Source of the DNA: Oscillospiraceae bacterium | Lineage (GTDB): Bacteria > Bacillota > Clostridia > Oscillospirales > Acutalibacteraceae | Assembly (NCBI GenBank): GCA_910574995.1 | Contig: CAJTCS010000004.1 | Location: 186,001-250,000, forward strand | Length of the DNA stretch: 64,000 nt | Reading direction: 5' to 3' | Part shown: one piece after another, positions 1 to 64,000 of the stretch | Layout of the letters: the number at the start of each line of letters is the position of its first letter | Numbering within the stretch: the stretch's first letter is position 1 | Translations under genes and position numbers: made by a program | The notes under the pieces: model-generated | Database searches by the model: none | What the model was told of the DNA's origin: nothing | The model's input: only the letters and a program-made list of their open reading frames with translations

Positions 1-1089
1 ATGGAGATTGAATTCTGACAGCAGTTTTTTCTTGATCGCCACTTTCGCATTATCTGTTCCAAACAGAAAGCCATCCGGCAGGATCACCGCCGCCCGGCCG
101 TTTTTCTTCAGCCTGTACATGATAACTAACATAAAGAGGTCGGCAGTCTCGCTGCTGGCAAGGTCAGCCGGGAAGTGATTTTTCACATCCGCTTTCTCGT
201 TCCCACCGTAAGGAGGATTCATCAGTACCACATCAAACTGGTCGGATTCCACATAGTCCAGGATGTTCCGCAAAAGGGAGTTCCCATGATACACCTGCGG
301 CACATCCAAGTCATGAAGCAACATATTCGTGATGCAGAGGATGTAGGGGAACTGCTTTTTCTCGATCCCGTAAACTGAATTGCTGTAGGCGGTTCGGTCA
401 TCCGTTGTCCTGACCTGCGTTTCCAACTCCTTGAGCCAGCTAGTAAGGAACCCGCCGGTACCGCAGGCAAAATCAGCCATCTGTTCCCCGATTTTCGGCT
501 GAATAATCCGAGCCATAAAATCAGTGACGGCACGAGGAGTATAGTATTCTCCGGCGGAGCCGGCGCTTTGCAGCTCCCTCAAAATAGATTCATAGATTTC
601 ACCAAAGGCGTGAATTTCATCGTAATCGCCGAGATCTAAATCATCAATCACATTGATGCACTGGCGGAGGAGAACGCCGTCCTTCATATAGTTATTGGCA
701 TCGGCAAAGGCGGTTTGAACGATAGCTTTTTTGATTGGAGTGTCAGCGGTCACGCGAACGCCCTCAATCTTGACTGTACCATCCTCACCCTTGATATCTG
801 TTCCTTTCAGAACCGGAAAGAGGGTATTGTTGACAAAGTTCAGCAGAGTATCTCCCGTCATGACCGAACCGGACTTATCATCGTGAGCCCAATTAGACCA
901 GCAACAGGGCGCAGGGATAATAGAGCGATAATCACTATCGTCCATTTCCCAGTCCTGTTCCTTGGCGTTATATACCTTCAAAAACAGCATCCACGCAATC
1001 TGCTCAATACGCTGGGCATCGCCGTTAATGCCAGCATCGTTCCGCATAATATCTCGTAGCCGTTTTACAAATCCTGATAAATTTCCCAT
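1..1089 (-). CDS. hsdM: Type I restriction-modification methylase subunit HsdM (3' end cut by window edge)
   Basis: The reading frame opens at the ATG at 1089 and stays open to base 1, so the C-terminus is outside the window. The first residues (MGNLSGFVKRLRDIM) and the segment around residues 28-45 match the HsdM N-terminal helical domain. The SAM-binding motif I appears as DFACGTGGF near residue 206, and the catalytic N6-adenine motif NPPY lies near residue 291 (plus-strand bases about 207-223). HsdM methylates adenines in the target and forms the M2S core that HsdR joins. It starts 5 bp after the hsdR stop, so the two are one transcript. An hsdS specificity gene would be expected just off the left edge. 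Confidence 0.93.
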   Translation of the reverse strand, partial: MGNLSGFVKRLRDIMRNDAGINGDAQRIEQIAWMLFLKVYNAKEQDWEMDDSDYRSIIPAPCCWSNWAHDDKSGSVMTGDTLLNFVNNTLFPVLKGTDIKGEDGTVKIEGVRVTADTPIKKAIVQTAFADANNYMKDGVLLRQCINVIDDLDLGDYDEIHAFGEIYESILRELQSAGSAGEYYTPRAVTDFMARIIQPKIGEQMADFACGTGGFLTSWLKELETQVRTTDDRTAYSNSVYGIEKKQFPYILCITNMLLHDLDVPQVYHGNSLLRNILDYVESDQFDVVLMNPPYGGNEKADVKNHFPADLASSETADLFMLVIMYRLKKNGRAAVILPDGFLFGTDNAKVAIKKKLLSEFNLH

Positions 1090-1094
1090 GTTTA

Positions 1095-3464
1095 TCAACC
1101 CGCCCTATAGAGTTCTTCTTCCAGTTCCTTTACTGCCCGGAGGTACCCCGCCTTGCCACCAAAGTAGGAGGCAATCTTAGACGGCTTCCCAAATTTTTTG
1201 AAGGGGGCAATTTGAAGAATTTCCGTCTTTTCAATTTCATAAATGCCAGTGTTCATATATTTCTCCAGCAAGGCTTCCAGCACCTCTCTTGCCGCCCCGC
1301 TATATTTGCTCAGAAAATCACGTTTCTTTACATTATTGGCCCGCTCCCAGCGGGTCAATGGCTTTTTGTCAAAGGCAACGTGACAAATAAAGTCAAAATC
1401 ATCCACGTCGCTCATAGCTTGCTCTGCTTTCATCTGTTCCAAATCGATTCCCTGTCTATGCAGCAATTCGCGAATCGCGGTCTTCTTTTCCTCGGCGGTC
1501 CAGCGCAAAACGAAATTATCAAGAGAAGCGTATTGCCCCAAAATATTTGATTTTGTGTAGTCCACAATGCTTTCCTGCCGCAGAAGTTTCCCATCAACAT
1601 CATATACAGAAACGATTTTCCCAAGAATCTGTACTCGGCATCCGCTCTCGTCAACAATGCACTTCCCAACGGCGGGCGGAGGTGGATCCGCCGGCGGAGC
1701 ATCGCCCGTACCCTTTGACCCTGTGGGATGCTCCGGATCATATCCATCATCAATCTCAATCGGTCCATCCCAGTCTGGATCGGCAAACAGACGGGTCACA
1801 TTGCGGAAATCCATAACAGTGAAATGTGTTTTTCCATCTCTCTCGCGCAGACGGGTGCCGCGGCCAATAATCTGCTTGAACTCGGTCATGGAACCAATCA
1901 TCTCGTCCAGAACGATCAGTTTTGTCATCTTACAGTCGGCCCCGGTTGATAAAAGCTTGGAGGTTGTGGCGATTACCGGGTAGGGGGCGGAAACAGAAAT
2001 AAAGTAATCCAGCTTGCTCTTTCCGTAGATGTCAGAGCCGGTAATCCTCACCACATAGTCCGGGTTCACCCGGCACATATCGGCGTTTAAGTTTGTCAGG
2101 GCTGTCCTCATGCGCTCGGCATGATCTTCATTGGCACAAAAAACTATCGTCTTCTGCATCCGGTCAGTGCTTTTCAGATATTCCGTAATTTCCCGCGCAA
2201 CCTCATAAACCCGGTCTTCCAAAATAATCGTATAGTCAAAATCGCTGTTGGTGTATATCCTGTCTTCAATAGGCTGTCCAAATTTATCAAGTTGCCCTTT
2301 ACAGGGGCGCCAGCCTTCTCCAATATTCGTTTTCACATTGATGACCTTAAACGGAGCCAGAAAGCCGTCATCAATCCCTTCGCGCAGGCTGTATGTGTAA
2401 ATTGATTCACCGAAGTAGTCAATGTTGGAGATATACTTCGTTTCCTTTGGCGTTGCCGTCATGCCGATCTGTGTTGCGGAAGAAAAGTAGTCCAGGATTT
2501 TGCGCCAGTTGCTGTCCTTTTTGGCTGACCCCCTGTGGCACTCGTCAACAATAATAAGGTCAAAAAAGTTTGGCTGAAACAGTTCCGCTAACCGGGATAC
2601 CGCTTCATCATCCGATTCAGAGTCACCGCTGTCATCCGAAGAACCGGCAAGCTGCTGGTATAGCGAGAAATACACCTCGTAGGAAGTGATAGTAGTGGGA
2701 TTGTCCTTGGAGAAGTTGACCTTATGAATCGTTTTCTCCAATGGCTTAAAGTCCTGGTCAATGGACTGATCCACCAAATTGTTGCGGTCTGCAAGATACA
2801 GGACTTTTCGTTTCAACCCGCTTTTCAAAAGGCGGTAAACAATCTGGAATGCGGTATAAGTTTTGCCTGTTCCGGTGGCCATTACCAGCAAAATCCGCTC
2901 CTCACCTCTTGCAACCGCTTCGACCGTTCGGTTGACGGCATTTTGCTGATAGTAGCGGGGCGGATAAGTGCTTTGGCTGGAATAATAAGGCTGATGAATG
3001 ACCTTCTTTTCATTAACAGATACGCCGTTGCCATTGTTCGTTCCGTTTTCCCATCGGGCTGTCAGTTCTTCGGGGGAAGGAAATCCGTCCAAGGGCAGTG
3101 TGCGCTCCTCCCCGGTTAAAAAATCATATTCTTGAAAACCATCGCCATTGGAGCTGTAGGCAAAAGGGATATCCATCATGATAGCGTAAGTTTTTGCCTG
3201 CTGCAATCCGTAAGAAACAGAGTGGTTATTGTCCTTTGCCTCAATGATTGCGATGGGCTTATTGGGCGCGAGATATAAAACATAATCCGCTTTCTTGGGT
3301 GTCCCGCGAGCGACAAGGTTTCCTCTCAAATTGATGCGCCCATCTGTAATCCTTGTCTCCATTGTAATACGTTCTAATCCCCAGGAGGCTTGAATGGCTG
3401 GGGTAATGTAGTGAAGCTTAATATCTTCTTCTGTCATTTGTTTCTTATCCAGGATGGTATTCAT
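1095..3464 (-). CDS. hsdR: Type I restriction endonuclease subunit HsdR
   Basis: The 789-residue protein is the ATP-dependent translocase and nuclease of a type I system. The N-terminal PD-(D/E)xK nuclease is visible as D60 followed by EAK at 75-77. SF2 helicase motifs follow: ATGTGKT near 196-202, DECH near 307-310, and a later GRGTRLRE motif VI. A short acidic insert rich in Asp/Ser precedes the DECH box. A C-terminal segment after about residue 600 should contact the methylase. The start is the ATG at 3464, because AGGAGG lies six bases upstream; the GTG two codons earlier overlaps that site. The gene is the first of hsdR-hsdM(-hsdS) and has a good promoter at 3563-3591. Confidence 0.94.
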   Translation of the reverse strand: MNTILDKKQMTEEDIKLHYITPAIQASWGLERITMETRITDGRINLRGNLVARGTPKKADYVLYLAPNKPIAIIEAKDNNHSVSYGLQQAKTYAIMMDIPFAYSSNGDGFQEYDFLTGEERTLPLDGFPSPEELTARWENGTNNGNGVSVNEKKVIHQPYYSSQSTYPPRYYQQNAVNRTVEAVARGEERILLVMATGTGKTYTAFQIVYRLLKSGLKRKVLYLADRNNLVDQSIDQDFKPLEKTIHKVNFSKDNPTTITSYEVYFSLYQQLAGSSDDSGDSESDDEAVSRLAELFQPNFFDLIIVDECHRGSAKKDSNWRKILDYFSSATQIGMTATPKETKYISNIDYFGESIYTYSLREGIDDGFLAPFKVINVKTNIGEGWRPCKGQLDKFGQPIEDRIYTNSDFDYTIILEDRVYEVAREITEYLKSTDRMQKTIVFCANEDHAERMRTALTNLNADMCRVNPDYVVRITGSDIYGKSKLDYFISVSAPYPVIATTSKLLSTGADCKMTKLIVLDEMIGSMTEFKQIIGRGTRLRERDGKTHFTVMDFRNVTRLFADPDWDGPIEIDDGYDPEHPTGSKGTGDAPPADPPPPAVGKCIVDESGCRVQILGKIVSVYDVDGKLLRQESIVDYTKSNILGQYASLDNFVLRWTAEEKKTAIRELLHRQGIDLEQMKAEQAMSDVDDFDFICHVAFDKKPLTRWERANNVKKRDFLSKYSGAAREVLEALLEKYMNTGIYEIEKTEILQIAPFKKFGKPSKIASYFGGKAGYLRAVKELEEELYRAG

Positions 3465-3562
3465 ATTCACCCTCCTTGGTTCTTGTAATCCAAAATTATC
3501 GGAAGTTAGTGGGCTTAAATAATGGTAGTCTCATTTAGGAAAGCCTACAAAAACCCACAATG

Positions 3563-3591
3563 ATTATACCATAAGGTCTTTGGAAATGCAA
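3563..3591 (-). promoter_or_regulatory. Predicted sigma-A promoter for hsdR-hsdM
   Basis: On the minus strand TTGCAT (3586-3591) and TATAAT (3563-3568) are separated by 17 bp. The predicted transcript begins about 90 bases before the hsdR start. Nothing else between 3465 and 3652 looks coding. Confidence 0.65.
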
Positions 3592-3652
3592 CAGCAGGCG
3601 ATTTCCGCTTTTCATTTGAGATACAGTAGGGATACCCGTCCTTTTTGGGCTT

Positions 3653-4225
3653 TTACCAAAGTTGCAAGCAGTGCCTTTGTTCCCACAAAGACTCGAAACT
3701 GCGGCTCCCGGCGATGCCGGAAACCGCAGTTTCTGCTTGTTGGGACAGCGTCCCAAACCCTTTGAACAGCCCCGTGGCCGGGGCTGGCTGCGCGTTCGGT
3801 TCCCGAACGCTGTTGTCCCTGGGTCGCAGGGACAGGCGGGGCCTACGCCCTTTGAAGAGTCGGAGAAATGGCAAGTCCGCTCTTTGCCGCCACCATCGAA
3901 TAGCGGCAAGCCGGGCAAGGGACTGTCTGGTTAATTCCCAAATCTCGTCCAGGCGATTTTGTAAATTCTCAATCTCCGCCGCATAGACGCTCCCGGTTTC
4001 GTTTGCTTTCCTGGCGTATTGCTTCAGATTATTGCTGCATCTCCGGAGCAAGATGACAAGCTTGCGCACATCCGCTAAATCCATCCTGACGCAGATACCC
4101 TCCAGCGCCATCTTGCGGATATAGGCGCTCATGCTCATAATTCCGGCGTCCTCCATCTTGACTTTTATTCGCTCTATCTCTTCTGCGGAAATGCGAAATT
4201 TTAGTTTCTCATTCAGCCTGCCCAT
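3653..4225 (-). CDS. mobC: MobC-like relaxosome accessory protein, C-terminus reads into a hairpin array
   Basis: The first ~118 residues match plasmid/ICE MobC proteins: a ribbon-helix-helix-like start (KFRISAEEIERIKVKM), the MSAYIRKMALEG segment at about 32-43, and the helical LILLRRCSNNLKQYARKAN region. These proteins bind oriT and help the relaxase nick DNA. After residue ~118 the frame continues for 70 residues of Arg/Pro-rich sequence that is encoded by the palindromes at 3665-3888, so the native protein probably ended there. No relaxase gene follows; the hsdRM operon lies downstream instead. The start ATG at 4225 has GGAGG 12 bases upstream. I am confident of the N-terminal family and unsure of the true C-terminus. 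Confidence 0.75.
   Translation of the reverse strand: MGRLNEKLKFRISAEEIERIKVKMEDAGIMSMSAYIRKMALEGICVRMDLADVRKLVILLRRCSNNLKQYARKANETGSVYAAEIENLQNRLDEIWELTRQSLARLAAIRWWRQRADLPFLRLFKGRRPRLSLRPRDNSVREPNAQPAPATGLFKGFGTLSQQAETAVSGIAGSRSFESLWEQRHCLQLW
3665..3888. repeat. Dense array of seven short hairpins next to mobC
   Basis: Seven inverted repeats follow one another. They are 3675-3690 (6-bp stem), 3695-3733 (10-bp stem with an inner 5-bp hairpin), 3740-3756 (7 bp), 3767-3786 (8 bp), 3792-3810 (8 bp), 3814-3834 (8 bp) and a weaker one at 3870-3888. Bases 3665-3670 and 3734-3739 can also close a stem around the first two. The nonamer CCCTTTGAA occurs twice between stems. Stem sequences differ, so this is conserved shape, not copied sequence. 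The place beside mobC suggests a mobile-element control region, but the function is unknown. Confidence 0.7.
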
Positions 4226-4359
4226 TGCTTTTTGGTTCCTCCCCTCGCAAATAAAATCGGTCGATTTTGATTTTCAGCATCGCACCGTAAATCAGATTTT
4301 CAAAAAACTGCCGGACACAGGAGTTCAATTCCCATGTTCGGCACATATTCCGTGTCTCT

Positions 4360-4537
4360 GTTACGGTTAGTGGTGGTGTCATATTTTGTCACCAGCAACA
4401 AGTGTAACACTTTTCTGCTTTTTGTTACGGTTACTGCCAGTGTTCAAATTGAACACTGGCTCTATCCGCAACGATTTTCCTGCATTCCGTTACGGCTGGG
4501 GCAAGTGTTCATTTTGAACACTTGCCTTATCCGTAAC
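4360..4537. repeat. Three tandem 49-bp palindromic units (possible oriT or iteron array)
   Basis: Units at 4360-4408, 4424-4472 and 4489-4537 are each exactly 49 bp with 15-16-bp spacers. Each begins GTTACGG and ends with CCGTAAC or a near match. The second and third have perfect inner palindromes with 11-bp arms, built on AGTGTTCA and TGAACACT. The first is the most diverged. The spacers are also alike (T-rich with a TGC). The block lies between mobC and a small cysteine-rich gene and encodes that gene's last ~16 codons. This matches the usual setting of an oriT or replication-initiator binding array. That role is inference. Confidence 0.75.
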
Positions 4538-4864
4538 ACTCTGACGATACGCCCGCTGACGGCAAGCGTTGCAGCAGTAGATCGCATCCGACCGCTTGGG
4601 GGTGAAGGTTTTTCCACAGCCCTTGCATATCCGATCTTGCCGCTTTTCCAGTCGCCTCTGTTTCAAATCCTTTTGATAACCCCGGTTCCCGCACAGGTGA
4701 TAATAGCAATATTTCTTGCTGGCAATCTGCGTATAAAACACACGCCCGCAGCCCTTGCAGATGATTTTCCGTACAGCCGAGTCCGGCTCTACCCCGGAGA
4801 TTTTTTCCTCACACCACTGTTTCAGCGTTTCCTGATTTTTGTACTCCCAATCACAGTTCCACAT
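4490..4864 (-). CDS. Cysteine-rich zinc-ribbon-like small protein of the mobile element
   Basis: The 124-residue protein holds two CxxC-based clusters: CKGC at 36-39 with C53 and C58, and CKGC at 80-83 with C97, C98 and C101. This spacing suggests two zinc ribbons. Proteins of this kind are common cargo beside mobC in clostridial conjugative elements, and their role is not known to me. The ATG at 4864 is chosen because AGAGGGG lies seven bases upstream; a longer frame to 4921 has no ribosome site. The last residues are encoded by the third 49-bp palindromic unit, so the gene end and the repeat overlap. Confidence 0.6.
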   Translation of the reverse strand: MWNCDWEYKNQETLKQWCEEKISGVEPDSAVRKIICKGCGRVFYTQIASKKYCYYHLCGNRGYQKDLKQRRLEKRQDRICKGCGKTFTPKRSDAIYCCNACRQRAYRQSVTDKASVQNEHLPQP

Positions 4865-4945
4865 AGATTTTCCCCTCTTTCCATAGAACAGGACGGGCCA
4901 AAAGTATTTGACCCGTCCCATCCCGTGTTATATGGTTTCCGTTTC

Positions 4946-5080
4946 CTATTCCCCGGCCTGCTGCCGTTGATATCGCATTTTGCTGTGCGCTTTCCTCTGG
5001 CAAGCCCCACAGCAGTATTTCACATCGTTCCTGGTCGTGGTGAACGCTTTCCCGCAGTTTCCGCAGACACATTCACGCAT
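4946..5080 (-). CDS. Short zinc-finger-like protein, probably 5'-truncated
   Basis: From the ATG at 5080 the frame encodes 44 residues with cysteines in CVCGNC and CCGAC arrangements, like the neighbour at 4490-4864. AGGAGG lies 13 bases upstream of that ATG. The same frame is open upstream to about 5188 and encodes more cysteine-rich sequence (CCGEEFESRR, then FCSPNC) with no start codon. A once longer two-finger protein therefore seems to have lost its 5' end where element sequence meets chromosome. The short product may still be made. Confidence 0.5.
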   Translation of the reverse strand: MRECVCGNCGKAFTTTRNDVKYCCGACQRKAHSKMRYQRQQAGE

Positions 5081-5355
5081 CCTGCTTGTCGTCGCCTCCT
5101 GCCGGTAAAATTTTGCCCGGCAATTCGGAGAGCAAAACAGAGTGTTTGACCGCCTGGATTCAAATTCTTCTCCACAGCATTGATTTTACTGGGTTTTCTC
5201 ATGTTTTCTTATGGCAACGCCCTTTGGTGCGGGCGCTTTTGATGGAGGGCAGGACCCCATAAACGGGATAAAAAAACAGGCCACGGCAACCCTAAAACGG
5301 CGCCAGAGCACACAAAAGGGCTGCTGTGGCCTGCCCCACGCAGGATACAGCTCTT
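5081..5355. other. Junction between mobile-element remnant and core chromosome
   Basis: The cysteine-rich frame dies at about 5188. By 5356 a normal core gene (bcp) ends. Between them I see no gene, no clear attachment-site duplication and no integrase. The element edge is placed at roughly 5190-5340 from the loss of coding sequence only. Confidence 0.4.
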
Positions 5356-5820
5356 TTAACGGGCCTGGGAAAGGTAGGCCAAAACCTCCGCCGCGTTGGT
5401 ATCGGGCTTTACCTTGGGCATGACCTTTTCGATCGTCCCCTCCTCATCGATGACAAAGGTAGACCGCACCACGCCCATGCCCACCTTCCCGTAATTCTTC
5501 TTTTCCTGCCACACGCCGTAGGCCTGTATGGCGGCCAGCTCTGGGTCGGAGAGAAGGAGAAAGGGTAAGCCATGCTTTGCGGCGAATTTCTGATGGGACG
5601 CAACCGAGTCCTTGCTAACGCCGATGACCACCGCCCCGGCCTTCTGGAAATCCTCATAAGCCGCCCCAAAGGCGCAGGCCTGCCGGGTACAGCCGGGGGT
5701 GTTGTCCCGGGGATAGAAATATAGGACCACCCGTTTCCCTGCAAAATCGCACAGGGAGACTAGGTTGCCGTCCTTGTCTGGCAAGGTAAACCCAGGGGCT
5801 TTCGTTCCAACTTCCAACAT
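5356..5820 (-). CDS. bcp: Thiol peroxidase of the Bcp/PrxQ family
   Basis: This is a 154-residue, one-domain peroxiredoxin that reduces hydroperoxides at the expense of thioredoxin. The fold markers are APGFTLPDKDG near 8-18 and the active site YPRDNTPGCTRQAC, with peroxidatic C44 and resolving C49, the PrxQ spacing. Length is normal for the family. The ATG at 5820 is the family-consistent start. An in-frame GTG at 5850 lies inside the repeated leader at 5818-5916 and would add ten unrelated residues. The upstream gene on the same strand is yaaA, another peroxide-stress gene, so the pair makes functional sense. Confidence 0.95.
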   Translation of the reverse strand: MLEVGTKAPGFTLPDKDGNLVSLCDFAGKRVVLYFYPRDNTPGCTRQACAFGAAYEDFQKAGAVVIGVSKDSVASHQKFAAKHGLPFLLLSDPELAAIQAYGVWQEKKNYGKVGMGVVRSTFVIDEEGTIEKVMPKVKPDTNAAEVLAYLSQAR

Positions 5821-5916
5821 ATCAATCACCATGCGATACAGAATTCGCACAAAAAGCCGTAAAAACGCGGCGTTTTGTGCCCGGTATCGTTCCTTTCTGT
5901 GTATTTTTCACACTAA
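5818..5916 (-). repeat. Intercistronic hairpin repeat, copy 1 (between yaaA and bcp)
   Basis: Read on the minus strand it begins with the yaaA stop codon (TAGTGTG), passes AGAAAGGAACGATACCGGGC, folds through a CACAAA/TTTGTG stem closed by GATAC/GTATC, and ends at the bcp start (GATTGATATG). It is about 85% identical to 11313-11411 by eye. Differences in the stem keep pairing: A-U becomes G-U in the lower stem and GCC/GGC becomes GGCC/GGCC. Sequence and structure are seen directly; any regulatory role is inference. Confidence 0.75.
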
Positions 5917-6662
5917 CATCCTCCTTTTATGAATACGAACCGTTTCCCGTCTGATAACCCTGCCTCGAACCGGTATCCCAGGTCGGCAAAGGCGCGGATA
6001 TCCTCACGCTTTTCAATGCGGTTCTCTGCCAGCCAGCGTACCATCTGCCCCCGGGCCATTTTGCACAAGGCGCCTTTTTCCACAACCTTTCCCCCTTCCC
6101 ATTCGCCAAAGACGCAGGTAAGCCTGTCTACGGAATCTGGCAAATGGGGCGCTACGGCCCGGCTGTACTCCTTCGAGGACAGGTCCAATATAAAGCCGGT
6201 TTCCCTTGCCAGCTGGCTGGCCAACCGGCCGCCCCAAAAAGCGTATAAGTCTTTTGCCCCATCCACAGACAGCTTAGCCTGCATCTCCAGGCGGTAAGGC
6301 CTTATACCGTCAAAAGGCCGCAGGACGCCGTAAAAGCCGGATAGGATCCGCAAATGCTCTTGCAAGTAGGCCAGCTGCCCCGCTTCCATCACCCCGGGGG
6401 CCATATAGCGGTATTGCAGGCCTTCATAAGACAAGATGGCCGGGGTAAGGCCGTGCCGCAGGTCCATGGCCTGCAGGCGTTCCACATTCAGCCTGGCAAT
6501 GGATTCGTTGCATTTCCAAAGCTTTTGCAGCCCTGCCGGGGGCATGGACCTAAGCGCCGCCAGCAAGCGCCCGGCCTGTGGCAGGAACAGGGGCAGGGAG
6601 GCTATAGGCAGGCTGTCTGTATCCACGTTCATTTTCTTGGCGGGCGAGATGACGATGCGCAT
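5913..6662 (-). CDS. yaaA: Peroxide stress protein YaaA (DUF328/UPF0246)
   Basis: The 249-residue protein begins MRIVISPAKKMN, the hallmark of YaaA, and keeps the conserved YEGLQYRYM, YGVLRPFDGIRPYRLEM and LIxLSSKEYSRAV-like blocks of the family. YaaA lowers free iron and limits oxidative DNA damage during peroxide stress in Escherichia coli. Full length is present. Its TAG stop is also the first codon of the intercistronic repeat that leads to bcp. Confidence 0.92.
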   Translation of the reverse strand: MRIVISPAKKMNVDTDSLPIASLPLFLPQAGRLLAALRSMPPAGLQKLWKCNESIARLNVERLQAMDLRHGLTPAILSYEGLQYRYMAPGVMEAGQLAYLQEHLRILSGFYGVLRPFDGIRPYRLEMQAKLSVDGAKDLYAFWGGRLASQLARETGFILDLSSKEYSRAVAPHLPDSVDRLTCVFGEWEGGKVVEKGALCKMARGQMVRWLAENRIEKREDIRAFADLGYRFEAGLSDGKRFVFIKGGC

Positions 6663-6753
6663 GATACCTCCTGGCTATTTCTGCCCCTTCCTATTATAGC
6701 AGGTTTCGTGCGGAATAAAAAGGGTTTGTCTTTGGCGGCCCACCACTTTCGCC

Positions 6754-8454
6754 TTATCGCCCTTCTTCAAAACCGCTGGCCCCTTCGTCTGGCTGAAAAG
6801 GGGACAGCCGCCCGTTTTCCAGCTTATAAACCCTATCCATCCCTTCCAGGTTTTCATAGTGGTGGGTTATCATTACCACGGTTTTGTCCTGCATTTCGTG
6901 CAAAATAATATCATGCAGGTAGGCGTCGGATTCCACGTCAAAGCTCGAAGTCGCCTCATCTAAAATTACGATGGGCGCGTCTTTTAACAGAGCCCTTGCC
7001 ACAGCCAGTTTCTGTTTTTCGCCGCCGGAAAGCTTGGCCCCATTCTTGCCAATCCGCGTCCGCCCGCCTTCTGGCATACGGGGTAGGTAAGACGCGACGC
7101 CGCTGGATTCCAGCGCCCTTTCCAACTGCTCTTTTGTGGCGGATCTTGCCAAGTCCACGTTCTCCAGGATATCCCCCAGGAACAAATATGGATCCTGGCT
7201 GACCACCGAAAACAGGCTGCGGTACTCCCCCAACCGCAGCGTTTCTACGTCTTCACCGTCCGCCAAAATATGCCCGGCCTTTGGCTGGTAAAACCGTAAC
7301 AGAAGGTTTAAAACCGTAGATTTCCCGCTGCCGTTCTGGCCGATGATCGCCACCTTTTCCCCGGGCTCTACAACCAGGTCCACCCCCTGTAAAATGGGCC
7401 GGCCTTCCCCATAGGAGAACGCAACCTTTTTAAATTCCAACCGCGGCGGGCGGCGGGAAACCAGCGGCTTCCCGCCGCCCTTTTCTATGTCCGTATCCAG
7501 GAATTGGAAGAGCCTGCGGGCCGACGGCATGATACGCGCAAAGTACATTTTCAGGTTGATCAGCGCCGAAACCGGGCCGGTCACATAACCGGAATAACTG
7601 GCGAAAGCGAACACCGCGCCGATGGTTAGGCTGCCGGTGCAAATCAACCAGCCGCCCAGAAGGTACAAGGCGATGGATACGGACCAGCTTAAAAGCGTCT
7701 CCCAAAACATGTTCCAGCCGTCTATCATGGCGCCTTTTTTCTCCAATCGCAGCAGGTCTTTCTGCCGTTTTGCAAAAGATTCCTCCCGGCTTTGAAACAG
7801 GTTCCACAATTTGATCTCATCCACACCGTTAAGGTTATCCCCAAACCATCGGGAGAAATCCCGGCTGGATTCCAGCGTCTCGTCCATGGCTTTTTCCCGC
7901 CGTTTAGACAGCTTCCGGACAAGGAAAAACTTTACCGGCACCATGGCTAAAACGACTAAGGCCAATTTCCAGCTGATTACAAAAAGCCCCACCAGGCCGC
8001 TGAAAATCCGGAAGATATAGCTGGCGCTTATGACCATATAGCGGTCGGTGATGGACGAAACCTGGGACACGTCCATCTGCAAAAAGCTGAGGATTTCCGC
8101 GTTATTCTTATCTTCGAAATATGACCTTTCCAGGTGCAAAAGCTTCTGAAAAACCTGGCTGAAAATGGCGTAATACGACTTATTATGTACATCCGCGAAG
8201 ATGCGTGTTTGCCACAGGTCGATGGCTTGGTTTACCAAAACCAACGCCGCTAAAACCACGGCGGAACGTACAATTACAGCCATGTTTTGCCGCACCATGC
8301 CCTGGTCGGTGATGGCCTGGATTACCAGCGGCTGGTAAAACCCCACCGCCGTAGAGGCCAGGAGCCCCAGGCCCACCAGCAAGAATTCCCGTTTGTAGGG
8401 CTTCAGGTAGGCGAACACCCGGCGCAGGTTTTTATCAATCTTATGCATATGCAT
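6754..8454 (-). CDS. ABC exporter, fused permease-ATPase (MdlB/MsbA type)
   Basis: This 566-residue half-transporter has an N-terminal six-helix permease domain (about residues 20-310). A nucleotide-binding domain follows, with Walker A GQNGSGKST near 372-380, signature LSGGEKQKLAVARAL and Walker B IVILDEATSSFD. Such exporters work as dimers. No partner half-transporter lies nearby, so a homodimer is likely. Substrate cannot be told from sequence. The ATG at 8454 is chosen because GGAAG precedes it; the longer frame starts at a TTG (8469) without a site. Two alternating ATG-CAT codons follow. Confidence 0.92.
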   Translation of the reverse strand: MHMHKIDKNLRRVFAYLKPYKREFLLVGLGLLASTAVGFYQPLVIQAITDQGMVRQNMAVIVRSAVVLAALVLVNQAIDLWQTRIFADVHNKSYYAIFSQVFQKLLHLERSYFEDKNNAEILSFLQMDVSQVSSITDRYMVISASYIFRIFSGLVGLFVISWKLALVVLAMVPVKFFLVRKLSKRREKAMDETLESSRDFSRWFGDNLNGVDEIKLWNLFQSREESFAKRQKDLLRLEKKGAMIDGWNMFWETLLSWSVSIALYLLGGWLICTGSLTIGAVFAFASYSGYVTGPVSALINLKMYFARIMPSARRLFQFLDTDIEKGGGKPLVSRRPPRLEFKKVAFSYGEGRPILQGVDLVVEPGEKVAIIGQNGSGKSTVLNLLLRFYQPKAGHILADGEDVETLRLGEYRSLFSVVSQDPYLFLGDILENVDLARSATKEQLERALESSGVASYLPRMPEGGRTRIGKNGAKLSGGEKQKLAVARALLKDAPIVILDEATSSFDVESDAYLHDIILHEMQDKTVVMITHHYENLEGMDRVYKLENGRLSPFQPDEGASGFEEGR

Positions 8455-8519
8455 ACCAACCGCTTCCAAACAGCCGCCGGCTTCCCAAACGCCTGCAAAA
8501 TGTATATCCCGCTATCATG

Positions 8520-9013
8520 ATCGCACGCTCCCCTATATGTTTTATTCTACCCCATTGCCATCCGGGTACGCCTGGGCTGATGGCGCGCGGCCTTCCATAC
8601 GGCCGCACAGGAGGCCGGCCAATTGAATAAACGCACCTATGGATCCTTTAAAGCCTATAGAAAACAATCCCCATCCTTTATTTTGATTGTACTACATATC
8701 CACTGGGTTTGCAAGGAAAAAGCAAAGGGCACAAAATGCCTTATACCCTTATGCTGCATGGTTTGTTGCCCTTTGTTTGAAGAATATGGGGCTGCGGAAA
8801 GGCGCAAGATAGGCTACAGCATGTCCTGTCAAAATAATCCCCAGAGCGATATGGCTTCTGGGGATTTCCTAACCTGTATGGTGAGCGGCGGGGGCATAGA
8901 CGGCGTGTGGGCTTGGTGACGAAAGCGGATATACGCCCTACGGCCCCAATGGGGCATAAGCTGTGGAGGTCCCGGCCCGCCGGGCTGGGCGCTGCGGCCG
9001 CTGCTTTTGCCCC
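8520..9013. other. Gene-free stretch of ~490 bp
   Basis: I see no convincing gene here. A 98-codon frame at 8623-8919 has no ribosome site and no protein-like pattern. The stretch holds the terminator at 8836-8866 and an A/T-richer segment near 8650-8720 that may carry the promoter of the ABC exporter. Confidence 0.5.
8836..8866 (-). terminator. Terminator-like hairpin after the trk/gtrA cluster
   Basis: A perfect 10-bp stem (AATCCCCAGA at 8836-8845 with its complement at 8857-8866) is followed on the minus strand by ATTATTTTG. It lies about 150 bp after the gtrA stop. Confidence 0.55.
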
Positions 9014-9415
9014 CTATTGCTTAAAGGCGAAAAACCGCTGGCCCAGATAGTTCAACCCTGTGAACAGGCACATGCCTGCCAGCATGGCTGCGTTTTCCTG
9101 CACATGCTTGGGCTGGCCGGACAGCAAGTATATAGCCAGCGGCTTTGCCGCCCCGTAGGCCAACAAGTAGCACAGCGCCACGTTTACTGCAAACCGTCCA
9201 GCCTGGGCCCAAGACCAGGCCTTTTGTTGGAAGGTAAAATACTTGTTTAAAAAGAAGCTGACCACGCTGCCCACCACATAGTTGGCGGCGGAGGAAGCCC
9301 AATAGGAACAGCCGGCCAGGTTATACAGCAGGAACATGACGCCCGCCCCCACCAGGCTGTTCACAACCCCCACCAGCAGGAATTTCCAGAAGGTCTTGTC
9401 CAATAGTTTTTTCAT
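9014..9415 (-). CDS. GtrA-family membrane protein
   Basis: The 133 residues form four transmembrane helices with the GtrA pattern. It begins FWKFLLVGVVNSLVGAGVMF, keeps NYVVGSVVSFFLNKYFTF near residues 45-63, and ends LFTGLNYLGQRFFAFKQ. GtrA proteins are thought to flip or position undecaprenyl-linked sugars for cell-surface glycosylation. No glycosyltransferase is adjacent; the gene sits 34 bp after trkH and may simply be co-transcribed. Start ATG at 9415. Confidence 0.88.
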   Translation of the reverse strand: MKKLLDKTFWKFLLVGVVNSLVGAGVMFLLYNLAGCSYWASSAANYVVGSVVSFFLNKYFTFQQKAWSWAQAGRFAVNVALCYLLAYGAAKPLAIYLLSGQPKHVQENAAMLAGMCLFTGLNYLGQRFFAFKQ

Positions 9416-9449
9416 GCAGGGCCCCTTTCTGTTTTTTTACCCCCAGGCT

Positions 9450-10901
9450 TCAGCTCTTCCGCCACGCCGAAGGGGCGAAAAGGATGAGCATGGGGAAAAT
9501 TTCCAGCCTGCCCACCAGCATGTCGAAGGAAAGCACCAGCTTGCTAAAGTCGGAGAAAGGGTAAAAGTTCCCCATGGGCCCCACCATGTCCAGGCCAGGG
9601 CCAATGTTGTTCAGGCAGGCCAGCACGGCGGTCACGTTGGTCTCCAGGGAAAAGCCGTCTAAGGAGATAAGCAGCATGGAAGCCATAACCACGGCGCAGT
9701 ATACGAACAGGTAGCTGTATGCGTTTTGTATCATGTCCTCGCTGGCCAGCTGCCCGTCCACGTGCACCTGGCAGACAGACCGGGGCCGCAGCATCCGCCT
9801 GATGCCCCGGCGGCCCGCCTTACCCAGCAGCAGCACCCGGGCTACCTTTACGCCCCCGCCAGTAGACCCGGCGCAGGCCCCCAGCACCATCAGCGCCACC
9901 AAAAGGGTTTTGGAAAAGGCAGGCCATTGGTTGAAATCCACTGTGGCAAAGCCGGTGGTAGTCATGATGGAGGATACCTGGAAAGCCGCATGGTGCAGGG
10001 CCTCCCCCACATGGTTGGCAAACTGGGGCAGGATGTCCCAGGTGATCAGGGCTGTGGATGCCAGCATCACCCCCAGGTATGTCCACAGTTCTTGGTTGTG
10101 GAGCACCCTGGAAAACTGCCGCAGAAGCAACAGGTAGAAGACGCTGAAGTTGATCCCGAACAAGGCCATAAACACCGTGCACACAGTCTGCACGTAATGG
10201 CTGTACCCAGCCATGCTGTCCCCCTTGATGCCAAAGCCGCCTGTGCCCGCCGTACCGAAAGCTGTGGTCAGGCTGTCAAACAGCGGCATGCCGCCTAACA
10301 GCAACAGCCCCGCCTGCAGCACCGTAAGCGCCACGTAAATGCTGTACAGGATCTGGGCGCTGTTATGCAGCCGGGGCACCAGCTTGTCCACCTGGGGGCC
10401 AGGGCTTTCGGCGCGCATGACGTGCAGCAGCGAATTCTTCCCCTTGCCCATGGGCACCACTGCCAGCAAAAATACCAGCACCCCCATGCCGCCCAGCCAG
10501 TGCGTAAAGCTGCGCCAATACAGCAATCCCATGGGCATGGCCTCGATATCGTTTAGGATGCTGGCCCCCGTGGTGGTGAAGCCCGAGACAGTTTCGAACA
10601 GGCAGTCGACATAGTTGGGCACCGCGCCGCTGCAAAAAAAGGGCAGAGCCCCCAGGGCGGACACGGCTATCCAGCCCAGGGCCACCGTAAGGAAGCCCTC
10701 CTTCGCGCCAATCTCCCGGGTTTGGGGCCGGAAGAGGAAGGATGACAGGCTGAGAACAGCGGACAGGGCCATAGTAGCCACCAAGGCGGCAAAGGCCTCT
10801 TCCTCCCCCTGATACAGGGAGATGCCCGCGGCTGGGGCCAGGCACACCGCCTCTATCCGCAAAAGGTAGCAGATCAGGCGCAGTATCATTCTGTAATTCA
10901 T
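9450..10901 (-). CDS. trkH: TrkH-family potassium uptake channel subunit
   Basis: This integral membrane protein of about 483 residues has the four-repeat TrkH/KtrB architecture. Selectivity-filter loops are visible as ETVSGFTTTGAS and, later, STGGGVKVARV. It conducts potassium under gating by the TrkA ring encoded upstream at 11407-12774. I take the ATG at 10901 (MNYRMILRLICYLLRIE) as the family-like start. An in-frame ATG at 10946 would add 15 Gly/Pro/Arg-rich residues, and neither has an ideally spaced ribosome site, so the start is uncertain. Confidence 0.93.
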   Translation of the reverse strand: MNYRMILRLICYLLRIEAVCLAPAAGISLYQGEEEAFAALVATMALSAVLSLSSFLFRPQTREIGAKEGFLTVALGWIAVSALGALPFFCSGAVPNYVDCLFETVSGFTTTGASILNDIEAMPMGLLYWRSFTHWLGGMGVLVFLLAVVPMGKGKNSLLHVMRAESPGPQVDKLVPRLHNSAQILYSIYVALTVLQAGLLLLGGMPLFDSLTTAFGTAGTGGFGIKGDSMAGYSHYVQTVCTVFMALFGINFSVFYLLLLRQFSRVLHNQELWTYLGVMLASTALITWDILPQFANHVGEALHHAAFQVSSIMTTTGFATVDFNQWPAFSKTLLVALMVLGACAGSTGGGVKVARVLLLGKAGRRGIRRMLRPRSVCQVHVDGQLASEDMIQNAYSYLFVYCAVVMASMLLISLDGFSLETNVTAVLACLNNIGPGLDMVGPMGNFYPFSDFSKLVLSFDMLVGRLEIFPMLILFAPSAWRKS

Positions 10902-10991
10902 GGCACAGACGCCAGGCGCGCGGGGCCCGGCAAGCTCCTTTCTCATAAAGAAAATAGGGACGGCGCCACCCGCAAAGGCAACAGGGCCGCG

Positions 10992-11315
10992 TCACGCCCC
11001 CTCTTCGATCCGCACGGAAAAGGTGGCCTGGTTATCCGCCACCCACAGGGAAACCTTTTGCAGCAGCTCCCGCATCAAGGGGGAGGGCCGCACATGGGTA
11101 AGCAGCACCACATGGGTCTTTTCCGGTGTGGCGCGGGGGCACTGGCGGCGGAAATCTGCCGTTTGGATGTATTTCAAGTAGGTCTCCACCTTGTCCAAAA
11201 GCAGCGTCTGCCCCTGGGGGGATTCGTCCAGCGGGCCATGGGAAACCAGCACCAGGTCCGCCCCGCCGTCCTTGCGTATGCCGAACAGGTCGATGTGTTG
11301 GGGGTTTTCTACCAT
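10992..11315 (-). CDS. Small DUF6572-like protein inside the trk cluster
   Basis: The product is 107 residues, soluble, and rich in conserved polar turns: IDLFGIRKDG, LVLVSHGPLDESPQ, and a helix LLLDKVETYLKYIQ. I recognise this pattern as DUF6572, a family of unknown function. It lies between trkA (upstream) and trkH (downstream) on the same strand, which hints at a link to potassium transport or simply shared transcription. The ATG at 11315 is preferred by analogy with bcp, whose start follows the same repeated leader; a GTG at 11327 is also possible. Confidence 0.65.
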   Translation of the reverse strand: MVENPQHIDLFGIRKDGGADLVLVSHGPLDESPQGQTLLLDKVETYLKYIQTADFRRQCPRATPEKTHVVLLTHVRPSPLMRELLQKVSLWVADNQATFSVRIEEGA

Positions 11316-11411
11316 TTCAATCGCCACGCGATACAGAATTCACACAAAGGGCCATGGAAAACGGCCTTTTGCGCCCGGTATCGTTCCTTTCTTTGTTTTT
11401 TCCACACTACC
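11313..11411 (-). repeat. Intercistronic hairpin repeat, copy 2 (between trkA and the DUF6572 gene)
   Basis: This is the partner of 5818-5916. It again starts at the TAG stop of the upstream gene (trkA), shares GAAAGGAACGATACCGGGC and GAATTCTGTATCGC, and ends in GATTGAAATG at the next start codon. The central stem is GGCC/GGCC here, in place of GCC/GGC. Confidence 0.75.
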
Positions 11412-12774
11412 GTTCCTCTATAAAGATACCGCTCAGGTCGTCCAGGCCCCGCTGGGCCGGGGAGATGACCACCACCGTGTCGTCGGCTTCGATGGAGTCC
11501 CCGCCGCTGGGTATGATGACCTTGCCCCGGCGGGTGATGCTGGCCACCAGGGTGCCGGGCTTCAAGGCCACTTTGTGCAGGGGCTCCCCCAGGTGGGGGG
11601 TTTGGCGGGTGGCGGTAAATTCCAAAGCCTCCACCTGGTCTTCCGCCAGCCGGTGCAATGCCAGCACCGAGCCGCCCTTCCGGTTGCCCATCTCCCGCAC
11701 ATAACGGGCGATATCGTTGCAGCACAGGTCTTTCGGGCTTACCACGCAGTCGATGCCCTTTTCCCCTAAGATCTCATTATATTCCGTGCGGTTTATCTTG
11801 GTGATGACCTTATAGGTGCCCAGGAAGTTGGCGTACATGGAGATCATCAGGTTCTGCTCGTCGAAATCCGTCAGGGTCACCACGGCGTCTGTTTTTGCCA
11901 GGCCCTCGGAATCCAGCACATACCGGTCCGAGCCGTCCGCGTGGATGATAGTAGCCTTTGGCAGCAGCTCAGCCAGCTCCCCGCAGCGGGCCTCGTCTAT
12001 TTCAACCAGCTTTACGGACACCCCGGCTTTCAGAAGGTCTTCCGCCAAGTAGAACGCGATGCGGCTGCCCCCGATGATCAGCACGTCCCGTACCTTCTTC
12101 TGGGAGATGCCCAGGTTGCGGATAAGCTTGGCCAGGTCGCTGGTAGAAGCGGTGACATACAGCCGGTCCCCTTCCTGGAGGACAAAGCTGCCGTCTGGGA
12201 TAAATACCTGGCTGCCCCGCTTTACGGCGCACACCAGCACCTTTACCTTCACCAGCTTGTACAGGTCTAACAGCCGGGCCCCGGCCAGCAGGCTGTCCCC
12301 CTTCAATACCAACTCTACAATCTCCACCCGGCCTTTGGCAAAGGCCTCCCTCTTCAAGAAGGAGGGGAACTGCAGCAGCCGGAAGATCTCGTTGGCGGTG
12401 GCGCGCTCGGGGTTTATCACCATGTTCAGGCCCAATTCCCCTTGCAACAGGAACAGCTGCCCATAATAGTCCGGGTTGCGCACCCGGGCAATGGTGTGGG
12501 CGCAGCCCAGCTTCCGGGCCAGGAAGCAGCATAAGATGTTGATCTCGTCGGCAGAGGTGGCGGCAATCAACAGGTCGCTCACATCCACGTTGGCCTGCTT
12601 CTGGGTCTTGATAGAGGCGCCGTTGCCATACACCACGTTCACGTCCAAGGACTGCTCGGATTCCTGCAGGACCAGCTTGTTGCTGTCGATAATGACCACA
12701 TCGTGGTCTTCCTTGGAAAGCTGCACCGCCAGGGCGGAGCCCACCTTCCCGTCCCCTACAATCACGATTTTCAT
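11407..12774 (-). CDS. trkA: TrkA potassium uptake regulator (tandem RCK domains)
   Basis: The 455 residues form two tandem RCK units, each an NAD-binding Rossmann fold plus a C-terminal ligand domain. The first Rossmann loop is VIVGDGKVGSALA at residues 4-16. The second begins near residue 226 with VLIIGGSRIAFYLA. Acidic residues ending the second strands (D and E) fit NAD binding. TrkA gates the TrkH channel encoded downstream. The start ATG at 12774 has AGGAAG upstream. The gene heads a likely operon trkA-DUF6572-trkH-gtrA. Confidence 0.95.
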   Translation of the reverse strand: MKIVIVGDGKVGSALAVQLSKEDHDVVIIDSNKLVLQESEQSLDVNVVYGNGASIKTQKQANVDVSDLLIAATSADEINILCCFLARKLGCAHTIARVRNPDYYGQLFLLQGELGLNMVINPERATANEIFRLLQFPSFLKREAFAKGRVEIVELVLKGDSLLAGARLLDLYKLVKVKVLVCAVKRGSQVFIPDGSFVLQEGDRLYVTASTSDLAKLIRNLGISQKKVRDVLIIGGSRIAFYLAEDLLKAGVSVKLVEIDEARCGELAELLPKATIIHADGSDRYVLDSEGLAKTDAVVTLTDFDEQNLMISMYANFLGTYKVITKINRTEYNEILGEKGIDCVVSPKDLCCNDIARYVREMGNRKGGSVLALHRLAEDQVEALEFTATRQTPHLGEPLHKVALKPGTLVASITRRGKVIIPSGGDSIEADDTVVVISPAQRGLDDLSGIFIEER

Positions 12775-12905
12775 AACGCTGTAACATCTTCCTTTTCAAA
12801 GTATCAAGGCAGGCGGGATGGGCCCGGCACGGCCCACCCCGCAATATCCCTGCCTATCCTACCACAAACGGCAAAAAGCTGCAATATCTTTTTTTGCGCC
12901 AAAGG

Positions 12906-13328
12906 CTATTGCCCCTCCAGCAGGGAGGTACAATGGGGGCAGCGGGTAGCGGCGGGGTCTATCTCGCTTTTGCAAAAAGGGCACACCCGCGCGGCCGGCG
13001 CCTCTTGCGCCTGCTCCTGCTTTTTCCGGAAGCGCAGCCGGTTGGCGGCCTTGATAAACAAAAACAGCGCCAGGGCGATGAGCAGAAAATTGACCACGGC
13101 CGCGATAAAAGCCCCATAGCCCAGCACATCCCCTTCCCCATCCCCCAAGCGGATGGACAGGGCCGAAAAATTCATGCCGCCGGTCAATAGGCCCAGCAAC
13201 GGCATGAACATGTCGTTTACCAGGGAATTGACAATGCCTGTGAACGCCCCGCCAATGATGACGCCTACAGCCATATCCAGCACGCTTCCCCTGGAAATGA
13301 ACTCTTTAAATTCCTGTATGATCTTCAT
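12906..13328 (-). CDS. mscL: Large-conductance mechanosensitive channel with a C-terminal zinc ribbon
   Basis: The first ~105 residues are a standard MscL: EFKEFISRGSVLDMAVGVIIGGAF at the N-terminal helix and TM1, then TM2 near 75-95. After a basic/Gln-rich linker the protein ends with CPFC and CPHC, a zinc-ribbon-like tail that replaces the usual amphipathic bundle. MscL releases solutes during hypo-osmotic shock. The ATG at 13328 has AAAGGAGG upstream. Transcribed toward trkA but with its own leader; 13329-13463 holds no gene. Confidence 0.94.
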   Translation of the reverse strand: MKIIQEFKEFISRGSVLDMAVGVIIGGAFTGIVNSLVNDMFMPLLGLLTGGMNFSALSIRLGDGEGDVLGYGAFIAAVVNFLLIALALFLFIKAANRLRFRKKQEQAQEAPAARVCPFCKSEIDPAATRCPHCTSLLEGQ

Positions 13329-13463
13329 GGTCCTAGTTCCTCCTTTAAAACACACCCTTTCGGGGATATGCCGCCTGTATTGTCGCACACAACGCCGGAA
13401 ATTGCAAGGGGTCTCCCCCATTTTTCCCGCAAATTAGGCTTTGCCTGCCGCTTTATATGTAAA

Positions 13464-13487
13464 GGGCCCCGGGAAAAACCGGGGCCC
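13464..13487 (-). terminator. GC-rich hairpin after the 58-residue ORF
   Basis: GGGCCCCGG (13464-13472) pairs with 13479-13487 across a short A-rich loop. It lies directly after the small ORF on the minus strand and has a weak T-run (TTTACAT). Confidence 0.5.
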
Positions 13488-13494
13488 GCGGGCC

Positions 13495-13671
13495 TCATGT
13501 GGCCAGGCCCGCTCCCGCTGCCAGGGCGGCGCACAGCTGTTGCTGCACGGCCCGGTATTCCCGGGCGATATCGGCGGGGGCGTCGTCTGTCAAGCTTTTT
13601 TGCCGCATAAACTCCAGGGCCAGATACTGGCTTTCCGCCTGGGGGGACAGGGCATACCCGCTGTTCTCCAT
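13495..13671 (-). CDS. Hypothetical 58-residue protein
   Basis: The ATG at 13671 has a strong AAGGAGG seven to eight bases upstream, which is the main support for this gene. The product is acidic-to-neutral and largely helical (QAESQYLALEFMRQKSL, then EYRAVQQQLCAALAAG), without membrane segments or cysteine clusters. It belongs to no family I recognise. It is preceded by an unusually structured ~240-base leader (13672-13912) and followed by a hairpin, so it may be a stand-alone transcript. Confidence 0.6.
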   Translation of the reverse strand: MENSGYALSPQAESQYLALEFMRQKSLTDDAPADIAREYRAVQQQLCAALAAGAGLAT

Positions 13672-13746
13672 AAGGCTCACCTCCTTCCTTGGCGTACCCG
13701 CCTATACGGCCGGTACGCGTGCAACGTTTTACCGCTTTTAGGGCAT

Positions 13747-13853
13747 GCCCGCACAAAGCCGCATATACGGGTTTCGCAAAGGGCCTTCCATACGCAGAAG
13801 CACGCAGGAACACCCCGGAAGGACCCGTATGCTTACTTCGCTTTGTTTGGGGC
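13747..13853 (-). ncRNA. Extended hairpin in the leader of the 58-residue ORF; candidate structured RNA
   Basis: Four co-linear helices nest in one long arm: 13747-13750 with 13850-13853, 13753-13759 with 13840-13846, 13761-13772 with 13823-13832 (2-nt bulge), and 13784-13789 with 13817-13822. A further 7-bp hairpin (13692-13718) sits just before the ribosome site of the small ORF. No protein frame is convincing here. It could be a regulatory leader or an independent small RNA. Confidence 0.5.
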
Positions 13854-13912
13854 ACGCTGTAAGCGCGCTGGCTATAGTAGGATAGGCCATAGGCCAACGG
13901 CTTATACGGGGG

Positions 13913-13966
13913 TCTATAATGGGAAAAGGCGGCGGGCCTTTGCCCGCCGCCTTTTCCCATTATAGA
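13913..13966. terminator. Perfect 25-bp bidirectional terminator
   Basis: Arms 13913-13937 and 13942-13966 are perfect complements with a CTTT loop. The GC-rich core (GGCGGCGGGC) is flanked by an A-run on one side and a T-run on the other. It sits 2 bp after the MATE gene stop and ends that minus-strand transcript; its outer halves are unusually long for a terminator. Confidence 0.9.
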
Positions 13967-13968
13967 GG

Positions 13969-15315
13969 TCACAGCTTCAGCTGTGTCCAACGCCCCTTTT
14001 TAAACCGCACGAAGCTCATGGCAAAGCGCACCAGCTGGTCGCAGAAAGTACCCAGCCACGCGCCTATCAGCCCCAGGCTTAAGGGATAGCACAGCAGCCA
14101 GCTGATGCCCGGGCGGATGCAGGTAACACTGATGAGGGAAACCATGGCCGTGAAGCGGGTGTCCCCCGCCCCCCGCAGGCAGCCGAACTGTACCACCTGC
14201 TCGATCTGGAAGAAGAGCATGATGCTGAGGATGCGCATGATGACGACGCCATAGTCCAAGATGACCGGTTCGTCTGTGAAAAGCTGGAAGAACCCTTTCC
14301 CAAAGACAAAATAGACGGCGGCCACCACAAAAGCGCAGATAAGGCCGATCTTCTGGGCCACGCTGCCGTATATCTTCGCCATGTCCGGCCGCTTCCGCCC
14401 CAGGCTTTGGCCGATGAGGGTAACGGAGGCCACAGACAGGCCGTCGCCAAAAGTGAAGGACATGTGCATCATGTTCATACCGATCTGGTGGGAGGCGAAC
14501 TCGGTGGTGCCCAGGTTGGCCACAGTCATGGAAAAGAGCAGGAAGCCGACGCGCAGGCATATCTGCTCTATAAAGGCGCTGGAGCCCACGCTGAACAAGG
14601 AGCGGACGCTCATCCTGTCCGCCAGCCAGCCCTTCACAGCCCGCAGGTAGATAAAGCCGTCCCTATGTAAAACCGAACAGATGCTGAGCACACAGGCGCA
14701 CACCGTGCCGATGACCGTGGCCAGGGCCGCGCCCCGCACCCCCAGGGCCGGGAAGCCGAATTTGCCGCCGATGAGCAAATAATTGAACAGCACGTTCACC
14801 GCGTTGGAGATCAGGTTCGTCACCATGGCAATGCGGGTGTTGCCCGCGCCCCGTTGGGCGGCGTTCAATACCAAAGAGACAGTGGAAAACACCTGCCCGC
14901 CCATGATGATACGCAGGTAATCCACGGCATGCTGATGGGTGTCCGGCTGCGAGCCCACCATGCGGACGATGGGGTCGGCAAAGGCCACGAACACCGCGCC
15001 GATAACCAGGGACAGCAGCACCGTACCCAGCAGCAGCATGCGCACTACCCGGTTGGCGCTTTCCCGGTCGTTCTCCCCTTTCCGGCGGGCCACGATGGCC
15101 GACACGGCCACGTTCAGGGAAAGGAACAAGGCCAGGCCTATGAACTTTGGCTGGGTGGTCAGGCCCACAGCCGCAATGGCATAGGCGCCCAGGGACCCCA
15201 CCATGATAGAATCCACCATGCCGGCCAGCCCCACGAAAAAGGATTCCAGCACCGAGGGCCAGGCTACGTTCAGCACATCCCGTATGATGCGCCCCTCTGA
15301 GGGCACATCCCCCAT
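13969..15315 (-). CDS. MATE-family efflux transporter
   Basis: The 448-residue protein has twelve predicted transmembrane helices in two six-helix halves, each starting with the MATE pattern (WPSVLESFFVGLAGMVDSIM near 19-38, and the second half at about residue 230). MATE pumps export drugs or metabolites using a cation gradient; the substrate is unknown. The ATG at 15315 has AGGGGG six bases upstream; an adjacent ATG at 15321 is too close to that site. A consensus-like promoter lies at 15399-15427. Confidence 0.92.
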   Translation of the reverse strand: MGDVPSEGRIIRDVLNVAWPSVLESFFVGLAGMVDSIMVGSLGAYAIAAVGLTTQPKFIGLALFLSLNVAVSAIVARRKGENDRESANRVVRMLLLGTVLLSLVIGAVFVAFADPIVRMVGSQPDTHQHAVDYLRIIMGGQVFSTVSLVLNAAQRGAGNTRIAMVTNLISNAVNVLFNYLLIGGKFGFPALGVRGAALATVIGTVCACVLSICSVLHRDGFIYLRAVKGWLADRMSVRSLFSVGSSAFIEQICLRVGFLLFSMTVANLGTTEFASHQIGMNMMHMSFTFGDGLSVASVTLIGQSLGRKRPDMAKIYGSVAQKIGLICAFVVAAVYFVFGKGFFQLFTDEPVILDYGVVIMRILSIMLFFQIEQVVQFGCLRGAGDTRFTAMVSLISVTCIRPGISWLLCYPLSLGLIGAWLGTFCDQLVRFAMSFVRFKKGRWTQLKL

Positions 15316-15398
15316 TTCCATCCCCCTACATACGCGCTTGGCATTTACAAAATGCAACACTCTCACTCCGCTTTCCTGTTTTAGTTTGATTTGCAACT

Positions 15399-15427
15399 AT
15401 TATACCATGCTTCCCGCCCCAATGCAA
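15399..15427 (-). promoter_or_regulatory. Predicted promoter for the MATE gene
   Basis: Minus-strand TTGCAT (15422-15427) and TATAAT (15399-15404) are 17 bp apart. The transcript would start about 75 bases before the chosen start codon. Confidence 0.65.
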
Positions 15428-15483
15428 GGGGGCCGTTGCGCCGGGGCGGCCCCGCATCCCCCCCCGCCTGGGCGCTGTGCGGC

Positions 15484-15512
15484 TTGACATACCTGCCGCC
15501 CTGTGCTATAAT
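15484..15512 (+). promoter_or_regulatory. Consensus sigma-A promoter for the GNAT gene
   Basis: TTGACA (15484-15489) and TATAAT (15507-15512) are separated by exactly 17 bp, a full consensus match. Confidence 0.85.
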
Positions 15513-15542
15513 AAATCAATTTTTTCAAAGGAGGTACGCGTC

Positions 15543-16391
15543 ATGGAACAAAAACTTTATCCCACGCCCGGCCAGTTTTTAGCGGACAACCAGGCCTTCC
15601 TGCTGGAGAATGAAGCCCTGGTACAGCTGAACTTCGGCAACGCCAGCGCCCACCAGGCGGAAACCTGCCACCCCGGCATGCTTTTCGGCCGGTATCAGGA
15701 GGCAGGGGAGATGGCCCTGCTCTTCGGCAACACGCTGCCCTGGAATATCTGCCTGAACGCCCCGCGGGAGGATGCCCGTTCCATGCGGGCCGCGGCAGAA
15801 CTGGCCCGGTATCTCCGGGAATCCAACACAGAGATAAAAGGCGTCACCGCCCGGGGGGATTTGTCCCAGGCCTTCCGGGAAGCCTACGGCGGTACGTTCC
15901 GCACGCGTACTGCCATGGACATTATGGTCCTGCGGCAGTTGCAAAGCCCCCCCGCCGTGCCCGGCCGGGTACGCAAAGCGGGAATGGCCGACCTGCCCTT
16001 GGTGCTGGATTGGCTGTGCGCGTTCTCCTGGGAGGTGCTTCACGAGGAAACCACGCTGGAAAAGCAGCGGGAAGTTTTTGGGCCCCGGGTTGAGAGCGGG
16101 AAAACATACCTTTTTGAAACGCCGGAGGGGGCGGTGGTTTCCATGGCGACGGTCTGCCGCGACCTGCCCCATGGGGCGTGCATCAACGCGGTGTACACCC
16201 CGCCCCAGCATCGGGGCAGGGGATATTGCCAGAACACGGTGGCGGCGGCCTGCCGGGAAAAACTGGCCCAGGGGAAGCAGTATTGCACCCTGTTTGTGGA
16301 CAAAAAGAACCCCATATCCAACCGGGTGTACGAAAAGCTGGGCTTCCGGGTGGAAGAGGACTGCCTGGATTGCTTGCTGGCGGAGGAATGA
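15543..16391 (+). CDS. GNAT-family N-acetyltransferase
   Basis: The 282-residue protein has a degenerate N-terminal half and a C-terminal GNAT fold (about 150-280). The acetyl-CoA loop reads RGRGYCQNTVAAACREKL near 220-237. The late strand and helix are TLFVDKKNPISNRVYEKLGF, the usual end of the fold. The acceptor substrate is unknown. The ATG at 15543 has AAAGGAGG upstream; longer frames to 15477 overlap the promoter. It is followed 25 bp later by the uracil-DNA glycosylase gene and is probably co-transcribed with it. Confidence 0.88.
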   Translation: MEQKLYPTPGQFLADNQAFLLENEALVQLNFGNASAHQAETCHPGMLFGRYQEAGEMALLFGNTLPWNICLNAPREDARSMRAAAELARYLRESNTEIKGVTARGDLSQAFREAYGGTFRTRTAMDIMVLRQLQSPPAVPGRVRKAGMADLPLVLDWLCAFSWEVLHEETTLEKQREVFGPRVESGKTYLFETPEGAVVSMATVCRDLPHGACINAVYTPPQHRGRGYCQNTVAAACREKLAQGKQYCTLFVDKKNPISNRVYEKLGFRVEEDCLDCLLAEE

Positions 16392-16416
16392 CCCGGGGAA
16401 AGGAGGGAACGCCTAT

Positions 16417-16992
16417 ATGATTGGTAATTGGGAAAGGCTGCAGGCAGACTGCATGGGCTGCCAAAACTGCGGCCTGTGCCAAACCCGCCGCCATGTGGTG
16501 TTTGGGGTGGGGAACCCTGCCGCCCAGGTGATGCTGGTGGGGGAAGGCCCCGGCGAGCATGAGGACGAGCAGGGCGAGCCCTTTGTGGGCCGGGGCGGGC
16601 TGCTGCTGGACAAATATCTGGCAGCGGTGGACCTGGACCGGCGGACAAACGTATACATCACCAACATCGTCAAATGCCGTCCGCCCAAAAACCGGGACCC
16701 CTTGCCAGAAGAACAGGAAGCCTGCATCGGCTGGCTGCGGAACCAGTTCGCTATCATCCGGCCCAAGATCCTTTTGTGTTTGGGCCGTGTGGCAGCCATG
16801 AAGCTGATGAAGCCGGACATCCGCATCACCAAAGAGCACGGGCAATTCCTGGAAAAGAACGGCGTGCTGATGATGGCCACCCTGCACCCCGCCGCCCTGC
16901 TGCGCAACCCCAGCCAAAAGCCCGCCGCTTTTGAAGACTTCCTAAAGCTGCGGGAGAAGATTGACCAGCTGGGCTGCGACATTGCCCAATGA
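16417..16992 (+). CDS. Family 4 uracil-DNA glycosylase (4Fe-4S)
   Basis: The 191-residue enzyme removes uracil from DNA. The N-terminal CMGCQNCGLC cluster and the later KCRPPKNRDP and EEQEAC cysteines supply iron-sulfur ligands of family 4 enzymes. Motif 1 is GEGPGEHEDEQGEPFVG near residues 44-60, and motif 2 is the late TLHPAALLRNP. The start ATG at 16417 follows AAGGAGGG. It lies downstream of the GNAT gene in one transcript that ends at the 17001-17032 terminator. Confidence 0.94.
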   Translation: MIGNWERLQADCMGCQNCGLCQTRRHVVFGVGNPAAQVMLVGEGPGEHEDEQGEPFVGRGGLLLDKYLAAVDLDRRTNVYITNIVKCRPPKNRDPLPEEQEACIGWLRNQFAIIRPKILLCLGRVAAMKLMKPDIRITKEHGQFLEKNGVLMMATLHPAALLRNPSQKPAAFEDFLKLREKIDQLGCDIAQ

Positions 16993-17000
16993 GAAAAAGA

Positions 17001-17032
17001 AAAGGCCGTCCCCATCTGTGGGGACGGCCTTT
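17001..17032 (+). terminator. Rho-independent terminator after the UDG gene
   Basis: Perfect 14-bp arms (17001-17014 and 17019-17032, GGCCGTCCCCA core) are followed by TTTTT. Confidence 0.92.
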
Positions 17033-17166
17033 TTGGCAATGCCTTACTGTATCCAACCGGCAGATATGCCCTGAAACCCGGGCCTACGCGGCGCCGCGCC
17101 CCTTATGTAACGGCAAACCAAACGGGAAAGGCCCACTTTACAAAGGCGGCGCCGCCCCGCGGCCTC

Positions 17167-18435
17167 CTATTCCATCTCCCGGCGGCGCTTCCGGCGCTTA
17201 TAGAGGATAATGGCCACGTATACCCCCAGAAACCCCAGGATGATGGCCACCAGCACCGCCGATTCCCCCGGCCCCCCCATCTTCACTTCCGCCCACAGCC
17301 TGTCCACCAGGTCGCTTGTTTCTTGGGGCAAGTTCACAAAAATCTGCGTTTTGTCCAGCACCTCTTGGGCGGGGTAGAAGATGGGGCTTTCGGCCACCTG
17401 GGGGCTAAGGTACTCCCGGGCCGCCATTTCCGGGGTAGAGTAGCCTACATAGTCCATATTGGCCCCGGCTATCTCTGGGTCGCACAGGAAATTGATGTAG
17501 GCCTCCGCCTCCGCCTTGTGCCGGGAGGTGGCGGGCACGCACATGGCATCCACAAAAAAGTTGGTCCCCTCTTCCGGCACCACAAAGCCGATATCCTCGT
17601 TGTTGTCCACCAAAATGGCCGCGTCGCCGGCATAATAGGGGGCCAGCCAGGCTTCGCCGTTTTCCATCTTGTCAAATATCTGGTCCATCACATAGGCCTG
17701 CACCAGGGGCTTTTGCTGCTTAAGCAATTCCGCCGCCGCCTGCCAATCTTTTTCGTCCGTGGTATTCACGTCCTGCCCCAGGCGGAACTGGGCGATGGCG
17801 AAGGAATCCCGGGGGTTGTCGAACATAAGGATCTTCCCGGCATATCCGTCGTCCCACAGGGCTTCCCAACTGGCGGGGGCTTCTACAAACTGTTTGTTGT
17901 AAAACATGCCCACCACGCCCCAAGTATAGGGCACCGAGTACAGGTTCTCCGGGTCATAGCTGGGGTTTTGGAACTGCCGGTCGATATAGGCATAGTTGGG
18001 GATGTTCCCAAAATCCAGGGGGGCCAGGCGGCCCTCGTTTATCAGCCTGGACACCATATAGTCCGAGGGGATGATGACGTCATAATCCGCACCGCCGCCC
18101 GCCAGCTTGGAGTAGAGGGATTCGTTGCTGTCAAACGTGGTGTAGTTCACCTGTATGCCTGTACGCCGGGTAAACTCCGCGTTTACGTCCAGGCTGCCGT
18201 CGGTGCCATTGGCGATATACTCCCCCCAGTTATACACGTTCAGGGTAACGCCCTCCTGGGCGGAAGCGGCGGGAGAAAGGACTAGCAGGATCCACAACGC
18301 TACCAGCCACGCCGCTGCCAGCCTGCCGCCGTGGCTGGCCGTTTTTCCAAAACGGCCACGCCGCTTACGCGGCGCGGCCGCCCCAAAGGGGCGGCCGGCT
18401 ACGGCGGCAGGCCAGGATCTCTGAGGCTGTCTCAT
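17167..18435 (-). CDS. potD: Spermidine/putrescine-binding protein PotD, with C-terminal membrane anchor
   Basis: The 422-residue solute-binding protein has the PotD/PotF fold, beginning VTLNVYNWGEYIANG after a signal peptide whose hydrophobic core is LAAAWLVALWILLVL and whose cleavage site is ASA. Motifs include DVIIPSDYMVSRL and YSVPYTWGVVGMFYNK. Two oddities stand out. There is no lipobox; instead a transmembrane helix (VLVAIILGFLGVYVAIILY) and a basic tail end the protein, so it is probably tethered through its C-terminus. Also, the region before the signal core (about residues 9-38) is encoded by a cruciform element at 18321-18412, which lengthens the N-terminus in frame. It overlaps potC by 4 bp. 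Confidence 0.93.
   Translation of the reverse strand: MRQPQRSWPAAVAGRPFGAAAPRKRRGRFGKTASHGGRLAAAWLVALWILLVLSPAASAQEGVTLNVYNWGEYIANGTDGSLDVNAEFTRRTGIQVNYTTFDSNESLYSKLAGGGADYDVIIPSDYMVSRLINEGRLAPLDFGNIPNYAYIDRQFQNPSYDPENLYSVPYTWGVVGMFYNKQFVEAPASWEALWDDGYAGKILMFDNPRDSFAIAQFRLGQDVNTTDEKDWQAAAELLKQQKPLVQAYVMDQIFDKMENGEAWLAPYYAGDAAILVDNNEDIGFVVPEEGTNFFVDAMCVPATSRHKAEAEAYINFLCDPEIAGANMDYVGYSTPEMAAREYLSPQVAESPIFYPAQEVLDKTQIFVNLPQETSDLVDRLWAEVKMGGPGESAVLVAIILGFLGVYVAIILYKRRKRRREME
18321..18412. repeat. Four-helix cruciform element inside the 5' end of potD
   Basis: A 12-bp closing stem (18321-18332 with 18401-18412) encloses three hairpins. They are 18337-18357 (9-bp arms, TCC loop), 18359-18374 (6-bp arms) and 18375-18397 (10-bp arms, AAA loop), with almost no unpaired bases between them. 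The element keeps the potD frame open and encodes an Arg/Ala/Gly-rich stretch ahead of the signal peptide. It has the same plan as 48362-48448, with different sequence. No target-site duplication is obvious. Confidence 0.7.
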
Positions 18436-19241
18436 GCGTCCCCCTCCTTCCCGGCCTTCTGGGCCTTGGCCTGGCGGGTGTTCACCACGATGAGCAGCCC
18501 CATCACCACCACGAACAGCACGGTAGAAAGGGCGTTGATCTCCGGGCTTACCCGCTTGCGGGTCATAGAATAGATATAGATGGGCAGGGTCTGGGTGGTG
18601 CCGCTGGTGAAATAACTGATGACAAAGTCATCGATGGACAAGGTGAACGCCATAATCATCCCTGTCACCACCCCGGGCAGGATCTCTGGCAACACGACCT
18701 TGAAAAAAGCCTGTACCGGCGGGCAGCCCAGGTCTTGGGCCGCTTCGTATAGGTTCGGGTCCATCTGCCGCAGCTTGGGCAGCACGGACAGGATCACATA
18801 GGGCAGGCAGAAGGTAATGTGCGCCGCTATCAGCGAGCCCATGCCCAGGCTGCGCCCCCCAAACAGGTTTACCGCGAAAACAAACAACAGCATCAGGGAA
18901 ACGCCGGTGACGATTTCCGGGTTTACCATGGGGAAGTTGGTGATATTCATCATAATGCGCTTGGGCAGCCGCTTCATAGAATTGATCCCAATGGCCGCCA
19001 CCGTGCCCAGCGCCGTAGAGGCCAATGCCGCGACCGCCGCGATCAACAGGGTGTTGCGCAGGGCCTCTAAGATCAGCCGGTCTTCAAAAAGCTTTTCGTA
19101 CCACTTGAAAGAGAATCCGCTCCACACTGTGCGGCTGGCCGTCTCCGTATCATTGAAGGAAAACACGATGAGCACTAAAATCGGCGCGTACAGGAAGAGG
19201 AAAACCAGCGCGGTGTAGATGCGCGATATGGCCTTGCTCAC
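18432..19241 (-). CDS. potC: Spermidine/putrescine ABC transporter permease PotC
   Basis: This 269-residue permease has six transmembrane helices and the EAA loop LYEAAQDLGCPPVQAFFKVVLPEILPG, typical of the PotC branch. With PotB it forms the membrane channel of the polyamine importer energised by PotA. Its ATG at 19241 overlaps the potB stop by 4 bp, and its own stop overlaps the potD start by 4 bp, so translation of the three is probably coupled. Confidence 0.95.
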   Translation of the reverse strand: MSKAISRIYTALVFLFLYAPILVLIVFSFNDTETASRTVWSGFSFKWYEKLFEDRLILEALRNTLLIAAVAALASTALGTVAAIGINSMKRLPKRIMMNITNFPMVNPEIVTGVSLMLLFVFAVNLFGGRSLGMGSLIAAHITFCLPYVILSVLPKLRQMDPNLYEAAQDLGCPPVQAFFKVVLPEILPGVVTGMIMAFTLSIDDFVISYFTSGTTQTLPIYIYSMTRKRVSPEINALSTVLFVVVMGLLIVVNTRQAKAQKAGKEGDA

Positions 19242-20062
19242 AGCAGCATCCCCCCTTCCGTGGCGTCCCCGTCGTCAAACTGGTTCATGATGCCCATGCA
19301 GATGAGGATGATGACCATCAGCACCAGGGAGATGGCCGACCCCAGGTTGGGGTTATAGGCGCTGCCCAAAAACTGCATGTCGATCAGGTCTCCTATCAGC
19401 AGGTTGGCCCCGCCCCCCAGCATCTTGGAGATGATGAACGTGCTTACCGCCGGCACGAACACCATGGTTACACCGGAGATCACCCCTGGCATAGACATGG
19501 GCACCACCACTTTCAGGAACACCTGGCGGCTGTTCGCGCCCAGGTCCTGGGCCGCTTCAATAACGCTTTGGTCTATCTTTGTCAGCACGGAATACAAGGG
19601 CAAGATCATGTAAGGTATATAATTATACACCATGCCCAGCACTACCGCCCCCGCGGTGTTGATCATATGCGCCCGGGGCAGGCCTATGGCGGCCAGCGCC
19701 GCGTTGATCAGCCCGTTGTCCTCCAATAAGGTCATCCAGGCATAGGTGCGCAGAAGGAAATTCATCCACATGGGCAGCATCACCAGCATGACCATGATGT
19801 TTTGGCGCTTCCCGTTCATTTTGGAAATGACGTAGGCCAGGGGGTAGCCCATCAAAAGGGAAATTAAGGTAGCCACCGCCCCCAGCCAGATAGAGCGCAG
19901 GAACACATTGGAATACTGCCCCACGCTTAGGATATTCTCCAGCGTAAAGCGCCCTTCCCGGTCCGTCAGGGCAAACCAGGCCACCAAAACCATGGGCAGC
20001 ACAATAAATACCGTCATCCACACCGTGTAAGGCGCCGAGAGCAGTTTCGACCTAGTCTTCAT
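19238..20062 (-). CDS. potB: Spermidine/putrescine ABC transporter permease PotB
   Basis: The 274-residue permease begins MKTRSKLLSAPYTVWMTVF and carries the EAA loop VIEAAQDLGANSRQVFLKVV, as in PotB. Six transmembrane helices are visible. I chose the ATG at 20062, which overlaps the potA stop by 11 bp and has a GGAAG site within potA; frames reaching 20170 would lie inside potA and are not family-like. Confidence 0.95.
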   Translation of the reverse strand: MKTRSKLLSAPYTVWMTVFIVLPMVLVAWFALTDREGRFTLENILSVGQYSNVFLRSIWLGAVATLISLLMGYPLAYVISKMNGKRQNIMVMLVMLPMWMNFLLRTYAWMTLLEDNGLINAALAAIGLPRAHMINTAGAVVLGMVYNYIPYMILPLYSVLTKIDQSVIEAAQDLGANSRQVFLKVVVPMSMPGVISGVTMVFVPAVSTFIISKMLGGGANLLIGDLIDMQFLGSAYNPNLGSAISLVLMVIILICMGIMNQFDDGDATEGGMLL

Positions 20063-21179
20063 CTTCCACGCCCCCTTCCGCCTGCATATCCTGGTCCATC
20101 TCATCCGAAAAGGTGCTATAGTCCCCAAACATGCCGGAATATGGGGACTTTGCCATAACGTGGATATCATCCGGCGTCAGCGAAAGGCCGATGCGGTCGC
20201 CCACCTCCCGGCAATCTGTAGACTGTATCATCCACTTGAAGCCCGCCACGTCCACGATGATCTCGTAATGTACGCCCTTAAAGGTGACGTTTGTCACCTC
20301 GCCTGTAATGTGGGTGGAATCGGCCTGTACCACGTCAATATCCTCGGGCCGTATCACCACGTCCACCGGGGTGTTCTTCCCGAAGCCTTTGTCCAGGCAC
20401 TGGAAGCTGTGCCCCGCGAATTTCACTTGGAAATCTTCCAGCATCATCCCGTCCAATATATTGGATTCCCCGATAAAATCCGCCACAAAGGCGTTCTTGG
20501 GTTCGTTATAGATGTCCGTAGGCGTGCCGATCTGCTGGATGTCGCCCCCGTCCATTACCACCACTGTGTCCGACATGGAAAGGGCCTCTTCCTGGTCGTG
20601 GGTGACGAACACGAAGGTAATGCCCGTTTGCTGCTGTATCTTCTTCAGCTCTACCTGCATATCCTTGCGCAGCTTCAGGTCCAGGGCGCCCAGGGGCTCG
20701 TCTAAAAGCAGGACCTTGGGCTCGTTGGCCAGGGCCCTGGCAATGGCCACCCGCTGCTGCTGCCCGCCGGAAAGCTGCCCGACGCCCCTGTGGGCATACC
20801 CTGAAAGGTTGACCATGTCCAGCATTTCATGCACGGTCTTCTTTACCTCTTTCTCGCTTTTCCCCTTGATACGCATGCCAAAGGCAATGTTGTCATATAC
20901 GTTCAGGTGGGGGAACAGGGCGTATTTCTGGAAGATGGTGTTGACCTCCCGCTTGTGGGGGGGCAGGGCGGTGATGTTTTTCCCATAAAAAAAGACCCCG
21001 CCTGTGTCCGGCTGGATAAAGCCTCCGATGGTGCGCAAGACAGTAGTCTTCCCGCATCCCGATGGGCCCAGCAGCGTGACGAACTCCCCATCCCGTATGT
21101 CCAGGTGGAAGCCCCCCAGCACCTGCTCTCCGTCATAGGAAACAGCGACGTCCCGTAAGGAAATAATGGTGTTTTCCAA
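20052..21179 (-). CDS. potA: Spermidine/putrescine ABC transporter ATPase PotA
   Basis: The 375-residue ATPase has Walker A GPSGCGKTT near 38-46, signature LSGGQQQRVAIARAL, Walker B VLLLDEPLGALD and a C-terminal TOBE regulatory domain, the PotA length and plan. The start is a TTG at 21179, nine bases after AAAGGGG; the two nearby upstream ATG codons are in other frames. It is first in potABCD. A consensus promoter lies at 21402-21430, and a ~215-base leader with paired segments (21242-21334) separates the two. Confidence 0.95.
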   Translation of the reverse strand: MENTIISLRDVAVSYDGEQVLGGFHLDIRDGEFVTLLGPSGCGKTTVLRTIGGFIQPDTGGVFFYGKNITALPPHKREVNTIFQKYALFPHLNVYDNIAFGMRIKGKSEKEVKKTVHEMLDMVNLSGYAHRGVGQLSGGQQQRVAIARALANEPKVLLLDEPLGALDLKLRKDMQVELKKIQQQTGITFVFVTHDQEEALSMSDTVVVMDGGDIQQIGTPTDIYNEPKNAFVADFIGESNILDGMMLEDFQVKFAGHSFQCLDKGFGKNTPVDVVIRPEDIDVVQADSTHITGEVTNVTFKGVHYEIIVDVAGFKWMIQSTDCREVGDRIGLSLTPDDIHVMAKSPYSGMFGDYSTFSDEMDQDMQAEGGVEDED

Positions 21180-21241
21180 TGTTCATGCATCCCCTTTGCG
21201 AAATAGTAGTTGCGTGTCTTTGTTATTCACACAATAACCCA

Positions 21242-21334
21242 GCCCTGTTTTAGAGCAGCCGTACATGGCTCTAAAGTGGATCGCCACCCGCAAAGGATAT
21301 AAAACACGGATTCTCACCGCGGCGAAGACAGGGC
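21242..21334 (-). promoter_or_regulatory. Structured leader of potABCD; candidate cis-regulatory RNA
   Basis: On the minus strand GCCCTGT (21328-21334) can pair with ACAGGGC (21242-21248), closing a region that contains a 7-bp hairpin with extra inner pairs at 21249-21275 and a possible second stem. It lies between a consensus promoter and the TTG start of potA. It does not match any riboswitch class I can name; a polyamine-responsive role is only a guess from context. Confidence 0.4.
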
Positions 21335-21401
21335 CGCTTTTATGGGCGGGCCCCGCCTCCTTGGGGGCCTGCCATTTTTCAGATGCAAACGCAATGCCTT
21401 A

Positions 21402-21430
21402 ACTATACGAAATATTGGGGATTTTGTCAA
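21402..21430 (-). promoter_or_regulatory. Predicted promoter of potABCD
   Basis: Minus-strand TTGACA (21425-21430) and TATAGT (21402-21407) are separated by 17 bp. Confidence 0.8.
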
Positions 21431-21532
21431 TGCTTTTCCAGAATTTTCCTGTCATTGGGTTTTAAGGCCTTTATCCGCTATATAAAGAAAAAAGGCGGGC
21501 AAAAGCCCGCCCTAAAATCTCCTATGTACGGT

Positions 21533-21958
21533 TCAGGCCCGCCGGCGCACCGGGTATGCCCTTACGTCCCGTCTCCGGCGCTGCGGACCTTTGCGTGCAT
21601 ATTGCACCTGGGCCTCCCGCCCAACAGGCCGGGCCCTGTCCTTCCGCGGCTGGTAACATTGGGCCGCAGCCTGCCGGCCGCAGTTCTTACCCCGGGCTAA
21701 AACCAGCACGCCCACGCCTGCCACCGCTAGGATTGAGAGGAACCCACCCATGGCTTCTACCACGGAAACGGCGCTCTGCTCTTGGGCAGGGGCGAAAAAC
21801 GCCTCTACCGGGGCAGGCTCACGCCGCACCTCCTGGGAATACCGGGCAACGGCGTCCGGCCCCGCCTTTGTCGAGGCGCTTAGAACCGCCACAACGCCTA
21901 CTGTCAACAGCAGCACAAGCAAAAAGCTTAACAAGTTTTTTAAGATACCTCTGCCCAT
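21533..21958 (-). CDS. Hypothetical bitopic membrane protein
   Basis: The 141-residue protein has an N-terminal hydrophobic segment (LLSFLLVLLLTVGVVAVL, about 10-27), a short extracytoplasmic stretch of ~55 residues, a second membrane helix (FLSILAVAGVGVLVLA), and a strongly basic Arg/Gln-rich tail. The ATG at 21958 has AAGGAGC eight bases upstream. I recognise no family. It lies upstream of potA on the same strand, but the potA promoter sits between them, so it is probably its own unit. The basic tail may contact membrane or nucleic acid; that is a guess. Confidence 0.6.
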   Translation of the reverse strand: MGRGILKNLLSFLLVLLLTVGVVAVLSASTKAGPDAVARYSQEVRREPAPVEAFFAPAQEQSAVSVVEAMGGFLSILAVAGVGVLVLARGKNCGRQAAAQCYQPRKDRARPVGREAQVQYARKGPQRRRRDVRAYPVRRRA

Positions 21959-22189
21959 AGGGGACGCTCCTTCCCGCCGGGGTCCGGCATAAAAAGGGGT
22001 AGATACAGACATTCCTGCTATGCCCATGCGTGGGCTTTACAAACCCATGACAACCATTACAAATCGGTTACATTTTAACATACATCCCACAGCTTTTCAA
22101 CACCCATCGCCCATTGTTAACAATTTATTCACAATTATAGCCTCCCCTTTTTGTACCCCCCCCCCACGGCTCCTTCCCATGGGGAAAGC

Positions 22190-22218
22190 TTGCCTTTGCC
22201 CCCTTTTTCCTTTATACT
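22190..22218 (+). promoter_or_regulatory. Predicted promoter for the tyrosine phosphatase gene
   Basis: TTGCCT (22190-22195) and TATACT (22213-22218) lie 17 bp apart, 37 bases before the start codon. The rest of 21959-22254 is A/T-richer and holds no gene. Confidence 0.6.
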
Positions 22219-22254
22219 AAATAGGAAAAGATTTTGTCAAAAGGAGGCCCTTTT

Positions 22255-22965
22255 ATGCGCCATTTCAAACGCTTGCCTTTTTCCTCCGCCCCCAACGCCC
22301 GCGACCTGGGGGGCGTCCCTTTGCCTGGCGGCGGGCAGACCCGCTGGGGCGTGTTCTACCGCAGCGCCGCCCCCACCGCTTTTACCCCGGAAGATCTGGC
22401 CCTGTGCAAATCCCAGGGCATTTCCCATGTGGTAGACCTCCGCGCCCCAGGCGGCTACAGCCCCTTCCGGGAGGCCCCCGGCATCGCCTATCACAATTTC
22501 CCTTTGACCGGCCCGGACCAGAACCCGCAGAACGATGAAGACGTGCCCCGTACCTACATGGCCATGGTGGACAAGCAGGAAACATTCCGGGGTATATTCC
22601 AGACCCTAAGCGCCGCGGAGGGGGCTTGCCTGTACCATTGCTTTGCCGGTAAGGACCGCACCGGGATGGTCAGCGCCCTGCTGCTGTTGCTGGCCGGCGC
22701 GGGGGATGCCGACATCCTGGCAGATTACGCTGCCAGCTATCCGTATGTTATAGCCCTGAACCGGGCCGAAGCGGAAAGGCGGGGGGAGGCTTGGCAGCCC
22801 TATGTGGAAAGCCTCTGCTGGGCGGCCTCCCGGCCGGAATTCCTGGAACATTTCCTGTGGGTTTTCCGGGAAAAATATGGCACAGCCGGGCGCTATTTAT
22901 CCCGCATTGGCCTCACAGAGCCGGAAATCAGCCGCCTGCGGCAAAAGCTGCGGGAGGACCGGTAA
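22255..22965 (+). CDS. Tyrosine-protein phosphatase (Y_phosphatase3/IphP-like)
   Basis: The 236-residue protein opens with the NARDLGGVPLPGGGQTRWGVFYRS block of bacterial IphP-type phosphatases and carries the P-loop HCFAGKDRTG with nucleophile C129 and R135. The general acid region is the FPLTGPDQNP loop. Such enzymes dephosphorylate tyrosine, serine or inositol phosphates; the target here is unknown. The ATG at 22255 has AAAGGAGG upstream. It is monocistronic and ends at the terminator at 22994. Confidence 0.88.
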   Translation: MRHFKRLPFSSAPNARDLGGVPLPGGGQTRWGVFYRSAAPTAFTPEDLALCKSQGISHVVDLRAPGGYSPFREAPGIAYHNFPLTGPDQNPQNDEDVPRTYMAMVDKQETFRGIFQTLSAAEGACLYHCFAGKDRTGMVSALLLLLAGAGDADILADYAASYPYVIALNRAEAERRGEAWQPYVESLCWAASRPEFLEHFLWVFREKYGTAGRYLSRIGLTEPEISRLRQKLREDR

Positions 22966-22989
22966 AACCGCCTGGTTTGCAAAGCATAA

Positions 22990-23033
22990 AAAAGGCGCCA
23001 TGCCCTTTGGCCTGGCGCCCTTTCCTTTTTTTA
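22990..23033. terminator. Bidirectional terminator between the phosphatase and holin genes
   Basis: GGCGCCA (22994-23000) pairs with TGGCGCC (23013-23019). An A-run precedes and a long T-run (to 23032) follows, so it can stop transcripts from both converging genes. Confidence 0.85.
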
Positions 23034-23474
23034 TTTGCCCTGCTTCCGGATGTCCCCTTGCTTCCCCAGGGCTTCCAGCATCCCCCGCAAAACCTGGGGA
23101 TAGGGTACCCCCAGTAGGCCCAGGTTCTCTAAGATAGATATCCCCTCGTTAGCGATGAAAAAACAGCATACTGCCGGCCGGATGCACCCGCCGCCCGTTA
23201 CCTGGTCCAGCATGGCCCCTAAAAACACCAGCAGCAATATGGCCCCTTTCCGCACCAACCCCAGGAAGCCCGCCCGGCTTTCCAGCCCTCCCCCAGGCGT
23301 TTTGGATGAACGCTTCAGCGCACCCACCGCCAGCCCTGTGCCATAATCCGCCGCCATAAATGCCACCAGGGCCTGTAAGGTCATGTCCCATCCCCCCAGG
23401 CTATCGATTAGAAGGCCCCCAAGGGCTGCCAGCCCTGCCAGCACCCCGTTTTTGATCTGTATCCCCGTCTGCAT
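23031..23474 (-). CDS. Phage holin (holin family 4, toxin-secretion/lysis type)
   Basis: The 147-residue membrane protein has the family pattern ALVAFMAADYGTGLAVGAL, then a linker with KRSSKTPGG, then GLVRKGAILLLVFLGAMLD and FIANEGISILENLGLLGVPYP. In phages such proteins permeabilise the membrane for endolysin; related ones export toxins. There is no endolysin gene next to it. The ATG at 23474 has AAAGGAGG upstream. It is the last gene of the minus-strand phage-derived operon. Confidence 0.9.
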   Translation of the reverse strand: MQTGIQIKNGVLAGLAALGGLLIDSLGGWDMTLQALVAFMAADYGTGLAVGALKRSSKTPGGGLESRAGFLGLVRKGAILLLVFLGAMLDQVTGGGCIRPAVCCFFIANEGISILENLGLLGVPYPQVLRGMLEALGKQGDIRKQGK

Positions 23475-23549
23475 ATACCCTCCTTTTGGGCATCCCGCCC
23501 AAACCTGCCCAGGGGCCGCCGCCCCCGGGCCTTTCCAAAGCTTCCCCTT

Positions 23550-24950
23550 TCACCGCCGCACGGCCATCCCCCAAGCCTGGGCTGGCTGGGCTTCCAGCTG
23601 TTCCCGGCACTGGTACGCGATGGCCAATGCCATCACGCAGTCATCATGGGCGCCGGGCTGGGCCTCGGGCCGGCCCCGGCCGTTGCGTACAAAGGCCAGC
23701 ATTTCCCGCAAAGTTTCCCGGTGGCATATCCATTCCGGGTGCTCCCGCACAACCTCCACCAGCCGGGCTATGATCACCGGCCGGCTGGCCGCTGTGGTGC
23801 GGAAGCCCGGCCGGTACTGGCCCCCGCTTTCCCGCATATACTGCCGGGGGTACCCCAGCCGCTCCAGCTCCCGGATGGGGTAGCTGGAAAAATTCACCTC
23901 CACTGCCAGCAAGGCTTGGTTGTACCACATCCCCAGGCAGAACAGCTGCCGGGCAAACACGTCCTCGTCCATGCGCCCCCGCAGGGCGCATACCTGCCGC
24001 CCGGTCTCCCCGTCCACCACCTGTGCCACGGAATAATCCGACCCATCCCCAGCGGTGTCCGCCCCCACCGCATACCGGCGCCCCGCTTGGGGGGGCGCGA
24101 ACACCTCTACGGCCCCGCCGGGCCCCTGTGCCAGCCGGATACTATCTGGGTCCACCACCACCTGCTCCCGGCCCGGGTCATAGGCCGTCTCGAAGACGAA
24201 CTCCCCTTGCAGCCGGGGTCCTGGCAGGGAAGCCAGCCTGTCCGCCACCACCTGGCTTCCAAAGACCGTATGCCCGGCCACGCCCCACTCCCCCAGGCAA
24301 TACACTTGATAATAATAGGGGTCTGTCTCCCGGTAGCTTTCCAGGGTCTCCCGGTAGGCCCCGTCTAAAAACCGGTTGTCCCGGTAGGTAGATTTCCGCA
24401 CCAGCGCCCGGGGGTCCTCCCGGTCGTAAAAGCGCCTTTTCAGCCAGTGGGCCGGGGAAACCGGGTTGAACGTCAGGGTGACCTGCTTGTTCGCCCCCTG
24501 GCCCCGCAGCCGCAAATCCAGCTGGTTGAAGTCCCGCTCTTGTACCTCGCTGGCCTCTTCTATCCACACGTCTGTCAGTTCCCCCTGGGGGAAGGTGACA
24601 GATTTCAGCTTTTCCGCATTGTCCAGCCCTTTGAAAATGGCGCTGTTGCCGTTTACGCAGGCGATACGCATGTCCGAGTCCGTCCGCCGGAACAGGCTTT
24701 CCAGCCCCCACTGCCGGATCAGCTGCCGGAACAGCGCGTAGGTAGAGTCCCGGTTAGAGGCGGCCACCGCCCGCACTACCAACAGGTTGCACAGCCTTTT
24801 TTCCATCAGCCGCACTAAAAGCCGCTGGGCTGCGAAGACGCTTTTCCCGCTGCCCGCCCCACCATATAAGACCAGATAGCGGAAACGTTCTTCCCGCAGC
24901 AGGGGCAGGTAACACGGGTTGAAGGCCCCCCGTGAGATTTCCACCTCCAT
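23550..24950 (-). CDS. Phage terminase large subunit (PBSX type)
   Basis: The 466-residue protein is a complete terminase: Walker A GGAGSGKS at 30-37, Walker B VWIEEASE near 129-136, and a C-terminal RNase H-like nuclease with acidic residues in GADTAGDGSDYS, VEVNFSS and AHDDCVMALA. It would cut and pump phage DNA into heads. No portal, capsid or tail gene lies nearby. The ATG at 24950 is 3 bp after the terS stop. All key residues that I can check are present, so decay is not evident. Confidence 0.95.
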   Translation of the reverse strand: MEVEISRGAFNPCYLPLLREERFRYLVLYGGAGSGKSVFAAQRLLVRLMEKRLCNLLVVRAVAASNRDSTYALFRQLIRQWGLESLFRRTDSDMRIACVNGNSAIFKGLDNAEKLKSVTFPQGELTDVWIEEASEVQERDFNQLDLRLRGQGANKQVTLTFNPVSPAHWLKRRFYDREDPRALVRKSTYRDNRFLDGAYRETLESYRETDPYYYQVYCLGEWGVAGHTVFGSQVVADRLASLPGPRLQGEFVFETAYDPGREQVVVDPDSIRLAQGPGGAVEVFAPPQAGRRYAVGADTAGDGSDYSVAQVVDGETGRQVCALRGRMDEDVFARQLFCLGMWYNQALLAVEVNFSSYPIRELERLGYPRQYMRESGGQYRPGFRTTAASRPVIIARLVEVVREHPEWICHRETLREMLAFVRNGRGRPEAQPGAHDDCVMALAIAYQCREQLEAQPAQAWGMAVRR

Positions 24951-24953
24951 GCC

Positions 24954-25322
24954 TCATTCCCCCTCCCCTCCGGTCAGGCGCACCTGGATCGCTTCGACGG
25001 CCTGGCCGGGCCCGGGCTTATCCGTATAGCCGAACCCGCTTTGTAAAATGAAGCGGGCGCTGGGGCCGGAATCCCGCTTATACGCCGCCTGTATGTTGGC
25101 CTCTTCCACCTGGGACAAGGCCCGGCGCAGCTGGGAAGCCACCCGCCCTTCCCCGGCGGAAAGGCCCTCCAACTGCTTGCGCCCCTCCAGGCCCAGCGCC
25201 AAGGCCAGCCCCGGCACAGTGGGCAGGGCCCCTTCTTCCTGGCACCGGGCAAAGTACTGCCGGCTTTGCCCCTCCAGTTCCCGCGCTTTAAGCACTGGCC
25301 GCTTCCTCCTGCCATCCGTCAT
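24954..25322 (-). CDS. Phage terminase small subunit
   Basis: The 122-residue protein precedes terL and has the N-terminal helix-turn-helix expected of DNA-recognition subunits (VPGLALALGLEGRKQLEGL). A C-terminal helical half with ARFILQSGFGYTDK is typical of small terminases that end just before PBSX-type large subunits. It selects DNA for packaging. Its ATG overlaps the end of the upstream ORF by 35 bp. Confidence 0.85.
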   Translation of the reverse strand: MTDGRRKRPVLKARELEGQSRQYFARCQEEGALPTVPGLALALGLEGRKQLEGLSAGEGRVASQLRRALSQVEEANIQAAYKRDSGPSARFILQSGFGYTDKPGPGQAVEAIQVRLTGGEGE

Positions 25323-25596
25323 GGGCCTTCCCCGCCTCCTTTCCCAGGCAGCGCCCCTGTGCCGCCGCCCCTTCCCGGGCCCGCGCCTGGGCGCGTCCTG
25401 CCAGGATGCCCGCCTGGCACCGCTGCTCTAGATACATAGCGTATAACATACTGTTCTCCTGCTTCCACCGCAGCTCTTCGTCCCGGTTCAAAGGCGGCTG
25501 CCGCTTGCGCTTTTCCAGCAGGCCGCGCAGGGTATCCCGTTCCCTGGCGGCCTCCCTGGCCATCCTGCCATAGTCAAAAGCTGCCCTGTATCCCAT
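25288..25596 (-). CDS. Hypothetical first gene of the phage-derived operon
   Basis: The 102-residue product is highly charged and helical (ARERDTLRGLLEKRKRQ, then EELRWKQENSMLYAMYLEQR) without recognised domains. The ATG at 25596 follows AAGGGGG. It overlaps terS by 35 bp, so it is co-translated with it. It may be a transcription or packaging accessory protein, but nothing in the sequence proves that. Confidence 0.6.
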   Translation of the reverse strand: MGYRAAFDYGRMAREAARERDTLRGLLEKRKRQPPLNRDEELRWKQENSMLYAMYLEQRCQAGILAGRAQARAREGAAAQGRCLGKEAGKAHDGWQEEAASA

Positions 25597-25635
25597 TCCA
25601 ATTCCCCCTTACCTGTCAATCTTTTGATCTATTCG

Positions 25636-25737
25636 TAGGCGTATCGCCTATCTATATTTGGATTATAAAGACAAAACGACAATTTGTCAAGTCTTTTATG
25701 ATTTTGGTTGACAATTCGACAACTTCAGCAGTATAAT
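25636..25737. promoter_or_regulatory. Divergent consensus promoters with palindromic operators
   Basis: The plus promoter is TTGACA (25708-25713), 18-bp spacer, TATAAT (25732-25737), serving the S24 repressor. The minus promoter is TTGACA (25685-25690 on plus as TGTCAA), 17-bp spacer, TATAAT (25662-25667), serving the terminase operon. GACAA-containing dyads (around 25677-25690 and 25707-25723) overlap both -35 boxes, and TAGGCG-TAT-CGCCTA (25636-25650) lies downstream of the minus promoter. They are likely repressor sites. Confidence 0.75.
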
Positions 25738-25799
25738 ATCCATACAGGCTGCCAGGTAAAAGCAGAAGGACCGTCTAAAATCAAAAGGGGGCGCACCGC

Positions 25800-26516
25800 A
25801 TGACCTTTGGCCAAAGATTGAAAGCTGCGCGCGTTGCCATGGGCTTCAGCCAGCAAGAGGCCGCCCAGGCCCTGGGCGTGGACAAGACCACCTATTCCGG
25901 CTATGAAACCGGCCGCCGCCAGCCAGACCTGGCCCGCCTGCGCCGCCTCTGCCAGCTTTTAGAGAGCAGCGCCGACCAGCTGCTGGGCCTGGCCCCGCCT
26001 GCGCCCGTCACCCTCCAAGAGCTTCAAAGCATACGGAAATACAGGACGCTGGACATACATGGCAAACGGGTGGTAGACGGGGCCCTGGAGCTGGAATATG
26101 ACCGCATGACCCACGTGGTGGAACAGGAACAGAAGGGCGCTGTCACCTATATCAACTGTTACGACCTGGCCGTCAGCGCAGGGCCCGGCGAGCCCTGGGC
26201 CGACGACGCGGGCTATAAAACCCGCATCGAGATCCCCACCGAACAAGTGCCGGAGGACGCCCACTATTGCGCCCGGGTGAACGGGGACAGCATGGAACCC
26301 GCCTATAAGGACGGGGACATTGTCTTTGTAAAACGGCAGGACGAGATGGTGCGCGTGGGGGAAATCGGGATCTTTTCCCTAAACGGCGAAGGCTATATCA
26401 AGCGCATGGGCCAGGGCTGCCTGGAATCCCTCAACCCCCGGTATGGCCCTATCCCCCTGCACAGCTATGACGACCTGCGCTGCCAGGGCCGGGTGCTGGG
26501 CAAGCCCTCGCTTTAA
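25800..26516 (+). CDS. CI/LexA-like repressor with S24 peptidase domain
   Basis: The 238-residue protein has an XRE helix-turn-helix at 1-64 (SQQEAAQALGVDKTTYSGYETG) and a C-terminal S24 domain. Its catalytic serine is in NGDSMEP (S164), its lysine in GYIKRMG (K201), and a likely Ala-Gly self-cleavage site lies at 127-128. This is the architecture of DNA-damage-induced phage repressors. It faces away from the terminase-holin operon across two strong promoters with shared dyads, so it probably represses that operon and itself until SOS induction. The ATG at 25800 follows AAGGGGG. Confidence 0.92.
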   Translation: MTFGQRLKAARVAMGFSQQEAAQALGVDKTTYSGYETGRRQPDLARLRRLCQLLESSADQLLGLAPPAPVTLQELQSIRKYRTLDIHGKRVVDGALELEYDRMTHVVEQEQKGAVTYINCYDLAVSAGPGEPWADDAGYKTRIEIPTEQVPEDAHYCARVNGDSMEPAYKDGDIVFVKRQDEMVRVGEIGIFSLNGEGYIKRMGQGCLESLNPRYGPIPLHSYDDLRCQGRVLGKPSL

Positions 26517-26540
26517 CCGGGACAGCTTTTAAGGCGTAAA

Positions 26541-26574
26541 AAAACCCCCTCTGCTGGATGGCAGAGGGGGTTTT
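26541..26574. terminator. Bidirectional terminator closing the phage-derived cassette
   Basis: CCCCCTCTGC (26545-26554) pairs with 26561-26570, flanked by A-run and T-run that extend the stem. It separates the repressor from the converging ktrB-like gene. Confidence 0.92.
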
Positions 26575-26591
26575 TTGCTATACGTTGCATA

Positions 26592-27974
26592 TCACCCAAT
26601 GAGCATACGGGCTTCGGGCAGGATGGAAGGGGCGGGCTTGCGGCCGCGCATCAAAATGGAAAGCCCAAAGGACAGGGGCCCTACCCGGCCGATAAACATA
26701 GTGGCGCACAGCAGCAGCTGGGAGGCTGGGTCCAGCTGGGGGGTTACCCCGGCGGTAAGCCCCGCCGTGCCAAAGGCGGAGGCCGCCTCGTACAGCACGT
26801 CCAGGAAGGGGATGCGGGGGTTCAGGGCGCTGATGGCCCCGGCGTCCGCCAACACGATAAGCCCGCCCAGGGCCGCCACCGTCAGGGACTTGTATACCAC
26901 GCCGGTGGTAAAGCGGTGCTTCAATACGGTTATCTCCTCCTTGCCTCGGATGGTCCCGCACACGGTGGCCGCCAGCACCACCAGGGTAGTGGCCTTCACC
27001 CCGCCCGCCGTCGAGCCGGGGCACCCCCCCACAAACATGAGGAAGATGGAAAGGGTCTTGCTCACATCCCGGGTCTGCTGGATATCCACAGAAGCAAAAC
27101 CAGCCGTACGGGTATTCACAGACTGGAACAGGGCGCAGTTCCACTTCTCGAAAAAGCCCAGGCCCTTCATCGTGTTGTTGTATTCAAACAGGAAGAAAGC
27201 CACCGTGCCCGCCGCCAATAAAAACAGGGTAGCCCGCAGGCACACCTGCGAGTGGAAGTTCAGCTTCTCCCGGCTTTTCCCCCGGAAGGCAGGGGCCAGC
27301 TTGCACCGGTAGATATCCTGCACCACCACAAAGCCCAGCCCGCCGATGGCGATAAGGGCGCTGATGGTCAGGCACACCAGGGGGTCCCCGGCGAAAGCGG
27401 TCAGGCTGCTGTTCCCAGGGACGAAGCCCAGGATGTCGAAGCCCGCGTTGCAATAGGCCGATACCGCCACGAACACCGCAGGCCATATGCCCTTTGTGCC
27501 GTAGGCAGGCACAAAGCGCAGCATCAGCAGGCCCGCCCCCAGCAGCTCACAGGCAAAGGTAAAGCCCAGCATCAGCTTCAGCAAGGGGACGATCTCCCGG
27601 GTATCGCCGCCCGAACTCTCCCGGGCCAGCGCCAGCTCCCGTATGCCAAGCCGCTTGTGGATAAGCAGAGAGCACCCAATGGCAAAGGTGGAAAGCCCCA
27701 GCCCGCCGCACTGGATGAGCGCCAGCAGCACCGCCTGGCCGAAAACGCTCCAATGGGCGGTGGTGTCCACCACCGCAAGGCCTGTCACACAGGTACTGGA
27801 GGTGGCGGTGAACAGGGCGGCCAGGGGGCTTGTAAAGGTGTGCCCCTGGGAGGATATGGGCAGCGTAAGCAGCGCCGTGCCCACCAGGATAAGCAGCAAA
27901 AAGCTGCCCACAATCAGCCGCACGGCTGGAACCTGTTTTTTGGCCGCTTTCCGCCTGTTTTTTTTCAGTTCCAT
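26592..27974 (-). CDS. KtrB/TrkH-type potassium channel subunit
   Basis: The 460-residue membrane protein carries the filter loops TATSSTCVTGLAVVDT near the first pore and CPGSTAGGVKATTL near the third, as in Na-dependent KtrB. It starts with a Lys/Arg-rich tail (MELKKNRRKAAKKQ) at the ATG 27974, with AAGGAGC upstream. No ktrA gene is adjacent; the TrkA at 11407-12774 or a distant KtrA would have to gate it. This is a second potassium uptake system in the window. Confidence 0.9.
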   Translation of the reverse strand: MELKKNRRKAAKKQVPAVRLIVGSFLLLILVGTALLTLPISSQGHTFTSPLAALFTATSSTCVTGLAVVDTTAHWSVFGQAVLLALIQCGGLGLSTFAIGCSLLIHKRLGIRELALARESSGGDTREIVPLLKLMLGFTFACELLGAGLLMLRFVPAYGTKGIWPAVFVAVSAYCNAGFDILGFVPGNSSLTAFAGDPLVCLTISALIAIGGLGFVVVQDIYRCKLAPAFRGKSREKLNFHSQVCLRATLFLLAAGTVAFFLFEYNNTMKGLGFFEKWNCALFQSVNTRTAGFASVDIQQTRDVSKTLSIFLMFVGGCPGSTAGGVKATTLVVLAATVCGTIRGKEEITVLKHRFTTGVVYKSLTVAALGGLIVLADAGAISALNPRIPFLDVLYEAASAFGTAGLTAGVTPQLDPASQLLLCATMFIGRVGPLSFGLSILMRGRKPAPSILPEARMLIG

Positions 27975-28009
27975 ACTAAATGGACGCTCCTTCCTGTTTG
28001 GTTCGTCCC

Positions 28010-28546
28010 TTACCCCAGAACCCGCCCCAGGGCCTTGCTCTTTTCCAAGGCCAAAAGCAGGGGCAGGCCCAGCAGATAGCACATGCACAGCTGGCCGGCC
28101 CCTACGGAAAGGGCCCCCGCGCCAAAGGCCGCCCAGGAAAAATTCCCCCAGGCAAAGGCCCCGGCCCCAGACAGGCAGGAGACCTCCAGCCCCACAATGG
28201 CCGCGTTGCACAACACCGGCGGCAGGGGGGCCAGCACCGGCACGCCCTTTATACGGACGTTCCTCAAGGCCCGGGTGCCGATGGCCGCAAGCAAGGTGGC
28301 GCTGGTGCCAAACACCCAGTCCACCATGCCTAAGGGGCTGGCCAGGTTAGACAGGAAGCACCCCAGCGCCAGCCCGGGCACGGCCGCTGGGGACAGGACG
28401 GGCAGCACGGTCAGCGCCTCTGAGAAGCGGAACTGTACCGGGCCATAGGCCAGGTTCACGGCGGCGGCCGCGTAAGTAAGGGCAGCGTACAGGGCGGCAA
28501 TGGCCGCCCCCTGGGCGAGGGTACGGGCTTTTTGGGACATTTTCAT
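28010..28546 (-). CDS. queT: QueT-family queuosine-precursor transporter
   Basis: The 178-residue membrane protein matches QueT: QGAAIAALYAALTYA at the N-terminus, VQFRFSEALTVLPVL near 38-52, and the GCFLSNLASPLGMVDWVFG block. QueT imports preQ1 or a related queuine precursor for tRNA modification. A preQ1-I riboswitch about 45 bases upstream strongly supports this. The ATG at 28546 follows AAGGAAG. It lies 35 bp upstream of the ktrB-like gene. Confidence 0.93.
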   Translation of the reverse strand: MKMSQKARTLAQGAAIAALYAALTYAAAAVNLAYGPVQFRFSEALTVLPVLSPAAVPGLALGCFLSNLASPLGMVDWVFGTSATLLAAIGTRALRNVRIKGVPVLAPLPPVLCNAAIVGLEVSCLSGAGAFAWGNFSWAAFGAGALSVGAGQLCMCYLLGLPLLLALEKSKALGRVLG

Positions 28547-28590
28547 AAAACGGTCTTCCTTTCTTTCGGAGGGCTGCGGGCAAGGCCGCG

Positions 28591-28630
28591 CCCCCTAGTT
28601 TTGTTTTAGGTCAGGATTTCCCGACTGACC
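28591..28630 (-). promoter_or_regulatory. preQ1-I riboswitch upstream of queT
   Basis: On the minus strand GGTCAG (28625-28630) pairs with CTGACC across the loop TCGGGAAATC, followed by the A-rich tail TAAAACAAAACTAGGGGG. The short hairpin, A-rich segment and tail that can pair back to the loop match class I preQ1 aptamers. The gene downstream is queT, the expected target. Translational control is likely, but the expression platform is not clear. Confidence 0.8.
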
Positions 28631-28824
28631 GCGGCCGCTGCTTTTTTTGCAGAAAATACCGTTCGCCAAAACAAAGGCCGCAATGGTTAGGATACACTCT
28701 TTCCGGGAAAAATGCAAGAGGGACGCCGCGGGGAAATGAGGGAACGCCCTGTTTTTGCCGTTTTTTGTGGATTTTCCCCACACCGGGGCCCGGCGCGGCA
28801 AGGATATTTCCCCGGAAATGGGTC

Positions 28825-28853
28825 TTGATTTCCGGCCGGAAGTCTGGTATAGT
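28825..28853 (+). promoter_or_regulatory. Predicted promoter of pflBA
   Basis: TTGATT (28825-28830) and TATAGT (28848-28853) are 17 bp apart. The transcript would have a ~210-base leader. The gap 28631-29068 otherwise holds no gene that I can support. Confidence 0.6.
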
Positions 28854-29068
28854 ATTGCCATCGGGCCCCCGCAACTGACGGGCAAGACGCGTACGCCTTT
28901 GCTGGGTATAAGCGTCTGGTGGGAAAACCACCAGGGAACGGGGAACCGCCCATTTGCCGACCGTCTGGGCAGCGTCATTTCCGGCGCTGCCCTTTTCGTT
29001 ATCCCACGGGGGCGGGAAGGGCAGGCCGCAAACCCAAATAGACCACGACCTGGGAAAGGAGCCGATCT

Positions 29069-31303
29069 ATGGAGACAAAGGCTTGGCAGACATTTGCAGA
29101 CGGCAGCTGGAAACGGGGGATAGACGTGCGGGATTTTATCCAGCGCAATTACGCCCCCTATGATGGGGACGGCTCTTTCCTCCAGGGGCCCACGGCCCGC
29201 ACCGCCGCCCTGCGGGACCAGTTCCAGGGGCTGCTGCGGCAAGAACGGGAAAAGGGCGGGGCCCTGAAGGTAGATACGGAAACCGTCATCACCGCCACCT
29301 CCTTCGGCCCAGGGTATCTGGACAAGGAGAAAGAGCTGATTGTGGGCCTGCAGACCGACGAGCCCCTGAAGCGGGCCTGCAACCCCTTTGGCGGCATGCG
29401 TATGGTGGAAAGCGCCTGCCAGGCTTACGGCGCGCGGGTGTCCGATACCATCCGCCAGCAGTTCGCCCTGCACAAGACCCACAACGACGGCGTCTTCTCC
29501 GCCTATACCCCGGATATCAAGGCCGCCCGGCATTCGGGGCTGATTACCGGCCTGCCGGACGCCTACGGCCGTGGGCGCATCATTGGCGACTACCGCCGGG
29601 TGCCCCTGTACGGGGTGGATTTCCTCATAGAACAGAAGCGGAAGGACAAGGTGGCCCTGGGGGACTGCGTCATGAGCTCCCCTTCGGTGCGGGCGGCGGA
29701 AGAGCTTCACGACCAGATACGGGCCCTGGAAGAGATGCGGCACATGGCCGGCCAATATGGCTACGACATCTCCCGCCCAGCTGAAAACGCCCGTGAGGCG
29801 GTGCAGTGGCTGTATTTTGCCTACCTGGCCGCCATCAAGGAGCAGAACGGCGCGGCCATGAGCCTGGGCCGGGTGTCCACCTTCCTGGATATCTACTTCC
29901 AGCGGGACCTGAAGGCCGGGCTGCTGACGGAATCCCAGGCGCAGGAGCTGATCGACGATTTCGTTTTAAAGCTGCGCATGGCACGGCACCTGCGCACCCC
30001 CGATTATAACGAGCTTTTCGGCGGCGACCCCATGTGGATCACCGAAGCGGTGGGGGGCGTGGGCCGGGACGGCCGCCACATGGTTACCCGTACCTGTTAC
30101 CGGATGCTTCACACCCTGTATAACCTGGACCCCGCCCCAGAACCCAACCTGACTATCCTTTGGTCTGAGAAGCTGCCGGAGAACTGGAAACGCTTTTTGG
30201 CCCAGGTAACCTGCGATACCAACGCCCTGCAATATGAGAACGACGATATCATGCGCCCCATCTATGGGGACGACTATGCCATTGCCTGCTGCGTGTCGGC
30301 CATGCGCATTGGCAAGGACATGCAGTTCTTCGGGGCCCGGGCCAACCTGGCCAAGCTGGTGCTGCTGGCCATAAACGGCGGCCGGGACGAGATTTCCGGC
30401 CAGCAAGTGGGGCCGGCCATGCCCGTGTGGGAAGAGGAGTACCTGGAATACGACAGGCTGATGGAGCGCGTCGATTTCTACCGCCCCTGGCTGGCCAAGA
30501 CCTATGTCAACGCCATGAACATCATCCACTATATGCATGACAAGTATTCCTACGAAAAAAGCCAGATGGCCCTGCACGACAGCACTGTGCGCAGGCTGAT
30601 GGCTTTCGGCATAGCGGGCATGAGCTGCATGGCCGATTCCCTTTCCGCTGTGAAATACGCCAAGGTGAAGTGCCTGCGGGACCCTGGCTCTGGCCTGGTG
30701 ACCAGCTATGACACCCAGGGGGAGTACCCGGCCTTCGGCAACAACGACGACCGGGTAGACTCCATCGCCTGCGAACAGGCAGAGAAGTTCTACCACGCCC
30801 TGTGCCAATATTCCCTCTACCGGGGGGCCAAGCACACCCTGTCCATCCTCACCATCACCTCCAACGTGATGTACGGCAAAAAAACCGGCGACACCCCCGA
30901 CGGCCGCAAGCGCGGCGAACCCCTGGCGGCCGGCGCCAACCCCATGTCCGGCCGGGACGTGAAAGGCGCGCTGGCCTCCCTGAACTCGGTGGCCAAGCTT
31001 TCTTACGACTACTGCCGGGACGGCATCTCCAACACCTTCTCTATTACGCCCCAGGCATTGGGCCGGGCAAGGGAAGACCGCGCCGGCAACCTGCTGGCTG
31101 TGCTTTCCGGTTATTTTGCCCAGGGGGCCCACCACCTGAACGTGAACGTCCTCAACCGGGAGACCCTGCAGGACGCCTATGAGCACCCGGAGAAATACCC
31201 CAACCTGACCATCCGGGTTTCCGGCTATGCGGTAAACTTCTACAAGCTCTCCCGCGAGCAGCAGCGGGAGGTCATTGCCCGGACCTTCCACGGGGGCCTG
31301 TGA
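29069..31303 (+). CDS. pflB: Formate C-acetyltransferase (pyruvate formate-lyase)
   Basis: The 744-residue glycyl-radical enzyme converts pyruvate and CoA to acetyl-CoA and formate. The adjacent catalytic cysteines are C407-C408 in IACCVSAM. The glycyl radical is G719 in RVSGYAVNF near the C-terminus. Conserved GxDxxRP-type PFL blocks such as [19 protein letters not shown] are intact. The ATG at 29069 follows AAAGGAG. It overlaps pflA by 4 bp. Its presence points to anaerobic fermentation. Confidence 0.97.
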
Positions 31304-32004
31304 AGGGGCGGGTACACGGGGTACAGTCTTTAGGCGCGGTAGACGGCCCCGGCCTGCGCTATGTGGTGTTCATGCAGGGCTGCCCCTTGCGCTGCGCCTA
31401 TTGCCACAACCCAGACACCTGGGATTTTTCCGGCGGGTATGAGGTGGAACCGGAGGCGCTGGTGGAGGAGATTTTGCAGTATAAGCCTTATTTCGGCCAA
31501 AAGGGCGGCGTCACCCTTTCGGGGGGCGAGCCCCTTTGCCAGCCTGCCTTTGCGGAAGGGCTGTTCGCCCTTCTGCATGAAGGGGGCGTACACACGGCCC
31601 TGGATACCTCTGGCATAGGGGACCTGGAAGCGGCGGCCCGGGTGCTGGCCCACACGGACCTGGTGCTGGCCGATTTGAAATTCCCCAGCCCGCGGGCCTA
31701 TCGGGACCTGGCCGGCGGCCCAATGGACGCGGTGTGCCGCTTCCTGGATCTAACCGAAAAGCTGGGCGTACCCCTGTGGGCCCGGCATGTGGTGGCCCCG
31801 GGGCTTAACGACAGCCTGGAAGACATGCGTTCCATACGGGACTGGGCCCGCCGCTACCAGAACCTGGAAAAGCTGGAATGGCTGCCCTTCCACAACCTGT
31901 GCCTGGAGAAATACCAGGGGCTGGGCCTCTGTTTCCCCATGGCTGGCACGCCGCCTATGGACGAAGGTGAACTGCGGCAGCTGGCCGCCCAGCTGGAAGC
32001 GTGA
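31300..32004 (+). CDS. pflA: Pyruvate formate-lyase-activating enzyme (radical SAM)
   Basis: The 234-residue radical SAM enzyme generates the glycyl radical on PflB. The cluster-binding cysteines are CPLRCAYC (C28, C32, C35), the PFL-AE variant CxxxCxxC. SAM-binding GGEP appears as LSGGEPL near residue 70. The start is a GTG at 31300 within the pflB stop (GTGA overlap), so the two are coupled. Confidence 0.96.
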
Positions 32005-32106
32005 CGCGGCGCCGCTTGGGCGCTATAATAAGCGTGCGGTTTATGGAACAGCAGCCGGCGAAGCCAGCGTTCAGCCAAAGGATACCGCCTTAGACCGGCT
32101 GCCCTC

Positions 32107-32139
32107 CCGCCCCCGCGGCTTATTGACGGGGGCGGTTTT
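32107..32139 (+). terminator. Terminator of pflBA overlapping the dnaJ promoter
   Basis: CCGCCCCCG (32107-32115) pairs with CGGGGGCGG (32127-32135), followed by TTTTATTT. The right arm lies inside the TTGACG-17-TATAAT promoter of dnaJ. The rest of 32005-32302 holds no gene. Confidence 0.75.
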
Positions 32140-32151
32140 ATTTGCTATAAT
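32123..32151 (+). promoter_or_regulatory. Predicted promoter of dnaJ
   Basis: TTGACG (32123-32128) and TATAAT (32146-32151) are 17 bp apart. No CIRCE-type inverted repeat (TTAGCACTC) is present, so HrcA control is not indicated here. Confidence 0.7.
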
Positions 32152-32302
32152 GGCTGGTATAGCCGCAAAGCCTGGGGGCCATGCCCAGGTTACAGGCGCT
32201 GCCCCCTATACCGGGGAAGCGCCCCACCTGCCCAGAACGGGCCGGGAATCGCTTTCCCAGCCCCTTTGGCTTATAGACAAAAACAGAAAGGGAGATCGTA
32301 TC

Positions 32303-33451
32303 TTGGCAGACAAAAGGGATTATTATGAGGTACTGGGCGTGCAGAAGGGCGCGTCTGAAGACGAGATCAAAAAGGCTTACCGCAAGCTGGCAAAGCAGTA
32401 CCATCCCGACCTGAACCCTGGGGACAAGAACGCCGAGGCCAAGTTTAAAGAGGCCAACGAGGCCTATGAGGTGCTTTCGGACAGCGGGAAGCGCGCCCGC
32501 TACGACCAGTTCGGCCATGCGGGCGTAGACCCCAACTTCGGCGGCGGCGCAGGGGGCGGCAGCCCATTCCAAGGGGGCGGCTTTGACTTTACGGACATAT
32601 TCGACAGCTTTTTCGGCGGCTTTGGCGGGGGGCGCAGGCAGAACCCCAACGCCCCCCGCCAGGGCTCTGACGTGCAGGCCACTGTGGCCATCTCTTTCGA
32701 GGAGGCGGCCAAGGGCTGTAAAAAGACGGTGGAATACCAGCAGATCGAAACCTGCTCGGACTGCCACGGCACCGGGGCAGCGGCCGGCACCACCCCTAAA
32801 ACCTGCCCCAGCTGCAACGGCTCTGGGCAGGTGCGCATCAACCAGCGCACACCTTTCGGCGTGGTGCAGTCTACCCAGACCTGCGACCGCTGCCGGGGTA
32901 CGGGCAAGCTTATCGAGACCCCCTGCAAAACCTGCGACGGCAAGGGCCGGGTACGGCGGAAAAAATCGGTGGAGGTATCCATCCCCGCCGGCATTGACGA
33001 TGAACAGGTGTTGAACGTGGGGGGGCGGGGCAACGCCGGGGCAAACGGCGGCCCCAACGGCGACCTGCATGTGTATGTATCCGTGCGGCCCCACCCCATC
33101 TTCCAGCGCCGCGGCACAGACGTCTGGTGCGAGATGCCCGTCACCTTCACCCAGGCAGCCCTGGGTGCCGACGTGGAAGTCCCCACCCTGGACGGCAAGG
33201 TCAGCTACCATATCCACGAGGGGACCCAGCCCGGCGACGTGTTCCGCCTGAAAGGCAAGGGCATACAAAGCCTGCATGGCCGCGGCCGCGGGGACCAGTA
33301 TGTCCAGGTGACGGTGGAGGTGCCCAAAAACCTTTCTAAGCGCCAGAAAGAGATCCTCTCCGAGCTGGACAAAAACACGGACGACAAGAATTACCAAAAG
33401 CGGAAAAGCTTTTTCTCTAAGCTGAAGGATCTGTTCGACGACGCCACATAA
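32303..33451 (+). CDS. dnaJ: Chaperone DnaJ
   Basis: The 382-residue co-chaperone has all four parts: J domain (2-70) with HPD in QYHPDLNPG, a Gly/Phe-rich linker ([16 protein letters not shown]), four CxxCxGxG zinc-binding repeats ([32 protein letters not shown]), and the substrate-binding C-terminal domains. It stimulates DnaK. The start is a TTG at 32303, eight bases after AAAGGGAG; the protein then reads [11 protein letters not shown] as in other DnaJ. dnaK and grpE are not next to it. Confidence 0.97.
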
Positions 33452-33469
33452 GCGGCCCGGCTGCCAGCG

Positions 33470-33514
33470 ATAAAACTAAAAACCCCCGGATATACCGGGG
33501 GTTTTTAGTTTTAT
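33470..33514. terminator. Perfect bidirectional terminator (20-bp arms)
   Basis: Arms 33470-33489 and 33495-33514 are perfect complements with A-run, CCCCCGG core and T-run. It separates dnaJ from the converging MerR-type gene. Confidence 0.95.
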
Positions 33515-33533
33515 GCCGGTTGGATGGGCGCGG

Positions 33534-34280
33534 CTATTTACATGTGCTGGCCCGTATAGCCTCCGCGATGAAACCGCCCAGCCCCGGGGCCGTCTTTTCA
33601 AAGGTAGCGGTAAAGCGGGGGTCCTGCTGGTACATCTGCCCCAAACCCTGTAAAACCTCATCCGAACAGGGATAAAAGTTCGCGGTGATAAAATCCCTCC
33701 ACTCCTGTACCATGGCTTGGGCTTGGGGCGAGCCGGGCCCCTCCCCCATGCAGGCGGCAAACCGCCGGAAGATGTCGCCCATGCCCGCGTATACCTTGTC
33801 CCATTCCTCTTTGCCATAGGCGCCGGTACGCCACAGGTATTCCGCATATTCGGCGGTATTGCCCCAGCGGCTTTTTACCTCTTGGGCATACTGTTCTTTT
33901 GTCTGTTCGATTTCCGTGGCATCAAATGCGGTAAAATCCATAACCATTTCTCCTTGCAGCAATTTTTGTGTCAGACTGATGAGCTTCCCCAGCCGCCGAC
34001 GCTTCAGTTCCAACAGCAAGGCCTGTTTTTCCAGTGCGTCCCGCAGGGCCGCCTGGCCGCAGTTTAACAGGCCGCGTATCTCCCCCAGGGGAAAACCCAG
34101 CTCTTTGTAAAGCAGGATCTGCTGCAGGCGTGCCAGCTCTTCCCCGCCATACAGCCTGTAACCTGCCTCTGTCACCTGGGCCGGGGGCAACAAGCCCAGC
34201 TTGTGGTAGTGATGGAGCGTGCGCACGCTCACACCGCTTATAGCCGCCATTTCCTTTACGGCCAACAGCTTATGTCCCAT
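33534..34280 (-). CDS. MerR-family regulator with TipAS-like ligand domain
   Basis: The 248-residue protein has an N-terminal MerR winged helix (AISGVSVRTLHHYHKLGLLPP, then GYRLYGGEELARLQQI) and a dimer helix to about residue 110. The C-terminal half (130-240) is the TipAS/antibiotic-binding fold (YAEYLWRTGAYGKEEW and CSDEVLQGLGQMY). TipA-type regulators bind thiopeptides or other hydrophobic drugs and remodel a 19-bp-spacer promoter. Exactly such a promoter, with a dyad, sits at 34311-34341, so the gene is probably autoregulated. Confidence 0.92.
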   Translation of the reverse strand: MGHKLLAVKEMAAISGVSVRTLHHYHKLGLLPPAQVTEAGYRLYGGEELARLQQILLYKELGFPLGEIRGLLNCGQAALRDALEKQALLLELKRRRLGKLISLTQKLLQGEMVMDFTAFDATEIEQTKEQYAQEVKSRWGNTAEYAEYLWRTGAYGKEEWDKVYAGMGDIFRRFAACMGEGPGSPQAQAMVQEWRDFITANFYPCSDEVLQGLGQMYQQDPRFTATFEKTAPGLGGFIAEAIRASTCK

Positions 34281-34310
34281 GGGATCACTCCTTTCCGGTA
34301 CCGTGGCTAT

Positions 34311-34341
34311 ACTATACCCTATGACGTTAGGGGAGAGTCAA
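34311..34341 (-). promoter_or_regulatory. MerR-type promoter-operator with 19-bp spacer
   Basis: Minus-strand TTGACT (34336-34341) and TATAGT (34311-34316) are separated by 19 bp, too long for normal sigma-A use. The spacer contains the dyad CCCTA-N6-TAGGG (34317-34332). This is the layout of MerR-family targets, where the regulator twists DNA to align the boxes. It reads into the MerR gene itself. Confidence 0.85.
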
Positions 34342-34496
34342 GGGGTTTGAAAAAATTCCCTCTTGAAGCCGCCCCGGGTTTTTGTGGGGTTGGCGGCGCC
34401 TGTTTCATGCTGCCAAGGGAATCCTTGTTATTCCCATTGCCGGCGCGGCCCTTTCTTCCTTGCACAATGGCATATCTGGCCCCCTATAATAAAAAA

Positions 34497-34530
34497 CGGC
34501 GGTTTTGAATTTGACATTCCAAAACCGCCG
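34497..34530 (-). terminator. Terminator after the M23 hydrolase gene
   Basis: CGGCGGTTTTG (34497-34507) pairs with 34520-34530; the minus-strand transcript then reads TTTTTTATTA. The rest of 34342-34562 holds no gene. Confidence 0.85.
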
Positions 34531-34562
34531 CAAAGCTTTTTTCTGTTTATGGCCGCCTGTTT

Positions 34563-35735
34563 TCAGCTGTCAGAATGGCCGAAATAGGACATCGGGTCGT
34601 ACAGCTCCCCGTCAAAGATAACCTCGAAATGCAGGTGGGGCCCGGTAGAATTGCCTGTGCTGCCTACATAGCCCACCACCTGGTTTTGCTCTAGGGCGTC
34701 CCCAGTCTCCACCGCCAACTCGCTCATATGGGCATAACGGGTCTCGTAGCCATTGCCATGGTCGATAAACACGCAATATCCATAGCTATCGTTCCAACCG
34801 GCGTACAGCACCGTGCCGCCGTCCGCCGCAACCACAGGCTTGCCATAGATATCGCCCCCGGCAATATCTATGCCCCGGTGGCCATCGTCCCCAAAGTTAC
34901 AGGTCAGATACGTGTAGCCAGGCATGGGCCAGGCAAAGGACCCCGTGGGGCCCGCCGTACTGCCCATGCCGGTGATACGCCTGCCATACAGCTCTTCCTC
35001 CAGCTGGCCGATGGCTTCGTCGTTCTCCTGTATCTGTACCTCCAGCATATCCGCGATAGCCTGCACCCCCAGGGTCTGGTCCTGGGCGTTGGCAGCCAGC
35101 TTCTGGGCCTCCTGGTACAGCTCTACCAGCTGGGCGCTTTTTGCCTCCGCCTCTTTCCTCCAGGCGGCAATCTGCTGCTTATCCTGGTCGATGCGGGCCA
35201 GGTCCCCCTCGATAGCCTGGATCTGCCCGGTCAGGTTTTCAATCAGCTCCCGGTCCCGCCGGGTAACGGCTTTTAAAAGCTGCGCCTTCTGGGCGGCCTC
35301 AACCAGGCTGTGGCTGTTCAGGATGACCTCGACTGTGGCGGCGTCGCCCGTCACATACAGGGCCCGTATGCGGGCTTTCAGCAGCTCCATGTTCTGCTGG
35401 ATCTGGGCCTTTTTCCCAGATATCCGGTTTTCCAGCCGGGCCACCTCTTGGTTCAGGCTGTCAATTTCCTGGCGCATCTCATCCAACTCGGCCTGGACCG
35501 CCTGCACCTGGGCGTTCACCTCATCCCGGTGGGCGGCTTTTTCCTCCGCGTCATCCTGCAGCTGTTCTAAACGCTGATCGTTTATCTCCTTCTGCACCTG
35601 CAAGCGTTCCTGCTTTTCCAGCAACTCTGCCAGGGCCGTTTCAGACGCAAAAGCCGCTGGCGCCCCACAGCATACCAACAGCGCGCACAACACCCCGCAA
35701 AGGTACCGGCGCTTTGAGGTTTGCTGCTCGATCAT
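34563..35735 (-). CDS. EnvC/PcsB-like murein hydrolase with M23 domain
   Basis: The 390-residue secreted protein has a signal peptide (YLCGVLCALLVCCGAPAAFAS), two long coiled-coil segments (about 35-130 and 150-245, typical of EnvC/PcsB) and a C-terminal M23 peptidase. Zinc ligands are visible in GHRGIDIAG and HLHFEV, with the RYAHMSEL motif between. Next to ftsEX, it is the expected effector: FtsEX uses ATP hydrolysis to activate such hydrolases at the septum. I prefer the ATG at 35735; a TTG at 35765 overlapping ftsX is possible. Confidence 0.93.
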   Translation of the reverse strand: MIEQQTSKRRYLCGVLCALLVCCGAPAAFASETALAELLEKQERLQVQKEINDQRLEQLQDDAEEKAAHRDEVNAQVQAVQAELDEMRQEIDSLNQEVARLENRISGKKAQIQQNMELLKARIRALYVTGDAATVEVILNSHSLVEAAQKAQLLKAVTRRDRELIENLTGQIQAIEGDLARIDQDKQQIAAWRKEAEAKSAQLVELYQEAQKLAANAQDQTLGVQAIADMLEVQIQENDEAIGQLEEELYGRRITGMGSTAGPTGSFAWPMPGYTYLTCNFGDDGHRGIDIAGGDIYGKPVVAADGGTVLYAGWNDSYGYCVFIDHGNGYETRYAHMSELAVETGDALEQNQVVGYVGSTGNSTGPHLHFEVIFDGELYDPMSYFGHSDS

Positions 35736-35757
35736 GTGCTTATACCGGGTCTTCTTT

Positions 35758-36666
35758 CTATACAATGGCGTTTTCCCCTTCCTTTTTCAGATATTTGCCT
35801 ATGGAAATCAGGCCGCCCATCATGCCGAATAACATGCCCGCCAAGATAAACCCTGCGTATAGCATCCCCACATAGGGATGGATATCCACAATGGACAAAA
35901 ACGGCACGAGGCCGTACACCACCTCTACGGCCTTGTCATAGGCGAAATACAGCACGGTGGCCGAAATGCCGCCCGAGAACACGCCAATGACCACGCCCTC
36001 GATGATGAACGGGATACGGACAAAACCATTGGTGGCCCCCACCGATTTCATGATGTTGATCTCCATACGGCGGGAGAACATGGTCACCTTCACAGTGTTG
36101 GAGATGATGAACAGGGACACCACGCCCAGCACAATGACAATGCCGATGCAGCAGTACCGCACCAGCCGGTCTAGGCTGCTCAGCTTTTGGGCCATATCCC
36201 GCAGGTCCGAGATGTGGTCCACCCCTTCTACGGCCCGCACGGCTTCGATGGTCTCATCATACCGGGCCAGGTCCGCCAAAGAGATGGTAAAAGCGTCGGG
36301 CAGGGGGTTCTCCAGGCCTTGCAGCCCTGTGAACAGGGTGCCGCCCTCCCCCTCCATGCTTTGCATGATGTTGGCCAAGGCGTCGTCCTTGGGGACAAAC
36401 GTGCACTCCGCAATGTTGTCCATCTGCTTCAATTCCTCGCCAATCTTCACCGCCGTCAAAGAAGGCAGGCTTTCCCGCAGGAAGACCGTGACCACGTTAT
36501 TGCCCTCTATGGAAGACATGGTTTCCGAAAGGTTTACGGAAAGCAGGCCGGCTATGCCCGTCATCAGCAGGCAGGAGATAAGCACGGCTACAGAGGCGAT
36601 GCTCATGGTCCGGTTCTTCCACAGGCTTTTCAAGCCCTCTGACAAAAGATAGCCGATACTGTGCAT
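35758..36666 (-). CDS. ftsX: Cell division protein FtsX
   Basis: The 302-residue protein has FtsX topology: an N-terminal cytoplasmic tail (YLLSEGLKSLWKNRTMS), TM1, a ~120-residue extracellular loop, and three C-terminal TM helices with FSRRMEINIMKSVGATNGFVRIPFIIEG. The loop recruits the coiled-coil hydrolase encoded next. The start codon overlaps the ftsE stop by one base (TGATG). Confidence 0.96.
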   Translation of the reverse strand: MHSIGYLLSEGLKSLWKNRTMSIASVAVLISCLLMTGIAGLLSVNLSETMSSIEGNNVVTVFLRESLPSLTAVKIGEELKQMDNIAECTFVPKDDALANIMQSMEGEGGTLFTGLQGLENPLPDAFTISLADLARYDETIEAVRAVEGVDHISDLRDMAQKLSSLDRLVRYCCIGIVIVLGVVSLFIISNTVKVTMFSRRMEINIMKSVGATNGFVRIPFIIEGVVIGVFSGGISATVLYFAYDKAVEVVYGLVPFLSIVDIHPYVGMLYAGFILAGMLFGMMGGLISIGKYLKKEGENAIV

Positions 36667-37652
36667 CAGATCCCCTCCTCCCCGTCATACCGGTCCGTCT
36701 GCCGCCGGGCGGCTGCGGTGATGTCCTCATAATCGTCGTATTCGTCATAGTCATCCTCGTCGTAGGCCTCCGGCGTAACGGCCAGTGCCTCCCCCACGGT
36801 GCGTTCCGGCGGCTCGTACCGGCCATAGTCGTCGTCCTCGTAGGGCTGGGGCGTATCCGGCAGCACTTCCCCTGCCGTGGGTTCCAGCGCGGGCTCCTCA
36901 TAAGAGGGCTCTTCGTTATCATATTCCGCATATTCCACGTCCGGCCCCGGGTCTTCCCGATGGGCCGGGGGCTCCGCGTGCTCTTGGGCAGCGGCGGTGT
37001 CCGCCACAATCTCCCCGCTGTGTATCTGGATGATACGCTTATGGAAGTGCTTGACCAAGGAATGCTCGTGGGTGACCATCAGCACCGTGGTGCCCCGGCG
37101 GTTGATCTCGCTTAACAGGTCCACGATCTCGAAAGACAAGGCGGGGTCTATGTTGCCGGTGGGCTCGTCCGCCACAATCATGGAGGGGTTGTTCACCAGC
37201 GCCCGGGCCAGGCCCACCCGCTGGCGTTCGCCGCCGGAAAGCTCGGTGGGGTAATGCTTTGCCTTGTGCTGCAGGCCCACCAGGCTGAGGATATAGGGCA
37301 CGCGCTTACGGATCGTCCGGGGGGAAGCCCCCACCACGCGCATGGCAAAAGCCACGTTGTCATATACCGTCATGTGGTCGATCAGGCGGAAATCCTGGAA
37401 AACGATGCCCATCTTCCGGCGTATGTAGGGGATCTTCCTTTTGCGGATGCGGGAGACGTCTGTCCCGTCCACGATGATCTGCCCGGAATTGGGCCGTTCT
37501 TCGCACATCACCAGCTTCAGGAAAGTGCTTTTGCCCGCGCCGGAAGAGCCCACAATGAACACGAACTCCCCCTTCTCTACCTTCAGGTTGATGTTGTGCA
37601 GGGCCTCTGTACCGTTGTTATAGACTTTGGATACATTTCGGAATTCAATCAT
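36666..37652 (-). CDS. ftsE: Cell division ATP-binding protein FtsE with long acidic C-terminal tail
   Basis: The first ~222 residues are a standard FtsE ATPase: Walker A GSSGAGKST at 35-43, signature LSGGERQRVGLARAL, Walker B MIVADEPTGNID. FtsE is normally about 230 residues. Here another ~105 residues follow, very rich in Glu, Asp, Tyr and Pro (for example EYAEYDNEEPSYEE and YDEDDYDEYDDYED). This disordered acidic tail is unusual and could bind a partner at the division site. The gene heads ftsEX and the M23 gene. Confidence 0.95.
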   Translation of the reverse strand: MIEFRNVSKVYNNGTEALHNINLKVEKGEFVFIVGSSGAGKSTFLKLVMCEERPNSGQIIVDGTDVSRIRKRKIPYIRRKMGIVFQDFRLIDHMTVYDNVAFAMRVVGASPRTIRKRVPYILSLVGLQHKAKHYPTELSGGERQRVGLARALVNNPSMIVADEPTGNIDPALSFEIVDLLSEINRRGTTVLMVTHEHSLVKHFHKRIIQIHSGEIVADTAAAQEHAEPPAHREDPGPDVEYAEYDNEEPSYEEPALEPTAGEVLPDTPQPYEDDDYGRYEPPERTVGEALAVTPEAYDEDDYDEYDDYEDITAAARRQTDRYDGEEGI

Positions 37653-37733
37653 AGCTGGCCGTTTTCCTTTCCCCGTGGGCCCACGGCTGGTTCTTACGCA
37701 GAGGCACCCACCGGCATAGCTGTATTATACCAA

Positions 37734-37762
37734 TGGGCGCGCATTTTTTAATGCTTATAAAG
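37734..37762 (-). promoter_or_regulatory. Possible promoter of ftsEX
   Basis: Minus-strand TATAAT (37734-37739) has a poor -35 (ATTAAA) 17 bp upstream. The -10 is good; the -35 is weak. Confidence 0.4.
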
Positions 37763-37821
37763 AATTATTTGTAATAAGTTTGTAACATTTATTACGCAAA
37801 ATTTACAATTGCCGCCCCTTT

Positions 37822-38907
37822 TCAGAACTTCACCGGGTTGTTCGACAAGTATTTTTTCACCATCAGCGCCACCTTGAAGACGATAGCGTCTTCAAATTCC
37901 CGCAAATCCAGCCCGGTTATTTTCTTAATCTTCTCCAGCCGGTACACCAGGGTATTCCGGTGGACGAACAGCTTCCGTGAGGTTTCCGAGACGTTCAGGT
38001 TGTTTTCGAAAAACCGCTGGATCGTAAACAAGGTTTCGTGGTCCAGGGAATCGATAGAACCCCGCTTGAAGACTTCCTTCAGGAACATGTCGCACAGGGT
38101 GGTGGGCAGCTGGTAGATCAGCCGGGCGATGCCCAGGTTATTATAGCTGACAATGGTGGTCTCCGTGTCGAAAACCTTCCCCACCTCCAGGGCCACCTGG
38201 GCCTCCTTGAAGGAGCGGGCCAGGTCTTTTATACTGGCCACCACTGTGCCGATGCCTACCATGCAATGGGTATAAAACTCCCCCGACAAGGTGTCCACAA
38301 TGGAATTGGCCAGCTTGTCGATGTCCTTCATGTCTATGTTCGGTTTAATCTCCTTGACCAAGGCGATGTCCGATTCGTTGATATTGATGATGAAATCCTT
38401 GTTCTTGTCCGGGAACAGGTTCTGCAGAACCTCGTAGGCGGAGATATCGTTTTTGTCGGTGATCTTGATGAGCATGCACACCCGGCTTACGTCCGAATCA
38501 AAGTGGAGCTCGTGGCTTTTTAAGTAGATATCCCCAGGCAGGATATTGTCCAGTATCACGTTTTTGATGAAATTGCCCCGGTCATATTTCTCATCGTAAT
38601 ACTGCTTGATGCTGTTTAGGGACACAGCCAGCAGCTTTACATACTTCCGGGCCTCCGGGTCTGCCCCCCCCACAAACACAGCGTATTCGGGGTGCGGGCG
38701 GCTGCCAAAGGACTTGAAGGTGAAATCCCCGGTCTGGAACACGTCGGAAGAAGCCAAAGCCTCGGCGGTCACCTCCTCGTTCACCTCGCCGATCTTCCCC
38801 AGGTCGCTGCAGGCGATGATGACAGACGACTCGTCTATCACGCCGATGGTACGGTCGATGGTGTCCCGCATTTGATGGATGATACCTTGGAATAATCTGT
38901 TAGACAT
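37822..38907 (-). CDS. CdaR/PucR-family transcriptional regulator
   Basis: The 361-residue protein has an N-terminal sensor region (IIHQMRDTIDRTIGVIDESSVIIACSDLG reads as two short blocks, IIHQMRDTIDRTIGV and IDESSVIIACSD), a central GGDEF-like divergent domain and a C-terminal PucR-type helix-turn-helix (FFENNLNVSETSRKLFVHRN, then LVYRLEKIKKITG). Relatives respond to sugar acids or purines. The ATG at 38907 follows AAAGGGGAAG. No metabolic operon is adjacent, so its target is not evident. Confidence 0.88.
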   Translation of the reverse strand: MSNRLFQGIIHQMRDTIDRTIGVIDESSVIIACSDLGKIGEVNEEVTAEALASSDVFQTGDFTFKSFGSRPHPEYAVFVGGADPEARKYVKLLAVSLNSIKQYYDEKYDRGNFIKNVILDNILPGDIYLKSHELHFDSDVSRVCMLIKITDKNDISAYEVLQNLFPDKNKDFIININESDIALVKEIKPNIDMKDIDKLANSIVDTLSGEFYTHCMVGIGTVVASIKDLARSFKEAQVALEVGKVFDTETTIVSYNNLGIARLIYQLPTTLCDMFLKEVFKRGSIDSLDHETLFTIQRFFENNLNVSETSRKLFVHRNTLVYRLEKIKKITGLDLREFEDAIVFKVALMVKKYLSNNPVKF

Positions 38908-39085
38908 GGCTCTTCCCCTTTCGTTAGCAACGGGCCCACCGCCCCCTGCTTTCTCTATGCAATGCATACATATCTACACACTATTATTCTACAGAAACAT
39001 TTGGGAAAATTCAACCTTTTTTCAAAAAAAACTTTAGCTATTTCAGATAAAACCAGGCAAGCGGGCCATTTTTTGCAAAAAAACG

Positions 39086-39113
39086 CCAGGGGCGCCTGGC
39101 AAAGCGCCCCTGG
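39086..39113 (-). terminator. Terminator after the MsmX-like ATPase gene
   Basis: CCAGGGGCGC (39086-39095) pairs with 39104-39113; minus-strand T-run (GCGTTTTTTT) follows. Confidence 0.9.
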
Positions 39114-39144
39114 TACGGGAAACCGGAAGTATACAGAAAAGGCT

Positions 39145-40257
39145 TCAGTTCAAGATGGTGACCTCTGTCTCCTTGTCAAAGATGTGGATTTTCTCCAGGT
39201 CAAAGGCAATCTGGCACTTGTCGCCAGACTTGGCGGTAGAGGTGGGCTCTACCCGGGCAGTCACGTCGCTGCCCTCGCATTTCAGGTACAGGTATGTCTC
39301 CGCGCCCATCAGCTCGGTCACTTCCACCGCGCATGTGACATGTGCCCCGCCGGCTTTCTCGATGAAATCCGCCTCGTCATGTACGTCTTCGGGCCGGATG
39401 CCGAAGACCACGTCTTTGCCCACATAAGGGGCCAAATCCGCGCCCGCGGCCTTCCCGGCTGGCACAGGGATGGTGCACTTGCCAAACGTAAGGGTATAGC
39501 CTTCCCCCGCCTTGCCCAGCTTGGCGTCGATGAAGTTCATCTGGGGAGAACCCATAAACCCAGCTACAAACTCGTTCACCGGCTTGTCATACAGGTTCTG
39601 GGGGGTGTCCACCTGCTGGATGAACCCGTCCTTCATGACCACGATGCGGTCGCCCATGGTCATGGCCTCAGTCTGGTCATGGGTAACGTAAATGAAGGTG
39701 GTGCCCAGCTTCTTATGCAGCTTGGCAATCTCCGTGCGCATCTGGGCCCTCAGCTTGGCGTCCAGGTTGGAGAGGGGCTCGTCTAACAGGAAAACCTTGG
39801 GGTTGCGGACGATGGCGCGGCCCAATGCCACGCGCTGCCGCTGGCCGCCGGAAAGGGCCTTGGGCTTGCGGTCCAGCAGGTGGGCGATATCCAGGCTCTT
39901 GGCGGCCGCCTCTACCCGGCGCTTGATCTCGTCCTTGGGGGTCTTGCGAAGCTTCAGGCCAAAAGCCATGTTGTCAAAAACAGACATATGGGGGTACAGG
40001 GCATAGCTTTGGAACACCATGGCGATATCCCGGTCCTTGGGGGCAACGTCGTTGGCCAGGGTGTCGCCGATGTGCAGCTCGCCTTTGCTGATCTCCTCCA
40101 GGCCGGCTATCATCCGCAGCGTGGTGGACTTGCCGCAGCCGGAAGGGCCTACCAAAATAATGAATTCCTTGTCGGCAATCTCCAGGTTGAAGTCTGTAAC
40201 GGCTGTCACGCCGCCAGAGTAGATCTTGTACACGTTCTTCAATGTAACGCTTGCCAT
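39145..40257 (-). CDS. Multiple-sugar ABC transporter ATPase (MsmX/UgpC family)
   Basis: The 370-residue ATPase has Walker A GPSGCGKST near 38-46, signature LSGGQRQRVALGRA, Walker B VFLLDEPLSNLD, and the C-terminal MalK-like domain with GIRPEDVH. No permease or binding-protein genes lie nearby. In Firmicutes such orphan MsmX proteins energise several carbohydrate importers encoded elsewhere; that is the likely role. The ATG at 40257 follows AGGAGG. Confidence 0.93.
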   Translation of the reverse strand: MASVTLKNVYKIYSGGVTAVTDFNLEIADKEFIILVGPSGCGKSTTLRMIAGLEEISKGELHIGDTLANDVAPKDRDIAMVFQSYALYPHMSVFDNMAFGLKLRKTPKDEIKRRVEAAAKSLDIAHLLDRKPKALSGGQRQRVALGRAIVRNPKVFLLDEPLSNLDAKLRAQMRTEIAKLHKKLGTTFIYVTHDQTEAMTMGDRIVVMKDGFIQQVDTPQNLYDKPVNEFVAGFMGSPQMNFIDAKLGKAGEGYTLTFGKCTIPVPAGKAAGADLAPYVGKDVVFGIRPEDVHDEADFIEKAGGAHVTCAVEVTELMGAETYLYLKCEGSDVTARVEPTSTAKSGDKCQIAFDLEKIHIFDKETEVTILN

Positions 40258-40528
40258 AAAACTGATTCCTCCTGTTATCCACGGGGCCCCGGCACGGCGG
40301 CCCCCTATCGCGCCGCGCCCACAAAGGCTGTTTGCGCGCGGCCTTCTCTGATTCCGTAACACAGTATACCAGAGAATCCCCGCCCCGTACAGGCTTGCGT
40401 TATCCAAAGAATATTACACACCTTTATACACTTTTGCAAATCCAGTATCATTCGTCCCAAAGTTTTTTTCATCCTTTTATAGATTCTTTCCAAATCACAA
40501 ACCCCAAACCTGTTTTTCGTGCAAACTG

Positions 40529-41239
40529 CTATTGGAACACCTGGCCGGCCTCCTCTGGGGAAAGCGGGCGGCACGCCCCCAGGGGGAGTGTACTGTCTAA
40601 CAAAAGGCCCCCTATCTTGCGCCTTTCCAGGGTAAGCACCTGGTTGCCCACCGCCTGGAACATCCGCTTTACCTGGTGGAATTTCCCTTCCCGGATCTCT
40701 ACCCAGGCCGCGGCCTCCCCCGCCTCTGGGCAGGGCCATAGGCGGGCGGGGGCGTAGGCGTGCCCCCCGAAAGCCACGCCCGCCTGGAAGGCCGCGACGT
40801 CCCCTTCTGTAACGGGCCTTTGCAGCCCGGCCCGGTATAGCTTGTACACATGGCTTTTGGGGGCCAGCATCCGGTGGGCAAAGCCCCCGTCGTCGGTGAT
40901 GAGCAGCAGGCCTGTGGCATCCTTATCCAGCCGCCCCGCTGGGAACAGGCCCCGCCGCCGCAGCTCTGGGGGCAGCAAGTCCAGCACGGTGGGGGCGTGT
41001 CTGTCCTCTGTGGCGGAAAGCACCCCGGCGGGCTTGTTCATCATAATATACAGGAATTCCTGGTAGGACACCTCCCGCCCCTCCACAGCCACCCGGTCTG
41101 CGCCGGGCTCCAGCTTCTGGGCGGGGCTTAGGGCAGGCGCGCCGTTTACGGCCACAGCCCCCCGGCGCACCAGCTGCGCCGCCTCTTTGCGGGTACAGAC
41201 GTTTTGGGAAACCAGGAATTTGTCGAGACGCTCTGGCAT
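40529..41239 (-). CDS. rsuA: Ribosomal small-subunit pseudouridine synthase (RsuA/RluF family)
   Basis: The 236-residue enzyme has an N-terminal S4 RNA-binding domain (RLDKFLVSQNVCTRKEAAQL) and a catalytic domain with GRLDKDATGLLL (Asp near 102), plus the late GKFHQVKRMFQAVGN motif. It converts one uridine in 16S rRNA to pseudouridine. The ATG at 41239 follows AAGGAGG. It lies after the DUF4830 gene and a palindrome. Confidence 0.93.
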   Translation of the reverse strand: MPERLDKFLVSQNVCTRKEAAQLVRRGAVAVNGAPALSPAQKLEPGADRVAVEGREVSYQEFLYIMMNKPAGVLSATEDRHAPTVLDLLPPELRRRGLFPAGRLDKDATGLLLITDDGGFAHRMLAPKSHVYKLYRAGLQRPVTEGDVAAFQAGVAFGGHAYAPARLWPCPEAGEAAAWVEIREGKFHQVKRMFQAVGNQVLTLERRKIGGLLLDSTLPLGACRPLSPEEAGQVFQ

Positions 41240-41265
41240 AAGGCTCCTCCTTCTAAACAGCACGG

Positions 41266-41295
41266 CAACCACAAGCGGCGTGCCGCTTGTGGTTG
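41266..41295 (-). terminator. 14-bp palindrome between the DUF4830 and rsuA genes
   Basis: CAACCACAAGCGGC (41266-41279) pairs perfectly with 41282-41295, loop GT. There is no T-run on the minus strand, so it may be a weak terminator, an RNA-processing site, or a protein site. Confidence 0.5.
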
Positions 41296-41334
41296 GATGT
41301 GGGTACGGGCGTGACAGGCGCAATATGTACGGCC

Positions 41335-41997
41335 TTAATCGATGGGGAATACCTCCTCGGGCAGGGGCTCCCCGGCGGTAGACTCCACGGCGCTCTCCTC
41401 TGTGGGCTGGGTGTCCGCGTCCCCGGCGGGCTGGGACTCTGCGGCAGGCTCCGCGGGGGGCGCGCTTGCCTCCGCCTGGGACTGGGGCGCCTGGCTTTGA
41501 GGGGAGGCGTCCTTGGCGGCCGGCGTTTCCCCATAACGGGCGCTGTCTGGGGCAAAGCCGTGCATAAAGCCGTCTACCTCCGCGCAGGCCACGTCTCCGC
41601 CGATAACCAGGCGGCCATAGACCAGCAGCGTGGCGTAGACCTCCGTCTTATCCGGGTAATTGGTGATTTTGTATTTATATTGGGTGCACACCTGGCCCGC
41701 ATAGGGGCGCAGGTCAAAGCCCTGGGCCTGCTGCATGGCGTTATAGGCGGTGTACACGTCGTTGAACTCGGCCGGGATCATGACCTCCCGGGTCTCGGCG
41801 GCCTGGGCCTCTGCCTGCCAGCCAAAGGATTGCAGGTATGCCAGGCGCTCCTCATTGGTCTCCCCAAAGACCTGCTGGGGCTCCTGGGCTTCCCCGTCCC
41901 CCCCCATCCGCAGGAACACGCATACCCCCACCACGACCGCGGCCAGCACCAGGAAGGCGACGATCCGCTTTTTGTTTGCTTTCAGCGATACAACCAT
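41335..41997 (-). CDS. DUF4830 membrane-anchored protein
   Basis: The 220-residue protein has one N-terminal membrane helix (RIVAFLVLAAVVVGVCVFL), then a DUF4830-like domain (NEERLAYLQSFGWQ, VMIPAEFNDVYTAYN, and YGRLVIGGDVACAEVDGFMHGF), and an Ala/Glu/Gln-rich low-complexity tail of about 75 residues. The domain occurs in Clostridia, and its function is unknown. The ATG at 41997 follows GAGAGGAACGG. Confidence 0.8.
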   Translation of the reverse strand: MVVSLKANKKRIVAFLVLAAVVVGVCVFLRMGGDGEAQEPQQVFGETNEERLAYLQSFGWQAEAQAAETREVMIPAEFNDVYTAYNAMQQAQGFDLRPYAGQVCTQYKYKITNYPDKTEVYATLLVYGRLVIGGDVACAEVDGFMHGFAPDSARYGETPAAKDASPQSQAPQSQAEASAPPAEPAAESQPAGDADTQPTEESAVESTAGEPLPEEVFPID

Positions 41998-42082
41998 GTT
42001 ACACCGTTCCTCTCTGTTTAGTCCTGTGCAACAGGTATATGCGGGAACGCGTGCTTGTATGCATCTTTTTGGCCGCCGGGGG

Positions 42083-42667
42083 TTAGGCGCCGGGGATACC
42101 CAGCCCAAGCCTTTCCAATCCCACAGGGCAAAGGCGGAGGCGGAAGCCGGCGGGGCCGCATTGGGCAATGGAGTACCCCTGCCAAAAAGCCTGCCGGAAC
42201 ACCGCCCCGCCCCCTTCCAGCAGGGGCTCTGGCCCCAGCGTAAGGAACCCTATGCTGCCCGCCCCCTGGCGCAGGCCCAGGCCCGTATATTTCATATAGC
42301 TCTCCTTCAGCGTCCACAGGGCCGTATAGGCCGCGTCCGGGTCCGGCTGGGCATCGGCCAGGGCCCGCTCCCCCGTGGTGAACACCCGGCTTTTTACCGC
42401 CGGGGACAGCGCCCGCCGGTATTCCACGTCCGCACCGGTTTCCCAGTCCTCCACAGCGCACAGGGCCAGCCCCTTTGTATGGGAGACGCTGAAAAACGGC
42501 CCCCCCTCCAGGCAGGGCTTTCCCTGGGGCCCATAGGAAAGGGAACCTACCGAAAAAGGCCGCCGCCCCTCTTTCTCCAGGGCATAGGCAAGCAAGGCCC
42601 ACGCCGCCCTATGCTCCAGCTCTTTGCGGCCCTTCCCCGCCGCGGGCAGGCGCACAAGATAGATCAT
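42083..42667 (-). CDS. 4'-phosphopantetheinyl transferase (Sfp type)
   Basis: The 194-residue enzyme loads phosphopantetheine onto carrier proteins. Motifs are SVSHTKGLAL (H63), GADVE (D80, E82) and WTLKESYMKYTGLGL (K121, E122, K126), with magnesium ligands intact. Sfp-type enzymes often serve secondary metabolism or act as the only transferase; no synthase cluster is present here. Its start overlaps the end of the MATE gene by 4 bp. Confidence 0.93.
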   Translation of the reverse strand: MIYLVRLPAAGKGRKELEHRAAWALLAYALEKEGRRPFSVGSLSYGPQGKPCLEGGPFFSVSHTKGLALCAVEDWETGADVEYRRALSPAVKSRVFTTGERALADAQPDPDAAYTALWTLKESYMKYTGLGLRQGAGSIGFLTLGPEPLLEGGGAVFRQAFWQGYSIAQCGPAGFRLRLCPVGLERLGLGIPGA

Positions 42668-44055
42668 GGGTTGTCAGGTTTTTGGGGGGCCTCTTGGAAA
42701 AGCCCTTCCCGGGTGATGTTTTTCAGCCATTTGCCGCTGCGGTAGTGCTTGAACACCCAGGGCCATTTCACGAATTCATCGGTGCACAGCAGGAAGTACA
42801 CCCACACCACTGGCAGCGCCAGCACAAAGGCCGCCAAAAAGCCCAGGGGCACCGCGTATACCCACATGTCCAGGATGTCGCAGATAAGCCCAAAGCGGCT
42901 GTCGCCGCCAGCCCGGAACACCCCTACGATCAGGGTGGTGTTCACCGAGCCGCCCATGATATAATAGGCGTTTATCAGCAGCATGGCTTTCAGATACCCC
43001 ATAGCCGTGGCGGAAAGGTCGGCGTATTGCAGCACCAGGGGGGTGATACATAAGATTACCAGCCCCCCCAGGGCCCCGCCCAGGATGGTCAGCTTCAGCA
43101 CCCGTTTCGCGCCCGCCTTGGCCTCCTCCAGCTTGTTTTCACCTATCATCTGCCCCAGCAGGATGCCCCCGGCATTGGCCTGGCCAAAGCACAGCACAGA
43201 GCCGAAGTTCCGCACCACGATGGCAAAGGAATTTGCCGCTACGGCCTCGGCGCTGAGATGGCCCAAGATCACCGAATACATGGAAAAGCCCACGCCCCAC
43301 ACCACGTCGTTCAAAAGCGCGGGCAGGGAAAGGCGCACAAAGTCGGAAAACAACAGCTTGTTGCGCACAAAAAGGGCGGAGAATTTCAGCTTCACGTCCC
43401 GGCTGCGGCGGGACACTATAAAGCACAGCGCCAGCTCTACCACCCGGGAGACAGAGGTGGCTACCGCCACGCCTATTACCCCCAGCTTTGGCGCGCCCAA
43501 CAGCCCAAAGATGAACACCGCGTTTAAAAGCACGTTCAGGCCTACGGCCACGGTATTCAGCGCCGTACCGATAGCCACCCGGCCCACGCTGCGCAGCACG
43601 GAAAGGTACACCTCGATGACGCCCCAGCACAGGTAGCTGGCGCTGAGGATGCGCAGGTATCCGGCGCCCAGGCGGATGAGCTCTGGGTCATTGGTAAAAA
43701 CGCCCATCATGAATTCCGGCACAGCCAAGGCCATGGCCGCGAACAGCGCCGCAATGCTTATGGAAAACCGCAGGGCAATGCCCTGCACGGTTTCCACGGC
43801 GCGCATGTCCCCCTTGCCGAAATACTGGGCGCACAGCATGGTGGCCCCGGTACCCAGCCCATAAAACACCATGAACAGCACATTGGCGTACTGGGCTGCC
43901 AGGGAAACCGCCGCTATGGCCGATTCCCCTACAAAATTCAGCATCACCACGTCTACCGAGTTTACCGCGGCGTTCAGCAGGTTCTGCAGCATGATGGGTA
44001 TCATCAGCTTGAAGATCTGCCGGTAAAACGGGTCTTCCCGCAGCCTTTGCAGCAT
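42664..44055 (-). CDS. MATE-family efflux transporter
   Basis: The 463-residue protein has twelve membrane helices in two MATE repeats: IMLQNLLNAAVNSVDVVMLNFVG in two short blocks (LLNAAVNSVDVVML) near the N-terminus, and PALLNDVVWGVGFSMY at the start of the second half. It differs clearly from the MATE at 13969-15315. The ATG at 44055 has AGAGGGG seven bases upstream; the TTG at 44061 is an alternative. It overlaps the phosphopantetheinyl transferase start, so they are coupled. Confidence 0.92.
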   Translation of the reverse strand: MLQRLREDPFYRQIFKLMIPIMLQNLLNAAVNSVDVVMLNFVGESAIAAVSLAAQYANVLFMVFYGLGTGATMLCAQYFGKGDMRAVETVQGIALRFSISIAALFAAMALAVPEFMMGVFTNDPELIRLGAGYLRILSASYLCWGVIEVYLSVLRSVGRVAIGTALNTVAVGLNVLLNAVFIFGLLGAPKLGVIGVAVATSVSRVVELALCFIVSRRSRDVKLKFSALFVRNKLLFSDFVRLSLPALLNDVVWGVGFSMYSVILGHLSAEAVAANSFAIVVRNFGSVLCFGQANAGGILLGQMIGENKLEEAKAGAKRVLKLTILGGALGGLVILCITPLVLQYADLSATAMGYLKAMLLINAYYIMGGSVNTTLIVGVFRAGGDSRFGLICDILDMWVYAVPLGFLAAFVLALPVVWVYFLLCTDEFVKWPWVFKHYRSGKWLKNITREGLFQEAPQKPDNP

Positions 44056-44142
44056 GTCCAATCCCCTCTTCTTCCCTCAAATATCCAGATTGCCCTTCAG
44101 TATAGCAAATCTATCCGCTGGATGTCAATATGGAAAAGGGCC

Positions 44143-44197
44143 GGGGGGAAGCTTCAAGGGGCTGGGCCGGGGAAGGGGCGGCCCGCCGCTTCCCCCC
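44143..44197 (-). terminator. Long hairpin just past the pdaA stop
   Basis: GGGGGGAAGC (44143-44152) pairs with 44188-44197, enclosing an inner GGGCCG/CGGCCC hairpin. The minus-strand transcript then reads GGCCCTTTTCC. It lies 3 bp after the pdaA stop. Confidence 0.6.
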
Positions 44198-44200
44198 TTT

Positions 44201-45076
44201 TCATTGCCACAAGGACCGGAAATCCCCTTGGCCCCCTTCCTGGGGCGCGCCCAGCAGCAAGGCTTCCAGGCTTCCAAAGGTATATCCCATTTCCTCCCAT
44301 TTGGTAAGCAGCTCATCCATTATCTCCCCATTGGTGCGGGAGGTGCTGTGCAGCAGCACCACAGCGCCCGGGTGCGCCCGGGGCAGCAGCTTTTGGAAAG
44401 CCTCTTCATGGGTTGGCTGGTCGTTCTCATACCAGTCTACGTAGGCCAGGCTCCAAAATACCGTGCGGTAGCCCAGCCCCCGCGCCATTTGTAAGTTGCT
44501 CTCGCAGAATTTCCCTTGGGGCGGGCGGTACAGCTTTTTCATTTCCTGGCCTGTAATATCCCGGTACAGCTTTTCGTTCTTCTCCAATTCGTTTCGGAAG
44601 CTGACCTGGTCGGCGATAGCGGACATATCCGGATGGCTGTAGGTATGGTTGCCCACGGTGTGGCCCTCCTCTACCATGCGCTTCACTAAATCCGGCTGGG
44701 TTTCAAAATAATTCCCCACCAGGAAAAACGTGGCTTTTGCCCCATGCTTTTGCAGCGCGTCCAGGATGGCCCCGGTGTTGCCGTTCTCAAAGCCCGCGTC
44801 AAAGGTGACGTACAGCACCTTCTCTTCTGTGGGCGCCCGGTACAGGCTGCCATATTGTTCCAGGTATTCCGCCGTGGCGTTGCCCACCGGGGGCTGGCCC
44901 TCCTGCTGGAAGCTGAGCCCCCAATTGGTCGCCTCCCCGGACACGGCCGCAGAGGCGAACACTGCCCCCCCGTTTTTGTGGGCTGCCCACAGCACCAGGG
45001 CGCACACCGCCCCAACCACAGCAACGGCGGCGCACGGGGCCCACAGCTTTTTCAGCATGCTTCTGGATTGTATCAT
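44201..45076 (-). CDS. pdaA: PdaA-like polysaccharide (delta-lactam) deacetylase
   Basis: The 291-residue protein has an N-terminal membrane anchor (APCAAVAVVGAVCALVLWAA) and a NodB deacetylase domain. Motif 1 is TFDAGFENG, the Asp-Ala form seen in PdaA in place of Asp-Asp. Motif 2 is NHTYSHPD, with metal histidines, and RPPQGKF follows as motif 3. PdaA deacetylates N-acetylmuramic acid during muramic delta-lactam formation in spore cortex. With spoIID nearby it supports a spore-forming host. The ATG at 45076 follows AAGGGGGAA. Confidence 0.9.
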   Translation of the reverse strand: MIQSRSMLKKLWAPCAAVAVVGAVCALVLWAAHKNGGAVFASAAVSGEATNWGLSFQQEGQPPVGNATAEYLEQYGSLYRAPTEEKVLYVTFDAGFENGNTGAILDALQKHGAKATFFLVGNYFETQPDLVKRMVEEGHTVGNHTYSHPDMSAIADQVSFRNELEKNEKLYRDITGQEMKKLYRPPQGKFCESNLQMARGLGYRTVFWSLAYVDWYENDQPTHEEAFQKLLPRAHPGAVVLLHSTSRTNGEIMDELLTKWEEMGYTFGSLEALLLGAPQEGGQGDFRSLWQ

Positions 45077-45137
45077 GGCGTTTCCCCCTTTGCTGTTCCT
45101 ATGCCTATGCGGCGGGACGGGCGGATAGCACTGTCCC

Positions 45138-45187
45138 GGCCCCCGCGCGGCTAAGCGGTGCCATGCATCGCGCGCCGCGCGGGGGCC
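45138..45187. repeat. Long GC-rich hairpin between divergent genes
   Basis: GGCCCCCGCGCGGC (45138-45151) pairs perfectly with 45174-45187. Inside, a 7-bp hairpin with a CAT loop forms after a small internal loop. It lies just upstream of a promoter (45188-45216) and between divergent pdaA and the response-regulator gene, so it is not in a usual terminator position. Confidence 0.6.
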
Positions 45188-45216
45188 TTGCGCTTTAGGG
45201 GGAAATATTGTATGAT
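45188..45216 (+). promoter_or_regulatory. Predicted promoter of the two-component system
   Basis: TTGCGC (45188-45193) and TATGAT (45211-45216) are 17 bp apart, about 80 bases before the response-regulator start. Confidence 0.5.
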
Positions 45217-45297
45217 TTTCGTAAGGAATCCGTACCCGGAAAGTAAGGTTTCGCGGGTAAAATCAAGGCAAGGATACGGAAAGGGGCGCTGGCGGAA

Positions 45298-46005
45298 ATG
45301 GAGACGGCGGAAAACAAAAATATACTGGTTGTAGACGACGACTGGGAGATCGTGCGGGCGATAGCCCTGAACCTGGAAAGCGAAGGCTACACCGTCCTGA
45401 AAGCCTATAACGGCATGGACGCCCTGGACATCGCTATGACCCGGGAGGTGCATCTGATTATTATCGACGTGATGATGCCCAAGCTGGACGGCCTTTCAGC
45501 CATCATGAAGATACGGGAGCGGAAGAACCTGCCCATCATCGTGCTTTCAGCCAAAAGCGAGAACAGCGATAAGGTCATCGGCCTTTCCATGGGGGCCGAC
45601 GACTATATCACCAAGCCCTTCAACCCCATGGAGCTGGTAGCCCGGGTGAAATCCCAGCTGCGCCGGTACACCAGCCTGGGAGACATCAACGCCAGCAGCG
45701 AGAACACCATCGTCAACGGGCGGCTGTGCTTTAACCTGGATGAACACGTCCTATACGCCGACGGCGACCCTATCAAGCTGACGGCCACAGAGACCAAGAT
45801 CGTCGAGCTGCTGATGCGCAACCCAGGGCGCATTTTCCCAGCGGAGGAAATCTACAGTAAAATCTGGAACGAGTCCGCCTATTCGACAGAAAACACGGTA
45901 ATGGTACACATCCGGCGTATCCGGGAGAAGATCGAGATCAACCCCAGCGAGCCGGAATATTTAAAGGTGGTGTGGGGCATTGGCTACAAAATCGAAAAAC
46001 ACTGA
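45298..46005 (+). CDS. OmpR/PhoB-family response regulator
   Basis: The 235-residue protein has a receiver domain with acidic pocket VVDDDW, phosphoacceptor D in IIIDVMMPKLDG (about residue 59), and LSAKSENSDKVIGLSMGADDYITKPF at the switch end (Lys in ITKPF). The C-terminal winged helix includes STENTVMVHIRRIREKIE. It is VanR/PhoB-like. The overlapping downstream kinase is its partner. Its target is not evident from position. Confidence 0.94.
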   Translation: METAENKNILVVDDDWEIVRAIALNLESEGYTVLKAYNGMDALDIAMTREVHLIIIDVMMPKLDGLSAIMKIRERKNLPIIVLSAKSENSDKVIGLSMGADDYITKPFNPMELVARVKSQLRRYTSLGDINASSENTIVNGRLCFNLDEHVLYADGDPIKLTATETKIVELLMRNPGRIFPAEEIYSKIWNESAYSTENTVMVHIRRIREKIEINPSEPEYLKVVWGIGYKIEKH

Positions 46006-47608
46006 CTTGTTCACTGGGCTGGTCTCCTGGCTGTGCCTGTGCGTACTGCTGTGCGCCATCCCCATAGCGGTCGTACTGCTTTTGGCGCTTATACTCAATG
46101 CGGACATGGTGGACGGCATCGCGCTGGCGTACCAAGAGGCTTTACGGAACCCCAGGTACGCCTATGAGATATACACCCCCCTTATCAGCGGTGTGGTGCT
46201 GACGGTGGCGGCGCTGGTGCCTGTGTTCGCGTTCCGCAAGGACCGGCTGGCTTTCCAGGCCCGGTTGGCCCAGGCTTTGGCCCGGCTGTGGCTGGAGGTG
46301 AAACTGGCGGCTGTGGCCGTGCTTTTCTTCCTGCTTATCGACACGGACCTGATCGTCCTGGCCCCCGGCATGGTTATACTGTTTTACCTGCTGTGCCTGG
46401 ACATCAGCCACAACCGGCAGTTTTTCCGGCACAACATCATCCACTCCCTTTTAAAGGCCTTGGACAGCTATAAAAGCGCCGCCTCTTATGAAAAGCGGCT
46501 GCTGCGGCGCACTTTCTCCTGCATGGGGGTGGCGGCCGGGGTGCTGCTTATCTCCGCCTTTATCTGGGCGTGGGCCCCCCGGCACTATTGGCCAGGCCCC
46601 ATGCTGGGCCTTATCATGATAGGGTCTTTCGCTTTCGCCGCCGCGGGGGTGGTGGGCGCCGTCGCCTGGTACGTGTTGTCTGTGAAGCGGGACCTGCGGG
46701 ATTGGAACGCCCTGATGGCCCAGATAACTGAAATGTACGGGGGCAACCTGAACGCCGTGAACCGCGTGCCCCCAACCTCTAACCTGTATGACAGCGCCAT
46801 GCAGCTGAATATGATCCGCACGGGCATTGAAAAGGCGGTGGAAGAGGGCACCAAAGCCGACCGCACCAAGGTGGAGCTGATTACCAATGTGTCCCACGAC
46901 ATCAAGACGCCCTTGACCTCTATCATCAGCTATATCGAGCTGCTGAAAAAAGAGCCGGATCTGCCAGACCACGTAATGGACTATATCCGCACCATCTCCA
47001 ACAAAGCCGACCGTTTAAGCCATATCGTACAGGACGTGTTTGAAATCTCCAAGGCCGCCACCGGGAACATCAGCCTGAACCTGGAGGACCTGGACATCGG
47101 CAAGCTGCTGCAGCAGACCTTTGGGGAGATGGACGAGACGCTGCAGAACTCCCAGCTCATCTGGCGGATGGATATCCCCGAGGGGCCGGTGCTGGTCCAT
47201 GCCGATGGCCAGCGGCTGTACCGGGTGTTCCAAAACCTGATACGCAACTGCGACCAATACGCCCTGGAGGGCTCCCGGGCGTATGTCTCCCTCAGCTCGC
47301 AGAACGGCCAAGCGGTGGTCAGCATCCGCAATGTTTCCAAAAACGAGATCACCATGGACGGCAGCGACCTGACCGCCCGGTTTGTCCGGGGGGACCAGAA
47401 CCGCACCACCGAGGGCAGCGGGCTGGGGCTGTCCATCGCCAAAAGCTTTACCGAGGCCTGCGGGGGCAGGTTCCAGGTGCACACAGACGGGGATTTGTTT
47501 GTCGTGACGGTACAGTTCCCCCAGGTGTTCCGGGCCCCTGTCTTAGCCCCGCCGCCCTTAGAGCCGGAGGGGCCGCCCGCCGCCCCGGCCCCTCCTATGG
47601 AAGCATGA
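45980..47608 (+). CDS. Sensor histidine kinase with multi-helix membrane domain
   Basis: The 542-residue kinase has about six N-terminal membrane helices (to about residue 230), a HisKA domain with NVSHDIKTPLTSIISY (phospho-His), and an HATPase with N-box and GSGLGLSIAKSF. A Pro/Ala-rich tail of ~25 residues ends it. Start is a TTG at 45980 that overlaps the regulator by 26 bp. The small extracellular loops suggest it senses the membrane or an associated transporter. Confidence 0.93.
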   Translation: MATKSKNTDLFTGLVSWLCLCVLLCAIPIAVVLLLALILNADMVDGIALAYQEALRNPRYAYEIYTPLISGVVLTVAALVPVFAFRKDRLAFQARLAQALARLWLEVKLAAVAVLFFLLIDTDLIVLAPGMVILFYLLCLDISHNRQFFRHNIIHSLLKALDSYKSAASYEKRLLRRTFSCMGVAAGVLLISAFIWAWAPRHYWPGPMLGLIMIGSFAFAAAGVVGAVAWYVLSVKRDLRDWNALMAQITEMYGGNLNAVNRVPPTSNLYDSAMQLNMIRTGIEKAVEEGTKADRTKVELITNVSHDIKTPLTSIISYIELLKKEPDLPDHVMDYIRTISNKADRLSHIVQDVFEISKAATGNISLNLEDLDIGKLLQQTFGEMDETLQNSQLIWRMDIPEGPVLVHADGQRLYRVFQNLIRNCDQYALEGSRAYVSLSSQNGQAVVSIRNVSKNEITMDGSDLTARFVRGDQNRTTEGSGLGLSIAKSFTEACGGRFQVHTDGDLFVVTVQFPQVFRAPVLAPPPLEPEGPPAAPAPPMEA

Positions 47609-47613
47609 ACACC

Positions 47614-47649
47614 CCCGCCGCCTGTCTTGGGCGGCGGGCTTGCTTTTTT
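47614..47649 (+). terminator. Terminator after the kinase gene
   Basis: CCCGCCGCC (47614-47622) pairs with 47630-47638; CTTGCTTTTTT follows. Confidence 0.85.
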
Positions 47650-47718
47650 GCATGCGCCTGCCTGCCCCCAGTGTTTTCCGCCTTCCCGCAGGCATGGACG
47701 CGCAAGGCAAACAGGCGG

Positions 47719-47747
47719 TTGCAAACCGGCCCGCGCCGTGCTATAAT
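47719..47747 (+). promoter_or_regulatory. Predicted promoter of the uridine kinase gene
   Basis: TTGCAA (47719-47724) and TATAAT (47742-47747) are separated by 17 bp. Confidence 0.7.
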
Positions 47748-47786
47748 GGCGGAAAAGCCGCGTAGGACTTAGGGAGGGCACGTTTT

Positions 47787-48353
47787 ATGAAAAAACCATA
47801 TCTGGTAGGCATTGCCGGAGGGACTGCCAGCGGGAAATCTACGCTGGCCCGTTGGCTGGAAGAGGAGCTTTCTGACAAGAAAGTAAAGGCTTGCCATATG
47901 GACAGCTATTTCAAGCCCGACGGCGTAAGGCCCCGGGCAAAGGCCCATGTTTCTGGGGTGGAATATTACGACGACAACTGCCCAGAGACTATCTACGCTG
48001 GCAAGCTGCGGGAAGACCTGGCCCAGGCCATGGCGGAGGATTGGGACCTGGTGCTGGTAGAAGGGCTTTTCGCCCTGTGGTATGACTGGCTGTATAGCCA
48101 GCTGGATTTGAAGCTGTTCATCGACTGCCAGGCGGACGAGCGCGTCGTGCGCCGCCTGCGCCGGAACATGGCGGAGCGGGGCCTTTCCTTCGATGAGATC
48201 GCCGGGGTGTACCTGGACATGGTGCGCTACCGCCACCAGCAATACATCGAGCCCACCAAGTGGCGGGCAGACTTCATCTTGAACGGCTCGTCCCCTTCCT
48301 CCCTGGCCAACGGCCTGCTGCTGGGCTACCTGCGGCGCATGGCACAGGCATAG
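47787..48353 (+). CDS. Uridine kinase family protein
   Basis: The 188-residue P-loop kinase has GGTASGKST at 11-19, the acceptor Asp in CHMDSYFKP, and LVEGLFALW, the lid-adjacent strand. Uridine/cytidine kinases of this family phosphorylate pyrimidine nucleosides, but some members act on other substrates. The ATG at 47787 follows AGGGAGG. It is followed by a cruciform element, then mscS on the same strand. Confidence 0.87.
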   Translation: MKKPYLVGIAGGTASGKSTLARWLEEELSDKKVKACHMDSYFKPDGVRPRAKAHVSGVEYYDDNCPETIYAGKLREDLAQAMAEDWDLVLVEGLFALWYDWLYSQLDLKLFIDCQADERVVRRLRRNMAERGLSFDEIAGVYLDMVRYRHQQYIEPTKWRADFILNGSSPSSLANGLLLGYLRRMAQA

Positions 48354-48361
48354 GACAGGGC

Positions 48362-48448
48362 CCCGCCCGCAAACCGCCGGAAGCCTTTTGCTTCCGGCGC
48401 GCCCCGCAAAGCGGGGCGGCCCGCCCCAGGCGGGCGTTTGCGGGCGGG
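48362..48448. repeat. Perfect four-helix cruciform element between udk-like gene and mscS
   Basis: A 13-bp closing stem (48362-48374 with 48436-48448) encloses three hairpins that abut without a spare base: 48375-48399 (10-bp arms), 48400-48418 (8-bp arms, AAA loop) and 48419-48435 (7-bp arms, CCA loop). All 60-plus paired positions are Watson-Crick. It shares its plan with 18321-18412, not its sequence. There is no T-run after it, so simple termination is not the obvious role. Confidence 0.75.
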
Positions 48449-48493
48449 ATGTACCGGCCGGCAAATTACCTTTATGGAAAATAAGGAGGGCCT

Positions 48494-49327
48494 ATGGGTG
48501 TACAATGGGCGCAGTTCTGGGACGCCTTGTGGGCATGGCTTGCCAGGTTTATAGGCAACCTGGCGCTGGCCGCGCTGATTGCCCTGTGCGGCTGGCAGCT
48601 GGCCCGGCTGGCTGGCCGGCTGACCAAAAAAGCCATGGCAAAAGGGCGTATGGACCCTTTGGTGGCCAGCTTCATCGGCTCTGTGGTGCGCACAGTGGTG
48701 GTGCTTATCACCGGCGTCAGCGCCGTCGCCCAACTACAGGTAAACATCACCTCTTTGGTGGCTGCCCTGGGGGCCGCTGGGCTGACCGCCAGCTTTGCCT
48801 TGCAAGGCAGCCTGTCCAACTTTGTCAGCGGCATGCAGATTATCTTCACCCACCCCTTCAAAATGGGGGATTATTTGGCTTTTGAGGGGTACGAGGGGAC
48901 GGTCAAACGCATCGAGATGCTGTACACCGTGCTGGCCACCTTCGACAACAAAGAGGTGCTGGTACCCAATTCCAAAATGACCGGCAGCGTGGTAGTGAAT
49001 TTCACCAGCAACGGCACCCGGCGGCTGGACCTGAGCTACGGGGTGTCTTACCAGGCAGACCTGGCCTTGGCCAAGTCCCTGCTGTCCGGCCTGGCCCAGG
49101 GGGACCCCCGGGTGCTGGCCGAACCCGCCCCTGTTGTTGCCGTGGGGGAATTAAAGGACAGCAGCGTTACCCTGGTAATGAAGCTGTGGTGCCGCCAGGA
49201 GGCATACTGGGACCTATATTACGCCATGCAGGAGGCCGTAAAAAACGCCTTTGACCAGGCCGGGGTTCAGATCCCGTACCCACAGGTAGACGTGCATTTG
49301 GACGCACCCCCTACCGCAGGGGCGTAA
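48494..49327 (+). CDS. mscS: Small-conductance mechanosensitive channel (MscS family)
   Basis: The 277-residue channel has the pore helix LVAALGAAGLTASFALQGSLSNFVSGM and the beta domain with GDYLAFEGYEGTVKRIEMLYT, then VPNSKMTGSVVVNFT. Three N-terminal helices and a C-terminal alpha/beta vestibule match MscS. It opens during hypo-osmotic shock together with MscL. The ATG at 48494 follows AAGGAGGG. Its 3' end overlaps the converging spoIID gene by 17 bp. Confidence 0.94.
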   Translation: MGVQWAQFWDALWAWLARFIGNLALAALIALCGWQLARLAGRLTKKAMAKGRMDPLVASFIGSVVRTVVVLITGVSAVAQLQVNITSLVAALGAAGLTASFALQGSLSNFVSGMQIIFTHPFKMGDYLAFEGYEGTVKRIEMLYTVLATFDNKEVLVPNSKMTGSVVVNFTSNGTRRLDLSYGVSYQADLALAKSLLSGLAQGDPRVLAEPAPVVAVGELKDSSVTLVMKLWCRQEAYWDLYYAMQEAVKNAFDQAGVQIPYPQVDVHLDAPPTAGA

Positions 49328-50420
49328 GCTGGGCGCCCGGGTAATAATGGGCCAGTATTTCTGTATAATCCGCCCCCTGTTCCGCCAGGAATACCGCCCC
49401 GGCCTGGCTCATCCCCACCCCATGGCCCCAGCCCCGGGTAGTGAAAACCAGCATGCCGTCCTGTACCTCCAGGGTGAAGCAGGCGCTGCGCAGGGAAAGG
49501 GCCTCCCGCAGGGCTGTGCCTGTAACGGCTTTCCCCCCCAGCACAGCTTCTCGCACCATGCCCGAAGGCGTATATACCAGGCCGGTCAGCCACCCTTCGC
49601 TAGAGCCCGAAAAGTCCGGTGGGTCGTCTGCGAAATAAGCGGCGCAGGCCGTTTGGAATTCTTCCTCTGTAAAGCTAAGGCTGGCCATATACCCGTCGCT
49701 AAACCGGTCGCCGGGGCTGGCCACCGCTTGGAGGTAAGGGAAGCTTTCCCCGGCGGAAGGATCCCACACGTTGGCGGCCGCTTCGGTGCTGCCAGGGGAG
49801 ATGGCAAAATAGCTGGACAGGGCAAGTTCCCCTTCCCAAGTCAGGGCCTGCCCCTGTACCGCGTCCACCGCTTCCAGCAGCAGCGCCCAGTTTGACCCGT
49901 AAGATTCCCCCCAGCGGGCCTGCATCCCGCTTTCCGGCACGTATACCAGCCAGCTTCCACTGTCGCAGGCAAAATCCGCCCCCTGTACCTTCTCCCCTTT
50001 TTCCCGCTGGCGGCTGTAATAGGTGTAGGCTGCCACAGCCTGGGCCTTCAGGGCCTCCTGGGGGCTGGAAAGATCCATCTCGCAGGCTAAGGCCGAGGCC
50101 ACAAACTCCCGGGCGGGCACGGAATACACCTCTTCTGTGGCCACGTCGTAGACGGTGAACACGTCTTCCCCTTCCCCGGCCTCTTCCTCTTGGGGCAGGG
50201 ATTGCCCCTCCAAAAAACCAGGCGGCAGGGGGCTCCCCTCTGGCTGGGGGGAAGCTGGGGCCGTGGGGGCCGCCTCCGGCGTGGGGCCGGTTAATGCGGT
50301 CCCTTCCTCCCCGGCCATTTTGGCGGCCCCATATACGGCGGCGGGGCCCAGGGTAATAGCCAGGTACAGGGCCAGGAACAGCAGAGCCAGGGACAGGCCG
50401 GGCTTTTTCAGGGTTTTCAC
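49311..50420 (-). CDS. spoIID: Stage II sporulation protein D (SpoIID/LytB)
   Basis: The 369-residue lytic transglycosylase has one N-terminal membrane anchor (LALLFLALYLAITLGPAAVYG), a Pro/Glu-rich linker, then SpoIID motifs VPAREFVASALACEMDLSSPQEALKAQAVAAYTY (split here as ACEMDLSSPQEALKAQAVA) and the C-terminal RGWGHGVGMSQAGA. The catalytic Glu lies in ACEMD. SpoIID degrades septal peptidoglycan during engulfment with SpoIIP. The start is the GTG at 50420, eight bases after AGGAG. Confidence 0.92.
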   Translation of the reverse strand: MKTLKKPGLSLALLFLALYLAITLGPAAVYGAAKMAGEEGTALTGPTPEAAPTAPASPQPEGSPLPPGFLEGQSLPQEEEAGEGEDVFTVYDVATEEVYSVPAREFVASALACEMDLSSPQEALKAQAVAAYTYYSRQREKGEKVQGADFACDSGSWLVYVPESGMQARWGESYGSNWALLLEAVDAVQGQALTWEGELALSSYFAISPGSTEAAANVWDPSAGESFPYLQAVASPGDRFSDGYMASLSFTEEEFQTACAAYFADDPPDFSGSSEGWLTGLVYTPSGMVREAVLGGKAVTGTALREALSLRSACFTLEVQDGMLVFTTRGWGHGVGMSQAGAVFLAEQGADYTEILAHYYPGAQLTPLR

Positions 50421-50574
50421 AGATAACACTCCTTCCTCTTCGCAGACGCTTGCCACCCGGCAAGCGTTTTACAGTTTTTAAATACAAATCCTTCAAAACA
50501 AGCCGATATTTACCGGTAAAATTTAGAGAATGCCATAAATTTGCATTTTTATCCGCTCCAAATTGCAAATCCAG

Positions 50575-50603
50575 TTGACTTCCCGGCCACTTCACGCTAC
50601 AAT
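50575..50603 (+). promoter_or_regulatory. Predicted promoter of citrate synthase
   Basis: TTGACT (50575-50580) and TACAAT (50598-50603) are 17 bp apart. The region 50460-50560 upstream is A/T-rich. Confidence 0.7.
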
Positions 50604-50657
50604 ATACGGTAATACGACAAGGGCGGAAGCGCCAAGACGGGAGGATGCTACCGAAAC

Positions 50658-52022
50658 ATGGGAAACATAGAGCAAAAAGCGGCCGGCGCCGCCATGGAAG
50701 AGCTTTGCAATGAATACCGCAAGAACAATACCATCTCCAAAGAGGAATATGCCCGGCATCGGGTGAAGCGCGGCCTGCGCAACGAGGACGGCACCGGCGT
50801 GATGGCCGGGCTGACCCATGTGTGCAATGTACACGGATACCTGATCGATGATGGGGACAAGGTGCCGGATAAAGGCCGGCTGACCTACCGGGGCATCAAC
50901 GTAGAGGACATTGTGGCCGGGTGCGAAGCCGAAGGGCGCTTTGGCTTCGAGGAGGTGGCCTGGCTGCTTATCTTCGGGAAGCTGCCCACCAGGAAGCAAT
51001 TCGACCGCATGTGCGGCCTGTTGTATGACAACCGGGAGCTGCCCGAGTATTTCCCCGAGGACATGATCATCAAGGCCCCCTCCCGGAATATCATGAACAA
51101 GCTGGCCCGCTCGGTACTGGCCCTGTACTCGTACGACGACAACCCGGACGACCAGTCTTTAGAAAACAACATGCGGCAAAGCATAGCCTTGATCGCCCGT
51201 ATGCCCTCCATCATGTCCTATGCCTATCAGGTAAAACGCCGCCACTTTGACCGGGAAAGCATGTTTTTCCATCCGTATGAGCCTGGCCACTGTACCGCCG
51301 AGGCCATCCTGAACGCCCTGCGGCCAGACCGGCAGTTTACCCAAGAAGAGGCCCGGCTTTTAGACCTGCTGATGGTGCTGCATGCCGAGCATGGGGGCGG
51401 CAACAATTCCACCTTTACCACCCGGGTGCTCACCTCAGCCGGGACGGACATCTACTCCGCCATCGGCGCGGCGGTGGGCTCGTTGAAGGGCTTCCGCCAC
51501 GGCGGCGCCAACCACCGGGTGCGCATGATGATGGAAGACATCATGGCAAATGTTGCGGACTGGCAGGATGAGGACGAGGTGGGCCTGTACCTGGAAAAGA
51601 TCCTTCGGGGGGAGGCCGCCGATGGCAGCGGGCTGATTTACGGCATGGGCCACGCCATCTATACCTTGTCCGACCCCCGGGCTGTCATCCTGAAGGAAAA
51701 AGCCCGGGGTCTGGCTGTAGAAAAGGGCTTTGGCAAAAAGCTGGCCTTGTATGAGCTGGTGGAGAAGCTCTCCCCTGGCGTGTTCCACAAGGTCACCCAT
51801 AACGAAAAGGCCCTTTGCGCCAACGTGGACTTCTACTCTGGCCTGGTATACGAGATGCTAGGCATCCCGGAAGACCTGTTCACCCCCATGTTCGCTGTGT
51901 CCCGCATTGCGGGCTGGTGTGCCCACCGCATCGAGGAGTTGACGACTGGAGGCCGCATCATGCGCCCAGCCTACCGGGCCCTTCCGGTCAAGCAGCCGTA
52001 TGTACCCCTTGCCAGCCGCTGA
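50658..52022 (+). CDS. gltA: Citrate synthase
   Basis: The 454-residue enzyme condenses oxaloacetate and acetyl-CoA. Catalytic blocks are visible as VLHAEHGGGNNST, GFRHGGANHRV and GMGHAIYTLSDPRA, and late SRIAGWCAHRIEE carries the citrate-binding Arg. It has a longer N-terminus than the type II bacterial enzyme, as in clostridial homologues. It stands alone; no aconitase or isocitrate dehydrogenase is adjacent. It probably supplies 2-oxoglutarate for glutamate. Start ATG at 50658 after GGGAGGATG. Confidence 0.96.
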   Translation: MGNIEQKAAGAAMEELCNEYRKNNTISKEEYARHRVKRGLRNEDGTGVMAGLTHVCNVHGYLIDDGDKVPDKGRLTYRGINVEDIVAGCEAEGRFGFEEVAWLLIFGKLPTRKQFDRMCGLLYDNRELPEYFPEDMIIKAPSRNIMNKLARSVLALYSYDDNPDDQSLENNMRQSIALIARMPSIMSYAYQVKRRHFDRESMFFHPYEPGHCTAEAILNALRPDRQFTQEEARLLDLLMVLHAEHGGGNNSTFTTRVLTSAGTDIYSAIGAAVGSLKGFRHGGANHRVRMMMEDIMANVADWQDEDEVGLYLEKILRGEAADGSGLIYGMGHAIYTLSDPRAVILKEKARGLAVEKGFGKKLALYELVEKLSPGVFHKVTHNEKALCANVDFYSGLVYEMLGIPEDLFTPMFAVSRIAGWCAHRIEELTTGGRIMRPAYRALPVKQPYVPLASR

Positions 52023-52210
52023 CAAGCCTTTCCCTTATAAAGCTATGCGCCGCCCCCTGGGGACATGCCCAGGGCAGGAATTTTTTCGGTAACGCCTGTA
52101 TGGGGCGCGGGTCCAAGGGGCCTTCTTTGGATAAAAATGAAAAATCCCCTTGCCAAACGCGTCCCTTTATGGTATCATAAGTAAGTCTCATACTGGCCAG
52201 CTTTTAGTAA

Positions 52211-52287
52211 GGACCATTAGCGCAGTTGGTTAGAGCAACCGGCTCATAACCGGTCGGTCCGGGGTTCGAGTCCCTGATGGTCCACCA
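52211..52287 (+). tRNA. tRNA with CAU anticodon (Met or Ile2)
   Basis: A full cloverleaf is present. The acceptor GGACCAT pairs with ATGGTCC, the anticodon stem is ACCGG/CCGGT with loop CTCATAA, the T arm has TTCGAGT, and an encoded CCA ends at 52287. The D stem GCGC/GAGC holds one G-A mismatch. The anticodon CAT fits elongator tRNA-Met or lysidine-modified tRNA-Ile2; sequence alone does not decide. Phage remnants begin right after it, so it may have been their attachment site. Confidence 0.96.
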
Positions 52288-52293
52288 AAAGAG

Positions 52294-52415
52294 AGCCAGG
52301 CGAACCCCACACCGACGATCACAATGGTCGGCGGGGTGTTCGTCCTGGCTTGTCCATTGGAGTTTCTGATGGACAAATAAGGAAAAACCGCCGCATGGAT
52401 ATATCCCAGTGGCGG
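52294..52415. other. Hairpins directly after the tRNA
   Basis: An imperfect ~23-bp inverted repeat (52294-52352, AGCCAGG with CCTGGCT ends) is followed by GTCCAT/ATGGAC and then a terminator-like AAAACCGCC/GGCGGTTTT hairpin with a T-rich end (about 52384-52415). No gene is present between the tRNA and about 52516. Confidence 0.5.
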
Positions 52416-52516
52416 TTTTCTATTTTAATTTTATATCTGGATACGATATAATCTAACAAATCCATGAAATATGCCACAGTCTCTGGTAGAATCTACCGCA
52501 AAGGAGACTGGCTTGA

Positions 52517-52774
52517 TGATTAAACGCTGTAAAACAGCGTTCGGTTTTACTGCCTACCCGGCTTGGTGAACTGAGGTGGACGCAGGCGGACCTCGCGCGT
52601 AAGACCGGCATACGCCCTAACACAATCAGTGACCTGTATCACGAGATTGCGGATCGCGTCAGCCTCGAGCAGCTGGACAAGATCTGTGAGGCGCTTAACT
52701 GTGACCTGACGGATCTCCTAGTGCGTATGCCCAATGAACCGGGAGCAGAGGAACCTCCCGGCCGCAGAAAATGA
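52517..52774 (+). pseudogene. XRE/Cro-like helix-turn-helix gene, frameshifted at its 5' end
   Basis: The frame ending at 52774 encodes a clear small XRE repressor (LGELRWTQADLARKTGIRPN, then ISDLYHEIADRVSLEQLDKI and CDLTDLL). This frame has no start codon after an upstream TGA. The only ATG with a ribosome site (AAAGGAG, ATG at 52516) is out of frame and stops after 17 codons. A 7-bp palindrome (AACGCTG-TAAAA-CAGCGTT) sits exactly at the mismatch between the two frames, so a small insertion or slippage is likely. Confidence 0.6.
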
Positions 52775-52799
52775 ATACGCTGGAGGCCTCTCTCCTGAA

Positions 52800-52830
52800 G
52801 CCCTGAGCGGTATACGCTCAGGGCTTTTTC
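52800..52830 (+). terminator. Terminator after the XRE pseudogene
   Basis: GCCCTGAGCG (52800-52809) pairs with 52815-52824, followed by TTTTT. From 52831 to 53057 I see only another long inverted repeat (AGCCGTCC near 52852 with GGACGGCT near 52896) and no intact gene. Confidence 0.88.
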
Positions 52831-53057
52831 TAGGCTATAAAAAATTTGTAAGCCGTCCTTTATTATCCCGCCGGGAGGCAGTTTTGTCAAACCGGCAGGA
52901 CGGCTAGACTTTTGGCCGGGACTTTGTGCGTCTTAGGCGCTTGCTTTCGTGTCCCTGACGTGGTACCATACAGATACAGCGAACTTGGCCAGGGAAGCCA
53001 AAAGCGCGGAACTTGTCGAAAAAACAGGCCCGCAGCCTACTTAGGGGGATGTTCTGC

Positions 53058-53372
53058 ATGAGCGTAAAAGACGGTTATTCCTTTGATGAAGCCTATAGGC
53101 GCTACCTTTCCTGGTTCCAGGAAAAGGCGGTGTCAAGTGCCGTACCGAAAGACCAGGAAGCGGTCCTGGGCTTTCAACTGTGCCACGAGGATGTATTTGA
53201 AAATGATTCGATACTCTTAAACAGGATGTTCTTTGTCGTGCCGCTGCTGCCCTCAGAGAGCAAGAGCGGGCGGCTGGAGCTTTTTACGATTTCCGAGCTG
53301 AACCTGCTGCAGAAGGCTGGAGACGACGTGGAGGACATCATGCCTGTGGAATATACAGTCCAGATATTTTAA
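53058..53372 (+). CDS. Hypothetical prophage-region protein
   Basis: The 104-residue soluble protein (MSVKDGYSFDEAYRRYLSWF at its start) has no family I can name. The ATG at 53058 follows AGGGGG and is preferred to the TTG at 53013. It is balanced in charge, with a central hydrophobic strand MFFVVPLL. It lies between the XRE pseudogene and phage tail debris, and a terminator follows at 53393. Confidence 0.55.
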   Translation: MSVKDGYSFDEAYRRYLSWFQEKAVSSAVPKDQEAVLGFQLCHEDVFENDSILLNRMFFVVPLLPSESKSGRLELFTISELNLLQKAGDDVEDIMPVEYTVQIF

Positions 53373-53392
53373 AATACACAGAAAATCAAAAA

Positions 53393-53440
53393 GGCCCCCA
53401 GCCCTCCCAGCCGAAACATCGGTCGGGAAAGCCGGGGGCT
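53393..53440. terminator. Terminator-like inverted repeat (copy 1 of an inverted pair)
   Basis: The outer arms GCCCCCAGC and GCCGGGGGC pair with one mismatch, with an inner CCGA-rich stem. Its reverse complement closely resembles 55984-56037, so similar terminators bracket the phage debris in opposite directions. Confidence 0.6.
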
Positions 53441-53466
53441 TCTCCTATCCTGCTACGCCGGGGCTG

Positions 53467-53690
53467 TTACGTCCCTTGGGCTTTCCCTTCCGCCTCTTCA
53501 ATGCGTTGCTGTGCCATCTCAAAATAGCCAGGGTCAAGCTCCATGCCAATAAAAGAACAGCCCGTGTTGACACAAGCGACGCCGGTACTGCCGCTGCCCA
53601 TGAACGGGTCCAGAACAGTGCCACCACTTTCGCAGATTGCAAGCAGCTTTTCCAGCAATTCAACTGGCTTTTCAGTTTGGTGATGCTTTA
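53467..53690 (-). pseudogene. C-terminal fragment of a DNA methyltransferase (N4/N6 class)
   Basis: About 70 residues remain, with HHQTEKPVELLEKLLAIC and then VLDPFMGSGSTGVACVNTG and FIGMELDPGYFEMAQQRI. These are the SAM-binding motif I and following blocks of phage-type methylases whose target-recognition and catalytic parts come first. The N-terminal part is absent: at about 53690 the sequence changes to a tape-measure frame. This is a deletion junction, and the product is surely inactive. Confidence 0.8.
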
Positions 53691-54085
53691 GCGCCCCGGA
53701 TGCGCTCATCCAGCTGGGCCTCCTGCTCACGCGGCTTGGCGGTATGTTCGGTGGCTTTGGCCAGCTTTTGCTCCAGGCCCGAGGTGTCCCCGGTGCTCTT
53801 CGCAATCTGCTGCCGGAACAGCTCCTGCTGCCGGGTGCTGGTAGCAAGCCTCTCCTGCAGCGCGTCGTGCTGGCGCTTTAAGTTGGATAATTTTTGGGAA
53901 GTGCCCTCTATCGCCGCAGACTGCTTCTGGTAGGCGGCGATATTCCCCTGCACCCGGTTCAGGGCCTGTATCTCATGGCCCAGCCTGGCAAACTGCGCCT
54001 GGGCCTGGGAGAACGCCCCCTTGAAGCCGGAGTTCTGCTGGGCGTTCAGCTTGAAAAACATCTCATATTGCTTGCCGCCGGGCAC
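53690..54085 (-). pseudogene. N-terminal fragment of a phage tail tape-measure protein
   Basis: The frame starts with GTG at 54085 after AGGAGGTGATGG and encodes a long coiled coil (FKGAFSQAQAQFARLGHEI, then LSNLKRQHDALQERLA and more) typical of a tape-measure N-terminus that begins EMFFKLNAQQNSGFKGAF. A normal tape measure has several hundred to thousands of residues; only about 130 remain before the fusion to methylase sequence. Confidence 0.75.
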
Positions 54086-54091
54086 TCCCCA

Positions 54092-54315
54092 TCACCTCCT
54101 GAAACCGTATTTCCGCCCGCCCTGCGCCGCCCGGGCCGCTTCGTACTGCTGTTTTTCCTTTTCGATCACCCGGTTGTTGATCCGGATCCATTCCCCCAGC
54201 TCCCCCAGGGGCCGGGAGAGCCACTCGAACACGCTGGTGCTTTTGCTGTTCCCGGCCAGGATGAGGCACTGCTCCCGCAGCCAGCCGGGTTTGGGGCTCA
54301 GCCCTGCCGCAGTAA
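54092..54315 (-). CDS. Tail assembly chaperone GT extension (-1 frame)
   Basis: Directly after the stop of the G-like gene, the -1 frame is open for about 75 codons (reading PGWLREQCLILAGNS and WLSRPLGELGEWIRINNR) with no start codon of its own, and it ends just before the tape-measure start. In siphophages and myophages this segment is the T half of the GT chaperone, made by a programmed -1 shift. The slippery site at 54313-54319 supports that reading. Confidence 0.65.
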
Positions 54316-54726
54316 AAAATCGCGCGCTTTCATCAGGATCACCTTGTAATCCCGCAGGGGTAGGGCACGCAAAAAGGGCTCGTCGACAATCCGCTTGCCA
54401 TTGCTGTCCCTGTCCGTACAGGCCATAACAGCCATGCCCACCAGGAATGTACCGGTAAACTCCGGCGTCACCAGCGTGCGGCCCCGGCGTATCATCCGGT
54501 CCTCAATGGCCGCGTAGTCCGCGCCGGTCAGGCCGTCCCAATCGAAAGCCAGGCTTTCCACGGTCTTGTCCTCCCAGGTGAAGGGCTTTTTGAATGTATG
54601 GACATACACCGGCTCTTCTTTCAGGGCCGCGGCTGCGGCTTCCGCCTGCTCCGCCTGCCGGACGTCTTCGTCCAGTTCGGCCTGTCGGGCGTCTTTGTTC
54701 CCCAAATCTATGATATCTTTTGACAT
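54298..54726 (-). CDS. Phage tail assembly chaperone (G-like)
   Basis: The 142-residue protein has a charged N-terminus (DARQAELDEDVRQAEQAEAA) and the tail-assembly pattern YVHTFKKPFTWEDKTVESLAFDWDGLTG in two short runs (HTFKKPFTWEDKTVESLAF), then MRRGRTLVTPEF-like and MAVMACTDR. Gene order tail tube, G, GT, tape measure is the classical phage order. The gene appears intact. The ATG at 54726 follows AAGGAGG. Confidence 0.75.
   Translation of the reverse strand: MSKDIIDLGNKDARQAELDEDVRQAEQAEAAAAALKEEPVYVHTFKKPFTWEDKTVESLAFDWDGLTGADYAAIEDRMIRRGRTLVTPEFTGTFLVGMAVMACTDRDSNGKRIVDEPFLRALPLRDYKVILMKARDFLLRQG
54313..54319 (-). promoter_or_regulatory. Slippery heptamer T TTT TTA for programmed -1 frameshift
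   Basis: In the zero frame GAT TTT TTA CTG the last base of GAT and the next two codons form the canonical heptamer X XXY YYZ, six codons before the G stop. A -1 slip continues into the open frame to 54092. Position and phase are exact. Confidence 0.75.
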
Positions 54727-54786
54727 AGTGTGCCTCCTTATAAAAATGGGCCGGGGCGGTATTCCGTCGCCCCAGCCGTATGTGTT

Positions 54787-55280
54787 TTATTTCCCCAGCG
54801 CCTTGCGGATACCGGCCATGTAATCCACGCCGTCAATCACGCACTTCATGTTGCGCTTGTCGATCTCCCACAGATTGATCCCCTGCCGGTAGGCGGCGTA
54901 ATAATAGACCTCAAACTCGCCAGAAACGTCGGCGGCGGAGAAAGGCGCTACCTGACCGGGGCTCATGGACCGGGGCTGGCAGATCACCACGAACTTGTCC
55001 GCCCAAGTGCCCACCTCGGCCTGCTCCACGTTCCAGTTTTCCTCCGCCACCCGGATGTCCAGCTGATGCTTTTTCGGGGCAATCAGCTTTGTGGCCGCCT
55101 GGGTCATGGTGAGGAATTTCAGGGACATCTTCATGGAATTCACCATACCCATAAAGGGCACATCCATGCTCCCCATCATCCCCGCCCCTGTGATAGAGGC
55201 CGTCATGTACTCGATAGAGGGGAGCGTGACGTTGGCGATCCCCAGCAGGTTCACGCTGTCCTCGTATACCTCAAGGTTAT
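54787..55280 (-). pseudogene. Phage major tail tube protein lacking its first residues
   Basis: About 163 residues from YNLEVYEDSVNLLGIANVTLPS onward match myophage (P2 FII-like) tail tube proteins, through to the end GVDYMAGIRKALGK. The native start is missing: upstream of about 55281 the sequence is PAPS-reductase-like in another frame, and a TGA closes the tube frame a few codons earlier. A GTG at 55254 could give a shortened product of 155 residues. Confidence 0.75.
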
Positions 55281-55735
55281 AATGCCTTTGTCTCCGTTGT
55301 CAAAGTCAAATACCTGTTTGTTTGCCCTGGTACGGCCCGGCAGTTCTGCCACACCCGAGCCTGAGCGGTTCTGGCTTTCCGCGCTGCGCACACCCAGCAC
55401 CACGCACCGGTTTTTCCCGCGCCCCTCCTTCAAAACTTGACAACACCACCTTTGGACTCTGGTAGGTATTAGGCATTTTTGTGGAATCAGCGCCCACATG
55501 GAGGCGGGTTGGCCCTTGTACCGGGGGTGCAGTATTTCACACTTGACGCCCTCCAGCTCCAGCCTGCGGAACACCTTTCACACATGGTACACAGTTTCCG
55601 GTGCGTCTGCGGTAGTCAAGCTGTGTATGACCTCAAAGGGCACCCCGGCCCTTTTACAAAGCTCTAAGCACGCCTCACTGTCCTTGCCGCCAGAGTAGGC
55701 CAGCAGCAGGGGCTTTTCATAGTAAAACTCACTAT
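55281..55735 (-). pseudogene. Phage PAPS-reductase-like gene with internal stop and lost ends
   Basis: The segment encodes the PP-loop LLLAYSGGKDSEACLELC, then EVIHSLTTADAPETVYHV, a TGA stop, and in the same frame KVFRRLELEGVKCEILHP and later CCQVLKEGRGKNRCVVLGVRSAES. The stop replaces the usual Arg codon (CGA to TGA). The N-terminus ends at about 55735 against unrelated sequence, and the C-terminus is joined to the tail tube gene. Phosphoadenosine-type reductases in phages may help DNA phosphorothioation or nucleotide changes; this copy is dead. Confidence 0.75.
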
Positions 55736-55951
55736 GTAGACGCGCTGAAAAAGTCAGGGAAATTCACCAAAGAGAACCAGGAGTGGGCGCTGCAGGTGGC
55801 TAAATCTGAGGCAATGCGCCTGCTGACCCAGGAGGCGAAAGACTTTATTGCAAATGCCTACGGGTCCCTAGAGCAGTATCTTGAGGGCCGAATCGAGGCC
55901 GAGGTGCGCAACCAGAAGATGGGTGTGGGCCCCTTGACGCTGAGCGCATAA
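55736..55951 (+). pseudogene. C-terminal fragment of an LL-H-family phage holin
   Basis: The plus-strand frame YVDALKKSGKFTKENQEWAL, then LTQEAKDFIANAYGSLEQYL and IEAEVRNQK, matches the C-terminal half of LL-H holins. The membrane-spanning N-terminus is missing, because the frame joins PAPS-reductase sequence at about 55736. Only about 71 residues remain. Confidence 0.5.
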
Positions 55952-55983
55952 AAATACTTTCCGATTTTCGGAAAGTATACGAA

Positions 55984-56037
55984 AGCCCCCGGTTTTCCCG
56001 GGCCGATGTTTCGGCGGGGAGGGCCGGGGTTTTTTTT
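55984..56037 (+). terminator. Terminator (copy 2 of an inverted pair)
   Basis: AGCCCCCGG pairs with the late CCGGGGTT region around an inner CCCGCC/GGCGGG-like stem, followed by a T-run of eight. It is about 80% identical to the reverse complement of 53393-53440. Confidence 0.75.
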
Positions 56038-56056
56038 ATTGTGCCTTTGTTGCCAA

Positions 56057-56689
56057 CTAAAATATATGGTAGCGGCTGTCGTTGTAGTGGGCGCTGCGGC
56101 GGTAATCAGCATTCTGACTTTTATACCACACATCGGACAGCGCCGCCATCGTGCTGGGCTTTTCCCGGTTAAGCTGTTCTAAGAAGCGGGGGTCAACCGT
56201 TTTGCAGTAGGTGCCCATCCGATGGTGGTCGAGATTCAGGGCGCTGGCCAGCAGGCCCTCGTGGCTGGCCATCAGGTTCGCCAGGTTCCGCAAGGTAGCA
56301 GCATCATGGCCATTGGCTCCGATATGGATGTGCACTCCGCAGCCGTGGGCCGGGTTGCTGACTGCTCCGGCGTGGCGGAGCTGGCGGGCGATTTCCTGCA
56401 GGTCCTCCAGGTCATCGTAGGTAAGGATGGGGGTGCCGAGTTCAGCTTTTTTTGTATCAGAACTGGCATGGATGCTCACATCCCGAGTGATTTTCCATAC
56501 CCGGCCCTGCTGGTCTTGGCAGCTCCAGGAATCGTAACTGCCGCCGTCATGCCGTACAGTGCGCTCGGTGCCGAAATATTTCGCTACCACCTTAGCGGCC
56601 TGCTGGCGGGTGATCTCCGCCATTTCGATCTCCACGCCGATGGTTTGTTTCTTCATGTCCTCGACCATTTTAGCGAGTTTCGCGTTCAT
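56057..56689 (-). CDS. Amidoligase-like enzyme, C-terminally truncated
   Basis: The 210-residue protein begins with a coiled segment and then has the amidoligase pattern: IGVEIEMAEITRQQAAKVV, WKITRDVSIHASS, and GCGVHIHIGANGHDA with metal/ATP-binding residues of the GCS/ATP-grasp-like fold. Full proteins are near 300 residues. This one stops within HYNDSRYHIF, where family members normally go on with a leucine-rich strand, so the 3' end is lost. The ATG at 56689 follows GGAGG. Confidence 0.75.
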   Translation of the reverse strand: MNAKLAKMVEDMKKQTIGVEIEMAEITRQQAAKVVAKYFGTERTVRHDGGSYDSWSCQDQQGRVWKITRDVSIHASSDTKKAELGTPILTYDDLEDLQEIARQLRHAGAVSNPAHGCGVHIHIGANGHDAATLRNLANLMASHEGLLASALNLDHHRMGTYCKTVDPRFLEQLNREKPSTMAALSDVWYKSQNADYRRSAHYNDSRYHIF

Positions 56690-56855
56690 TTTGTTTACCT
56701 CCGTGGTTTGATTGTGTCTGTATATTACCATGCAAACGCCGTAATTACAAGAGGCTAAGGCGCACAAACTTTCGCCTTGATACCTGGTGCATATGCCGGC
56801 TTGACAAAACCACGCATTTGAGGGATAATAGAGTAAAATGGAGAAGGGGGCTCTC

Positions 56856-57107
56856 ATGATGAGGCGTATGACATACAAAGAGGACATGACCCCGATGGAC
56901 AAGTTCTGCATTGAAAAGGGCATCACCCGGCGGGAGCTGGCGCGGCAGAGCGGGGTGCCGATCCGCACCATAGAGGGCTGGGCTAAGAGGTCGCGCACCA
57001 GCCCAAATGTCTATCAGCTCTACAAGGTAGCGCAGGTGCTGGGATGCCAGATAGAGGACCTGTTGGAATTGGACAGGCTTGAACAGGAGGAAAGCGGCAG
57101 GGAATAA
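56856..57107 (+). CDS. XRE-family helix-turn-helix protein
   Basis: The 83-residue protein is a minimal XRE DNA-binding domain (KFCIEKGITRRELARQSGVP, then IRTIEGWAKRSRTSPNVYQLYKVA) with an acidic tail. The ATG at 56856 follows AAGGGGG; the ATG at 56838 has no site. It faces away from the amidoligase gene across about 165 bp, so it may regulate the divergent pair. Confidence 0.8.
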   Translation: MMRRMTYKEDMTPMDKFCIEKGITRRELARQSGVPIRTIEGWAKRSRTSPNVYQLYKVAQVLGCQIEDLLELDRLEQEESGRE

Positions 57108-57145
57108 GTAAAGGGGAACCGTTTCCGGTTCCCCCTGTGTGTTTT

Positions 57146-57484
57146 TTAGGCTGTCATATAGTCGTACAGCTTGGCCTTAAGGATAACTAGCTGAGCCTCC
57201 GCCGCCTCGGCCCGAGCCTTATACCCGTCACGCTCTTCGGCCAACTGGCCAACCTGCACCGTGCGCTGGGCCAGTTGCTCTCCCAGATCCTGGGCCTGCT
57301 CCACCGGGTTCCCGGAGAAGTCGTTCTCAATGTTCTCCTCGGCAATGTCGAACACGCCGTGGAAAGCGGTGGCGATGTAGCTGTTCGGCCCCAGGTCGGC
57401 CACCATAGCTTTTATCTGCTGAAGGACTTCACGCTCTTGGTCTTTGGTGGCCATAGCGGCCTCCGCTGTGTTTTCGATGCACAT
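57146..57484 (-). CDS. Hypothetical phage/mobile-element protein with coiled coil
   Basis: The 112-residue protein has a helical first half (LQQIKAMVADLGPNSYIATA, then FDIAEENIENDF) and a coiled coil at the end (LAEERDGYKARAEAAEAQL). Similar proteins occur beside amidoligases in phage and plasmid gene sets; function is unknown. The ATG at 57484 follows AAGGAGG. Confidence 0.7.
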   Translation of the reverse strand: MCIENTAEAAMATKDQEREVLQQIKAMVADLGPNSYIATAFHGVFDIAEENIENDFSGNPVEQAQDLGEQLAQRTVQVGQLAEERDGYKARAEAAEAQLVILKAKLYDYMTA

Positions 57485-57914
57485 TTTTGATTTACCTCCT
57501 TGATTTTTCCTTCCTGCTCTGTTAAAATCAAGGTAGCCGGGGGCAGGTTTCCCCGGCCCGCCTTGTTTGAGGCATCGGAGGATAGCGGGGTAACATTGGC
57601 GTGTGTACCGCTATCCTAGTTTTTTCACTCCTTCCCGCCTCGGGATTATATGCAAAAGAAAAAGCACCCGGTTTTTACCGAGTGCTTTTCTAATTGCCTC
57701 ATTCAGTGGGCAACATCATAGCCAACACGAACGCCGGTCCTACAAAGTAGATTGTAGCGGGGTTCGTATGACTCTGGTATGTGAACGCACGACCAAAAAG
57801 ATATTTTTGCTAAATTTGTGGAGGTATCTGAACCATCGGATTTAAGGTTGGGTCATTCGTTTTCCATTTCACAGAGTTTCTTTTAACTTGAATGCTTTTC
57901 CCTCAATTATCAAT
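57485..57914. other. Gene-free stretch with two terminator-like hairpins
   Basis: AGGATAGCGG (57579-57588) pairs with 57607-57616, followed by a plus-strand T-run, and a second hairpin with AAAAGCAC/GTGCTTTT arms lies at 57657-57688. Codon-like pattern is absent, and the base composition drops toward A/T after about 57800, where the next gene differs in origin. Confidence 0.55.
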
Positions 57915-58496
57915 CTATAATCGGGGTTTTAAAAAGTTCACTGATAAACAACTGTTTTTTTCATAAGTTGTTAAATGGCTTGGAGAGGAGAATGACACTG
58001 TAAAATCCGACGAGAAAACTGTTCTCTCTTCAAACTCAATCAGATGATCAGCAATATATTCAACACTAATTTCTAGCTTGTCTGCATAATCTCCGAACAG
58101 GTCTCTTTCGAATCTCTTTAGAGCTTTTTCAGACTCTTCCAGGCTTTCCGCAGCCATATATGCTTTCCAACCACCCATCAAAACGTCATACCCTCGTTTC
58201 TTCAAGTAAATTGTGCCATCAGCTCCAAAGCTGATTATGGGGGGAAGTACCGGATTCATACCACCGGCCAGAGTCATCCATCTCCAGACGGGTCTAAAAT
58301 ATTCCACTGTCCGCTTGAAATCTGGATCGTTGATAATATCCTCATTCCCTCTATCTACCTGTCCGGGCGCTTGAAACTGAGTTTTTTGAGGTGTATTTTT
58401 TCTCCGATTACGGACAACTTCTTCTACAAATTCTTTGATTATGCTTAGAACCCCAAATAGCACATAGCCAATGACCCCGCCAACAATAAGAAGCAC
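57915..58496 (-). CDS. Hypothetical membrane-anchored protein, A/T-rich, 5' end probably lost
   Basis: The 193-residue frame has an N-terminal membrane helix (LLIVGGVIGYVLFGVLSII), a basic stretch, then a soluble domain with FRPVWRWMTLAGGMNPVLPP, ISFGADGTIYLKKRGYDVL and SVEYIADHLIEFEERTVF. I recognise no family. It starts at a GTG without a ribosome site, and the frame is open upstream only to a TGA at about 58508. The conjugative element's end lies within 150 bp, so its insertion may have removed the start. Codon use is A/T-rich compared with the core. Confidence 0.5.
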   Translation of the reverse strand: MLLIVGGVIGYVLFGVLSIIKEFVEEVVRNRRKNTPQKTQFQAPGQVDRGNEDIINDPDFKRTVEYFRPVWRWMTLAGGMNPVLPPIISFGADGTIYLKKRGYDVLMGGWKAYMAAESLEESEKALKRFERDLFGDYADKLEISVEYIADHLIEFEERTVFSSDFTVSFSSPSHLTTYEKNSCLSVNFLKPRL

Positions 58497-58552
58497 AACA
58501 ATTATTCAAAGAAAATCCAAAGGGATTTTTGACTATCTCTTTATAAGTTCTT

Positions 58553-58654
58553 AAATGCCGCTAAGTCTTGATTTTTCAAGGGTTCGCGGCATTTTTGCTG
58601 TCGGGGGAAGCTCACATATACTCTCAAAAGTTTTTAGGTTTTTGCTCTCAAAGG
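58553..58654. other. Integrase-proximal end of a Tn916/Tn1549-like element
   Basis: A two-part hairpin (AAATGCCGC at 58553-58561 with 58586-58594, inner CTTGA/TCAAG) ends in a T-run. Two copies of CTCTCAAA(A/G)G at 58621-58630 and 58645-58654 lie just past the int stop. Short repeats there fit arm-type integrase sites. The exact element end cannot be fixed without the other end or an empty site. Confidence 0.45.
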
Positions 58655-58684
58655 TAGTACGAAAGTAGTAAAACCTCGTCCTGC

Positions 58685-59878
58685 CTATGCTGCCAGCCGT
58701 TCCATTTCAGCCCTTGCGGAAGCGTAGGTTGCGTGTGCATAATAGTTCAGCGTCATGGTAATGTTGGAGTGTCCCATGATGTACTGCAACGCTTTGGGGT
58801 TCATGCCCGCATTGGCTAAGTTGGTGCAGAACGTGTGCCGGAGCGTGTGCGGCGTCATTACCTTTGGCAAGGCTTCTTCATGGCACTTGTTGTACTTCTT
58901 CACAAGAAGCCGGAACATGGTGTCGTAGTTCGGTGCCGTTTTCGGATTGCCGTCCCGGTTAAGGAATAGGAAACCGCTGTAACCGTCCACGACTATATCC
59001 TTTGCTCCTTTGCGATTGGCAAGCACACGCTTCAATGCTTCATAGACTTTCTCGCTCATGGGGATTTGCCGGACACCGCTTCCCGTTTTAGGCTTCTCGA
59101 TGTAGTAGCCCGTTTCCTTGCTCCTAAGAAGCTGGTGGTCTACATTGATTGTCCTGTCCTCAAAGTCAAGGTCGGCGTCGGTCAGCCCGCAAAGCTCGGA
59201 AATCCGCAGCCCCGTCCCCAGCAGTATCACGATCTCGTCATAGTATTTCTCATAGACGCTATCGCTCTCCACAAAGGCCAGTAGGCTTTCTTCCTGCGCT
59301 GGCGTGAGAGGTACCTTTGGCTCCGTCGTATCTTCCAGAACGGTATTCAACTGGAAGTCAAACGGATTCTTGCGTATGCAATCGTCCTGTATCGCTGTGT
59401 AAAAGGCAGCTTTCAGAGAACGCTTGTCGTTGCTGATTGTGCGGTAGGCTATGCCCCGATCTCTCATGCGTAAGGCCCATTCTTTCGCGTCGGACATTTT
59501 CACGCTCTCAATCGGACACGCGCCCAGCGGGTCGCTCTCCAATAGCTTCATCAGCCGTTCCCGGCTCTTTACGGTGTTGTGCCGCACATTCCCCCGGTGG
59601 CGGTTCTGCTTCGCGTAGAGCTGGCAGACAGTCATTTTTTTGCCGATAGGGTCTATCCCGTCGTCAAGGTCTTTCTGGATTTCCTTTTCCTTTTCCCGTA
59701 GGGATATGTCCTCCCGCTTTCCGGCTGGGGTCTTGTCCGTAGGCACTAACTTCCATGCGTAGACAAATTGCGGTTTTCCAAAGGTATCAACGTATTTGTA
59801 AGCATATCGCCCGTCTTTCCTCTGGCTCTCTCCTGAACGCAAAATACGGTTTTTGCTGTCCCGTCTTTTCTCTGACAT
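58685..59878 (-). CDS. int: Tyrosine recombinase (Tn916/Tn1549-type integrase)
   Basis: The 397-residue integrase has the Tn916-family N-terminal arm-binding domain (GRYAYKYVDTFGKPQFVYAWKL in two short runs), a core-binding SAM-like domain (about 90-180) and the catalytic domain. Visible catalytic residues are Arg in GTGLRISELCGL, His-x-x-Arg in HTLRHTFCT, His in MGHSNITMT and the Tyr nucleophile in NYYAHAT. It integrates and excises the element. xis lies 89 bp upstream. Confidence 0.96.
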   Translation of the reverse strand: MSEKRRDSKNRILRSGESQRKDGRYAYKYVDTFGKPQFVYAWKLVPTDKTPAGKREDISLREKEKEIQKDLDDGIDPIGKKMTVCQLYAKQNRHRGNVRHNTVKSRERLMKLLESDPLGACPIESVKMSDAKEWALRMRDRGIAYRTISNDKRSLKAAFYTAIQDDCIRKNPFDFQLNTVLEDTTEPKVPLTPAQEESLLAFVESDSVYEKYYDEIVILLGTGLRISELCGLTDADLDFEDRTINVDHQLLRSKETGYYIEKPKTGSGVRQIPMSEKVYEALKRVLANRKGAKDIVVDGYSGFLFLNRDGNPKTAPNYDTMFRLLVKKYNKCHEEALPKVMTPHTLRHTFCTNLANAGMNPKALQYIMGHSNITMTLNYYAHATYASARAEMERLAA

Positions 59879-59967
59879 AATGCGCTGCTCCTTTCCAAAG
59901 ACGGAAAGAGCCTTGATATGCTACACTTATTATAGCATATTCAAGGCTCTTTTGCACGTTCTTTTTC

Positions 59968-60171
59968 TTAAATCACGTCCAGCGTGTCGATGATTTTTTC
60001 AAACTGCTTCCGCTTGATCTGAATACGGTTGCCGTTCATAATCACCCAGCCAGAAGCGGGATTTTCCTCTGCCAGCTTGCGCAGCTTGTTTTCCCCGATA
60101 CGAAAATATTTTGACGCTTCTTCAATGGTAAGCGTGTACTTTTCCCAAATGGGAACATCGGTATTGCACAT
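59968..60171 (-). CDS. xis: Excisionase (Tn916 Xis type)
   Basis: The 67-residue winged-helix protein ([20 protein letters not shown], then [18 protein letters not shown]) matches Tn916-family Xis. It bends element-end DNA and drives excision. It precedes int as in related elements. Confidence 0.92.
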
Positions 60172-60587
60172 AGATAATCCCCTTTCAAAACTGTTAAAAG
60201 GTTGGAATCGAAAAAAGGGGCTATCATCGGACGGCTGTTAGCGGCAACCTCACGGGAGTTTCACCCCTCCGACGGTCTGCCGGAGCTGTACCCATTGCCT
60301 GCGACGCTTTCAACGCTCGGACTGTGGCTATACAGGAGTATCATTATGTATTCTGCGCGTCGTGGCCTACAAGCTGCTATGCCTGTTTTCCGGCGTCGGT
60401 GTTGGTCGCTCGGCTTTTTCCCATAGGGAAAAGCGTCATGGCGCACCCGCCGCGTGGCTCGGCGCAAAAGGAACGTATCCGATTTGCCCTATGCTGCGCC
60501 GCCGTTATCTTGCGCCGCTTTCTTTTTCAAGGTGCAGCAGCAAGGCCAGAGCTGGGAGCAGCGGAAAGGGGGACGCTGCTTTTCAAA
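60172..60587. other. Non-coding gap inside the element
   Basis: No supported gene in about 415 bp. I see one clear palindrome (TTTTCCC-AT-GGGAAAA, near 60416-60432) and several GC-rich short repeats. The stretch is conserved in position in related elements and probably carries the int-xis promoter. Confidence 0.45.
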
Positions 60588-60839
60588 TCAGGCCTTGAAT
60601 GACAGGACAGCCCGCATGAGCTTTGACCTCAAGCGGTCGCGTATGTCCTCGTCTATGCCGTAGTAGCTGTTACCGCGCTCGTCGCGGAGCTTCCGCATAG
60701 ACAGGGACGCTATGTAGCTGTCGTAATGATGTACGACGATCTCCATAGCTTCCGGGTCGCCCTTTGTTGCGGCTATGATTACCGGGTAAGGCAACAAGCC
60801 GCGCTCGTCCTGTTCGGTGTTACCAGTCGCTTGTGTCAT
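60588..60839 (-). CDS. Helix-turn-helix conjugative-element protein (Tn916 Orf8-like)
   Basis: The 83-residue protein (LPYPVIIAATKGDPEAMEIV, HHYDSYIASLSMR, DIRDRLRSKLMRAVLSF) is the small regulatory partner found directly after the sigma factor gene in Tn916/Tn1549 elements. It overlaps that gene by 20 bp and is co-translated with it. Confidence 0.88.
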   Translation of the reverse strand: MTQATGNTEQDERGLLPYPVIIAATKGDPEAMEIVVHHYDSYIASLSMRKLRDERGNSYYGIDEDIRDRLRSKLMRAVLSFKA

Positions 60840-61263
60840 AGGCGCGTTCCTCCAAATAGCGTTTTAACAGTTCAAAAGAGCTTGTCCGCCGATACTGGAC
60901 TGTGCTTCTCGGAACGTCGCGGAGCTTTCCGATCTCCACGTCGCTCATGTCAAAGAAGTAGTAGAGCAATACGGCGTCCCGCTTTTCTTCCGGCAAGCTG
61001 CGCAGGGCTTCGGCAAGCAGCTTCGCGGTAATCTCCTTTCCCGCCACGCAAAAGGACTTTTCAGCTTCATCATCTGCAAAGTAGGTATCATAGGTGTAAA
61101 GCTGTTTTTCCTCTTGCGGGGACAAGTCAGAAAAACTAACCTCGCGGAGCTGCTGACGCTTCGTGTCCCTGTGGGCGTTGATGGCTTCGTTTTTCAACGT
61201 CCGCTTGCAAAAGCCGTTAAAGGCGCAACGGATTTGCCATTGGGTACGAATAGGCTCGTTCAT
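60820..61263 (-). CDS. Sigma-70-like factor of the conjugative element (Tn916 Orf7-like)
   Basis: The 147-residue protein has a region 2-like part (RCAFNGFCKRTLKNEAIN) and a region 4 helix-turn-helix (LRSLPEEKRDAVLLYYF, then SDVEIGKLRDVPRSTVQYRR). Such factors activate excision and transfer genes. The ATG at 61263 follows AAAGGAGG; longer frames to 61410 have no site. Confidence 0.9.
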   Translation of the reverse strand: MNEPIRTQWQIRCAFNGFCKRTLKNEAINAHRDTKRQQLREVSFSDLSPQEEKQLYTYDTYFADDEAEKSFCVAGKEITAKLLAEALRSLPEEKRDAVLLYYFFDMSDVEIGKLRDVPRSTVQYRRTSSFELLKRYLEERAYDTSDW

Positions 61264-61367
61264 GGTTTCACCTCCTTTCGCAACCGCGAAAGCGGGTGAT
61301 GACTTCCCCTTTCGTAAGCCCTCAACACCAAGCGTTTTGAATACGCCGGAAACAAAGGCCGGATTTC

Positions 61368-61556
61368 TCAAAATCTTTTCGGGAAAACACAAAAATGCCC
61401 TCGTCCGCAAAATGCAGACGAGGGCAAAGGAATTGTGCGCAGCATAGATGTAGTCTGACAGTTCACCCTTTGGGGTGTGCTGTCCCCTGGCGGTGGCCGG
61501 GCTTTTTTTGATAAGTCAAAGAACATTGTACCCCAGCGATATATGCTGCGCTTCAT
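61368..61556 (-). CDS. Leader ORF of 62 codons with hairpin-sequestered ribosome site
   Basis: The ATG at 61556 has an ideal AAAGGAGG nine bases upstream. The peptide (MKRSIYRWGTMFFDLSKKAR at its start) is basic and has no known domain. Its coding sequence runs through the terminator-like hairpin at 61396-61426. A short upstream peptide plus a terminator in front of regulatory genes resembles the attenuation leaders of Tn916-type elements, where ribosome stalling by antibiotics lets transcription go on. The mechanism here is inferred. Confidence 0.5.
   Translation of the reverse strand: MKRSIYRWGTMFFDLSKKARPPPGDSTPQRVNCQTTSMLRTIPLPSSAFCGRGHFCVFPKRF
61396..61426 (-). terminator. Attenuator-like hairpin upstream of the element sigma factor
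   Basis: TGCCCTCGTC (61396-61405) pairs with GACGAGGGCA (61417-61426); on the minus strand it is followed by TTTTTGTGTTTT. It would stop transcription before the sigma/Orf8 genes unless overridden. Confidence 0.8.
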
Positions 61557-61579
61557 GGCGGCTACCTCCTTTAGCCGCC
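61557..61579 (-). promoter_or_regulatory. Hairpin with ribosome binding site in its loop
   Basis: GGCGGCTA (61557-61564 on plus) pairs with TAGCCGCC (61572-61579). The seven loop bases are AAGGAGG on the minus strand, the ribosome site of the leader ORF at 61368-61556. The ATG follows the stem at once. Confidence 0.8.
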
Positions 61580-61628
61580 GTAGGTTTGATGGGGTGACGT
61601 TATACTTTGTATTCCGACAAGGTAAAAA

Positions 61629-61656
61629 CGGCGGCTTTGATTTCTCAAAGCCGCCG
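61629..61656 (-). terminator. Terminator after the lipoprotein gene
   Basis: CGGCGGCTTTGA (61629-61640) pairs with 61645-61656, followed on the minus strand by TTTTTACC. A second, imperfect 15-bp hairpin lies at 61678-61719. Confidence 0.9.
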
Positions 61657-61760
61657 CGTTTGGGTATGCGGATATGGCTGCTGTACGACGGCTTTTTTTC
61701 TTTTGCCGTCGTGCGGCAGATAACTTCATATTTGTTAGATAGATGATTGGTGTTTTCTTG

Positions 61761-63104
61761 TTATGGCAGTTCGGGCCGTTCCTCCGTATGGTCGAAATGG
61801 ACGTGCTCTGCGCTTATGGTAATCACAATGTCGTCGGTGCTGTATTCAGCAGCCAAAGAATTAAGGCAGGAAATCACATCATCTTTCGTCATAGTGAGCA
61901 GATCATCAAGCGTTGTGTCATTCCAAAACTTCTCTACGGCGGTAATCATGCCGCCGATACAACGATCTCGCTCTCCAACCGTCAGCGTTTCCTGATTTGC
62001 TATGTGGTACAAGAAGCGATAGCCAAAGTCGCACCACATAGGGGCTTTTTCGTTGGACTTATCCACTTTCTGCGGCAAGCTCTCTTGATAGGCCGGGGCT
62101 ACCATAGGGTCGCCTGTGTAATTGCTTTGCACAAACTCACCATTTTCAGTTCCAGACAGAAATACTGTCAGTCGAATAAACGCAAGTTCTTCTTCGCTGA
62201 AACTCACTTGAAAATCATTACATAGCATATCAGCGTCAATCCGTTCCATTCGGCTAAAATCCTCGTTAGCCCATGCCAGCAACTTTGCGTTGAAATCTGC
62301 AACGCTCATGCTGGCATAGTCTGGCGTTTTCAAAGCCAGCAGGGATTGGTAGTCCTCTTTTGTACCATATTCGGATTGTCGGGTTTCCGTATTGGGGGCT
62401 GGTGTGTCGTTGCCGTTCGGGGTCCCATCCGGCGGATTTTCGCAGCGAAAAACATACTCAATCGTAATTTCCAGTTTTTCGCTCCCCCACGATTTCGTAA
62501 GCGTTGCAATCTCATTCCCGATTGCCGTTTGCATTGCGGCCTCGTCTTGCAGCTCGGCGGCAGCTTTGCCGCTCAAAAAGGCTTGGAGCCCATCGGTAAT
62601 TCCCTTTTGCGCGGCGTTATACTCGCGGATCGTGAGAGTATTTTCATCTGCAATCGTGAGCGTATAACCGTATTCCAAAATTGCGCTGGTATCGGCTTCC
62701 GTTATGGCAGCACCATTAAAAGCCTTTGTCTGCCAGTTTTCATCGGTAAGCGGCATCAATGTGTAGAAAAGGAACGCGGCGGCTTCATCGGTATCTTTCA
62801 TGTCTTGGAGCGCGACGCTTTGGGAAAGCCGTTCAAAGAGAGAGGTATATTCCTTTGTGTCTGTTGTAGCGCCAACCCTGTCCCGAAACTCGGCTACGGT
62901 CATTTCCTCGTAACCGTCAAATCGGAGTGCCAGCAACTTTTCGTATTCCTCGCTGGTAAAGGAACCGTCAGCCGGGAGCGTTGCCTGTGCGCGAATGGGT
63001 GCGCTGGAATTGTCAGGGGCCTGGGTGTTTCCCTGTTCTCCACAGCCTGCCAGCACACCCACGATCAGCAGAGCAGCGAGAACGAGTGATAGGTATTTTT
63101 TCAT
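61761..63104 (-). CDS. Lipoprotein with duplicated domain, element cargo
   Basis: The 447-residue protein has a lipoprotein signal (MKKYLSLVLAALLIVGVLAGC; the lipobox Cys is residue 21). Two related units follow: EYEKLLALRFDGYEEMTVAEF near 58 and DYQSLLALKTPDYASMSVADF near 250, each ending in a similar beta segment (LEITIEYVFRCE and IVITISAEHVHF). I know no name for the domain. It lies downstream of a sensor kinase gene and is likely under its control, as membrane-sensing lipoproteins of antibiotic-response cassettes often are. The ATG at 63104 follows AAAGGAGC. Confidence 0.8.
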   Translation of the reverse strand: MKKYLSLVLAALLIVGVLAGCGEQGNTQAPDNSSAPIRAQATLPADGSFTSEEYEKLLALRFDGYEEMTVAEFRDRVGATTDTKEYTSLFERLSQSVALQDMKDTDEAAAFLFYTLMPLTDENWQTKAFNGAAITEADTSAILEYGYTLTIADENTLTIREYNAAQKGITDGLQAFLSGKAAAELQDEAAMQTAIGNEIATLTKSWGSEKLEITIEYVFRCENPPDGTPNGNDTPAPNTETRQSEYGTKEDYQSLLALKTPDYASMSVADFNAKLLAWANEDFSRMERIDADMLCNDFQVSFSEEELAFIRLTVFLSGTENGEFVQSNYTGDPMVAPAYQESLPQKVDKSNEKAPMWCDFGYRFLYHIANQETLTVGERDRCIGGMITAVEKFWNDTTLDDLLTMTKDDVISCLNSLAAEYSTDDIVITISAEHVHFDHTEERPELP

Positions 63105-63253
63105 TGATAAATGCTCCTTTCTGTTACCCTTTCCGGGTACAGCTTTATCATACCGACCCAGCTTGAATTGAGTTTGTATTGAATATGTTTTTTATGTGGA
63201 GATGGAAAAGGGCGGCAAGCCTTTCGCTCACCGCCCGTTGAGGTCTGATATTT

Positions 63254-64000
63254 CTAAAATTGTACTGATACCTTTACGCCCTGTGCTGTGTTTTCGATTT
63301 TGATTGCCGCTCCATGAAGATCAAGGATTGTCTTGACAATATATAGGCCCAAACCCGTGCCGCCTGTCTGTCGGTTTCTTGACTGATCTACACGATAAAA
63401 CGCCTCAAACAATTTTGGAATATCCTCGTCAGGGATATGTACCCCTGTATTCTCAATCGTCAAATGCGCTTTTTCATCGGCCTGCCATACATTAACCATT
63501 ATTCGTTCCCCCGCTGGGGAATATGCGGCGGCGTTCCCCAAAAGGTTGTCCACCACTTTTTGAAGAAGCTGCAAATCGCCTGAAATGCAGACCTCCGGGG
63601 ATATATCTTTTTCAACCGTTAATTCCCGCTGCATAAACAAATCTTCATTTGCTATCAGACGGTCTTGGATTAGTTTGTCAAAATGAATGGGCGAGGGATT
63701 GAACGCATACCCCGGTGTGTCCAGACGGGATATTGTCAAAAGCTCCTGTACCATTTTCTCCAAGTTATCCGTTACTTCCAGAGATTGTGCAAGATAGGTT
63801 TCCCTGTCCTTATAGCGTCCCACCTGATAAAGCATACCTTGTAGCTGGCCTTTGATAATAGTAATAGGTGTTTTTAGTTCGTGGGAAGCCGCCGAAAAAA
63901 ACTCTACCCGCTGGCGTTCAAGCTGCCGCTCCATATCAATATCCGCTTGCAGTTTTTGGTTGGCTTCCTGCAAATCCGAGAGCGCAGTGCCGAGCTTTTG
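63254..64000 (-). CDS. Sensor histidine kinase, 5' end beyond window
   Basis: The frame is open to base 64000, so the membrane part is outside. About 249 residues are visible. A coiled linker (ANQKLQADIDMERQLERQ) leads to HisKA with FSAASHELKTPITIIKGQL (phospho-His). The HATPase carries NLLGNAAAYSPAGERI (N-box), DEDIPKLFEAFYRVD and GTGLGLYIVKTIL (G-box). A partner regulator gene is expected off the right edge. It lies upstream of the lipoprotein gene on the same strand. Confidence 0.93.
   Translation of the reverse strand, partial: QKLGTALSDLQEANQKLQADIDMERQLERQRVEFFSAASHELKTPITIIKGQLQGMLYQVGRYKDRETYLAQSLEVTDNLEKMVQELLTISRLDTPGYAFNPSPIHFDKLIQDRLIANEDLFMQRELTVEKDISPEVCISGDLQLLQKVVDNLLGNAAAYSPAGERIMVNVWQADEKAHLTIENTGVHIPDEDIPKLFEAFYRVDQSRNRQTGGTGLGLYIVKTILDLHGAAIKIENTAQGVKVSVQF

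Follow-up and report, generated by a model that had tools for sequence, protein, structure and literature searches.

The window, by which we mean the whole 64,000-nucleotide stretch of DNA that was analysed, contains an 87-base cloverleaf between a gene of the uridine kinase/PRK family and a gene for an MscS-type mechanosensitive channel (Table 1). These assignments agree with the udk-like and mscS neighbours proposed in an earlier note, which was made from the bare sequence. The element begins 8 nucleotides after the stop codon of the kinase gene, and the channel gene begins 45 nucleotides past its right end. Both strands fold into a 13-bp closing stem with arms of 10, 8 and 7 bp and loops of 5, 3 and 3 nucleotides, and the junction has zero unpaired bases; the stem, the hairpins and the gapless four-way junction described in the note are exact by folding. 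All 38 pairs are Watson-Crick. On the + strand the fold reaches -78.5 kcal/mol (z -8.58), a value that none of 200 shuffles matched.

Table 1. Coordinates, within the window, of the two three-armed copies, the parts of the element under study and the flanking genes
Feature	Position	Strand	Basis
Three-armed element	48362..48448	.	fold, descriptor scan
Closing stem of element	48362-48374 paired with 48436-48448		
Arm 1 of element	48375-48399		
Arm 2 of element	48400-48418		
Arm 3 of element	48419-48435		
Uridine kinase/PRK family gene, upstream	47787..48353	+	PF00485, 72.1 bits
MscS-type mechanosensitive channel gene, downstream	48494..49327	+	PF00924, 69.5 bits
Second three-armed copy, different closing stem	18321..18412	.	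fold, descriptor scan
ABC transporter permease, upstream in gene sense of second copy	18432..19241	-	PF00528, 70.2 bits
Solute-binding protein gene, downstream in gene sense of second copy	17167..18297	-	PF13416, 118.9 bits

The second three-armed copy in the window lies 19 nucleotides past the stop of the permease gene and has, on the + strand, a closing stem of 15 bp and arms of 10, 6 and 10 bp. Folding gives it the same plan as the element at 48362-48448, as had been claimed. The accompanying claim that shape is shared without sequence is true of these two copies and fails for the family at large, whose sub-families share closing stems. When scanned with a descriptor that allows only perfect stems, the window yielded these two three-armed folds and no others (scores 41 for 18321-18412 and 38 for 48362-48448), and first-order Markov shuffling of the window, done ten times, left 5 matches altogether, the top score being 28. 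Two long hairpins, at 13913-13966 (25 bp, zero unpaired stem bases) and 45138-45187 (21 bp, 5 unpaired), are together with the two cloverleafs the most stable structures per base in the fold list of the window. The window also contains a ZMP/ZTP riboswitch at 28861-28977 (+) and a pemK RNA at 60250-60347 (-), both of which reach the Rfam gathering score.

Membership of a known Rfam family was rejected, since no family reached its gathering score on the copies searched, 48362-48448 included. The best score below threshold on this element was 20 bits for anti-hemB (cut-off 49.5, E 0.017). Judged by eye, no T run follows position 48448, and the longest T run close behind any of the other 20 copies from G000 (the genome of the window), G011 and G021 is TTTT (at N112), also by eye. 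The hairpin followed by a T run that marks an intrinsic terminator was not found here.

Our genus sample consisted of 2.52 Mb from 22 genomes of the Neglectibacter group, which are gut bacteria: 864 kb of the 3.45 Mb of G000 (25%), 400 kb of G011, 200 kb of G004, and between 17 and 160 kb of each of the remaining 19. The descriptor search proposed in the earlier note, run on these sampled genomes with strict thresholds, returned 38 three-armed folds, one of them discounted. They were distributed as 23 in G004, 8 in G000, 3 in G011, and 1 each in G002, G017, G021 and G026. Shuffled sequence at the same thresholds gave no three-armed fold in 2.33 Mb (1.66 Mb from a single shuffle of the first part of the sample, and 0.66 Mb from three rounds on the G004 and G026 stretches). 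The discounted fold is the G002 match (L211, at a contig start), which lies within a G-rich run and is not counted as a member; the G017 match (L209) and the G021 match are imperfect folds. The strict thresholds overlook some known copies (L088, L095 and two in L213). The first 1.66 Mb contained 14 branched folds at or below -0.70 kcal/nt, and 13 of them were exactly three-armed, nine in G000 and four in G011. On the shuffles of the element, of the window and of the sampled genomes, a chance origin of the fold was rejected.

Copies across the family are about 80-111 bp long, and the closing stems of the 21 copies from G000, G011 and G021 measure 9-16 bp. A model, R1, which scores the element at 69.1 bits and had this copy in its training set, matched only in G000 when it was run with stricter filters on 150 genomes of the family; its genus run recovered 5 places in G000, against 10 copies known there. 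Because the run was strict and R1 misses known G000 copies, absence elsewhere is weak evidence. No second G000 copy similar to 48362-48448 was found at E 0.001, so G000 gives no sign of recent transposition.

Part of the family is connected by sequence through the closing stem. The stem CCCGCAAAC/GTTTGCGGG is common to ten copies in two species, the element at 48362-48448 among them. Of the 29 genus genomes searched with the corresponding pattern, only G000 (3 places) and G011 (7 places) contain it and the other 27 lack it; the reversed-pattern control gave 0. All ten copies are cloverleafs, with differing arms. A 10-bp version of the pattern was found at 29 loci in the GTDB collection, in which 84,980 species are represented by one genome each. 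Six of these loci are in Neglectibacter sp. X58 (G011, judging by an identical element), all cloverleaf; the 23 GTDB loci outside the genus and 4 viral loci included no cloverleaf (0/27). The second large sub-family, with the closing stem CCGTCTCGC...GCGAGACGG, has 39 places in G004 and none in the other 28 genomes (reversed control, 0 in G004 and one in G011). Every one of the 39 is three-armed; the stricter criterion applied to outside loci retains 38. None of 21 viral loci with this pattern is three-armed. Taken together, 0 of 48 non-genus or viral loci with matching closing inverted repeats fold into three arms, from which it follows that the inverted repeat is not enough by itself to give the arms. 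At the junction side the closing stems of the two largest sub-families end in GCAAAC/GTTTGC or CTCGC/GCGAG.

Carriage by viruses was rejected as an explanation, as the 4 and 21 viral loci with the two closing-stem patterns include none that is three-armed. One G011 cloverleaf (L096, 3206-3287) lies inside prophage-like DNA, flanked on one side by a phage portal gene (phrog_30703) and on the other by a phage gene without assigned function (phrog_16951); a protein search from this copy found no relative.

The many G004 copies allowed pairing to be scored without folding. After three of the 39 copies with a variant arm 2 were removed, 951 of 977 stem positions in the remaining 36 rows were Watson-Crick, 14 were G-T, 6 A-C and 6 other. 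As scored, these rows contain 24 arm-1 stems and 17 arm-3 sequences, which occur together in 33 combinations, where the counts of arm types include a reversed row and stems of unequal scored length, the true numbers being slightly lower. Covariation was measured on 29 rows, from which 6 duplicates and the reversed-orientation row (L228) had been taken out. Both sides of a pair had changed in 45 cells, against 16.7 +/- 2.9 after shuffling, and the covariation score was 0.149 against 0.077, neither value being reached in 500 shuffles. With the partners slid by one to three columns, the same rows gave 3-23 both-side cells and scores of 0.028-0.067. Two of the five covariation measures were unexceptional, namely the number of pairs with a both-side change (8 vs 6.7, reached by 120 of 500 shuffles) and the number of further pair types (18 vs 16.5, reached by 122 of 500). 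Because the rows are related to one another, the shuffle counts cannot be read as probabilities. The closing stem is invariant in this alignment by construction, having served as the search pattern. Both-side change is concentrated in arm 1, where it affects 7 of 9 pairs. Another set of 18 rows, picked mainly for a fixed arm-1 register and omitting 8 offset rows, the irregular L244 and two fitting rows, gave 37 cells against 11.7 shuffled; our claim rests on the 29 rows.

The stems thus scored remain paired while the arm sequences turn over. The proposal that the family is defined by structure is borne out by many paired matches, by their absence from shuffled sequence and by compensatory change among the sequence-linked copies: this is a structure-defined, multi-locus family of the genus, and shape unites it more than sequence does.

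The surroundings of the G004 copies have features of their own. Long extragenic mosaics (L222, L226, L231 and others) consist of cloverleafs alternating with other modules. Small hairpins to the left of the cloverleafs comprise 9 stem types in 17 occurrences, with 82 of 85 positions paired. The cloverleafs often come in same-orientation pairs about 0.5-1 kb apart (C1, C2, C3, C12, C23, C33 and C38), and in the three intervals read, the paired cloverleafs have shared non-coding sequence between them.

Comparison of gene order revealed sites without the element. The genes that flank the window element adjoin without it in G006, G001 and G011. G011 also lacks the element at two further sites that are occupied in G000, and G021 lacks it at one site occupied in G011; all these comparisons resolve genes rather than single bases. 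No target-site duplication was seen by eye around the 21 GC-rich copies. Fifteen of these start 1-22 nucleotides past a stop codon (the stop at E37 by eye), and N65b and N120 overlap called reading frames. For G000, where the placement test covers 8 copies in called gaps, 7 lie 7-22 nucleotides past a stop codon, against 12.6% of 110,115 intergenic insertion points at 25 nucleotides or less past a stop (binomial estimate ~4e-6). The G000 and G011 copies are mostly between co-directional genes, whereas 23 G004 copies divide into 15 between convergent, 4 between co-directional and 2 between divergent genes, with 2 inside called genes. What we describe is a dispersed, non-coding, mostly extragenic palindromic repeat, in which an outer inverted repeat closes three abutting hairpins. 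Among the options listed in the earlier note, a mobile palindromic repeat fits best with the empty orthologous sites, the many unrelated loci and the mostly extragenic placement.

The genus carries a second repeat of this shape, which is AT-rich and has terminal inverted repeats. We noticed it at L187 1830-1945 (G010), L097 14356-14462 (G011) and L059 ~16371-16468 (G021). A search of the 29 genus genomes for its ends, TAGTTAACGCA...TGCGTTTACTA, gave 44 places spread over seven genomes (control 0), with 21 in G021, 10 in G011, 7 in G000, 3 in G010 and 1 each in G005, G023 and G015, and all four loci that were folded are three-armed. A related AT-rich copy occupies two places in one stretch of G021; five other genomes have this stretch but not the copy, and TA stands at the insertion point in all five of these natural empty sites. 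The genus therefore has at least one three-armed repeat that inserts at TA, and by analogy a mobile reading of the GC-rich family becomes more likely. The TA insertion is not proof that the two families share descent. The AT-rich repeat looks like a MITE with TA target duplication; MITEs of this kind are of the IS630/Tc1 type.

The structure could be maintained in DNA or in RNA, and base pairing in the two strands bears on the choice. The 21 copies from G000, G011 and G021 have 808 Watson-Crick and 11 G-U pairs among 819 pairs, with 8 single mismatches besides. The G-U pairs number 11 in gene sense and 10 in antisense, and the more stable strand is sense in 10 copies and antisense in 10, with one tie. 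If selection acted on the structure of the RNA, one strand should be favoured; the rarity of G-U and its lack of sense bias in these genomes point to DNA, and with moderate confidence we favour a DNA-level element. It is rather improbable, in our judgement, that the copies are RNA elements, that is, intercistronic mRNA structures past stop codons that would stabilise the upstream message, insulate translation or act as an RNase site, their pairing kept by selection on the transcript. Placement past stops, which in G000 and G011 falls mostly between co-directional genes, would suit such a role, as would the very stable fold of 48362-48448 and the compensatory change in the G004 copies. The G004 copies in arm-1-first orientation also have 25 G-U pairs on one strand and 12 on the other, a difference that would fit RNA-level tolerance; several of these pairs look like inherited variants. 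Against an RNA role stand the few and unbiased G-U pairs (11/819) of the other three genomes, the lack of the element in several orthologous operons, the convergent setting of 15 of the 23 G004 copies and the lack of an Rfam match at gathering score. The structured RNA that the earlier note listed as an option loses ground on the missing sense bias in G000, G011 and G021 and the missing Rfam family, although the G004 asymmetry speaks for it.

Three further explanations seem to us less probable again. Template switching can make and maintain stems, as is described for RNA hairpins (PMC8794818), and mending of arm mismatches during replication (quasipalindrome correction) could let perfect stems persist and drift once palindromes exist, without any function. 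Such mutational upkeep, which we regard as unlikely, would account for near-perfect stems with unrelated arm sequences and for the second class of variable-stem hairpins beside the G004 copies (82/85 paired). It leaves the dispersal, the constant three-arm plan and the shared closing stems unexplained, and the loops of arms 2 and 3 keep a single orientation across the G004 copies as oriented, so that frequent flipping of arms is itself unlikely. Retroposition, or copying through single-stranded DNA, that starts at the right end and leaves left-truncated copies is more doubtful still. Of 46 right-end matches in G004 one was set aside for 3 mismatches, and the other 45 comprise 38 whole copies and 7 cut from the left, which end at different points; compared by coordinates, all 41 arm-2/arm-3 sites have the right end, although the arm-2/arm-3 pattern is blind to copies cut from the right inside arm 3. 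Yet all seven truncated copies adjoin a full copy in the same orientation, which local duplication with deletion also explains, and the left-cut pattern may reflect either right-end copying or deletions in local duplications. Very unlikely, finally, is a REP/REPIN-type repeat mobilised by a RAYT (Y1 tyrosine transposase). REPINs resemble the family in that their outer inverted parts are conserved and their spacer is variable, with changes that compensate one another (PMC3116915), and Y1_Tnp (PF01797), the only transposase family tested, has a match in 9 of 29 genus genomes, G000 and G011 included. No candidate was found, however, in G004 (97% complete), the richest carrier, or in G026 (85%). 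The Y1 loci scanned (L151-L154, L255-L260) have no cloverleaf, and a common unpaired GTAG/CGTC tag was not seen by eye in the sets of 21 and 39 copies. Mobilisation by RAYT was rejected on the missing Y1_Tnp in G004 and G026 and the lack of cloverleafs at the Y1 loci.

We consider it probable that the family is a non-autonomous, extragenic, mobile palindromic repeat, similar to REPINs and MITEs but three-armed, which spreads as DNA. A trans-acting factor would recognise the folded shape, in a single strand or as a cruciform, together with a short closing-stem sequence, and the fold would be kept by selection at every round of copying. Arm sequences could then drift through compensatory change, and recombination between copies may reshuffle the arms. 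Copies would persist mainly in 3' regions, where promoters and ribosome-binding sites stay unharmed. Within operons a transcribed copy probably has the further, incidental effect of a stable hairpin block between cistrons. It is possible, though we hold this only tentatively, that the GC-rich and AT-rich families are branches of one class of mobile DNA that inherits a shape, a four-way junction with exactly three abutting arms, read by a putative enzyme that recognises the fold. Equally tentative is the corollary that arm sequences in such a class are almost free to change and that arms are swapped as modules between copies.

Families of this kind are overlooked by repeat searches based on sequence similarity, because the arms of different copies can be unrelated and it is the fold that links them. 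The 39 copies in one genome, with the variants in sister species, form a natural experiment in which pairing is kept as sequence changes, and which bears on whether selection, template switching or recognition by a transposase is the cause. If an enzyme reads the four-way junction, this would represent a novel form of DNA mobilisation guided by structure; if none does, the family offers a clean test of mutational palindrome upkeep.

Integron attC sites have ends of the form RYYYAAC...GTTRRRY, and such ends were not found by eye in the GC-rich copies. Like MITEs, the family is small and non-autonomous and has terminal inverted repeats, represented by the closing stems (9-16 bp in 21 copies). 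Unlike TA-type MITEs, it has no TA duplication visible by eye and no single fixed terminal sequence. REPINs, or REP doublets, are likewise extragenic, dispersed and non-coding, with conserved outer inverted parts, and their inner part, as in the GC-rich family, is kept by length and pairing ability and shows compensatory change; the REPIN paper (PMC3116915) names a "clover" configuration in the legend to a supplement. Our family differs from REPINs in that three separate hairpins and a closing stem form at once, in that arms 1 and 3 are not mutual inverted copies, and in that neither a GTAG tag nor, in the richest carrier, a Y1 candidate was seen.

REP families carry an unpaired GTAG or CGTC tag, and the CGTC class is said to have no dedicated transposase (PMC3733652). 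These REPs are, like the GC-rich family, short palindromic repeats outside genes, but they are 20-40 bp long with an unpaired tag, compared with 80-111 bp and three arms here (PMC3733652). CGTC is present in the G004 sub-family within the paired closing stem. The copies have the dispersed extragenic palindrome of REPs (few overlap called frames) and a compensating inner part; the unpaired tag was not seen by eye in 21 and 39 copies, and no RAYT candidate was found in G004 and G026. Since neither the unpaired tag nor, in the richest carrier, a Y1 transposase was detected, we have not filed the family as REP.

Among the matches listed, the open-access literature contained no three-armed interspersed bacterial repeat. 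Hairpin-forming repeats of sponge mitochondria (PMC2800124) are found in organelles, and the abstract of that paper does not mention a three-armed plan. A survey of structured RNAs in the human microbiome lists 250 palindromic candidates on both strands, 20 of which are not predicted terminators (PMC8040213). The four candidates illustrated there are mostly or wholly from Bacteroidetes, and some three-armed repeats may be included among the palindromic candidates of that survey (PMC8040213). The GC-rich family is best filed as a variant, not seen among the open-access papers listed, of the non-autonomous extragenic palindromic repeat.
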